This document shows positions 1-34,926 of a stretch of DNA of 34,926 nt, one piece after another. The stretch spans positions 1-34,926 of the forward strand of contig JAOPZF010000267.1 in the NCBI GenBank assembly GCA_025964255.1. The letters are read 5' to 3'. Each line of letters begins with the position of its first letter. Within the stretch, counting starts at the first letter, position 1. The translations under genes and the position numbers were made by a program. The notes beneath the pieces were generated by a model. The model did not search any database and was not told where the DNA came from. It was given only the letters and a program-made list of their open reading frames with translations. This stretch comes from Solirubrobacterales bacterium. Lineage in GTDB: Bacteria; Actinomycetota; Thermoleophilia; Solirubrobacterales; 70-9.

Positions 1-2
1 CC

Positions 3-677
3 GCCGGGCCTGCCTTCGCGCCGGCGCGGGAGCATGCCGCCGACCCCCCGAGCGTCTTCGCCGACGTTGCCGCGGGAGCGCGTGCGTTGCGCCGGGCGCC
101 GGCCGCGGTCCGCCTGATCGCCGCCGAGGTCATCTGCAGTGCTGTCTACGGTCTGTTGACGGTGACCCTGGTGCTCGTCGCCGGCCGCGTCGGGGTCGGC
201 GACGGGGGCTATGGGCTTCTGCTCGGTGCCTCGGGCGCCGGCGGGATCGCCGGAGCGACCGTCGTCGGGCGCTTCGCCGATCGCCGGCACTGGCGCCGAA
301 CGCTTGCCCTGTCCCTCGGCACCGTCGGGGTGACGCTGGCGCTGCTTGGAGCGGCTCGTGGGATCGGCCTCGCGATCGCCCTCTCGCTCCTGATGGGAGC
401 GGGGATGGTGGTCGCCGAGGTCCTTTCGGAGACCGCGTTGCCGGCCCTGCTCGACGACGAGATCCTTGCCCGCGCCTACGGCCTGATGCTCCCGGCCGCG
501 CTGAGCGGCATTGTCGTCGGCTCGCTGCTCGGCGGCCCCCTGGTCTCGCTGCTCGGCCTCGGTGGCGCCCTTGGTGCCGCCGGCGCCCTCGTCCTGCTCG
601 CCGGCGCGCTCTTGCTTCACCAACCCCTGGCAATTGCGCCGTCGCCCCCCGCGCCGGAACCGGCACCGACCAGATGA
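3..677 (+). CDS. MFS-type transporter, C-terminal part (left end cut off)
   Basis: The frame is open from the left edge to the TGA at 675-677, so the start lies outside the window. A polar stretch (about residues 10-35) is followed by strongly hydrophobic segments rich in Ala, Gly, Leu and Val, separated by a short basic loop containing GRFADRRHWRR. That loop resembles the conserved cytoplasmic turn between transmembrane helices in major facilitator transporters. The visible part fits the central loop plus the six C-terminal helices. The tail after the last helix is proline-rich. Substrate cannot be read from the sequence; drug or small-molecule efflux is common for such proteins. The stop overlaps an ATGA at 674-677, but the next gene probably starts at 719. 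The family call is fairly safe; the function is not. Confidence 0.75.
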   Translation, partial: AGPAFAPAREHAADPPSVFADVAAGARALRRAPAAVRLIAAEVICSAVYGLLTVTLVLVAGRVGVGDGGYGLLLGASGAGGIAGATVVGRFADRRHWRRTLALSLGTVGVTLALLGAARGIGLAIALSLLMGAGMVVAEVLSETALPALLDDEILARAYGLMLPAALSGIVVGSLLGGPLVSLLGLGGALGAAGALVLLAGALLLHQPLAIAPSPPAPEPAPTR

Positions 678-707
678 CCAAACGCTTCGACCAACCGACT
701 CGCGACC

Positions 708-713
708 AAGGAG
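708..713 (+). promoter_or_regulatory. Shine-Dalgarno site deciding the start at 719
   Basis: AAGGAG lies 5 nt before the ATG at 719. It favours this start over the in-frame ATG at 674 that overlaps the MFS stop codon, and it places the signal peptide close to the N-terminus. Confidence 0.75.
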
Positions 714-718
714 ACCTC

Positions 719-2506
719 ATGTCAGACCCGATCCACCCTCCGATCCCCCCAGTGACGATGCCGGTCCTGCTCGGCCTGGCGCTCACCCTCGCCGCCGTCC
801 TCGGCCTCGGCTTCGTGGAATCGGCCTCAGCCACGGTCACCGCGACCCAGATCACCTCGCCGGCCGGCCCGACCTTCACCGCCTATGACGAAAACAACCC
901 GAACACGATCGCGGTGACCGGGACGACGGACAGCACGAACCCGGCGCTCGACAAGGTCGACATCGACTGCTTCCACGGCACCGAACATCCGGCGCTGGCA
1001 CTGGGGGTGCCGCTCGCCGCCGACGGCAGCTTCTCGCTCGCGGCCGGCGAACTCCAGAACATCGCCTACAACGCCTGCCGCCTGCGGGCGGTCCCGACCG
1101 GGGCCGTACCGGCCGAACTCGGCGCGTTCGCCGGACCGCTGGTGGCGGTCGGGTTCCGTCGGCTCGAAAGCTACACGCGAGGCCCGGCCGTCGGCAGTCC
1201 CTACGGCTTCTTCCTCCACGCCCAAGGGGCGACCGCGGCCGCCGACTACAGCGCGCTCGGCCGCTGCGGGCTGTCGGGCGCCTACCTGCTCGACGAAAGC
1301 CTGGAACGGACGGCGACGACCTTCGCTTGCGACGACGCGTTCTTCCGCTATGACGACTTCGACAATCCTGGTGCGTCGACCCGCTCGCAGATGCAGGTCG
1401 ATGGCAGCAACGCCTACAACAGCCACGGGATCGATGAAATGTTCGGCTCCGTCGAACACTTCCCCGATCTGACTTTCTCGTCGACCGAGAACCCCCTCAA
1501 CGGCGACGTCACGATCACCGACTCCGAGCCGCTGGTCACCTGTCAGAGTGGCGAATACCCGCCCTCGTCGGGGTGCCAGCCGCTGGTTTCGACCGGGGTC
1601 CGCGACGTGCGGACCATCGAACAGGGCGACGACGGCCATCTGGTCGTGATCTCCGACCGTTTCGCAAGCACCGACAGCCAGGCCCACAACGTCGATCTGG
1701 AGCCGCAGAACTTTCAGAGCTTCAGCTCCTTCTCGAGCGAAAACGGCGAAGCGATCGGGTATCGCTTCCCCGGCGAAGCCACCTACTCCGTCCACCCCGA
1801 CGGACAGGTCGTTCCCTTCGCCGACTCGCAGGCGGGAACGATCTACGTTCGCGTCGAAGGCTCTTCCGACGGCGACCACACGACCGGCCGCGGAGCGATC
1901 GTCTTCGACAGTCCCGCCTCGCCCGCGACCTTCGACGAAGTCAACTCCGAATACAGCGGCTTTCACTTCCACCAGACCGTCGCCGTCCCGGCCGGCGGCT
2001 CGACGACCGTCCGATTCGCCTACGTCCAGGCCTACCGACAGGCCGAAGTCGAAGCGCTCGCCGGTCAGCAGGAAGCAGCCTGGGGAACGGTCCCTGCGAC
2101 TTCCGCCGCGCCGGCTTCTCCCGCGGCCGCCGGGCCCGCGCCCGCCGGGCCCACGCCAGGGAAGTTGCCGAGTTCGAACGGTCTCGCGCCTTCCAACCTG
2201 ATCCATCTCGGCACCGTCACCATCGACCGCCGCACCGGGACCGCGCGCCTGCCCGTGACCGTCACCGCGGCCGGGAAGCTCACGCTGCGAAGCCGCCAGC
2301 TGAAAGGCATCGACCGTGAGGTCCGGGTGCCCGGGACGGAGACCCTGCTCCTGCGTCCGACGGGTGTCTGGCGGGCGCTGCTGCGCAAACGCGGCCGGGT
2401 CGTGGCCAGGTTCAAACTGACCTTCCACCCCAGCGGCGGCACCGCCGGCACGGCGGCGGGCCGGGCGAACCTCGAGTTTCACAAGACGAAGATGGGGAGG
2501 TCGTAA
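719..2506 (+). CDS. Secreted protein of unknown function, 595 aa
   Basis: The protein begins with a signal peptide: a short polar N-terminus, a hydrophobic stretch at about residues 14-33 and a small-residue region ending in ASA. The exported part is about 560 aa, rich in Asp, Ser, Thr and Gly with few Lys. It contains several Cys (for example in DIDCFHG, YNACRL, GRCGLSG and FACDD), suggesting disulfides. A Pro/Ala-rich linker at about residues 460-485 separates the main body from a basic C-terminal segment of about 100 aa that looks beta-rich. No family is recognised. Its TAA overlaps the ATG of the collagen-like gene by one base, so the two are translationally coupled and may act together at the cell surface. 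Glu is encoded almost only by GAA, unlike the cytosolic genes here. A surface or extracellular role is inferred. Confidence 0.7.
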   Translation: MSDPIHPPIPPVTMPVLLGLALTLAAVLGLGFVESASATVTATQITSPAGPTFTAYDENNPNTIAVTGTTDSTNPALDKVDIDCFHGTEHPALALGVPLAADGSFSLAAGELQNIAYNACRLRAVPTGAVPAELGAFAGPLVAVGFRRLESYTRGPAVGSPYGFFLHAQGATAAADYSALGRCGLSGAYLLDESLERTATTFACDDAFFRYDDFDNPGASTRSQMQVDGSNAYNSHGIDEMFGSVEHFPDLTFSSTENPLNGDVTITDSEPLVTCQSGEYPPSSGCQPLVSTGVRDVRTIEQGDDGHLVVISDRFASTDSQAHNVDLEPQNFQSFSSFSSENGEAIGYRFPGEATYSVHPDGQVVPFADSQAGTIYVRVEGSSDGDHTTGRGAIVFDSPASPATFDEVNSEYSGFHFHQTVAVPAGGSTTVRFAYVQAYRQAEVEALAGQQEAAWGTVPATSAAPASPAAAGPAPAGPTPGKLPSSNGLAPSNLIHLGTVTIDRRTGTARLPVTVTAAGKLTLRSRQLKGIDREVRVPGTETLLLRPTGVWRALLRKRGRVVARFKLTFHPSGGTAGTAAGRANLEFHKTKMGRS

Positions 2507-3270
2507 TGCGGCGGCTGCGCGAAGGCACCGAGGTCCGGGGAGTGCTTGGACGAGCCCTCTCTCATATGCGTCGCAACGCGATCGCCTACCTCGCGCTTTG
2601 GTTCGCCCTCGCCGGCGGCAGCGCCTACGCGGCGACCCAACTCGGCGCCAACAGCGTCGGAACGAAGCAGCTGAAGCCCGACGCGGTCGTCTCGAGCCGG
2701 GTCAAGGACCACTCGCTGCTCGCCCAGGACTTCAAGGAAGGGCAGCTGCCCAGCGGGCCTCAGGGAGCGGTCGGCCCGCGCGGTGCCGTCGGGGCGCAGG
2801 GAGCCGTCGGGCCGTCCGGCCCGGTCGGGCCACAGGGGGCCGAAGGGCCGGCGGGCCGGCCGGGGACGCCGGGCGAAGTGGGGCCGCGGGGTCCGGCTGG
2901 ATCGGGAATTTTGCTGTCACGGAGCTACGCGCTTCGGCCGGGAACGCTCTACGGGATCGTCACCGGTCTTCAGTTCGCCACCCCCGAAGAGGAAGCGGTC
3001 ACGATGATCACCCCGGACCGCAACCTCACCGCCTCGCACCTCGCGGTCCATCTGAGTTCGGCCCTGGCCTCCGACGAGGCGGAGGAGATCTCCCTGCGGC
3101 TCAACGGACAGATCAGCGATCTCAACTGTGTCGTGGCCCCCGGCACCTCGACCTGCACGTCGGCGGCAGAAGTGCCGGTGCCGGCCGCGAGCTCGATGTC
3201 GATCGAGTTCCTAGGGAACCCTGGCGAACAACAAAACGAAGCGATGGTCGCCTTCGAACTAGGGGCGTAG
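2506..3270 (+). CDS. Collagen-like secreted or surface protein, 254 aa
   Basis: After about 23 polar residues comes a hydrophobic segment (about 25-43) ending in SAYAATQ, then a region with NSVGTKQLKPDAVVSSRVKDHSLLAQDF. This type of N-terminus recurs in collagen-like proteins of Thermoleophilia. Residues about 83-131 form about 16 Gly-X-Y triplets (GPQGAVGPRGAVG and so on), the signature of a collagen triple helix. The last 120 residues form a compact domain with two Cys (in LNCVV and STCTS) that may trimerise or act as a head. The start is supported by GGGGAGG about 6 nt upstream and by the 1-base overlap with the preceding stop. Proteins of this kind are usually exported and elongated; binding partners are unknown. 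Confidence 0.8.
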   Translation: MRRLREGTEVRGVLGRALSHMRRNAIAYLALWFALAGGSAYAATQLGANSVGTKQLKPDAVVSSRVKDHSLLAQDFKEGQLPSGPQGAVGPRGAVGAQGAVGPSGPVGPQGAEGPAGRPGTPGEVGPRGPAGSGILLSRSYALRPGTLYGIVTGLQFATPEEEAVTMITPDRNLTASHLAVHLSSALASDEAEEISLRLNGQISDLNCVVAPGTSTCTSAAEVPVPAASSMSIEFLGNPGEQQNEAMVAFELGA

Positions 3271-3663
3271 GGATCCCGTGGGCGAGCTCGCCGGAGCATT
3301 CGTGTCTACTTGCCGCAACGGGCGGAAGGTACTTTCTCCCTCCGACCGAGAGCGTCATCGGGACCCCCGTCCGATTCACCTCCCGGCCCCGATCCAGCAG
3401 CCCCGGAGTCATCGCTTGAGGTGGAACCCAAATGCTGGCGGCGCCGCTCGGGCCGGTGGTTCGAATCCACCTCCGGGCACTTGTTCAGGACGGGCGCTCG
3501 GCGCTCGGGCCCTATTCGCGGATGGTCATTCGGGCGAGCTTGTCGCCCGCGGCCCGGAAGGTGAAGTGGCTCGGGGATCGGGTCGTCGTTCGGCATCTCG
3601 GTCAAGGAAACCACTCGGGGCGCGGCATCGTCAGTAGCGTGCCCACCGAGGCGTTCGGCTTGA
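3271..3663. other. 393-bp gene-free region with an orphan tRNA 3' end
   Basis: No convincing coding frame is seen. Frames that remain open on both strands have a composition unlike the neighbours. The only recognisable element is the tRNA-like T-arm and acceptor strand at 3455-3479. The stretch after it (3480-3650) shows nothing clear apart from a possible -10 box TAGCGT at 3635-3640 that could serve ilvA. The region may be the scar of a lost or decayed tRNA locus. Confidence 0.5.
3455..3479 (+). other. tRNA 3'-end-like fragment (T-arm plus acceptor strand)
   Basis: GGTGG at 3455-3459 and CCACC at 3467-3471 form a perfect 5-bp stem closing a 7-nt TTCGAAT loop, exactly a tRNA T-arm. It is followed by a 7-nt acceptor strand TCCGGGC (3472-3478) and a discriminator A. 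CCCCGGA at 3401-3407 would pair with 6 of the 7 acceptor bases, but between them I cannot form a normal D-arm or a 7-nt anticodon loop with U33. I therefore call a fragment or pseudo-tRNA, not a gene. An unusual intact tRNA is possible but less likely. Confidence 0.5.
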
Positions 3664-4938
3664 ATGTCGTACGTGATGGAGAGAAATTCGAATCGCCAAG
3701 TCGACCAGGTGGCCTCGTTGGTCGAGGAGGCCGTCGAGCGGCTCGCCGGCGTCGCCACACTAACGCCGCTCGAACGCAACGAGCGACTGTCCGCCTTGGT
3801 CGGCGGTGAGGTCTGGCTGAAGCGCGAGGACCTGCAGCCCGTTCGCTCATACAAGCTGCGCGGCGCCTACAACCTGATGGCCCAGCTCGACGACGCCGCC
3901 AACGGCGTCGTCTGCGCCAGCGCCGGTAACCACGCCCAAGGGGTCGCCTACGCCTGCGCCGCATTGGAGATCAAGGGGCGGATCTTCCTGCCGCGGACGA
4001 CGCCGCGGCAGAAGCGCGAGCGGATCGCGGCGATCGGCGGTCCCTGGATCGACATCGTGATCGACGGCGACACCTACGACGATGCCGTCGCGATCGCCGC
4101 GGCATCGGCCCGGGAGCTCGGCGCCCGGATCGTCCCCGCCTTCGACGACCTGCAGACGATCGCCGGCCAGGGGACCGTCGCGGTCGAGATCCTCGACCAG
4201 CTCGGCCGTGAGCCGGACCTGCTGGTCATCCCCGTCGGCGGCGGTGGCCTGCTCGCCGGCGTCGCCGGCTGGCTCGGCGAGGAGCACCCCGCAGTCGAGG
4301 TCACCGGGGTCGAGCCGGTCGGTGCCGCGGGCATGCAGGCGGCGCTCGACGCCGGTGAGCCGGTCGACCTCGCCAAGCTCGATTCCTTCGTCGACGGTGC
4401 CGCCGTGCGCCGGGTCGGCGAGGTCACCTTCCCGCTGGTCCGCGACTCCGGGGTAGGGCTCGTGTCGCTCGAGCCGGGCGCGATCTGCGCCGAGATGATC
4501 TCGCTCTACCAGACCGACGGGATCATCGCCGAGCCCGCCGGAGCGCTGGCGACCGGTGCGCTCGGCACCGCGGTGACCCCCCCGCCGGGAGCCGTCACCG
4601 TCTGCGTCGTCTCGGGCGGCAACAACGACGTCAGCCGCTACGCCGAGATCCTCGAGCGGGCGCTGGTCTGGGAAGGGCTCAAGCACTACTTCCTGATCGA
4701 ATTCCCGCAGGAGCCCGGGGTGCTGCGGCGGTTCCTCGACGAGGTGCTCGGCCCCGACGATGACGTGACGCTCTTCGAGTACGTCAAGCGCAGCAACCGG
4801 GAGACCGGGCCGGCCCTTGTGGGAATCGAGATCGGCGACCGGTCGGGGCTCCCCGGCCTGCTCTCGCGGCTGAACCAGTCGCCGCTGCGGATCGAGCCGA
4901 TCGACCCGGACGGGCCGGTCTTCCGCTTCCTCCTCTAG
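3664..4938 (+). CDS. ilvA: Threonine ammonia-lyase, ACT-containing short form
   Basis: This enzyme deaminates threonine to 2-oxobutanoate, the first step of isoleucine synthesis. The fold-type II PLP domain is clear: KREDLQP, the PLP lysine K64 in RSYKLRGA, SAGNHAQG at about 85-92, and the phosphate-binding GGGG at 191-194. The C-terminal about 80 residues (from KHYFLIEFPQEPGVLRRFLDEV) form one ACT-like regulatory domain, so the 424-aa length fits the Bacillus-type biosynthetic form rather than the longer E. coli form. The start is uncertain: ATG at 3664 or 3676, and no strong ribosome site is visible. It stands alone, with no other ilv genes nearby. Allosteric control by branched-chain amino acids is inferred from the domain only. 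Confidence 0.88.
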   Translation: MSYVMERNSNRQVDQVASLVEEAVERLAGVATLTPLERNERLSALVGGEVWLKREDLQPVRSYKLRGAYNLMAQLDDAANGVVCASAGNHAQGVAYACAALEIKGRIFLPRTTPRQKRERIAAIGGPWIDIVIDGDTYDDAVAIAAASARELGARIVPAFDDLQTIAGQGTVAVEILDQLGREPDLLVIPVGGGGLLAGVAGWLGEEHPAVEVTGVEPVGAAGMQAALDAGEPVDLAKLDSFVDGAAVRRVGEVTFPLVRDSGVGLVSLEPGAICAEMISLYQTDGIIAEPAGALATGALGTAVTPPPGAVTVCVVSGGNNDVSRYAEILERALVWEGLKHYFLIEFPQEPGVLRRFLDEVLGPDDDVTLFEYVKRSNRETGPALVGIEIGDRSGLPGLLSRLNQSPLRIEPIDPDGPVFRFLL

Positions 4939-4967
4939 AGACCGGCGACGTCAGGCCGGCGTGGGAG

Positions 4968-5384
4968 CTACTTCGGCGAGAGGACTATGACCGGGATCTT
5001 CCGGTCGGTTTTCGTCGCGTACTCGGCGAACTGCGGCTGCGCGACTTCCTGGGCCGAGTAGAGGCGATCGCGCTCGTCGCCGGTCGCCTCGGTGGCCAGG
5101 ACGTCGTGCTTCTGGTCGCCGACCTCGATCGAGACGTTCGGCTCGGCCTTCAGGTTGTGGTACCAGCCGGGGTTTTCCGGGGCGCCGCCTTTGGAGGCGA
5201 AGATGACGACATCGTCGCCGTCGGCCAAGTAGACGAGCGGGGTGACGTACTCCTTGCCCGATTTGGCGCCGACGTTGTGCACGAGCACCAGCGGCATGCC
5301 CTCGAACATCCCGCCGGCCTTACCGCCGTTGGCGCGGAATTCCTCGATGACCTGGGTGTTGAAATCTGCGGGAGTAGTCGACAT
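4968..5384 (-). CDS. Ddn/DUF385 family nitroreductase-like protein, probably F420-dependent
   Basis: The 138-aa protein matches the small split-barrel family that includes Mycobacterium Ddn, which uses reduced F420 to reduce quinones or nitro compounds. Recognisable parts are DFNTQVIEEFRANGG near the N-terminus, the core MPLVLVHNVGAKSGKEYVTPL, ASKGGAPENPGWYHNLKAEP, and the C-terminal YSAQEVAQPQFAEYATKTDRKIPVIVLSP. These are typical of the family. A longer frame upstream exists, but the ATG at 5382-5384 is preceded by a -10 box at exactly 7 nt, so I choose it. The gene lies downstream of the PQQ-dehydrogenase gene but seems to have its own promoter. The substrate is unknown; quinone reduction would fit a link to the neighbouring redox protein. 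Confidence 0.85.
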   Translation of the reverse strand: MSTTPADFNTQVIEEFRANGGKAGGMFEGMPLVLVHNVGAKSGKEYVTPLVYLADGDDVVIFASKGGAPENPGWYHNLKAEPNVSIEVGDQKHDVLATEATGDERDRLYSAQEVAQPQFAEYATKTDRKIPVIVLSPK

Positions 5385-5391
5385 GGGCGCG

Positions 5392-5397
5392 ATCCTA
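5392..5397 (-). promoter_or_regulatory. Leaderless-type -10 box TAGGAT
   Basis: On the minus strand TAGGAT sits 7 nt before the ATG at 5384, with no Shine-Dalgarno sequence between. This is the spacing expected for a transcript that starts at the start codon. Confidence 0.6.
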
Positions 5398-5444
5398 ACG
5401 GTTCGACTCCACCGGCCGGCCGAGGGCGCCGGGAGATACGGACC

Positions 5445-5474
5445 CGCCGCCCCCAAGGGTGGGAGGGGGCGGCG
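5445..5474 (-). terminator. Perfect GC hairpin after the PQQ-dehydrogenase gene
   Basis: CGCCGCCCCC (5445-5454) and GGGGGCGGCG (5465-5474) form a perfect 10-bp stem with a 10-nt loop, 19 nt beyond the stop of the minus-strand dehydrogenase gene. There is no T-run on either side, so it may be a pause or 3'-end-protecting hairpin rather than a classical intrinsic terminator. Confidence 0.5.
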
Positions 5475-5492
5475 AGCCTGTCGTCGGGGGAC

Positions 5493-7808
5493 CTACTTCC
5501 CGACGATTTCTTCGACCACGTAGGCGGCGACGTTGCTGATTTCTTCGCTGCTCAACTGGCCTTTGAAGGCGGGCATCCCGCCGCCGCCGTCGGTCACCTG
5601 TTCTTCGGCGCCGGCCTGTTCTTTGGCTTTCGGCATCGTCCTCAGGTCGGGACCGCCGTTACCGCCGTGACCGGTGGCGCCGTGGCAGACGGAGCAGTTT
5701 TCGGAGAAGACTTCTTTGCCCGCCGCCGCGTCAGCCGTGGCACCGCCACCACCTCCGGCTTCGGCTTCTTCACCGCTTTCGCCACCTTCGCCTGCCTTTG
5801 CCGGCGGCGCGGCTTCTTCTTCGGCGCCTTTCTGTTCGGATTCTTTCTCGCCGGCGTGTTTGGTGCCTTCGGCTTTCTCTTCGAGGCCTTTCGCTTCTTC
5901 CATCGTGCCTTTCAGAGAGAAGACCCAGAAGGCTTCACCGTGCGGCGTCGCCGCCAGCGAGTTGCCACCGGCGTAGATGGCGATTTTCTCTTCGCCTTCG
6001 TCTTCGAACGGGGTCACCGTGGTGTTCGCTCCCGCGCCGGTCTGCCAGTGCCAGAGTTCTTCACCGTTTTCGACGTTGAACGCCTGCAATTCGCCGTTGT
6101 CCTGGCCGACGAAGACGAGGCCGCCGGCGGTCGTCACCGCGCCCGAGTAACAGGATTCTTTGAAGTGGTCCTGCCAGGCGATTTTGCCGGTGCTCATGTC
6201 GTAGGCGGTCAGGAAGCCCGGCGTGTTGGACCCGGAGGCCGTGATCTCGTCAGAGCCGATGTACGTTTCGCCTTCCTTGTACTTCTGTTCGTTCGGCGGC
6301 ACGATCAGGCCGAGAACGCCGGCCTGCGAGCAGACGAAGTACATGTTTTCTTCCGGGTCGTAACTCGACGGCGGCCAGTTGTCGCCACCGACCGCGGCGT
6401 TGGCGACCACGTTCATCACGTTCGGGTCGCTGCTCATCGGGGTGAAGTCAGGAACCCCGACGACCTTCGGTTCGGGCTTCTGCCCCACGACCCCTTCGGC
6501 CGCTTTCTTCACCGCTGCCGGGTCGGTCTTGGTGACCGGGCTGAACGGTTCCATCGTCGGCTCGGGCTGCGTCGGCCACGTCTTCTGCGACGGGTCCTGC
6601 GGCACCTTCACCTCGGGGATCGGGTAGACCGGTTTGCAGTTTTCCTGATCGACGACGTAGGCCCAGCCGGTCTTCTCCGGCTCGCCGACTGCTTCAACTT
6701 CTTTCCCGTTCATCATCCCTTTCATCAGGACGGTCGGGCTCGGCGCGTCGTAGTCCCAGAGGTCGTGGTGCACCTCCTGGAAGTGGCAGTGATATTTGCC
6801 GGTTTCGGCATCAAGGCCGACGATCGAGGCGGTGAAGAGGTTTTCCCCTTCCCGCTTCGCGCCGACCCACGGCGCCGCGTTCGAGGTCGAGAAGAACAGC
6901 ATGCCCGTCTTCGGGTTCACGGTCGGCGTGTTCCAGATCGAGGCGCCGCCGTGCTTGTAGGAGCCGTTGTTGGGCCAGGTGTCGCCACCGGTTTCCTTCG
7001 GCGACGGGGTGGTCCAGAAGTGCCAGAGGAATTTGCCGGTCGTGGCATCGAGCGCGGTGAGCCTCCCGCGGACGCCGTACTCGCCGCCGGAGCCGCCGAC
7101 GTAGACCTTGCCGTTGTAATAGAGCGGCGCGCTGGTGATCGAGAAGCCGGATCCCGGTTTGACGACTTCGGTGTTCCATTTGACCTTGCCGGTTTCCTGG
7201 TCGAGCGCGACCTCGTCACCATTCAGCTGCGAGACGAAGACCATCCCGTCGCCGATCGCGAGGCCGCGGTTGTCCCAGCCGCAGCAGACGATTTCGCCGA
7301 GTGGGTCGGGCGGCAGGTGGGGTTCGTAAGTCCAGAGGACTTCGCCGTTGGACGCGTTCATCGCGAATGCGTCGTCGGCGCCGTCGGAGATATAGATCGT
7401 GCCGTTGTACTCGAGCGCCTGGCCCTCGGCGGAGAACTTCGCCGAGGTGGCGTTGGAGCCGATTTTGGTCATCCAGTCGCCTTTGAGTTCTTTGACGTTT
7501 TCGGTGTTGATTTCGCTGAGGGTCGAGAAGCGGTCATTGGTCGTGCCGCCTCCGTTGGTGACCCAGTTGGCGCCGGCCGGTTCGTACAGTTCTTCGGACG
7601 TGAATTCCGGCGCCGCGGCGATGCCTTCGTTTTCCGCGGTTTCGGGTTCCGCTTCCGTTTCGGCTGGTTCTTTCGCTTCTTCGGTCGTTTCCGTCGTCGA
7701 AGACGAAGAACTGCTGCTCCCGCCGCCACAGCCGGCGATCACCAGCGCGGCGATCAGCCCGACCAGCAGGCAAAGGAGAATGGATCCGCGAAACCGCTTG
7801 CTTCCCAT
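5493..7808 (-). CDS. PQQ-type dehydrogenase lipoprotein fused to cytochrome c
   Basis: This 771-aa protein appears to be a quinohaemoprotein. It has a lipoprotein signal with lipobox VIAGC (Cys27), then an acidic Ser/Glu linker. A long beta-propeller follows (about 70-630) with W-motif repeats such as ALDQETGKVKWN, ALDATTGKFLWHF and AYDMSTGKIAWQ. The adjacent cysteines CCGW at 175-176 match the vicinal disulfide typical of PQQ alcohol dehydrogenases. STSNAAPW and HHDLWDYDAPS resemble the Ca/PQQ-binding Asn and catalytic Asp regions. After a charged low-complexity linker comes a class I cytochrome c: CSVCH at 705-709 with Met745 in GGGMPAF as likely sixth ligand. AGGAGGG 6 nt upstream fixes the start. 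An alcohol or sugar is the likely substrate class; which one is unknown. No PQQ synthesis genes are in the window. Confidence 0.88.
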   Translation of the reverse strand: MGSKRFRGSILLCLLVGLIAALVIAGCGGGSSSSSSSTTETTEEAKEPAETEAEPETAENEGIAAAPEFTSEELYEPAGANWVTNGGGTTNDRFSTLSEINTENVKELKGDWMTKIGSNATSAKFSAEGQALEYNGTIYISDGADDAFAMNASNGEVLWTYEPHLPPDPLGEIVCCGWDNRGLAIGDGMVFVSQLNGDEVALDQETGKVKWNTEVVKPGSGFSITSAPLYYNGKVYVGGSGGEYGVRGRLTALDATTGKFLWHFWTTPSPKETGGDTWPNNGSYKHGGASIWNTPTVNPKTGMLFFSTSNAAPWVGAKREGENLFTASIVGLDAETGKYHCHFQEVHHDLWDYDAPSPTVLMKGMMNGKEVEAVGEPEKTGWAYVVDQENCKPVYPIPEVKVPQDPSQKTWPTQPEPTMEPFSPVTKTDPAAVKKAAEGVVGQKPEPKVVGVPDFTPMSSDPNVMNVVANAAVGGDNWPPSSYDPEENMYFVCSQAGVLGLIVPPNEQKYKEGETYIGSDEITASGSNTPGFLTAYDMSTGKIAWQDHFKESCYSGAVTTAGGLVFVGQDNGELQAFNVENGEELWHWQTGAGANTTVTPFEDEGEEKIAIYAGGNSLAATPHGEAFWVFSLKGTMEEAKGLEEKAEGTKHAGEKESEQKGAEEEAAPPAKAGEGGESGEEAEAGGGGGATADAAAGKEVFSENCSVCHGATGHGGNGGPDLRTMPKAKEQAGAEEQVTDGGGGMPAFKGQLSSEEISNVAAYVVEEIVGK

Positions 7809-7857
7809 GGAAAACCCTCCTGCGCCCTTTCCCAGGGCGCGGTCTATATCCACCCAA

Positions 7858-7876
7858 GTCCAACGAGATATTGGAC
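7858..7876. promoter_or_regulatory. Inverted repeat in a divergent promoter region (operator candidate)
   Basis: GTCCAA-N7-TTGGAC lies in the 223-bp region (7809-8031) between the minus-strand dehydrogenase gene and the plus-strand DUF1906 gene. The region is locally AT-richer than its surroundings, as expected for promoters. The repeat could bind a dimeric regulator; this is inference only. Confidence 0.3.
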
Positions 7877-8031
7877 GATCGCCACCATATTCAACGAGGC
7901 GGATTGGTTCAAGGGCTTTCTGCTGAGTGCCGCAAATATTCTTTGCGATCCCCGTCGATCGGCAAGCCGTCTTGCTCTTTGTCGGCAGGGAGCAACTTCG
8001 GCGCCTCGGACCCGTTTAATCATCTAAGACC

Positions 8032-9873
8032 GTGATCGCCCGACCCGGCCAACTTCTCCATGCCCGCTTCCTGCTGGGCGCCCTGCTGCTCGTCCTCGCC
8101 TTCCTGGCGGCGGCGGGAGCGACGCGTGCCGAGGCCGCGGGGCGCACCGTCCACTTCGCCGGGCGCACCGTCGACGTTCCCGCCGGCTTCGGCGTCGTGC
8201 GGGTCGTGCCGGGCTCGAAGACCTGCGTGCGGCTCGACCGCCGGGTCGTCTACCTGGGCGCGCCGTCGAAGGAACAGAGCTGCCCGGCCGGGGCGATCGT
8301 CGGCAAGCGCCGCGCGATCGTCGTCGCCCCGCACCGCGAGCACCGCGCCGCGCCGTCGTCCCGCGTCCGCCCGGGAGCCGCGCACGCGAGCTCCGTCACC
8401 CCCCGCGCCACCACCGGGGGGGCGTCGAACCCTGCCGCCACCGCCTCGGTCGGCGGCTCGGTCTTCACCGGGCTCGGCTTCGACACCTGCAGCGCACCGT
8501 CCTCGAAGGCGATGGCGGCCTGGGCCGAATCGCCCTTCCGCGGCGTCGGCATCTACATCGGCGGGGAAAACAGCGCCTGCTCGCAGCCCAACCTCAGCGC
8601 CAGCTGGGTCAGCGCCCAGACCACCGCGGGCTGGCACCTGATCCCAACCTACGTCGGCCTCCAGGCGACCACGTCGAGCTGCTCGAGCTGCGCCAAGATG
8701 ACCACCCTCGCGGCAGCCACGCAGGGAACGGCGGCGGCCGAAGACGCGGTTACCGAGGCGACCGCGATCGGGATCGGCACCGGCAGCCCGATCTACTTCG
8801 ACATGGAGGCCTACACGCCGTCGACGAGCGCGACGAAAACCGTCCTTACCTTCCTCGAAGCGTGGACCTCGAAGCTGCACGAACTCGGCTTCCAGTCGGG
8901 CGTCTACTCCTCCAGCGGCTCCGGGATAGCCGACCTCGCCGGCCAGCTCACCACCGGCTATCCCCTCCCCGACGACATCTGGGCCGCCAACTGGAACAAC
9001 CAGGAAAACACGCTCGACTCGGTCCTGCCGTCGACCGCCTGGGCCAACCACCAGCGCATCCACCAGTTCCGCGGCGGCCACGACGACACCTACGGCGGGA
9101 CGACGATCAACGTCGACTCCGATTTCGTCGACGGCGCCACGGTCGGGGTCGGCACGCCGCCGGTCGGTGAATCGGACCCGATCGGCAAGCTCGAAGTGAC
9201 CGGCTCGCCCGCCCACGGGCAGCTGCGGGTCAGGGGCTGGGCCCTCGATCCCGACTCGCCGACGGAAGCGCTGTCCATCAACGTGGTGGTCGGCGGCCGC
9301 GAAGGCGACAAGGGCGTCGAAACCTACGAACTGGGTCAGGTCGCCAACCTCGAACGCACCGATGTCGCCGCCGCGCACGTGCTGGCCGGGCCTTTCCACG
9401 GCTTCGAAAACCAGATCGTCACGACCAAGTCGGGGCCGGAGCCGGTCTGCGTCTACGCCGTCAACACGGCGCTCGGCGGCAACCGCCTGCTCGGCTGCCG
9501 GACGACGACGATCCCGGTCGCGGTCACCCTCTCCGGCCTGCGCCTGACCCGCCGCGGCGTCTCCGTCAACGTCACCTGCGACTTCCCCGCCGGCACCGAA
9601 TGCCCCGGCCACCTAGGCCTGCGCACGACCTACAAAGTGGCAACGCCGCGCCGCCACAAAGCGCCACGGATCCACTCGGTGACCCGCTCGATCGGCCAGC
9701 GCAGCTTCCACCTGAACGGCGCGAGCTGGCACCACTTCGTGCTGCCGCTGACGGCCGGCGGTCGCCGGCTGCTGCAGGAACGCGGCAAGCTGCCGGGCCT
9801 GCTGGTGGCGGCGATCCCGGGCGGCCAGCGAAGCGCCGGCCTGCCGCTCCTGGCACCCGCCCCGCGGCGCTAG
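8032..9873 (+). CDS. Secreted DUF1906 (glycoside hydrolase-like) protein
   Basis: The 613-aa product has a signal peptide (hydrophobic 12-29, ending ATRAEAA). A small N-terminal domain (about 36-100) has TVHFAGRTVDVPAGF and a Cys pair, followed by a Pro/Ala/Ser-rich linker. The DUF1906 domain lies at about 143-365. It begins GLGFDTCSAPSSKAMAAWAESPFRGVGIYIGG and includes PIYFDMEAYTP, SGVYSSSGSGI and a late VDSDFVDG, which match the TIM-barrel strand ends of this Rv2525c-like family related to GH25-type enzymes. The C-terminal about 240 residues form one or two beta-rich domains with paired Cys. The start codon is GTG with no ribosome site. A role in cell-wall or glycan processing is inferred; family members often lack proven enzyme activity. 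Confidence 0.8.
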   Translation: MIARPGQLLHARFLLGALLLVLAFLAAAGATRAEAAGRTVHFAGRTVDVPAGFGVVRVVPGSKTCVRLDRRVVYLGAPSKEQSCPAGAIVGKRRAIVVAPHREHRAAPSSRVRPGAAHASSVTPRATTGGASNPAATASVGGSVFTGLGFDTCSAPSSKAMAAWAESPFRGVGIYIGGENSACSQPNLSASWVSAQTTAGWHLIPTYVGLQATTSSCSSCAKMTTLAAATQGTAAAEDAVTEATAIGIGTGSPIYFDMEAYTPSTSATKTVLTFLEAWTSKLHELGFQSGVYSSSGSGIADLAGQLTTGYPLPDDIWAANWNNQENTLDSVLPSTAWANHQRIHQFRGGHDDTYGGTTINVDSDFVDGATVGVGTPPVGESDPIGKLEVTGSPAHGQLRVRGWALDPDSPTEALSINVVVGGREGDKGVETYELGQVANLERTDVAAAHVLAGPFHGFENQIVTTKSGPEPVCVYAVNTALGGNRLLGCRTTTIPVAVTLSGLRLTRRGVSVNVTCDFPAGTECPGHLGLRTTYKVATPRRHKAPRIHSVTRSIGQRSFHLNGASWHHFVLPLTAGGRRLLQERGKLPGLLVAAIPGGQRSAGLPLLAPAPRR

Positions 9874-9950
9874 TCCGTTCGCGGGGATTGCGGCTGGGGT
9901 TCTACGTCCTGGACGCGAGGGTTTCGGCGGGAAGGGCACGGGTTCGGCAC

Positions 9951-10141
9951 GTTCCTGACGGGTCCGCCCGAGAGACGCCGGGAATGTCACAGGTCCTCAT
10001 GCGTTCGAGACTCTGAATCTGCGACCGAGAACGCGTGGTCGACTTTAGGGCCCCTATGGGGGACCAAAGGTCGACCGCGTGATCGCAGCGTCTGAAGAAG
10101 ACGGACCGAACTGTGATCTTCCCCGGCTCTTCGTGACGAAC
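9951..10141. repeat. Long imperfect palindrome (about 190 bp) between convergent genes
   Basis: The left half, read forward, aligns with the reverse complement of the right half through shared blocks in the same order: GTTC/ACG, AGAG, CCGGG, TCACAG, CTGCGA, ACGCG, GTCGAC, TTT and CCCC, centred near 10055. Small insertions make the left arm longer. The core 10031-10080 pairs best. It fills most of the gene-free gap between the ends of the DUF1906 and yceH genes. It could be a decayed MITE, a bidirectional terminator or a structured RNA. No target duplication was clear. Confidence 0.55.
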
Positions 10142-10172
10142 CACAGACGCCTCGGGCGACCCCATCAGCCCT

Positions 10173-10859
10173 CTACTCGCCGAGAGCCTCGCGCAGTTTC
10201 GTGATCTCGCCTTTGAGGTCGAGGAGGTCGGCTTCGAGGCGGTCGAGTCGCGCGGTCTCGTCGGCCACCGAGGGCTGAGCCGGCGCGGCGGGGCGGTCGT
10301 CGTGTGGCCCGTCGGCCGGGGCTAGGGACGACCGCGCCGGGACGTCGGGCACAAGGTCGACGGCATCGTCGCCACCGAGGACCTGCTCGTAGCGCTCCTC
10401 CTTCTGGCCGGGGCGGCGCGGGTGGCGGATCACGAAACCTCGGCCGATCAGGCGCTCGAGCACCTCGTTCACCGCGGCGAGGTCGGCGAAGCCGCCCGAG
10501 TAGCGCTCGGTGCGCTGTTTGAGCTCGCCCGGCGTCTGGGCGCCGCGCAGCATCAGCACCGCGAGGATGTTCACCTCGGCGTCGTCGATCGACAGGGCCT
10601 CCGGCAGCAGGTGCCGGTATTTGCGGGCCCGCGAGCCGGCGCCGCTGGTGAGCCGCGTCCAGCCGCGCAGCGCGGTCCGCCGCAGGGCGTCGGACACCGT
10701 CTGCTCGTCGTAGTCGACGACCGGGTCGCGGTTCGTCGACTGGTTGCAGGCCAGACGCAGCGCGTTCAGCGAGAGCGGGTAGACGTCGGGCGTCGTCCGC
10801 TGCTTCTCGACGAGGCAGCCGACGACGCGGATCTCGACGGCATCGGCCTCGGCGGGCAC
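10173..10859 (-). CDS. YceH family (DUF480) protein
   Basis: The 228-aa protein matches the YceH/DUF480 family of two tandem winged-helix domains. The first half has EIRVVGCLVEKQRTTPDVYPLSLNALRLACNQSTNRDPV, the family signature, then DEQTVSDALRRTALRGWTRL. The second has ILAVLMLRGAQTPGELKQRTERY and a helix ending in RLIGRGFVIRHPRRPGQKEERYEQVLGG. A linker with Pro and Asp leads to a C-terminal coiled-coil-like segment (DRLEADLLDLKGEITKLREALGE). The start is GTG, 7 nt after the pyrE stop, so it is probably cotranscribed with pyrE. The molecular role of the family is not established; DNA binding or a regulatory role is plausible from the fold. Confidence 0.88.
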   Translation of the reverse strand: MPAEADAVEIRVVGCLVEKQRTTPDVYPLSLNALRLACNQSTNRDPVVDYDEQTVSDALRRTALRGWTRLTSGAGSRARKYRHLLPEALSIDDAEVNILAVLMLRGAQTPGELKQRTERYSGGFADLAAVNEVLERLIGRGFVIRHPRRPGQKEERYEQVLGGDDAVDLVPDVPARSSLAPADGPHDDRPAAPAQPSVADETARLDRLEADLLDLKGEITKLREALGE

Positions 10860-10866
10860 CGTGGCC

Positions 10867-11451
10867 TCAGCCCCGGTCGGGGCGCTCGGGGTAGAGCTCG
10901 TCGATCGTGACCAGGGCGCGGTAGGGCGCCTCGGCGGCTGCTTCGATCTTCTCCGCCCCGCCCGCCAGGCGGTCGACGACCGCGATGACGCCGGCGATCT
11001 CGAGGCCCTCCTCGCGGCAGCGTCCGATCGCCTTCGCGGTCGATCCGCCGGTGGTCACGGTGTCCTCGACGATCAGCGCCTTGACGCCCGCCTCGACCGG
11101 GCCCTCGACCCAGCGCTGCAGGCCGTGCTGCTTCTTCTCGCCGCGGACGAAGAAGGCGACGAGGTCGTCGCCCGCGGGCCCGGCGAGTGCCGCGCAGGCG
11201 GGCGGGATCGCCGCCGTCGCCGGTCCGCCGACCGCGGTCGCACCGAGCTCGTGCGCCGCCGCCGCGATCAGCTCACCGGCGGCCCGGAAACCGCCCGGTC
11301 GCATCAGCGTGCGGCGCGCGTCGACGTAGTACTGGGCGATCGCCCCGCTCGCCAGCGTCACTTCGCCGATCACCAGCGAGTGCTCGCGCAGTTCGTCGAG
11401 CAGCGTCTGCTTGGCGGCAGTGAGGTCAGCCACGCGACTGGGCGCTACCAC
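10867..11451 (-). CDS. pyrE: Orotate phosphoribosyltransferase
   Basis: This enzyme transfers the phosphoribosyl group of PRPP to orotate, giving OMP in pyrimidine synthesis. The PRPP-binding motif ALIVEDTVTTGGST is at about 125-138, preceded by the flexible-loop region FFVRGEKKQHG (about 101-110) with catalytic lysines. YYVDARRTLMRPGG near the N-terminus fits the orotate-side region, and the 194-aa length is usual. The GTG start overlaps the stop of the upstream L,D-transpeptidase gene by 7 nt. A second in-frame GTG at 11433 would give a shorter N-terminus that also fits the family. No other pyr genes are in the window. Together with the L,D-transpeptidase and yceH genes it forms a tightly packed minus-strand unit. 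Confidence 0.92.
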   Translation of the reverse strand: MVAPSRVADLTAAKQTLLDELREHSLVIGEVTLASGAIAQYYVDARRTLMRPGGFRAAGELIAAAAHELGATAVGGPATAAIPPACAALAGPAGDDLVAFFVRGEKKQHGLQRWVEGPVEAGVKALIVEDTVTTGGSTAKAIGRCREEGLEIAGVIAVVDRLAGGAEKIEAAAEAPYRALVTIDELYPERPDRG

Positions 11452-12419
11452 ACATAAATCGACTCACCGAAATGAAACGATTCGTAGATCCGCGGCTGGT
11501 CGGCGATGAAGGTCCGCACGCAACCGTGGCTGGCGGCGTAGTTCGGGACTTCGGCGTAGCCATGGACCGCGTAGCCGTTGTGCCAGTAGAAGGAATCGAC
11601 CATTCCCTCCGAGTTGGTCCCCGGTTCCTGGCGGTAAAATTCATAGTGGCCGGTGATCGTCGGGGTCGAGGGCTTGCCGGTCGATACCGGGTAGATCGCG
11701 AACGGCTTGCCGTTCTTCACCAGCACCAGGACCTGCTTGTCGAGCGGCACCTCCGCGTGTTCACCCGCGTCCGGATACTTCACGTGGTACCCGCCCTTGC
11801 CGGCGAAGACCGCCCCGACCAGCCCCGCGCCGGCCTTTTTGGTGCGGTCCATGTCGTTGACCTTGCGGTAGGCGAGGACCTCGCGGCCGAGCCGCGCAGT
11901 GAAGCAGTCGCCGTTGCCGGAGACGTAACCCATCTTCGCCAGGTCGGTCTTGAAAGCCCCGACGACGTCGGTGCATTCGCCGGGATTCAGATTCGGGAAG
12001 GTCACGGTCCAGCTCTTGCGCACGGTCGAGTCGCCGCCGAGCGCCGCGGTCGCCACGTGCTTGGCGCTGACCGCGTACTTCCCGGCGGCCCTGACGATGA
12101 CGTCGGATTCGAAGGTGCCGGTTTCGTTCGGGCCCTGCTCCACCGCGACCCGGTGGTGGCTGGTGACCTTCTGGCCGTTCAAGTAGAAGGTGACTTCGAC
12201 GAACTGGCCGGGGACGTAGGGCGAGACGGTGCCCTTGGCCGTGACCGTGTCGAGGATCGTCGCCTTGCCGCCCGAGAGGCCGGTCGGTTCGACCTTGACC
12301 GTCGCGTTCGGCACTTCCGCCTTGGGCGGCGCGGGCGACGGCTTCGGCGCGGCAGCCGCGGTGGCGGGCACCGCCAGGAGCGCGGCGGCTCCGACGGCGA
12401 GGGCGAGGCGGCGGATCAC
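11445..12419 (-). CDS. Secreted L,D-transpeptidase (YkuD family)
   Basis: This protein probably forms 3-3 cross-links in peptidoglycan or attaches proteins to it, acting outside the membrane. It has a signal peptide (MIRRLALAVGAAALLAVPATAAAA), a Pro/Lys-rich start, then two beta-rich domains of about 90 and 80 aa. The catalytic YkuD domain occupies the last about 120 residues. Its signature is intact: His286 in HGYAEVP and SHGCVR at 297-302 with nucleophile Cys300. Its GTG start is preceded by TAGGAT at 7 nt, so the transcript is probably leaderless. The stop overlaps the pyrE start. The first beta-rich part contains a phrase on extended polymer-like strands (VTFYLNGQKVTSH), resembling Ig-like domains found in actinobacterial L,D-transpeptidases. 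Confidence 0.9.
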   Translation of the reverse strand: MIRRLALAVGAAALLAVPATAAAAPKPSPAPPKAEVPNATVKVEPTGLSGGKATILDTVTAKGTVSPYVPGQFVEVTFYLNGQKVTSHHRVAVEQGPNETGTFESDVIVRAAGKYAVSAKHVATAALGGDSTVRKSWTVTFPNLNPGECTDVVGAFKTDLAKMGYVSGNGDCFTARLGREVLAYRKVNDMDRTKKAGAGLVGAVFAGKGGYHVKYPDAGEHAEVPLDKQVLVLVKNGKPFAIYPVSTGKPSTPTITGHYEFYRQEPGTNSEGMVDSFYWHNGYAVHGYAEVPNYAASHGCVRTFIADQPRIYESFHFGESIYVW

Positions 12420-12426
12420 GGCGGAA

Positions 12427-12432
12427 ATCCTA
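12427..12432 (-). promoter_or_regulatory. Leaderless-type -10 box TAGGAT
   Basis: Read on the minus strand, TAGGAT lies exactly 7 nt before the GTG start of the L,D-transpeptidase, the same hexamer and spacing as at the Ddn-like gene. Confidence 0.6.
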
Positions 12433-12482
12433 CTGGCAAACGCCTGACGGGCAGCTAAATCCCTACCCGAACGGGGACGCGC

Positions 12483-14027
12483 TCACTGCCCGAGTAACGC
12501 GATCGTGTTGTTGAGCATGTGGAGGAGGATCCCGGGGATGATCGAGCCGGTCCGCTCGTAGAGCAGCGCCAGCAGGAAGCCGAAGACGATCAGCGGCGGC
12601 ACCGCGGTGATCCCGGTCAGCGCGTGGAGGGCGCCGAAGATGAGGCCGCAGATCAGCGCCGCCGCCAGCCGCGGCAGCTTCTCCCGCAGGCCGCCGAAGA
12701 GCATGCCGCGGAAGCAGGTCTCCTCGGCGATCGGCGCCGCGATCACGATCAGGAGGATCTGCAGGAAGGTCGGGCCGAAGCTTTCGGCGATGTCCTTCTG
12801 CTTCGGTTCGGTGATCACCACCGAGTAGAAGATCGTGAAGGCCAGGTAGATCACGAAGGCGAGCGCCATCCAGCCGAAGGCCGACGGCTTGAAGGCGCGG
12901 AAGCCGAGACGTTCGAGGATCGTCCGCAGCCCTTTGGCGCCTTTCATCGAGGCGAGCGCCATCGGCACCAGCAGGAAGCCCAGCTCGGTCGCGATCTGGG
13001 AGATGACGCTGCCGAGCGTGGTCAGGGTGCCGTCTAGCTCACGGGCGACGAAGAGGTGACCGGAGCCGGCGGAGGCGATCGAACCGACTTCGTTGCCGGC
13101 TTCGATCGGCTTACCTTCGAGCCGTTCCGGACCCGGTCCGAAGGCGTAGTTGCCGGTGACGTAGGGGTAGATGTCACCGTTCGGTTCGGCGATCAGAATG
13201 AGGCCTTTGGCGCCGAGCGTCAGCGAGGCGAATTCGTCGCCCGATTCGGGCTTCAGTTCCCAGAGGAACTTGCCGGTCGGCGCGAACGCGAAGACGGTGC
13301 CATCGTCCTTGCTCGACAAGACGTAGACGTCGCCGAAGCCGGCCCCTCGTTCTTCGTTGACCGCGATGTCGTTGTCGTTCTTGCCGAAGTCGAAGGAGCC
13401 GGCGGGGGAATCGACCGCTTCGAGCACGCCGACGTATTCGCCCTTGGCGTTCAGCCTGACGACCTCGTCGTTGGCGGCGTCGATCGCGTAGACCCCGCCG
13501 GTGGCGGGCGCGACGGCGATCGCTTCCGGTTCGATCGGCACGGGCGTCGACAGTTCTCGCCCTTCGACCGTCGCCAGCTGCTTCGCCGGCCCCTTCCCCG
13601 CCGCTTGGTACTTGAGGATCCGGCCCTGGCTCTTCTCCGAGATCCAGAGCGTGCCGCGCCGCGAGTCGAACGCCACGCCTTGCGAATCTTCGAGCCCACC
13701 GACCCGCTGCGCGCCGATTTCCTGGCCGAGGGCGCCGAAGACGCGCACTTCGTCTTCGTGGTCGGCGAAGAGGCGGTGCGCCTTGGAGTCGACCGCGAGC
13801 GCCGAGCTGTTGCCGCTGTCGAAGCTCGCGCCGCTCGAGTAGTCGGGCGGGAAGAGCGCTTCGATCTTGCCGTTCTGGCTGCCGACGATCAGCGCCGGGA
13901 CCGAGAGGAAGAGGCCGACGCACAGCGCGATCAGGACGGCGAAGACCGCCGGCCACGGTCCCCAGTTCGCGTAGGGGAATTCGCGCTTATCTTTGGCGAC
14001 TTCGCCGCCGACTAGGTTGGCCTCCAT
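12483..14027 (-). CDS. CPBP intramembrane protease with an inserted beta-propeller
   Basis: The 514-aa protein starts with one membrane helix (about 26-48). Residues about 65-335 are a soluble domain with repeats such as GVAFDSRRGTLWISE, AIAVAPATGGVYAIDAANDEVV and DVYVLSSKDDGTVFAFAP, typical of NHL/SMP-30-type six-bladed propellers. The remainder is polytopic and ends in a CPBP (CAAX/Abi) protease core: EETCFR at 435-440 (Glu435, Glu436, Arg440), His468 in GALHAL, and HMLNN at 503-507. All expected catalytic residues are present. The propeller thus sits between the first and later helices, predicted outside the membrane. The frame extends about 100 codons further upstream, but that part runs antisense through the MscS-like gene and looks non-coding; ATG 14027 is chosen. 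Glu codons are mostly GAA in the propeller and GAG near the protease motifs. Confidence 0.82.
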   Translation of the reverse strand: MEANLVGGEVAKDKREFPYANWGPWPAVFAVLIALCVGLFLSVPALIVGSQNGKIEALFPPDYSSGASFDSGNSSALAVDSKAHRLFADHEDEVRVFGALGQEIGAQRVGGLEDSQGVAFDSRRGTLWISEKSQGRILKYQAAGKGPAKQLATVEGRELSTPVPIEPEAIAVAPATGGVYAIDAANDEVVRLNAKGEYVGVLEAVDSPAGSFDFGKNDNDIAVNEERGAGFGDVYVLSSKDDGTVFAFAPTGKFLWELKPESGDEFASLTLGAKGLILIAEPNGDIYPYVTGNYAFGPGPERLEGKPIEAGNEVGSIASAGSGHLFVARELDGTLTTLGSVISQIATELGFLLVPMALASMKGAKGLRTILERLGFRAFKPSAFGWMALAFVIYLAFTIFYSVVITEPKQKDIAESFGPTFLQILLIVIAAPIAEETCFRGMLFGGLREKLPRLAAALICGLIFGALHALTGITAVPPLIVFGFLLALLYERTGSIIPGILLHMLNNTIALLGQ

Positions 14028-14442
14028 GGCGCGTGCAGTCTCACAGGTCTCCCGCTCGACGCGGACCCGGCTGACGATCCTGCGGCGCCTCCTGCTGCTG
14101 GCCGCCTTCCTCGTCGTCGCGGCGATCGTGCTCGCCCAGTTCACCTCGCTGGGCCGGCTCGCCGCGGGGATCTTCGCCTCCACCGCGGTGATCGGGCTGA
14201 TCATCGGCTTCGCCGCCCAGAACACGATCTCCAACCTGATCGCCGGAGTGCTGATCGCGATCACCCAGCCGATCCGGATCGGCGACCGGATCAGCTTCGA
14301 AGACCGCGAAGGCCGGGTCACCGACATCACGCTCAGCTACACCTTCATCGACCCCGGCGACGGCAGTCAGGTCGTCGTCCCCAACCAGCTGCTCGTCCAG
14401 GGCATCGTCCACAACCACTCCGGAGCCGACAGCAAGGCTTAG
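14026..14442 (+). CDS. Small MscS-like channel protein, possibly C-terminally truncated
   Basis: The 138-aa protein has two hydrophobic helices (about 20-40 and 44-65). The second, with AAGIFASTAVIGLIIGFAAQNTISN, resembles the pore helix of MscS. It is followed by the MscS beta domain: GVLIAITQPIRIGDRISFEDREGRVTDITLSYTFI and VVVPNQLLVQGIVHNHS. Family members usually continue for a further alpha/beta domain, which is missing. The stop codon TAG lies within the TTAG at the border of the palindromic element that follows, so the element may have cut the gene short. The ATG (14026-14028) interlocks with the start codon of the divergent protease gene (14025-14027). Osmotic tension release is the family's role; activity of this short form is uncertain. 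Confidence 0.78.
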   Translation: MARAVSQVSRSTRTRLTILRRLLLLAAFLVVAAIVLAQFTSLGRLAAGIFASTAVIGLIIGFAAQNTISNLIAGVLIAITQPIRIGDRISFEDREGRVTDITLSYTFIDPGDGSQVVVPNQLLVQGIVHNHSGADSKA

Positions 14443-14604
14443 GGCCTATCCGAGAACCCGCGTGTGCGGCTGGCGAGTGCCGCACCAAGCGGGGGTAGGA
14501 CGCAGGGCGGCCGAATGGCATCGCCATTTGGACGACCGAGGACGATGCCCCGCGAAGTGTGTGCGGTGCCGCCAGACGTGCGCGGGGGTTTTCGGATAGG
14601 CCCT
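14443..14604. mobile_element. MITE-like palindromic element, 162 bp, TTAG target duplication
   Basis: The left end GGGCCTATCCGAGAACCC matches the reverse complement of the right end (GGGTTTTCGGATAGGCCC) with one mismatch, and the pairing continues imperfectly through GCTGGCG, GCCGCAC and GCGGGG to a central ATGGC-ATC-GCCAT. The element therefore folds into one long hairpin. TTAG occurs directly on both sides (14439-14442 and 14605-14608), as for insertions with a 4-bp YTAR target, a habit of IS5-group elements. There is no transposase inside. It ends 13 nt before the penicillin-binding protein gene and so touches its promoter. Confidence 0.65.
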
Positions 14605-14605
14605 T

Positions 14606-14611
14606 TAGTCT
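14606..14611 (+). promoter_or_regulatory. -10 box TAGTCT at the edge of the palindromic element
   Basis: TAGTCT lies 6 nt before the ATG of the penicillin-binding protein gene with no Shine-Dalgarno sequence, fitting a leaderless start. It begins inside the right-hand TTAG copy, so any -35 contact falls in the element's right arm. Confidence 0.5.
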
Positions 14612-14617
14612 GCGGGC

Positions 14618-16768
14618 ATGACGCAGCGGGGACGGCGTCGGGAGCGGCGCCGTGGCAGCGTGGCAGGCAAGTTGGCGATCGTCGCCGGGGCGGTGCTTGC
14701 GCTGATTGCGATCGCCGTGATCGCGGTCACCTCCTGGGTCCTGAACATTGCCGCCGACGCGCCCTCGCTGGCGAGCTGCAAGCAGGCCGAGCGGCACGGC
14801 AACTCGGTCGTCTACGCGGCGAACGGGGAGCGGCTCGGGGCGATCTCCTCGCCAGAAGCGAGCGCGCCGGTGCCGGTCACCAAACTGCCGCGGCAGCTCG
14901 AGTTGGCGACGGTGGCGATCGAGGACCAGCGCTTCTTCCAGCACGGCGGGCTCGACACGCTCGGCATCCTCCGCGCCGCGGTCACCGACCTCGAAGCGGG
15001 TGAAGCGACGCAGGGCGGTTCGACGATCACCCAGCAGCTGGTGCGGAACCTATGCATCGAGCACCCGGAAAAGAACATCGAACGGAAGATCGTCGAAGCG
15101 AAGCTGGCGCTGGAGTACTCCGAACACCATTCGAAGCGGCAGATCCTCGGCCAGTATCTGAACACGGTGACCTACGGGACGCTCGAAGGGACGACCGCGG
15201 TGGGGGTCGGGGCGGCGTCGAAGATCTACTTCTCGCGGCCGGTGTGGAAGCTGGGGACGGTGCAGCTGGCGCTGCTCGCCGGGCTCCCGCAGGCGCCCTC
15301 GGAGTACAACCCGCTCCTCTATCCGAAGGCGGCGGTGGCGCGGCGCAACGAGGTGCTGCGGAAGATGGCGAAGCTCGGCTACCTGGCGCCGAGGCGGGCG
15401 CGGGGGCTGGAAAAACATGGTCTGGAGCTCAGTCCTTCCCATGATTACTTCGCCCACCAGGAGCCCTACTTCTTCGACTACGTCGAACACCTGCTGATCG
15501 CCCACTACGGGGCGCGCGAGGTGCGCCGCGGCGGGCTCCAGGTGCACACGACGCTGAGCCCGGAGCTGCAGCGGGTCGGCCGCGCGGCGATCTCCGAAGC
15601 CCTCTACGAACCGACCGACCCGGCCTCGGCGCTGGTCTCGATCGACCCCCGCAACGGCGACATCCGGGCGATGGTCAACAGCACCGACTACGCCGAGGAC
15701 CAGTTCAACCTCGCCGCCCAGGGACACCGGCAGCCCGGTTCGACCTTCAAGGCGTTCGTGCTGACGACCGCAATCAAGCAGGGCGTCGACCCCTACTCGA
15801 CCTACTACGAATCGAAGCCGCTCGACCTGAACCTGCCCGAATACGGACACTGGGAAGTCCACACCGCCGACGAGGGCTACCAGGGGACGATCAACCTGAA
15901 GCAGGCGACGGTCACCTCCGACAACACCGTGTTCGCGCAGCTCGACCTCGACGTCGGGCCACAGAACGTCGCCGCGACGGCGAAGTCGATGGGGATCACG
16001 ACGCACCTGCAGGGGCTGCCAGCGGAAGGGATCGGCGGGCTCAAGTACGGGGTCAGCCCGCTGGAACTGAGCGACGCCTACGCGACGCTGGCGTCGGGCG
16101 GGATCCGCCATCGACCCGTCGCGATCGCCAAGGTCGTGCGGCCGGGCGGGGAGGTCGAACACCCGCAGGGGCCGGAACCGAAGCGGATCCTGAGCCCGGC
16201 GGTCGCCTGGCAGGTGACCCGTCTCCTGCGCGACAACATCACCGAAGGGACCGGGACGGCGGCCTACACCGGCTGCGTCGGGCAGGCGGGCAAGACGGGG
16301 ACGACCGACAACGAGACCGACGCCTGGTTCTCCGGCTACCAGCCGGACCTGGCGACCGCGGTCTGGGTCGGCTACCCGCAGTCGAACGCGATCTCGATGA
16401 CCGACGTCCACGGGATCACCGTCTTCGGCGGCACCTTCCCGGCCGAAATCTGGCACTCCCTCTACGCGAATGCCGGGGTCTCATGCGAGGAATTCCACGA
16501 ACCGGAAGACCAGATCGAATGGGCGCCGGGATACGGCGAGTACGTCGCCGCGGCGCCGGGGACCGAGGCGGCGAAAAAGGCCAAAGGCAGCAAAGGCAAC
16601 GGCGAAGCGGGCGAAGAACTGCCCGGACAAGGGACGGTCGGCGGCTACGACCCGAACGCCTACGCCCCCGGCGCCGGCCAAGAACCGGCCCCCCTCCCGC
16701 CCCGGTTGCCACCGAAGTACGGCGGCCCGGAAGCGGGCGTCGCCGGCGGCCAGGCAGCCGGTAGGTAA
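14618..16768 (+). CDS. Class A penicillin-binding protein (transglycosylase/transpeptidase)
   Basis: This bifunctional enzyme polymerises lipid II and cross-links peptides. A basic cytoplasmic start (MTQRGRRRERRRGS) precedes one membrane helix (about 18-42). The GT51 domain (about 60-240) shows EDQRFFQHGG with catalytic Glu102, GGSTITQQLVRN at 133-144 and the RKIVEAKLALEYS block. The transpeptidase domain (about 330-620) has STFK at 375-378 (Ser375 nucleophile), SDN at 434-436 and KTG at 559-561. The last about 90 residues are Lys/Glu then Pro/Gly-rich and probably disordered in the wall. Length (716 aa) is normal. The gene follows the MITE-like element directly. Later envelope genes (glycosyltransferase, flippase-like) are close by. 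All catalytic motifs are intact. Confidence 0.94.
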   Translation: MTQRGRRRERRRGSVAGKLAIVAGAVLALIAIAVIAVTSWVLNIAADAPSLASCKQAERHGNSVVYAANGERLGAISSPEASAPVPVTKLPRQLELATVAIEDQRFFQHGGLDTLGILRAAVTDLEAGEATQGGSTITQQLVRNLCIEHPEKNIERKIVEAKLALEYSEHHSKRQILGQYLNTVTYGTLEGTTAVGVGAASKIYFSRPVWKLGTVQLALLAGLPQAPSEYNPLLYPKAAVARRNEVLRKMAKLGYLAPRRARGLEKHGLELSPSHDYFAHQEPYFFDYVEHLLIAHYGAREVRRGGLQVHTTLSPELQRVGRAAISEALYEPTDPASALVSIDPRNGDIRAMVNSTDYAEDQFNLAAQGHRQPGSTFKAFVLTTAIKQGVDPYSTYYESKPLDLNLPEYGHWEVHTADEGYQGTINLKQATVTSDNTVFAQLDLDVGPQNVAATAKSMGITTHLQGLPAEGIGGLKYGVSPLELSDAYATLASGGIRHRPVAIAKVVRPGGEVEHPQGPEPKRILSPAVAWQVTRLLRDNITEGTGTAAYTGCVGQAGKTGTTDNETDAWFSGYQPDLATAVWVGYPQSNAISMTDVHGITVFGGTFPAEIWHSLYANAGVSCEEFHEPEDQIEWAPGYGEYVAAAPGTEAAKKAKGSKGNGEAGEELPGQGTVGGYDPNAYAPGAGQEPAPLPPRLPPKYGGPEAGVAGGQAAGR

Positions 16769-16801
16769 CCGAGCATCGACGCGGGGCTGGCCTATGGGTT
16801 G

Positions 16802-17911
16802 ATGTGGGCGGGGTTCCTCGCCTACCTCGGCGTGCTCGTCGCCGCTCCGCGGCTCGGCGTGCGGTTCGTCGGCGGGCTGATCGGCGTCGCGGTGGTGGCC
16901 TTCGCCTGCGCCCCGGTCCTGCTCTCGCACGACGCCTTCAGCTACGTCGACTACGCCCGCCTCGGGGTGAAGCACGGACTCGATCCTTACGTCAACGCGC
17001 CGGAAGCCGCGCCGACCGACCCCGCCTTCGCCCAAGTCACCTGGACGGAAACCCCGAGCGCCTACGGCCCGCTCTTCACGATCGCGACCTACCCGCTGGC
17101 ATGGCTGCCGGTGTGGGCGGCGATCGCGGTGCTGAAGGCGGTCGCCGCGATCTCGGTCCTCGGCCTCGCCTGGGTCGTCTCCCGGCTCGCCGCCTGCCGC
17201 GGAGTCGACGAGTCCCGAGCCGCCGCCTTCGTCGCCCTCAACCCCCTGGTCCTGGTCCACGTCGTCGGCGGCGCCCACAACGACGGCCTCGCGATGCTGC
17301 TGGCGATGCTCGGCGTCGCGGCCTTGGTCGCCCGCCGCGAGGCCGCTTCCGGCGCGGCGCTGGTCGCCAGCGTCGCGATCAAGTCCTCGTCCCTCTTCGT
17401 CGCCCCATTCGCCTTCGTCCACACCCTGCGCGACTCGATGTTGATGGGCCGAAAACCGGACCATATGGCGGGTTTTCGGCCCATCAATCGGTTCGTCCTC
17501 GGCGCGGTGGGGGCAGCCGTCGTCTTCGCGGTCGCGGGCTACGTGGCGTTCGGGTGGCACTGGCTTCACGCCTTCGGGCTCGCCGGCGAAAACCAGGGAC
17601 GGACCAGTCACCTTTCGATCCCGGTGACGTTCGCCCGGCTGACGGGAATCGACGAGGGCGCGGTGCGGGTCGCGGCGCTCGTCCTCTTCGGCGTCGCCGT
17701 CGTCTGGCTTCTGTGGAAGACCTGGCAGGGCTTCGATTGGATCCGTGCCGCTGCCTGGGCGGGCTTCGGCCTGCTGCTTGCGACCTCGTGGCTCTTGCCC
17801 TGGTACCTCGTCTGGCCGCTGCCGCTCGTCGCCGTCGCCCGCGACCGCCGCCTCGCCGTCCTCCTCCTCGCCCTCACCGCCTACCAGCTAGGCGCCCGCA
17901 TCCCCCTCTAG
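16802..17911 (+). CDS. Polytopic membrane glycosyltransferase (GT-C type, mannosyltransferase-like)
   Basis: The 369-aa protein has about nine hydrophobic segments and resembles polyprenol-phosphate-sugar-dependent GT-C enzymes (MptB/GT87-like). The first outer loop has SHDAFSYVDYARLGVKHGLDPYV, whose Asp and YxxY/GLxPY pattern is the typical catalytic region, then YGPLF. Transfer of mannose or a similar sugar to a lipid-linked glycan outside the membrane is inferred. ATG 16802 is used; the same frame is open back to the penicillin-binding protein stop at 16768 and codes for a membrane-like stretch (AGLAYGL), so the true start may be further upstream or the N-terminus shortened. Codons about 213-229 are a perfect palindrome that adds LMGRKPDHMAGFRPIN in frame. 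The TAG stop overlaps the stop of the convergent gene in a shared CTAG. Confidence 0.75.
   Translation: MWAGFLAYLGVLVAAPRLGVRFVGGLIGVAVVAFACAPVLLSHDAFSYVDYARLGVKHGLDPYVNAPEAAPTDPAFAQVTWTETPSAYGPLFTIATYPLAWLPVWAAIAVLKAVAAISVLGLAWVVSRLAACRGVDESRAAAFVALNPLVLVHVVGGAHNDGLAMLLAMLGVAALVARREAASGAALVASVAIKSSSLFVAPFAFVHTLRDSMLMGRKPDHMAGFRPINRFVLGAVGAAVVFAVAGYVAFGWHWLHAFGLAGENQGRTSHLSIPVTFARLTGIDEGAVRVAALVLFGVAVVWLLWKTWQGFDWIRAAAWAGFGLLLATSWLLPWYLVWPLPLVAVARDRRLAVLLLALTAYQLGARIPL
17441..17487. repeat. Palindromic insert with perfect 17-bp arms inside a coding frame
   Basis: TTGATGGGCCGAAAACC (17441-17457) is the exact reverse complement of GGTTTTCGGCCCATCAA (17471-17487). The 13-nt centre itself contains the palindrome CCATATGG. 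The host frame stays open and gains about 16 hydrophilic residues between membrane helices. The arm contains GGGCC-GAAAACC, which is the MITE arm sequence (GGGCC-TATCC-GAAAACC) minus TATCC, hinting at a related element. Confidence 0.8.
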
Positions 17912-18984
17912 AGAATTTCGGGGGTGTGGATGGTGGTGGCGTTCTCGTCGCCCGCCGCTTCCTCCTCGGGAGAGGCGTGGAGGATGCCGGTGTGGATCGT
18001 CCAGCCCTTGCGCCGGCCGAGGACGGTGACGCCGCCGACGTAGATCAATTCGCCGACCGTCATCACGCCGCGGACGGCGATCGAGATCAGCGAGCCGACG
18101 GCGAAGCTGCGGCTCGGCAGCGCCGCCTTGACCGCCCAGGCGAAGGCCGCGTCGCGGACGCCGAGGCCGGCCGGGGCGACCAACGTCACCAACGCGGCGA
18201 AATAGCCGATCGCCTGCGCGGAGCCGACCAGAAGGATGTCCGAGTAGGGGATGTAGGTGACCGAGCGGGCGACGCTGTAGATGCCGAACGCGACCACGAA
18301 CCAGACCAGCGAGTAGTAGATGATCAGCGCGATCACGTGGCGCAGCGGGATCACCACCGGCAGCGGATCGCGGCCGAAGGCCCGTAGCGCCCGATCCGAC
18401 AGCGGCCGGAAGACCTGCGGGCTGAGGATCAGGATCGCGGCCGGGATCAGCAGCAGCACCGCCCAGCGGATCGGGTCGCCCTGGAGATCGGGGTGCTTGA
18501 TGATGAAGTAGGCGGCGACGACGATCGCCGAAGTGGCCGAGATCGCCTGTTCATAGACGATCGAGGCGACCGAGATGCGGCGCGGCACCCCCGCCCGCTC
18601 GCTCAGCAGCACCCGCCCGAGCACGTAGAGGATGCTCCCCGGCACGTAGCGCGCCAACAGCGGCTGGCCCCAGGCGACCTGGGCGCGGCCGAAGCCGATC
18701 CGGTAGCCGAGGCTGCGCAGCGTCAGGTCCCAGCCGAAGGCCGAGAGGACGAAGTAGAGCGGCAGGATGATCAGCGCCGGGATCAGCCAAAGGACCTGGA
18801 AATGGACCCCTTCGCTCTTGATCTCCGACCAGTCGCTGATGACCGTGAGGACGAGGAAGCCGAAGATGACGACGGCGAGGCCGACCTGCAAGGCCAGCCG
18901 CACGCCCTTGCTGCGGGGCGGCTTGGTCCCGAATTTCGCCCCTGCGTCACCGATCCGGTGGAGGAGTGGTTGCTTTCGCTCCAC
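17908..18984 (-). CDS. Flippase-like integral membrane protein (LPG_synthase_TM / UPF0104)
   Basis: The 358-aa protein has about eight membrane segments and the hallmarks of the LPG synthase transmembrane family (AglD-like, UPF0104): RYVPGSILYVLGRVLLSERAGV at about 112-133, with Pro-Gly after a basic residue, and the late VAPAGLGVRDAAFAW. It lacks the soluble C-terminal DUF2156 synthase domain of MprF, so it is the membrane part alone, as in lipid or lipid-linked glycan handling proteins. Its neighbour on the plus strand is a GT-C glycosyltransferase, and such pairs are often involved in surface polysaccharide assembly. The GTG start lies 8 nt after a -10 box TATCGT. The two convergent genes end in the same CTAG (17908-17911). 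Confidence 0.82.
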   Translation of the reverse strand: MERKQPLLHRIGDAGAKFGTKPPRSKGVRLALQVGLAVVIFGFLVLTVISDWSEIKSEGVHFQVLWLIPALIILPLYFVLSAFGWDLTLRSLGYRIGFGRAQVAWGQPLLARYVPGSILYVLGRVLLSERAGVPRRISVASIVYEQAISATSAIVVAAYFIIKHPDLQGDPIRWAVLLLIPAAILILSPQVFRPLSDRALRAFGRDPLPVVIPLRHVIALIIYYSLVWFVVAFGIYSVARSVTYIPYSDILLVGSAQAIGYFAALVTLVAPAGLGVRDAAFAWAVKAALPSRSFAVGSLISIAVRGVMTVGELIYVGGVTVLGRRKGWTIHTGILHASPEEEAAGDENATTIHTPEIL

Positions 18985-18992
18985 TCCCCGGC

Positions 18993-18998
18993 ACGATA
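18993..18998 (-). promoter_or_regulatory. -10 box TATCGT, 8 nt before GTG
   Basis: Read on the minus strand this hexamer precedes the GTG start of the flippase-like gene at 18984. It shares a 65-bp divergent gap with the thiL promoter. Confidence 0.5.
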
Positions 18999-19037
18999 GA
19001 GATCGGTCCAGAGCCAGGCGCTCGCCCCACGTTCTGG

Positions 19038-19043
19038 GATAGT
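19038..19043 (+). promoter_or_regulatory. -10 box GATAGT, 6 nt before ATG of thiL
   Basis: GATAGT then six bases lead to the ATG at 19050. No Shine-Dalgarno sequence fits this short distance, so a leaderless transcript is likely. Confidence 0.45.
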
Positions 19044-19049
19044 CGGCTC

Positions 19050-20123
19050 ATGGGCGAGTTCGAGCTGCTGGCGGCGCTTCGCGAGCGGTTGCCGACCGCG
19101 GGGCCACGCCTCGTCCTCGGCAGCGGCGACGACGCCGCGATCACCGTGCCGGGCGGCGCGGTCGCGACCTCGGTCGACGCGCTGGTCGAGGGCGTCCACT
19201 TCCGCCGCGAGACCGCCTCGTTGCGCCAGATCGGCCGCAAGGCGCTCTCCACCGCACTGTCGGACCTGGCGGCGATGGGCGCGGAGGCCGGTGAGGCCTA
19301 CATCGTGCTCGGCGCGCCCGAGGGGATGAGCGAGGCGGAGCTGCTCGAGCTGGGCGAGGGGATGGCGGCGGTCGCGGGAGAGACCGGGACGGCGATCGCC
19401 GGCGGCGACCTCACCCGCGCGCCGGTGCTTACCCTGGCCGTGACGGTGACCGGCTACGCCGCCCGCGCGGAGGACTTCGTCACCCGCGGCGGCGCCCGAC
19501 CCGGCAATGCCTTGGTCGTGACCGGAGAGTTGGGAGGCGCGGCAGCGGGACTGGTGCTGATCGAAGAGCCGGGGCTCGCGGCCGCCGCGTTCGGCGCCGA
19601 CGCGACCGACCTCGCGACCTTCGACCGCGGCAAGCAGGCGCGGCCACGAGACCTCGACCTGGTGAGCGCCGACGCCCTGCGCCGCCGTCAACTTGACCCC
19701 ACCCCACTCCTCGCCGCCGGGCACGCGCTCGCCGAGGCCGGCGCCACCGCAATGATCGACGTCTCCGACGGGCTCGCCGGGGACGCGAACCACGTCGCCG
19801 TCGCCAGCGACGCGCTGCTCACGATCGACGCCGACGCCCTGCCGATCGCTCCAGGCGTCGCCGCGATCGCCGCTGCCGCCGACCGCGATCCGCTCGAGCT
19901 CGCCGCCTCGGGCGGCGAGGACTACGAGCTTTTCGCCGCGCTACCGCCGGACGCCGTCGTCGCCGCCCAACGGGCTCTCGTCGCGCTGGGCATGCCGCTC
20001 ACCGTCATCGGCCAGGTCGAGTCCGCGGGGATCGCGGGACCGCGCGCCGAGCTCAGGCGGCGCGGTGGCGAAGCCCTGCCGAGCCGTGGCTTCGATCAGC
20101 TGCGCCCGCGTAAGCCCCGGTGA
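19050..20123 (+). CDS. thiL: Thiamine-monophosphate kinase
   Basis: ThiL phosphorylates thiamine monophosphate to the active cofactor thiamine diphosphate. The 357-aa protein has the family motifs in order: GEFELLAALRERL at the start, GSGDDAA at 25-31 (metal-binding Asp pair), SVDALVEGVHF, KALSTALSDLAAMGAE, GGDLTRAP, VTGELGGAAAG, MIDVSDGLAGD and ASGGEDYELFAALP. A frame upstream is open to 18966, but the ATG at 19050 fits the family's N-terminus and sits right behind a -10 box. No other thi gene is nearby. Its 3' end overlaps the convergent FlgM-like frame by 71 nt. Confidence 0.93.
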   Translation: MGEFELLAALRERLPTAGPRLVLGSGDDAAITVPGGAVATSVDALVEGVHFRRETASLRQIGRKALSTALSDLAAMGAEAGEAYIVLGAPEGMSEAELLELGEGMAAVAGETGTAIAGGDLTRAPVLTLAVTVTGYAARAEDFVTRGGARPGNALVVTGELGGAAAGLVLIEEPGLAAAAFGADATDLATFDRGKQARPRDLDLVSADALRRRQLDPTPLLAAGHALAEAGATAMIDVSDGLAGDANHVAVASDALLTIDADALPIAPGVAAIAAAADRDPLELAASGGEDYELFAALPPDAVVAAQRALVALGMPLTVIGQVESAGIAGPRAELRRRGGEALPSRGFDQLRPRKPR

Positions 20124-20253
20124 GCAGCTCGCGCACGCCCCGGCGCCTCAGCATCGCGTTCGCGACGCGTGACGGATCCGGCTTGTAGCTACCGGATTCG
20201 ACGAGGTTCTTAAGTTCCGTTGCCTTCATCGAGTTCATTATCGGCTTGCCCAA
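20053..20253 (-). CDS. Small FlgM-like (anti-sigma-28 domain) protein
   Basis: The 66-aa product contains ELKNLVESGSYKPDPSRVANAMLRRRGVRELL, matching the helical sigma-binding region of FlgM, where an Ile/Leu-Lys helix, a GxY turn and a Val-Ala helix follow each other. The long disordered N-terminal half of standard FlgM is missing. The start is probably TTG at 20253, with AAGGA 5 nt upstream; ATG 20238 or 20229 would give shorter forms. No flagellar genes are in the window. The 3' part overlaps the end of thiL on the other strand. It may bind a sigma factor, but which one cannot be seen. The composition of the last 25 residues looks dictated by the thiL frame. Confidence 0.6.
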   Translation of the reverse strand: MGKPIMNSMKATELKNLVESGSYKPDPSRVANAMLRRRGVRELLTGAYAGAADRSHGSAGLRHRAA

Positions 20254-20301
20254 TCTTATCCTTAGTTTCGGGTAGTCGCATATGTGTCCAAGGTTTGATC
20301 T

Positions 20302-20313
20302 GGACGTGCGTCC
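20302..20313. promoter_or_regulatory. Short palindrome GGACGTGCGTCC in a divergent promoter gap
   Basis: GGACG-TG-CGTCC lies midway in the 118-bp gap between the FlgM-like gene and the response regulator gene. It could be an operator, perhaps for the regulator itself. This is a weak call. Confidence 0.25.
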
Positions 20314-20359
20314 GTTTGGCTCAAGGCGACTCCCGGTACGTTCGCGGTAGCGGAGTCAT

Positions 20360-20365
20360 TACCCT
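20360..20365 (+). promoter_or_regulatory. -10 box TACCCT, 6 nt before GTG of the response regulator
   Basis: TACCCT is followed by six pyrimidine-rich bases and the GTG at 20372, again without a ribosome site. This supports the GTG as the real start. Confidence 0.5.
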
Positions 20366-20371
20366 TCTTCC

Positions 20372-21076
<705 letters not shown>

Positions 21077-22153
21077 ATGCGCCGGCGCCTGCGACCGACC
21101 CGGTTCGGCGGGCGCATCGCGCTCACCACGGTCGGGATCTGCCTCGGCACCGTCGCCGTCGTCTACGTATATGTGGTCTGGATCAGCGGGGCGGGGGCGG
21201 GCAACGCGGCGGTCAAGCGGGAGATCATCGTCGGCGGGCTGATCGCCGCCGGGCTGGCGCTGCTGATCGGCATCTACTACGCGAGCCTCGCGGCGGGCAA
21301 CGTGCGGCGACTGCAGGCGGCGGCACGCAAGGTCGCCGACGGCAACTTCGAGACGACGATCCCGGTCGCCTCGGTCGGCCAGCTCGCGCCGCTGGCGCGC
21401 ACCTTCAACGAGATGCAGCGGCGCCTCGCCGAGCTCGACTCGGCCCGCAAACAGTTCATCGCCAACGCCTCGCACGAGCTGCGCACGCCGATCTTCAGCC
21501 TCGGCGGCTTCGTCGAACTGCTCGAGGAAGAGGACGACCTCAGCCCGGCCGAGCGCCAAGAGTTCGTGCGCACGATGCGCGGGCAGATCGAACGGCTGAC
21601 GAAGCTGACCGTCGATCTGCTCGACCTCTCCCAGCTCGATGCGGGGGCGATGGTGATGACGCCCGACGGCGTCGACCTGGGCGAGCTGGCACGCGAGGCG
21701 GCGCGCGAGTTCGGCCCCCGGGCCGAGGCCCACGGCTCGCCACTGCTGCTGCGCACCGCCGACCGGCCGGTGATCGCGACGGCCGACCGTGAACGGGTGC
21801 GGCAGATCATTCGTATCCTCCTTGACAATGCCCTCACGCACACTCCCGAGGGCACCGAGGTAGCCGTGACCGTCAACCGATCCCCCAGCCGCCGCGCCGA
21901 GCTGATCGTCTCCGATCAGGGTGAGGGCATCCCGCAGCGGGTACAGGGCCGCATCTTCGAGCGCTTCTACACCGGCGATTCCTCGGGCGGATCGGGCCTC
22001 GGGCTGGCGATCGCGACCGAGCTCGCCCAGCGGATGGAAGGCAGCATCGCGATCAGCTCGAGCCGTCGCTTCACCGCCTTCACCCTCGAGCTGCCCCCCG
22101 GCCGCGCCGCCGACCCGACGCCGGGACGGCCGCTCGCCAAGGTCACGCCTTGA
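21077..22153 (+). CDS. Membrane sensor histidine kinase
   Basis: The 358-aa kinase has two membrane helices (about 13-36 and 50-72) with an extracytoplasmic loop of only about 13 residues, so it has no large sensor domain. It probably senses the membrane itself or a partner protein. A HAMP segment (about 73-122) follows, then HisKA with His133 in ASHELRTPIF, and a HATPase domain with the N box LLDNALTHTP, the G1 box SDQGEGIP and GSGLGLAIATEL. The ATG directly follows the regulator's stop codon. Its TGA overlaps the TTG start of the protease gene (TTGA at 22150-22153), so all three genes are translationally coupled. Confidence 0.92.
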   Translation: MRRRLRPTRFGGRIALTTVGICLGTVAVVYVYVVWISGAGAGNAAVKREIIVGGLIAAGLALLIGIYYASLAAGNVRRLQAAARKVADGNFETTIPVASVGQLAPLARTFNEMQRRLAELDSARKQFIANASHELRTPIFSLGGFVELLEEEDDLSPAERQEFVRTMRGQIERLTKLTVDLLDLSQLDAGAMVMTPDGVDLGELAREAAREFGPRAEAHGSPLLLRTADRPVIATADRERVRQIIRILLDNALTHTPEGTEVAVTVNRSPSRRAELIVSDQGEGIPQRVQGRIFERFYTGDSSGGSGLGLAIATELAQRMEGSIAISSSRRFTAFTLELPPGRAADPTPGRPLAKVTP

Positions 22154-23403
22154 GGTCGCGCCGACTCCCCTCCGCGGCGCTCCTGGCCCTGGCGGCGATC
22201 CTCGTCGTCGCCCTGCTCGCGGGTTGCGGCGCCGGGACCTCGACCGTGATCTTCAAGGACAAGACGACCGAACCCGGCGAAGCCGAATCCGGGAGCTCGC
22301 AAGGCGGCGCGACGACGGCCGAAGTCGAAGCGGAAGCCGAAGGCGAAGTGCCGCCGCAGGTCCCCTCCGAATTGGCGGTCGAGGCTTCGTCGCCGGGCTT
22401 CAACGCGGCCCAGATCTACCGCGAAGCGGGCCCCGGCGTGGTCACGATCCGCTCGGTCTTCGGTGGGGCCGCGGGCGGTGCCGAGGGCTCCGGCTTCGTC
22501 CTCGCGGCCAACGGCGAAATCGTCACCAACGCGCACGTCGTCACCACCGAATCGGGCGGCGAGGGATCGGGCGGCGAACGGGTGCCCGCCACCGAAGTCT
22601 TCGTTGAATTCGAGAACCGCAACGTGCTGGAAGCCGAAATCGTCGGCTTCGACCCGTTCGCCGACGTCGCCCTGCTGAAGGTCGAACCGGCAGGCTTCGC
22701 CCTCCACCCGCTCGAACTCGGCAACGACGCCGAAGTCGAAGTCGGCGAACCGGTGGCGGCGATCGGCAGCCCGTTCGGCGAGCAGCGCTCGCTCTCGGTC
22801 GGGGTCGTCTCGGCCACCGACCGGCCGGTGAAATCGCTGACCCAGTTCGAAATCGAGGGCGCGATCCAGACCGACGCCTCGATCAACCCCGGCAACTCCG
22901 GCGGCCCGCTGCTCGAAGAAGAAGCGAAGGTGATCGGGATCAACCAGCAGATCGAGACCAACTCGGGCGCCAATGACGGCGTCGGTTTCGCGGTGCCGAT
23001 GACGGCGATCGAGCATTCGGTGCAGCAGCTACGGGAAAGTGGCCACGCCGAATACGCCTACATCGGCGTCTCCAGCCAGCCGGTCTACCCGCAGCTTGCG
23101 CAGAAGCTGGGCATCGACACCGAATTCGGCGCGCTGATCGCCAACGTCGTGCCTGGCGGGCCGGCGGCGAAGGCGGGCCTGCAGGGCGCGACCGGGGAAA
23201 TCCGCTTCCAGGCGGCCGAATACGAAACCGGCGGGGATGTGATCATCGAAGTCGACGGCCAGAAGGTCGTCCAGCCCGACGATCTGGCGCGGCTGGTGGC
23301 GGAAAAGCTGCCGGGCGAAAAGATCGACCTGACGGTCCTGCGCGACAACAAGCGCGTGCAGGTCACGGTGACGCTCGGCAAGCGTCCCGACAAGGTCGAA
23401 TAG
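22150..23403 (+). CDS. HtrA/DegP-like serine protease with PDZ domain, lipoprotein
   Basis: This extracytoplasmic quality-control protease has a lipoprotein signal with lipobox LLAGC (Cys26), so it is membrane-anchored by lipid rather than by the helix found in many actinobacterial HtrA proteins. An acidic low-complexity linker (36-75) leads to the trypsin-like domain with the triad His129 (NAHVV), Asp172 (FADVALLKV) and Ser250 (NPGNSGGPLL). One PDZ domain (about 310-410) follows, with the carboxylate-binding loop YIGVSSQP and GLQGATG. The TTG start overlaps the kinase stop. The two upstream genes probably regulate it. Nearly every Glu codon is GAA, in contrast to the kinase gene just before it. 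Confidence 0.92.
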   Translation: MRSRRLPSAALLALAAILVVALLAGCGAGTSTVIFKDKTTEPGEAESGSSQGGATTAEVEAEAEGEVPPQVPSELAVEASSPGFNAAQIYREAGPGVVTIRSVFGGAAGGAEGSGFVLAANGEIVTNAHVVTTESGGEGSGGERVPATEVFVEFENRNVLEAEIVGFDPFADVALLKVEPAGFALHPLELGNDAEVEVGEPVAAIGSPFGEQRSLSVGVVSATDRPVKSLTQFEIEGAIQTDASINPGNSGGPLLEEEAKVIGINQQIETNSGANDGVGFAVPMTAIEHSVQQLRESGHAEYAYIGVSSQPVYPQLAQKLGIDTEFGALIANVVPGGPAAKAGLQGATGEIRFQAAEYETGGDVIIEVDGQKVVQPDDLARLVAEKLPGEKIDLTVLRDNKRVQVTVTLGKRPDKVE

Positions 23404-23439
23404 ACCACAGCTTCCGCCGGGAGGTGTAGAACTCGCCCC

Positions 23440-24681
23440 TTGCTTCAGGAAGTCGCCATCGGGCAGAAGTCACTCGCCGACTACGCGAGCATCGTCGGTC
23501 GCGAGACGACCGAGCGCATCCTCGAGCTTGCCGCGCCGCTGAAGGGCAAACGGGTCCTGCACGTCTCGGCGACCGCGTTCGGCGGCGGCGTGTCGGAGAT
23601 CCTCTACACGATCGTGCCGCTGATGCGCGACGTCGGCATCGACGCGCACTGGCACGTGATCTTCGGCAAGGAGGACTTCTTCGAAGCGACCAAGCTTCTC
23701 CACAACTCGCTGCAGGGGGCGCCCGAGACGCTCTCCGACGAGCAGTGGGCGGTCTTCGACGAGATCAACGAGATCAACGCCGACGGGCTGGAAGGCCAGT
23801 GGGACGCGGTGATCGTCCACGACCCGCAGCCGATCGGCCTGCGCCGCGGCGCGGCGGCGAAGGGCGGCAAGTGGATCTGGCGCTGCCACATCGACCTGTC
23901 GACGCCGAACCCGGCGCCGATCGCCCGCCTGCTGCCGCTGATCGAAGAGTACGACGCGTCGGTCTGGCACATGGACCAGTACGTGCCCAAAAGCATGGGC
24001 GCGCACCGCGACGCGGTCAACATCATCCCCCCGGCGATCGACCCGCTCTCGCCGAAGAACATGGCCTTCTCCCGCGAGGACGCCGCCTACATCTGCCAGC
24101 AATTCGGGATCGACCCGGTGCGGCCGCTGCTCACCCAGGTCAGCCGTTTCGACCCGTGGAAGGACCCGATCGGCGTGATCGACGCCTACCGCCAGGTCAC
24201 CGAGCAGATCCCCGACGCCCAGCTGGCGATGGTCGGCTCGATGGCGACCGACGATCCCGAGGGCCGCGAGTTCTTCCAGAAAACGTATGAATACGCCGAC
24301 AACGATCCCGACATCAAGATCCTCTCGAACCTCAACAACGTCGGCGCGATCGAGGTCAACGCCTTCCAGTCGCAGTCCGACGTCTGCCTGCAGAAGTCGA
24401 TCCGCGAGGGCTTCGGGCTGACGGTCACCGAGGCGCTCTGGAAGGGGCGGCCGACGATCGGTGGCAACGTCGGCGGCATCCCCCTGCAGATCGAGGACGG
24501 AGTCTCCGGCTTCCTCGTCAACTCGCCGGAGGAGTGCGCCGAGCGCAGCCTCCAGATCCTCCAGGATCCGGGGCTCGGCAAGACGCTCGGTCGCGAAGGC
24601 AAGGAACACGCGCGCCGCGAGTTCCTCTCGCCACGCCTCTTGCGCGACTGGCTCGACCTGCTGAACCGCCTCGACACCTGA
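23440..24681 (+). CDS. treT: Trehalose synthase (TreT-like, GT4 glycosyltransferase)
   Basis: TreT joins glucose from an NDP-glucose to free glucose, giving trehalose in one reversible step. The 413-aa protein has the family's N-terminal block KRVLHVSATAFGGGVSEILYTIVPLMRDVGIDAHWHVIFG, the middle WRCHIDLSTPN and VNIIPPAIDPLSPKN, and the GT-B C-terminal half with QVSRFDPWKDPIGVI and the nucleotide-sugar motif SIREGFGLTVTEALWKG followed by GNVGGIPLQI. The closely related trehalose phosphorylase TreP cannot be excluded. The start appears to be TTG, about 14 nt after a GGGAGG. It is followed after 15 nt by an otsA-like gene, so two trehalose routes are side by side. No phosphatase gene is visible. 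Confidence 0.8.
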   Translation: MLQEVAIGQKSLADYASIVGRETTERILELAAPLKGKRVLHVSATAFGGGVSEILYTIVPLMRDVGIDAHWHVIFGKEDFFEATKLLHNSLQGAPETLSDEQWAVFDEINEINADGLEGQWDAVIVHDPQPIGLRRGAAAKGGKWIWRCHIDLSTPNPAPIARLLPLIEEYDASVWHMDQYVPKSMGAHRDAVNIIPPAIDPLSPKNMAFSREDAAYICQQFGIDPVRPLLTQVSRFDPWKDPIGVIDAYRQVTEQIPDAQLAMVGSMATDDPEGREFFQKTYEYADNDPDIKILSNLNNVGAIEVNAFQSQSDVCLQKSIREGFGLTVTEALWKGRPTIGGNVGGIPLQIEDGVSGFLVNSPEECAERSLQILQDPGLGKTLGREGKEHARREFLSPRLLRDWLDLLNRLDT

Positions 24682-24683
24682 CG

Positions 24684-24689
24684 TAACCT
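24684..24689 (+). promoter_or_regulatory. -10 box TAACCT, 7 nt before GTG of otsA-like gene
   Basis: The box fills most of the 15-nt gap after the TreT-like gene. It suggests that the second trehalose gene can be transcribed alone as a leaderless mRNA. Confidence 0.5.
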
Positions 24690-24696
24690 TCGCGAC

Positions 24697-26160
24697 GTGC
24701 CCGACGCGCCGCTGATCATCGTCTCCAACCGGGGTCCGGCGCAGTTCGTCCGCGACGAGGACGGCAACCGCACGATGCGTCGCGGCGGCGGCGGGCTGGT
24801 CACCGCGCTCTCCGGGCTGGTCTCCCACCGCGACGCCCTCTGGATCGCGTCGGCGATGAGCGAGGAGGACATCCTCGCCTCCGAAGAAGAGGGCGGCCCG
24901 GTCTCACTGGAGATCGACGGGATCGACTACCGCGTGCTGCTGGTCGGCTCCGACCTGCGCGCCTACGACCGCTTCTACAACGTGATCGCCAACCCGATCC
25001 TCTGGTTCATCCAGCACTACCTCTGGGACCTCTCCAACGCGCCGGACATCCGCCAGGAGGAGCTCGACGCCTGGGACTACGGTTACCAGCAGGTGAATCG
25101 CGACATCGCCGAAGCGGTCGTCGGGCAGATCGAGGGGCAGGAGTCGCCGCTGGTGATGCTGCACGACTACCACCTCTACACGGCCCCCGGGTTCATCCGC
25201 GAGAAGCGCCCCGACGCCTTCCTCCACTTCTTCGTCCACATCCCCTGGTCCCAGCCGGACAGCTGGCGGGTGCTGCCGCGGCGGATCCGCGAAGCGATCT
25301 ACGAGGGGATGCTGGCCAACGACATCATCGGCTTCCACACGCACTCCTACTGCATCAACTTCCTGCGCTGCTGCGACGAACTGCTGGACGGCGCCGAGGT
25401 CGATTACCTCGAGGCGGAAGTCACCTACAAAGGCCACACGACGCGGGCCCGGGCCTACCCGCTGGGGATCGACGCGGAGCGGCTGCGACGGGCGGCGGAG
25501 TCGGCCGAGGTGGCCGAGGCCGAGCGCGAGGTGCTCGAGCGGCGGCGGCGCTACCTGATCATCCGCGTCGACCGGGCCGACCTGTCGAAGAACGTGCTCC
25601 GCGGCTTCACGTCTTTCGACACCTTCCTCACGCAACACCCCGAGTTCCGTGAACAGGTCACCTTCATCGCCCACCTGCAGCCCTCGCGACAGGACGTGCC
25701 CGAGTACGCCGAGTACCGCGAGCGGATCGAAGCCCTGGTCGCCGTCGTCAACCACCGCCACGGGACGACCGACTGGATGCCGATCGACCTGCGGATCTAC
25801 GAGAACTTCAGCGACGCGGTGGCGCGCTACAAGAACTACGACCTGCTGATGGTCAACGCGATCTTCGACGGGATGAACCTGGTCGCCAAGGAGGCGCCCG
25901 CGGTGAATACCCGGGACGGGGTGCTGATGCTCTCCGAGAACACCGGCTCGCACGAGGAGCTCTACGACTTCGTGCTCTCGGTCAACCCGTTCGACATCCA
26001 GGAGCAGGCCGACGCGATCTACCGCGCCCTGACGATGGACCCTGAGCAGAAGGCCGAGTGGTCGAGCGGCCTGAAGAACATCGTCTTCGGCCGCAACCCG
26101 GGCGACTGGGTCGACGATCAGCTGGCCGACATCGAAAAAGTCCGCGCCGAGCGGGGCTGA
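24697..26160 (+). CDS. otsA: Trehalose-6-phosphate synthase-like GT20 enzyme
   Basis: This cytosolic GT20 enzyme most likely joins UDP- or ADP-glucose to glucose-6-phosphate. The 487-aa protein begins with IIVSNRGPAQF and the glycine loop RRGGGGLVTAL (about 28-38). HDYHL is at 156-160, then FVHIPWSQPDSWRVLP, GFHTHSYCINFLRCC, YPLGID and the sugar-phosphate/UDP-binding RVDRADLSKNVLRGF. The acceptor-proximal NAIFDGMNLVAKE and VNPFDIQEQADAI complete the family pattern. The related glucosylglycerol-phosphate synthase cannot be ruled out by eye. The start is GTG. Together with the TreT-like gene it suggests that trehalose is a major compatible solute or a source of trehalose lipids. Confidence 0.85.
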   Translation: MPDAPLIIVSNRGPAQFVRDEDGNRTMRRGGGGLVTALSGLVSHRDALWIASAMSEEDILASEEEGGPVSLEIDGIDYRVLLVGSDLRAYDRFYNVIANPILWFIQHYLWDLSNAPDIRQEELDAWDYGYQQVNRDIAEAVVGQIEGQESPLVMLHDYHLYTAPGFIREKRPDAFLHFFVHIPWSQPDSWRVLPRRIREAIYEGMLANDIIGFHTHSYCINFLRCCDELLDGAEVDYLEAEVTYKGHTTRARAYPLGIDAERLRRAAESAEVAEAEREVLERRRRYLIIRVDRADLSKNVLRGFTSFDTFLTQHPEFREQVTFIAHLQPSRQDVPEYAEYRERIEALVAVVNHRHGTTDWMPIDLRIYENFSDAVARYKNYDLLMVNAIFDGMNLVAKEAPAVNTRDGVLMLSENTGSHEELYDFVLSVNPFDIQEQADAIYRALTMDPEQKAEWSSGLKNIVFGRNPGDWVDDQLADIEKVRAERG

Positions 26161-26243
26161 GCGCCCACCCAGTTCCCGCGCTTTGCGCGACTCGTTCCGC
26201 CGGCGGGGGGATAAACCACGATCGCCAATTCCTTGATCCGGGG

Positions 26244-26708
26244 ATGAGAGGCGTGAGGATCAGGTGGCGCGGGGTCGCGCGGGTCGCGGCGATCGTCCTC
26301 GTCGCCATGCTTGCCCTGCGGGTGCTGCCGGGACTGCTGCGAGCGCCCGAGCCGCCGCCGCTCGGCGCCGACGTCGGGCTGCCGAAGGCGAAGCCGGTGC
26401 GCGCGGTGCAGAGAAACGAGCCGGGTAAGCCGAAGCTTCGCCCTCGCTCTCGGCCGAAACCTCACCCTCGGAAATCGGCCCCTGACGCCCCCGCCGCGAC
26501 GGCAAGGATCGGGACCCGAATTCGACACCGTCCAAAACCGCGACCACCCAAACCGAAGTCAAAACCGAAGCCGTCGCCACCCCCCGGACCGACCCCTCCA
26601 GCGACCCCGGAATATGTCCCACCTCCGGCTCCACAGGCCGCTCCCGAGCCGCTTCCGGAACCCCCATCCACGCCTGGCGACGGTAGCCAGGAGTTCGCGC
26701 CGCGCTGA
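26244..26708 (+). CDS. Small membrane-anchored proline/lysine-rich protein
   Basis: No family is recognised. The 154-aa product has a basic N-terminus (MRGVRIRWRGVAR), one hydrophobic helix (about 14-31) and then an extended tail very rich in Pro, Lys and Arg, including KPRPPKPKSKPKPSPPPGP. Such tails are typical of disordered wall-spanning or nucleic-acid-contacting segments. A single membrane anchor with an outer Pro-rich stalk is the simplest view. The ATG at 26244 has only a weak GGGG before it. The gene stands between otsA and rpsF and may be independent. The coding call rests on the membrane helix and composition, so confidence is moderate. Confidence 0.5.
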   Translation: MRGVRIRWRGVARVAAIVLVAMLALRVLPGLLRAPEPPPLGADVGLPKAKPVRAVQRNEPGKPKLRPRSRPKPHPRKSAPDAPAATARIGTRIRHRPKPRPPKPKSKPKPSPPPGPTPPATPEYVPPPAPQAAPEPLPEPPSTPGDGSQEFAPR

Positions 26709-26714
26709 CACCGC

Positions 26715-26720
26715 TATAGT
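26715..26720 (+). promoter_or_regulatory. -10 box TATAGT before rpsF
   Basis: TATAGT lies 11 nt before the TTG start of rpsF, allowing a leader of only about 4-5 nt. No -35 box is clear. Confidence 0.5.
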
Positions 26721-26731
26721 GCGCCGTCGCC

Positions 26732-27169
26732 TTGGCCTCTCCACGTGAATATGAGCTCGTACTGATGCTGGATCCCCAGCTTGACGCCCCCGCCCGGGAT
26801 GCCCTGGCGGAGACCGCTCGCGGTCAGATCGAGGCAGGTGGCGCCCTCAAACAGGAGAACACCTGGGGCCTTCGCAAGATGGCCTACGAAATCAACAAGC
26901 GGACCGAGGCGGACTACCGCTGGTACCGCTTCGAGGCGCCGAACGAGCTGCTCGAGACTCTTGACCACAACCTGAAGATCGCCGACGGCGTCCTGCGCTT
27001 CCGGGTCTTCAAAGTGGAAGAGAACACGCCGACGCTCGTCCCGCCCGCCGTCGCCGCTCCCGGCCCGCGCGAGCGCACCGATCGTGGTGACCGCGGGGAT
27101 CGCGGTGACCGTGGCGATCGCGAAGAGCGCTTCGACCGCGAGCCCGCCGCTGAGCCGGCGGGCGAGTAG
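26732..27169 (+). CDS. rpsF: Ribosomal protein S6 with an extended charged tail
   Basis: S6 is a small-subunit platform protein that binds with S18. Residues 1-96 form the S6 fold: YELVLMLDPQLDAPARDALAE, GQIEAGGALKQENTWGLRKMAYEINKRTEADYRWYRFEAPNELLETLDHNLKIADGVLRFRVFKV. The last about 45 residues are an extension with four to five DRG units (117-131) and an acidic end. S6 tails vary among bacteria, and E. coli adds glutamates post-translationally. The start is TTG. It is first in the usual rpsF-ssb-rpsR-rplI cluster. The 145-nt gap to ssb is unusually wide and pyrimidine-rich. Confidence 0.95.
   Translation: MASPREYELVLMLDPQLDAPARDALAETARGQIEAGGALKQENTWGLRKMAYEINKRTEADYRWYRFEAPNELLETLDHNLKIADGVLRFRVFKVEENTPTLVPPAVAAPGPRERTDRGDRGDRGDRGDREERFDREPAAEPAGE
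27080..27121 (+). repeat. Tandem 9-bp repeats coding (Asp-Arg-Gly)n in the S6 tail
   Basis: Units of the form GAYCGNGGN repeat four times from 27080 to 27115, followed by a partial fifth. Third-position differences between copies argue for selection on the protein or an old expansion. Confidence 0.75.
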
Positions 27170-27272
27170 TTCCTCCGCCTCTCCTCGGGTACCTTCGCTC
27201 CGCGCGCTTTCCGCCTCGCTCTTTCCGCGTTTCGCTCTCCCTTGGGGGGGCGAGTCGAGCCGGTCCCCGGCC

Positions 27273-27278
27273 TAGACT
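27273..27278 (+). promoter_or_regulatory. -10 box TAGACT upstream of ssb
   Basis: TAGACT is placed 36 nt before the TTG start of ssb, leaving a leader of about 30 nt that carries AGAGGAG at 27299-27305. Upstream (27170-27240) lies a tract of about 70 nt that is mainly C and T. Confidence 0.4.
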
Positions 27279-27314
27279 GGTAGTCAGACAACGAATTCAG
27301 AGGAGTGAACTCTC

Positions 27315-27857
27315 TTGGCAGCTTCGAACGTGAACGTGGTGGTCATCACCGGGAACCTCACGAAGGATCCTGAACTGCGCAGCACCGGCGGCGGCACCTC
27401 CGTTTGCGAGATGCGGGTCGCGGTCAACAGCCGGCGCAAAGACCAGAGCGGCCAGTGGGTTGACAAGCCCAACTTCTTCGACGTGGTCGTCTTCGGCGCC
27501 CAGGGCGAGAACTGCGCCAACTACCTCTCGCGCGGCCGCCCGGTGGCGGTCGAAGGTCGACTCGACTGGCGCGAGTGGGAGGCGAAAGAAGGGGGCGGCA
27601 AACGCCAAGCGGTGCAGATCATCGCCAACAGCGTCCAGTTCCTCGGCTCACGCGACGGTGGTGGCGCGCCCAACGGCGGTGGTGGCGGTGGCCAGGGTCA
27701 GGGTCAAGGTCAGGGCAACCAGGGCTACGGCAACCAGGCGAACCAGGGCAACAACCAGGGTTACGGCGCCCCGGCCGGCGATGTCCCGGCGGACGAATCG
27801 GACTTCGGCCCGGTCTCGACCGGTGGCGGGGGTCAGGAAGACGACATCCCCTTTTGA
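27315..27857 (+). CDS. ssb: Single-stranded DNA-binding protein
   Basis: SSB coats single-stranded DNA in replication and repair and recruits partners by its tail. The OB fold spans about residues 5-113: NVVVITGNLTKDPELRSTGGGTSVCEMRVAVN, WVDKPNFFDVVVFGAQGENCANYLSRGRPVAVEGRLDWREWEAK and the closing IIANSVQFLG. A Gly/Gln/Asn-rich linker (about 117-150) containing GQGQGQG and NQGYGNQANQGNNQGYG is followed by the acidic tip DDIPF, which contacts partner proteins. The start is TTG with AGAGGAG 9 nt upstream. It follows rpsF and precedes rpsR, as in most bacteria. Directly after its stop begins a series of RNA hairpins. Confidence 0.96.
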   Translation: MAASNVNVVVITGNLTKDPELRSTGGGTSVCEMRVAVNSRRKDQSGQWVDKPNFFDVVVFGAQGENCANYLSRGRPVAVEGRLDWREWEAKEGGGKRQAVQIIANSVQFLGSRDGGGAPNGGGGGGQGQGQGQGNQGYGNQANQGNNQGYGAPAGDVPADESDFGPVSTGGGGQEDDIPF

Positions 27858-27868
27858 GTCTGGCGGCC

Positions 27869-28016
27869 CCCGAGGGCGCCATGCGGCGTCCTCGGGTGGG
27901 CCGGATAGCGCCGCTATTCCGGCCCAGCCTGCGTCCTTGCCTGGCACCCTCGGTGCCTCGCCAGACTTCGTTAGCAACCAGGTCGGTCGGCGCCAACGCG
28001 CCGCTTCGCGCCGACC
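27869..28016 (+). promoter_or_regulatory. Array of four hairpins between ssb and rpsR
   Basis: Hairpin 1 (27869-27896) has 12 continuous pairs with one G-U and an ATGC loop. Hairpin 2 (27897-27926) pairs TGGGCCGGA-TAGC with GCTA-TTCCGGCCCA, one base bulged. Hairpin 3 (27943-27957) is GGCACC-CTC-GGTGCC. Hairpin 4 (27985-28016) pairs GGTCGGCGC with GCGCCGACC. None has a T-run. The array fills nearly the whole 179-nt gap and ends just before a -10 box for rpsR. It may be a processing or attenuation site, or a target for ribosomal-protein autoregulation such as by S6:S18. Confidence 0.6.
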
Positions 28017-28018
28017 TG

Positions 28019-28024
28019 TAACCT
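28019..28024 (+). promoter_or_regulatory. -10 box TAACCT upstream of rpsR
   Basis: TAACCT lies 12 nt before the ATG of rpsR and directly after the fourth hairpin. It suggests a second promoter for rpsR-rplI. Confidence 0.45.
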
Positions 28025-28036
28025 CCCCGGTCGCCT

Positions 28037-28312
28037 ATGCCTAGAACTCGTGAGACCTCATCGACCGGTAACAGCGCCCGCCGCGGCGGCCGTCGTGGCG
28101 CCGAGCGCGCCCGGCCCCGCAAATACACGCGGGTCAATGCCGAAGTCGTCGACTACAAGGACCTTAATCTTCTGCGCCGCTTCCTCTCCGACAAGGGGAA
28201 GACCCGCGGCCGTCGCGTCACCGGCCTTTCGCGTGCCCACCAGCGTCAGCTCTCGGTCGCCGTGAAACGGGCGCGTGAGATCGCGCTGCTGCCGTACGTC
28301 GGAGAGCGTTGA
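28037..28312 (+). CDS. rpsR: Ribosomal protein S18
   Basis: S18 binds S6 on the platform of the small subunit. The 91-aa protein has a basic N-terminal extension (to about residue 27), then the family core [60 protein letters not shown], with the conserved DYKD, GK and RR-TG-S motifs. No Cys pair is present, so it is a zinc-free form. Its TGA overlaps the ATG of rplI by one base. A hairpin array and a -10 box lie upstream. Confidence 0.96.
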
Positions 28313-28764
28313 TGGCGCAGGCGATCCTGCTCCAGGACGTCGCCGAGCTCGGCCAGCGAGGCACCGCCGTCGACGTCTCCCCCGGCTACCTCCGCAACTT
28401 CCTCATCCCCCGCAAGCTGGCCCAGCTGGCGACCCCGGGCGCTCTCGAGGAAGCACAGCGCCGCATGGAGGCCGCCGAGCGCGCCGCCCAGGCCCGCGCC
28501 GCCCGCGAAGCCGAAGCCGCCGGCCTGCTGTCCAAAACCGTGCTCACGATCCACGAGCGCGCCGGCGAGGACGGGCACCTGTTCGGCTCGGTCGGCCCGC
28601 AGCAGATCGTCGACGCCCTGCGTGACGCCCGCGACCTGCGGATCGACAAACGCAAAGTCATGCTCGAGCAGCCGCTGCGCCAAATCGGCACCTTCATGGT
28701 CGAGATCGATCTCGGCGACGGTAACGTCGCCGCGGTCAAGACGATCATCTCCGAGGAGAAATAG
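28312..28764 (+). CDS. rplI: Ribosomal protein L9
   Basis: L9 binds 23S rRNA near the L1 stalk. The 150-aa protein begins [41 protein letters not shown], the classic N-terminal RNA-binding domain. A long charged helix (about 44-75, rich in Ala, Glu and Arg) links it to the C-terminal domain with GEDGHLFGSVGPQQIVDAL and QPLRQIGTFMVEIDLGDGNVAAVKTII. ATG at 28312 overlaps the S18 stop and is the start matching the family. A terminator follows. Confidence 0.96.
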   Translation: MAQAILLQDVAELGQRGTAVDVSPGYLRNFLIPRKLAQLATPGALEEAQRRMEAAERAAQARAAREAEAAGLLSKTVLTIHERAGEDGHLFGSVGPQQIVDALRDARDLRIDKRKVMLEQPLRQIGTFMVEIDLGDGNVAAVKTIISEEK

Positions 28765-28768
28765 TCCC

Positions 28769-28802
28769 GGGCGCCGCGGGAGCGGCGCGCCAATTTCTTT
28801 TC
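28769..28802 (+). terminator. Intrinsic terminator after rplI
   Basis: GGGCGCCGC pairs with GCGGCGC-CC (one G bulged) around a GGGA loop, followed by AATTTCTTTT. It separates the ribosomal/ssb cluster from dnaB. Confidence 0.65.
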
Positions 28803-28912
28803 ACGCGCTTTGCATCGTCGATTGCCCGGCCGAGGGCCCGGCTTTGGTTTGATCGGTGAGGGTCAGTGGGCGTCCCACCCTTGCCGCCGCTGGACCGTCT
28901 ATCCCTAAGTCG

Positions 28913-30340
28913 ATGCCTCCGTCCCCGGCCACCCACGTACCCCCGCAGAACATCGAGGCCGAGGAATCGGTTCTCGGCGCGATGCTGGTCGCCGAGCCGG
29001 CCCTGACCCGGGTCATCGACGAGGTCAAGCTCAACTCGGCCGACTTCTACCTCGACCGCCACCGGGCGATCTTCGAAGCGGCCCACAACCTCTACGCGGC
29101 CTCGAAGCCGGTCGACGAGCTCTCCGTCGCCGAGGCGCTGACGCAGACCAACAAGATCGACGAAGCGGGTGGGAAACACTACGTCTCGGAGCTCGCCGCG
29201 AAAGTCCCCGCCGCCGGCAACGCCAAGCACTACGCCGAGATCGTCCAGCAGAACTCGCTGCTGCGGCGACTGCTCGGGGCCGGCCAGGAAATCCAGGGCT
29301 GGGTCAACGAGCGCGACGGCGAACCGCGCGAGCTCTCCGAGCGGGCCGAGAAGCTGCTCTTCGAAGTCGCCCACAAAGAGCAGGCCTCCGACTTCCGCAT
29401 CATCGGCGACATCCTCCACGACGAGATCGACCGGCTGGAGAAGCTCTCCACCGGCGAGACCGAGATGACCGGCACTCCGTCGGGCTTCCGCGACATCGAC
29501 GCGGTGACCGGCGGCTTCCAGCCCGGCAACCTGATCATCGTCGCCGCCCGTCCGGCGATGGGCAAGAGCGCCCTGGTCGCCAACATCGCCGAAAACGTCG
29601 CGGTCAAGCGCGACAAGCCGGTCGCCTTCTTCTCGCTCGAGATGTCGGAGGTCGAGCTCGCCCAGCGCTTCATCGCCTGCCGCGCGCGGATCCCCGGCGA
29701 CAAGCTGCGCAAAGGCCAGGTGTCTCCGCGCGACTGGCCGAAGGTGCTGCGCGCCGCCAACGAACTCGAGAACGCTCCGCTCTGGTTCGACGACTCCTCC
29801 GACCTCAGCATCCTCGACCTGCGGGCGAAGGCGCGTCGACTCCACGCCCAGGAACAGGACCGCGGCGGGCTCGGCCTGATCATCCTCGACTACATGCAGC
29901 TGATGCGCTCCGACGACTCGCGGGCCAACCGGGTCGAGCAGGTCGGCCAGATCAGCCGTGGCCTGAAGATCCTCGCCCGTGAGCTCGAGGTCCCGGTGAT
30001 GGCGATCTCGCAGCTCTCGCGAGCGCCCGAGCAGCGCTCGCCGCCGAAGCCGCAGCTGTCGGACCTGCGCGAGTCGGGCCAGATCGAGCAGGACGCCGAC
30101 CTGGTCGCCTTCCTCTACCGCGCCGACTACTACCGCGATCCCGACGAGGAGCCCGACGGCCTCGCCCAGCTGATCATCGCCAAGCATAGGAACGGCCCGA
30201 TCGCGACCAAAGAGCTGGTCTTCCTCGACCGCTACCCGAAGTTCGCCGACTACAGCGGCCGCGAAGATCCCGTCGACCAGCCGGTGGGAGAACAGCCGCC
30301 GCCGTACGAAGATGCCGTCTCGACCGGTCCCGAGTTCTGA
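28913..30340 (+). CDS. dnaB: Replicative DNA helicase
   Basis: DnaB is the hexameric 5'-3' helicase of the replication fork. The N-terminal helical domain (about 8-110) starts PPQNIEAEESVLGAMLV. The RecA-like ATPase domain has Walker A in ARPAMGKSAL (Lys218), FFSLEMSEVELAQRFIA, the Walker B region GLGLIILDYMQLM and the late AISQLSRAPEQRSPPKPQLSDLRESGQIEQDADLVAFLYR. The 475-aa length is usual and no intein is present. The start is set at ATG 28913, matching the family; an in-frame GTG at 28856 is less likely. A loader-type ATPase gene follows after 14 nt. Confidence 0.95.
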   Translation: MPPSPATHVPPQNIEAEESVLGAMLVAEPALTRVIDEVKLNSADFYLDRHRAIFEAAHNLYAASKPVDELSVAEALTQTNKIDEAGGKHYVSELAAKVPAAGNAKHYAEIVQQNSLLRRLLGAGQEIQGWVNERDGEPRELSERAEKLLFEVAHKEQASDFRIIGDILHDEIDRLEKLSTGETEMTGTPSGFRDIDAVTGGFQPGNLIIVAARPAMGKSALVANIAENVAVKRDKPVAFFSLEMSEVELAQRFIACRARIPGDKLRKGQVSPRDWPKVLRAANELENAPLWFDDSSDLSILDLRAKARRLHAQEQDRGGLGLIILDYMQLMRSDDSRANRVEQVGQISRGLKILARELEVPVMAISQLSRAPEQRSPPKPQLSDLRESGQIEQDADLVAFLYRADYYRDPDEEPDGLAQLIIAKHRNGPIATKELVFLDRYPKFADYSGREDPVDQPVGEQPPPYEDAVSTGPEF

Positions 30341-30354
30341 TGGAGGCCCACTAG

Positions 30355-31095
30355 ATGCCCGCGATCGCCCGCTCCGAACCGTTCCGCGACCAGGTCTGCA
30401 CGCTGGGGATCTGCGACGGCTCCGGCTGGATTCTCGGTCCGGAAGACGTCGCCCGCCCCTGCGAGTGCCGCGAACAACGCCTCCACCGCGGTCACAGCCG
30501 TGGCATCTCCTCGGTGATCCCGGCGCGCTACCGCGGCGTCTCCTTCGACCGCCCGCCGGTCTCCGACATGGTGCGCGACCTGCAGACGAAAGCGGCGGTG
30601 TCGGCGGTGCGCGGCTTCGTCGACGATCTCGACCGGCGCCTCGCCGAGGGCCGCGGACTGTGGATCTTCGGTGACACCGGGACCGGGAAGACGACGCTGG
30701 CGATGCTGATCTCGAAGGCGGCGCTCGAGTCGGGCAAGAGCGTCGCGATCTACTCGCTGCCGAAACTGCTGGCGCGGATCCGCCGCACCTACGACTCCGA
30801 ACCGGGAAGCGACAACTACCTCTCCTTCTTCGACAAGCTGACCTCGGTCGACCTCCTCCACATCGACGACCTCGGCGCCGAGAAACGCTCCGACTGGGTG
30901 CTCGAGCAGCTCTACGCGCTGATCAACGAGCGCTACGAGACCGAACGCTCGGTGGTGATCACGACCAACCTGAGCCACGAGGAACTCGAGGAGCAGATCG
31001 GTTCGCGGACCGTCTCACGGCTGACCGAGATCTGCGACGAAGTGCCCGTCTTCGGCGACGATCGCCGCTACGGGTCGATCTCGCGCGTCGCCTGA
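30355..31095 (+). CDS. DnaC/DnaI-like helicase loader ATPase
   Basis: The 246-aa protein belongs to the DnaC/DnaI/IstB AAA+ group. The N-terminus has four Cys (15, 20, 36, 38 in CTLGIC and CEC), a likely zinc site as in DnaI. Then come Walker A GDTGTGKT at 106-113, Walker B LLHIDDLG at 167-174, sensor I VVITTNLS and an arginine-finger-like region with RTVSRLTEICDEV. Its position right behind dnaB, with GGAGG upstream, points to loading of DnaB onto DNA. IstB-type transposition helpers are related, but no transposase is near and the Cys cluster favours a loader. Such loaders are not the rule in Actinomycetota, many of which rely on DciA. Confidence 0.85.
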   Translation: MPAIARSEPFRDQVCTLGICDGSGWILGPEDVARPCECREQRLHRGHSRGISSVIPARYRGVSFDRPPVSDMVRDLQTKAAVSAVRGFVDDLDRRLAEGRGLWIFGDTGTGKTTLAMLISKAALESGKSVAIYSLPKLLARIRRTYDSEPGSDNYLSFFDKLTSVDLLHIDDLGAEKRSDWVLEQLYALINERYETERSVVITTNLSHEELEEQIGSRTVSRLTEICDEVPVFGDDRRYGSISRVA

Positions 31096-32514
<1,419 letters not shown>

Positions 32515-32676
32515 CTCCCCTTAACTGAACCGCTTCTTTCCGCCAATCAGCGGGTTTATAGAGTGGGAGCGGGTGGTATAGGTTGACCCGCGCACAAACC
32601 GTTCCACGGTTTCACGCAAAGGTTTAAACGGCCAATGGCTCACGATGGGTCGGCTGCAAAGGAGAGATATAGGGAT
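32515..32676 (+). promoter_or_regulatory. Promoter and leader of the secreted-protein gene, with hairpin
   Basis: The 162-bp gap is AT-richer than its surroundings. It contains a weak hairpin CCGC-CAATCA-GCGG that may end purA, -10-like boxes TATAGA (32557-32562) and TATAGG (32577-32582), a perfect hairpin AAACCGT-TCC-ACGGTTT (32596-32612) and the palindrome GTTTAAAC (32622-32629). AAAGGAG at 32658-32664 precedes the start. A leader of about 85-90 nt is implied. Confidence 0.4.
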
Positions 32677-33462
32677 ATGCGCAAACACGTGCTGATGATT
32701 CTCGCCTTGGGGGCGCTGATTGCCGTTTCGGCTGTCGGGATCGCCACCGCGGCGGGTGGAGAAACTCCGGTCACGGTCTCGGTCGGAAATCTCGAATTGA
32801 CCACCAACGGGGGTTTCAGCCCGAAGGCACTTTCAAAGACCAAGCAGACGCCGATTTCGCTGAAAGCGTCCGGTGAAGTGAAGGAGAAAGACGGGAGTCA
32901 TCCGCCCGCGGTCCGCGAAGTGATCCTCGAAGCCGACAAGGCCGGCGAAGTTCATACGAAGGGCATCCCGACGTGCAAATCGGGCAAGCTGCAGGCGACC
33001 GAAACGTCCGCGGCGCTGACGGCGTGCAAGTCGGCGCTGATCGGTGAAGGCCAGGCGACTGCCGAAGTCGCGTTCGCCGAACAGAAGCCGATCGACGTGA
33101 ACTCGAAGATCCTCGTCTTCAACGGCGGGGAATCGGGCGGCAAGACGACGATGTTCATCCACGCCTACTTCAGCCAGCCGGTCAGCGGCGCGATCGTCAC
33201 CACGGTGACCATCACGAAGCACAAGCACGGCCGCTTCGGCACCCTGGCTGTTGCGAAAATCCCGCAGATCACGGGTGGCAATGGGTCGATCACCAAATTC
33301 AACCTTGAAATCTTCAAGAGCGTCAAGGTGAAGGGCAAGACCTACAACCCGATCAGCTCGAAGTGCGAAGACGGGAAGTTGAAAGTCCACGTCCTCGGCA
33401 AATTCGAAGACGGGACCAAGGCGGAAACGGAAATCGTCCGCGCTTGCACCCCGAAGGGGTAG
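32677..33462 (+). CDS. Secreted protein of unknown function, 261 aa
   Basis: A signal peptide (MRKHVLMILALGALIAVSAVGIATAAGG) is followed by a mature part of about 230 residues rich in Lys, Thr, Gly and Val, likely all-beta. Three Cys pairs can be suspected (TCKSG, ACKSA, KCEDG, RACTP). Repeated phrases on small beta strands (VTVSVGNLELTTNGGFSPKAL, VTTVTITKHKHGRFGTLAVAKIP) suggest an Ig-like or outer-surface fold; no family is recognised. ATG 32677 is chosen because the signal peptide starts there; the frame is open to 32635. The gene stands alone between its own leader and a strong terminator. Its Glu codons are nearly all GAA and Lys mostly AAG. A highly expressed surface or matrix protein is a reasonable guess. 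Confidence 0.72.
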   Translation: MRKHVLMILALGALIAVSAVGIATAAGGETPVTVSVGNLELTTNGGFSPKALSKTKQTPISLKASGEVKEKDGSHPPAVREVILEADKAGEVHTKGIPTCKSGKLQATETSAALTACKSALIGEGQATAEVAFAEQKPIDVNSKILVFNGGESGGKTTMFIHAYFSQPVSGAIVTTVTITKHKHGRFGTLAVAKIPQITGGNGSITKFNLEIFKSVKVKGKTYNPISSKCEDGKLKVHVLGKFEDGTKAETEIVRACTPKG

Positions 33463-33500
33463 AGCCTCAAGGCAGAGCTCTCCTGACGAGAGCGCAGTGG

Positions 33501-33532
33501 GAAAGGGCGGCCTCCGGGTCGCCCTTTCTTTT
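33501..33532 (+). terminator. Strong intrinsic terminator with UCCG loop
   Basis: AAAGGGCGGCC pairs with GGTCGCCCTTT (11 pairs, one G-U) around a TCCG tetraloop of the stable UNCG class, followed by CTTTT. It ends the monocistronic secreted-protein gene. Confidence 0.85.
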
Positions 33533-33661
33533 GCCTAGAACGGTTGCCTGTCTTCGCCCCAAGACCCTTGTAAAACTCCGCTCTGGCGTGGAAAGTAAGG
33601 AGGTCCCTTCCATATAGTCGTACCTGCGGGGGCAACCACAAGATGCGTCGGGAGGCGCTGG

Positions 33662-34483
33662 ATGTACGACGGATCGGCGATCGCGATGGCCGAGCTTCGC
33701 TTCCGCGAAGACCTCTGGCGCACCGCGCCCAGTGACGCGGTAGAGGAGGCGGGGGTCGAGTACGCCCGTTTCGGTCCGCTGCTGGCGACCGTCTTCGGCG
33801 AGCTCCCCGAGACCAGCGTCCTCAACGTCGTCCAGGGTGCGGCGGAGCCGACCGCGGTCGACGGCGGCCACCTCGCCGACGCGGTCGAATGGCTGCGCAA
33901 GTGGGAGGTCGACTACCGCGTATCGGTGGCGGGCGACCGTCCCGGCGTCAAGCGGGCGGAAGAGTGGCTGGCGGCGCGCGGCTACGAGCCCGGGGCGACG
34001 GTTCGCCGCTACGTCCACACGTCGGCAGGGTCCTGCGAGCCCGCGCCCAGCCTCGTCCAGATCCGCAAGCTCGAGGCGATCGACACCGAAGGTATGAGCC
34101 ACATCTTCGCCGACGCCCTCGGCCTCCCCAACCTCTCGACGGTCCTGATGATCGGACTGCCCCGCTGGGAGGGCTGGAGCTGTTACGCCGCCCATCTCGA
34201 GGGGCGGGAAGTCGCCTGCGGGTCGATGCTGGCCTCGGGAAAGGTGGCGATGTTCGGCCTCGACGCGACCCTGCCCGAGTTCCGCGGCCGCGGCTGCCAG
34301 AGCGCCCTGATCACAAGGCGCCTGATCGATGCGAGCCGAACAGGCTGCGAGCTGATCGGAGCAGAGGTATGGGACGGCCTCCCCGCCAGCGAATCCGCGG
34401 CGAACGTCCTCGAGGAGGCCGGCTTCGAAGAGATACCGGGGCGGAGGAACTGGCGGCGGCCGAAGGGCATCGCCCCGAGCTGA
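33662..34483 (+). CDS. GNAT family acetyltransferase
   Basis: The 273-aa protein has a C-terminal GNAT domain (about 130-265). Its acetyl-CoA-binding motif is FGLDATLPEFRGRGCQSALITRRL, with the pyrophosphate loop RGRGCQ at 208-213. It ends with a typical AANVLEEAGFEEI segment. The N-terminal about 120 residues resemble a second, degenerate GNAT-like half (DYRVSVAGDRPGVKRAEEWLAARGYEP, which copies the end of a GNAT fold), so it may be a tandem GNAT with only the second half active. GGGAGG 6 nt upstream supports ATG 33662. The substrate is unknown. Confidence 0.85.
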   Translation: MYDGSAIAMAELRFREDLWRTAPSDAVEEAGVEYARFGPLLATVFGELPETSVLNVVQGAAEPTAVDGGHLADAVEWLRKWEVDYRVSVAGDRPGVKRAEEWLAARGYEPGATVRRYVHTSAGSCEPAPSLVQIRKLEAIDTEGMSHIFADALGLPNLSTVLMIGLPRWEGWSCYAAHLEGREVACGSMLASGKVAMFGLDATLPEFRGRGCQSALITRRLIDASRTGCELIGAEVWDGLPASESAANVLEEAGFEEIPGRRNWRRPKGIAPS

Positions 34484-34493
34484 GTCCCTGCCG

Positions 34494-34499
34494 TACCCT
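34494..34499 (+). promoter_or_regulatory. -10 box TACCCT, 9 nt before GTG
   Basis: TACCCT in the 25-nt gap after the acetyltransferase gene precedes the GTG at 34509 of the NlpC/P60 gene. It suggests separate, nearly leaderless transcription. Confidence 0.4.
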
Positions 34500-34508
34500 T
34501 TGCCCATC

Positions 34509-34926
34509 GTGCCCCGTCCGAGGACTTCGTTCGTCGCCGCCGCGGTGCTCTCCGCGGCGCTGGCCATCCCCGGCGCCGCGACCGCCGCCGACTACCCCGG
34601 CTGGGCCCCCGAAGTCCCATGGGGCGCCGGCTGCGAACCATCCCAGAGCGTCGCGACCCGCACCGCGGCCAACTGCGGAGCGACCTTGGTCGAAGGCGAA
34701 GCAGTCCCACCCCCCAACGCGCCGCCCGTGGTCAAGCGCGTGATCGCCGCCGCCAACGAAATCGACACCACCCCTTACATATGGGGCGGCGGCCACGCGA
34801 GCTTCGAGGCGAAGGGCTACGACTGCTCAGGAGCCGTCAGCTACGCCCTCCACGGCGCCAACCTTCTCTCCTACACCCAAGTCTCAGGCCAACTGGCCCA
34901 CTACGGCTCCCCCGGCCCCGGCAGAT
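34509..34926 (+). CDS. Secreted NlpC/P60 (C40) peptidase, right end cut off
   Basis: Starting at GTG 34509 the frame is open to the window's end (139 codons). It encodes a signal peptide (PRPRTSFVAAAVLSAALAIPGAATAA), a short mature region with two Cys (GAGCEPS and ANCGATL), a Pro-rich linker and the beginning of an NlpC/P60 domain: VIAAANEIDTTPYIWGGGHASF, then YDCSGAVSYALHGA with the catalytic Cys, and LLSYTQVSGQLAHYG. The His and third polar residue of the active site lie beyond the edge. Such enzymes cut peptide stems of peptidoglycan outside the cell, matching the other wall enzymes in the window. Confidence 0.85.
   Translation, partial: MPRPRTSFVAAAVLSAALAIPGAATAADYPGWAPEVPWGAGCEPSQSVATRTAANCGATLVEGEAVPPPNAPPVVKRVIAAANEIDTTPYIWGGGHASFEAKGYDCSGAVSYALHGANLLSYTQVSGQLAHYGSPGPGR

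Follow-up and report, generated by a model that had tools for sequence, protein, structure and literature searches.

A CPBP intramembrane protease with a predicted NHL-type propeller in its TM1-TM2 loop, apparently gained once within a single genus

What might a beta-propeller do in the middle of a membrane protease, and how did it come to be there? The question is raised by one gene in a 34,926-nucleotide stretch of DNA from a Solirubrobacterales bacterium (assembly GCA_025964255.1, contig JAOPZF010000267.1), which as a whole is called the window in this text. The original prediction, made from the sequence alone, had described a propeller lying between the membrane helices of a CPBP protease. 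Its coordinates are correct, and the strand, which it had left unstated, is the minus strand. The translation places EExxxR, His468 and HxxxN at the residues it had named, and the proposed layout of one helix, a propeller-like stretch and the remaining helices is confirmed by hydropathy and by predicted strands (Table 1).

Table 1. Features of the CPBP protease gene and its neighbours, in window coordinates
Feature	Coordinates	Strand	Basis and remarks
CPBP protease with inserted NHL-type propeller (predicted)	12483..14027	-	514 aa plus stop; translation, profile, orthologues
N-terminus and TM1, residues 1-50, helix 25-48	13878..14027	-	model, hydropathy; also in non-propeller orthologues
Inserted NHL-type propeller (predicted), residues 51-331	13035..13877	-	models, Foldseek; missing in 6/12 genus members
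Protease part TM2-TM7, residues 332-514	12486..13034	-	profile, model, hydropathy
PF02517 (Rce1-like/CPBP) domain	12501..12770	-	profile match
EExxxR motif, E435, E436, R440 (residues 435-440)	12708..12725	-	translation
Motif His468	12624..12626	-	translation
HxxxN motif, H503, N507 (residues 503-507)	12507..12521	-	translation
L,D-transpeptidase (YkuD), conserved neighbour	11445..12419	-	63 bases downstream, same strand; PF03734, synteny
Small MscS-type gene, divergent, ATG overlaps CPBP ATG	14026..14442	+	PF00924
PBP1A-type transglycosylase/transpeptidase, conserved neighbour	14618..16768	+	domain match, synteny

The protein belongs to the CPBP family by its motifs and by a PF02517 score above the curated cut-off (profile search, residues 420-509, 80.5 bits against 22.4, E 1.1e-22). 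It is the single PF02517 match in the source genome, which is 90.9% complete with 6.5% contamination. Hydropathy (KD, averaged over 19 residues) peaks at residues 30-48 and next rises above 1.2 only at 341-359. EExxxR, the further His and HxxxN fall within membrane helices, as judged from hydropathy and a low-confidence model, and all three were found by eye in the window protein and in each of the 11 genus orthologues printed. With the CPBP or type II CAAX proteases (PF02517), such as Rce1 and the myxosortase MrtX, it shares the placing of EExxxR in helix four and of HxxxN in the last of its seven helices, together with a further His; for MrtX, passages of PMC11980579 locate the two motifs in TM4 and TM7. 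What the window protein adds to these enzymes is a stretch of about 280 propeller residues in the TM1-TM2 loop. The protein stays below the cut-offs of the myxosortase-like NCBIfam families (MrtS 45.2 of 130, MrtJ 42.5 of 75 and Mrt_core 26 of 100 bits). The ABC permease/CPBP fusion NF041647 is also a long CPBP chain and matches residues 341-512 with 80 bits against a cut-off of 435, but what accompanies its CPBP part is a permease placed upstream and not an inserted propeller. In the outer TM3-TM4 loop, residues 405-418 (window 12774-12815) carry the pattern PxQxDIAxxFG, which was seen by eye in the window protein, the 11 genus orthologues, G019 and G021, with a propeller or without one, and which may belong to the substrate site.

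A full-length AlphaFold2 model, for which four sequences were aligned, shows strands through residues 54-329 followed by helices. Per ten residues, its pLDDT is mostly 63-87 at residues 71-330 (two blocks have 54 and 58) and 34-40 at residues 51-70; for the membrane part it is under 50. Modelled alone, the domain reached a mean pLDDT of 76.9 and a pTM of 0.83, with about 41-50 in its first 20 residues. The structure prediction proposed as a check on the original reading thus returned a propeller, and a propeller-free fold did not emerge. The best Foldseek matches are NHL domains (TRIM71, TRIM2, TRIM3, Thin) and the designed Pizza6, with a TM-score of about 0.6; the NHL domains head the list at E about 2e-11, and the PknD sensor domain stands lower at E 4.7e-10.

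The same relationship is found by sequence. When four orthologues are combined in a profile, it matches PknD (1rwi) with E 1.8e-6 and also finds the Pizza and Cake designs, with designed Pizza propellers down to 1.3e-17. A search with the single sequence gave no match to solved propellers below E 0.026 (the best being Pizza2-SR). PF01436 (NHL) is absent among the Pfam matches listed for the propeller, which include only weak propeller families below their cut-offs. Neither Pfam nor NCBIfam gives the domain a name above cut-off: the best NCBIfam propeller match is ScyF/NHL with 18.1 of 350 bits, and PF08450 (SMP-30/gluconolactonase) stays below its cut-off, with a match in one of four members at E 0.035. 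The inserted domain is therefore predicted to be an NHL-type propeller by fold and by relation to PknD, though not by Pfam score.

In the models, the strands at 54-58 and 66-68 come first, then blades 1-5 and then the strands at 314-320 and 325-329. This order points to six blades and suggests that the first two strands, which have low confidence in both models, complete the last blade, so that the chain would enter and leave the ring on one face. The propeller thus probably closes on itself. Linkers of five to six residues join it to TM1 (49-53) and to TM2 (330-335), and 7 of their 11 positions are invariant.

We compared 12 genomes of the genus, numbered G000 (the window) to G011. In five of them (G000, G005, G006, G007 and G008) a single frame encodes the full layout. 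In a sixth carrier, G011, the two halves are present but separated by 93 consecutive N, an assembly gap or a masked stretch. The remaining six (G001, G002, G003, G004, G009 and G010) have an orthologue without the propeller at the same locus. These orthologues match the query from about residue 330 to 511-514, and the TM1 segment (about residues 1-50; 15-53 in G004) stands directly before the protease match with a short loop between. The carrier bins include Actinomycetota bacterium SZAS-9, -10 and -15 (close-relative search, 3 loci). Genome size is 3.8-4.7 Mb in the six carriers and 2.4-3.4 Mb in the six non-carriers (rounded, from drafts), with contamination estimates of 3-6.5% and 1-5%, respectively.

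In a tree of the protease part, a branch with support 97/99 separates the six carriers from the non-carriers, which are themselves poorly resolved; the propeller requires 1 change of state on this tree, and none of 500 shuffles was as low. FastTree analysis of five neighbour genes (2002 columns) also unites the six carriers, with support 1.000, and nests them among the non-carriers when G019 and G021 serve as outgroup. Since the carriers form one clade, a small branch of uncultured Actinomycetota nested among non-carriers, the trees argue for a single in-frame gain of the domain within one genus, which is far simpler than repeated loss. The suspicion that the parts of the protein have different histories is thus borne out by the genome comparison.

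Of 399 class genomes, each scored for up to 3 candidates, 352 had a match to a full-length profile, and among the matches listed, which do not include G007 and G011, only those of G000, G005, G006 and G008 span the propeller. At E 1e-25, the profile matched a single one of 296 genomes from the phylum, namely that of the window itself; scans of this kind, in class or phylum, would miss a CPBP protein bearing an unrelated propeller. The TM1-TM2 distance was measured by hydropathy in 78 loci chosen either for their better matches or for long open frames, comprising the carrier G008, nine second copies of loci already counted and 68 other genes. An inserted propeller was found in none of these 68 other CPBP genes, in which 7-23 residues separate the two hydropathy peaks (read from the list).

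A profile of the propeller gave some match in 23 of 50 genomes of the family. All six carriers reach E 3e-111 or better, and no match in the other genomes is better than 7e-10. Upon opening 18 of the weaker family loci, we recognized NHL-like repeats by eye in 17, at 23-33% identity to the propeller; locus L086 proved to be a chance match only. PF01436 scored above cut-off in all four segments scanned from the family NHL-repeat proteins. Four such proteins (L072, L073, L074 and L089) are made of the same repeat stock, at 26-29% identity to the propeller, but are long chains with more regular repeats and have no CPBP helices in the stretches read. Within the window's own genome no donor of the propeller was found, the only other match having E 0.09. 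The NHL-repeat stock of the family is the likely source, with matches too weak to name a donor.

The original prediction had also taken a shift in glutamate codons as a sign of separate histories. The shift is real, although the numbers are small: residues 51-331 of the window gene have 21 GAA and 3 GAG codons, and residues 332-514 have 3 GAA and 5 GAG (Fisher P 0.012). As an argument for separate histories, however, it is weak, because the L,D-transpeptidase, PBP1A and the NHL-repeat proteins have the same bias. In a sample of nine genomes (the six carriers plus G002, G003 and G009), the GAA share in carriers is 0.80 for the propeller, 0.72 for the L,D-transpeptidase, 0.72 for the MscS-type gene (18 codons), 0.64 for PBP1A, 0.45 and 0.37 for two membrane genes, 0.27 for the protease part, and 0.15, 0.11 and 0.10 for pyrE, thiL and YceH. 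In this small sample, then, codon usage tends to divide envelope from cytoplasmic sequence. A foreign origin of the propeller finds no support in the glutamate codons, since the envelope genes next door similarly prefer GAA. Within the window (10173-20123) and in loci L025-L035, GAA dominates in the L,D-transpeptidase, PBP1A and NHL-repeat proteins and GAG in pyrE, thiL and YceH. The GAA share of the L,D-transpeptidase is 0.30 in the three propeller-free genomes versus 0.72 in carriers.

On which side of the membrane would the propeller lie? The TM2-TM3 loop has 6 K+R versus 1 D+E, the TM4-TM5 loop 3 versus 1 and the propeller 24 versus 43. These loop charges agree with a placement of the two loops inside and of the acidic propeller outside, as had been proposed for it; the residues ahead of TM1 have no clear positive charge (K+R 3, D+E 4). 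Invariant positions were not significantly enriched on the presumed membrane face of the propeller (26/86 versus 12/68, P 0.09) in a test for which some strand borders were set by hand.

We propose that a propeller gained once, in frame, would occupy the first extracytoplasmic loop of a CPBP glutamic intramembrane protease, with TM1 running into it and the chain leaving it about six residues before TM2. It may be pressed close to the outer face of the membrane, over TM1/TM2 and next to the lateral opening that leads to the active site. There it could serve as exosite and gate, either capturing and admitting particular membrane-anchored exported proteins or responding to an envelope ligand, and would so decide what the EExxxR/His/HxxxN centre cuts. 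The ligand or wall sensor coupled to proteolysis that the original prediction had in mind would be a putative role of this kind. The idea arose because the loop charges put the propeller outside and because, in an AlphaFold 3 model of myxosortase, a CPBP protease that trims exported proteins, the lipid of the substrate enters between TM2 and TM4 (passages of PMC11980579). That the inserted propeller is an outer exosite or gate controlling CPBP cleavage has, in our estimate, about an even chance. The genomes and sequences show the layout, the motifs, the single gain and the constraint, and it is the outside placement, the contact, the control and the class of substrate that we infer. Several observations speak against this reading. 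The membrane part of the model has such low pLDDT that a contact between propeller and gate is not predicted, and the quicker divergence of the propeller relative to the protease part would be expected of a passive domain too. The low confidence of the ring-closing strands, the face test, the pairwise dN/dS of the propeller, the CPBP-fold members thought not to be proteases and the charge of the segment ahead of TM1 also weigh against it.

The closest parallel is PknD, the receptor kinase of Mycobacterium tuberculosis, whose NHL propeller is joined to a membrane helix on the outer side and whose kinase lies in the cytoplasm. Both enzymes would thus have a propeller outside the membrane, related by sequence and fold, but that of the window protein lies inside the membrane enzyme, and this enzyme is an intramembrane protease. 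According to passages of PMC3601408, the PknD propeller sensor has six blades and a ligand that is unknown. An intramembrane glutamic protease controlled from outside, with the sensor principle of PknD moved onto a CPBP enzyme in one step and in one genus, is a tentative reading to which we give somewhat less than an even chance.

Among the papers listed from the open-access full-text literature, titles and abstract openings yielded no description of a CPBP or CAAX protein with a propeller or NHL layout, in keeping with the earlier remark that no described system of this kind was known. Passages of PMC11980579 call the prokaryotic CPBP proteases widespread and 'largely unexplored'. A recent, single, lineage-bounded insertion of a likely binding domain bears on how they choose their substrates. 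The propeller-free orthologues at the same locus are natural matched controls, so that control from outside could be tested by swapping one domain. The protein also suggests how a receptor may originate, by a closed propeller with adjoining ends being dropped into a membrane loop.

It is possible, though rather unlikely, that the propeller is a passive tether, which binds surface proteins or the cell wall and does no more than hold the protease in position, or is itself put on display by the protease, leaving the choice of cleavage unchanged. Its sequence relatives are long NHL-repeat proteins, exported as judged by eye, and the genes next door encode the wall enzymes YkuD and PBP1A. Its faster change would fit as well: pairwise identity is 53-71% in the propeller (15 pairs) versus 67-88% in the protease part (10 pairs). 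However, a tether could presumably sit at a terminus, whereas this domain is inserted exactly into the TM1-TM2 loop through short, conserved linkers.

We consider it clearly unlikely that the CPBP part is a non-proteolytic scaffold, that is, a membrane chaperone or transferase partner with the propeller as its outer binding module. LnsB and SpdC have the CPBP fold and are thought not to be proteases (passages of PMC7387801), but they are without the catalytic residues, whereas EExxxR, His and HxxxN are present in 5/5 complete propeller forms. The better conservation of the protease part compared with the propeller does not favour a scaffold either.

Still less probable is a nearly neutral insertion, tolerated as the two ends of the propeller adjoin and as yet without a function of its own. 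The predicted strand order would let the ring close on itself, and the pairwise NG86 dN/dS of the propeller is high at 0.51-0.77; the protease part has 0.29-1.08, and both ranges are likely overstated in the GC-rich codon usage. We used a null in which each observed base change was reassigned at random among codons that have its original base in that codon position. In residues 51-322, amino-acid differences fell below the lowest of 300 shuffles in 4/4 genome pairs, and those in the protease part did so in 3/3 pairs tested. Since they fell below all shuffles, the propeller is constrained as a protein, if less tightly than the protease. Its invariant stretches, and a frame kept without stops in 5/5 complete carriers, likewise argue against neutrality. 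An assembly or frameshift error that fused two genes, a refutation named with the original prediction, can be dismissed: the carrier genomes are drafts in about 100-380 contigs, but the window and four other genomes have a single frame and the same junctions at 63-71% identity, and the agreement of five separate assemblies counts strongly against a merger.

As far as the contigs reach, the locus is the same with or without the propeller. The thiL, LPG-synthase-like, GT87, PBP1A and MscS-type genes lie on one side, and the L,D-transpeptidase, pyrE and DUF480/YceH on the other. The conservation of neighbours, proposed earlier as a check, thus holds in carriers and non-carriers; in the synteny comparison, G007 showed no MscS-type gene. 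The YkuD, PBP1A and MscS-type neighbours fit an envelope role, but as they flank the propeller-free form too, they bear on the protease and not on the propeller. Elsewhere in the family, a CPBP protein at a similar locus occurs as an RDD-CPBP fusion (L017 and L016, in G020 and G013), near an L,D-transpeptidase with 33-34% identity to that of the window. Its extra domain, however, is N-terminal and of the RDD family, Pfam-confirmed for G020 and alike by eye in G013.

The divergent CPBP and MscS-type genes have a common palindromic CATG start (window 14024-14029), at which their ATGs overlap. An ATG is present on both strands in 13/13 genomes checked (the 12 of the genus and G019), and the divergent ORF has 138-141 aa in 12 of them and 15 aa in G007. 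In 12/13 genomes the MscS strand has TAGGTT or TAAGTT 7 bases ahead of its ATG (window 14013-14018), within the CPBP codons for N4-L5; we take it to resemble the -10 box of a leaderless transcript. The sole exception, GAGGTT, is found in G007, the genome without the MscS ORF.
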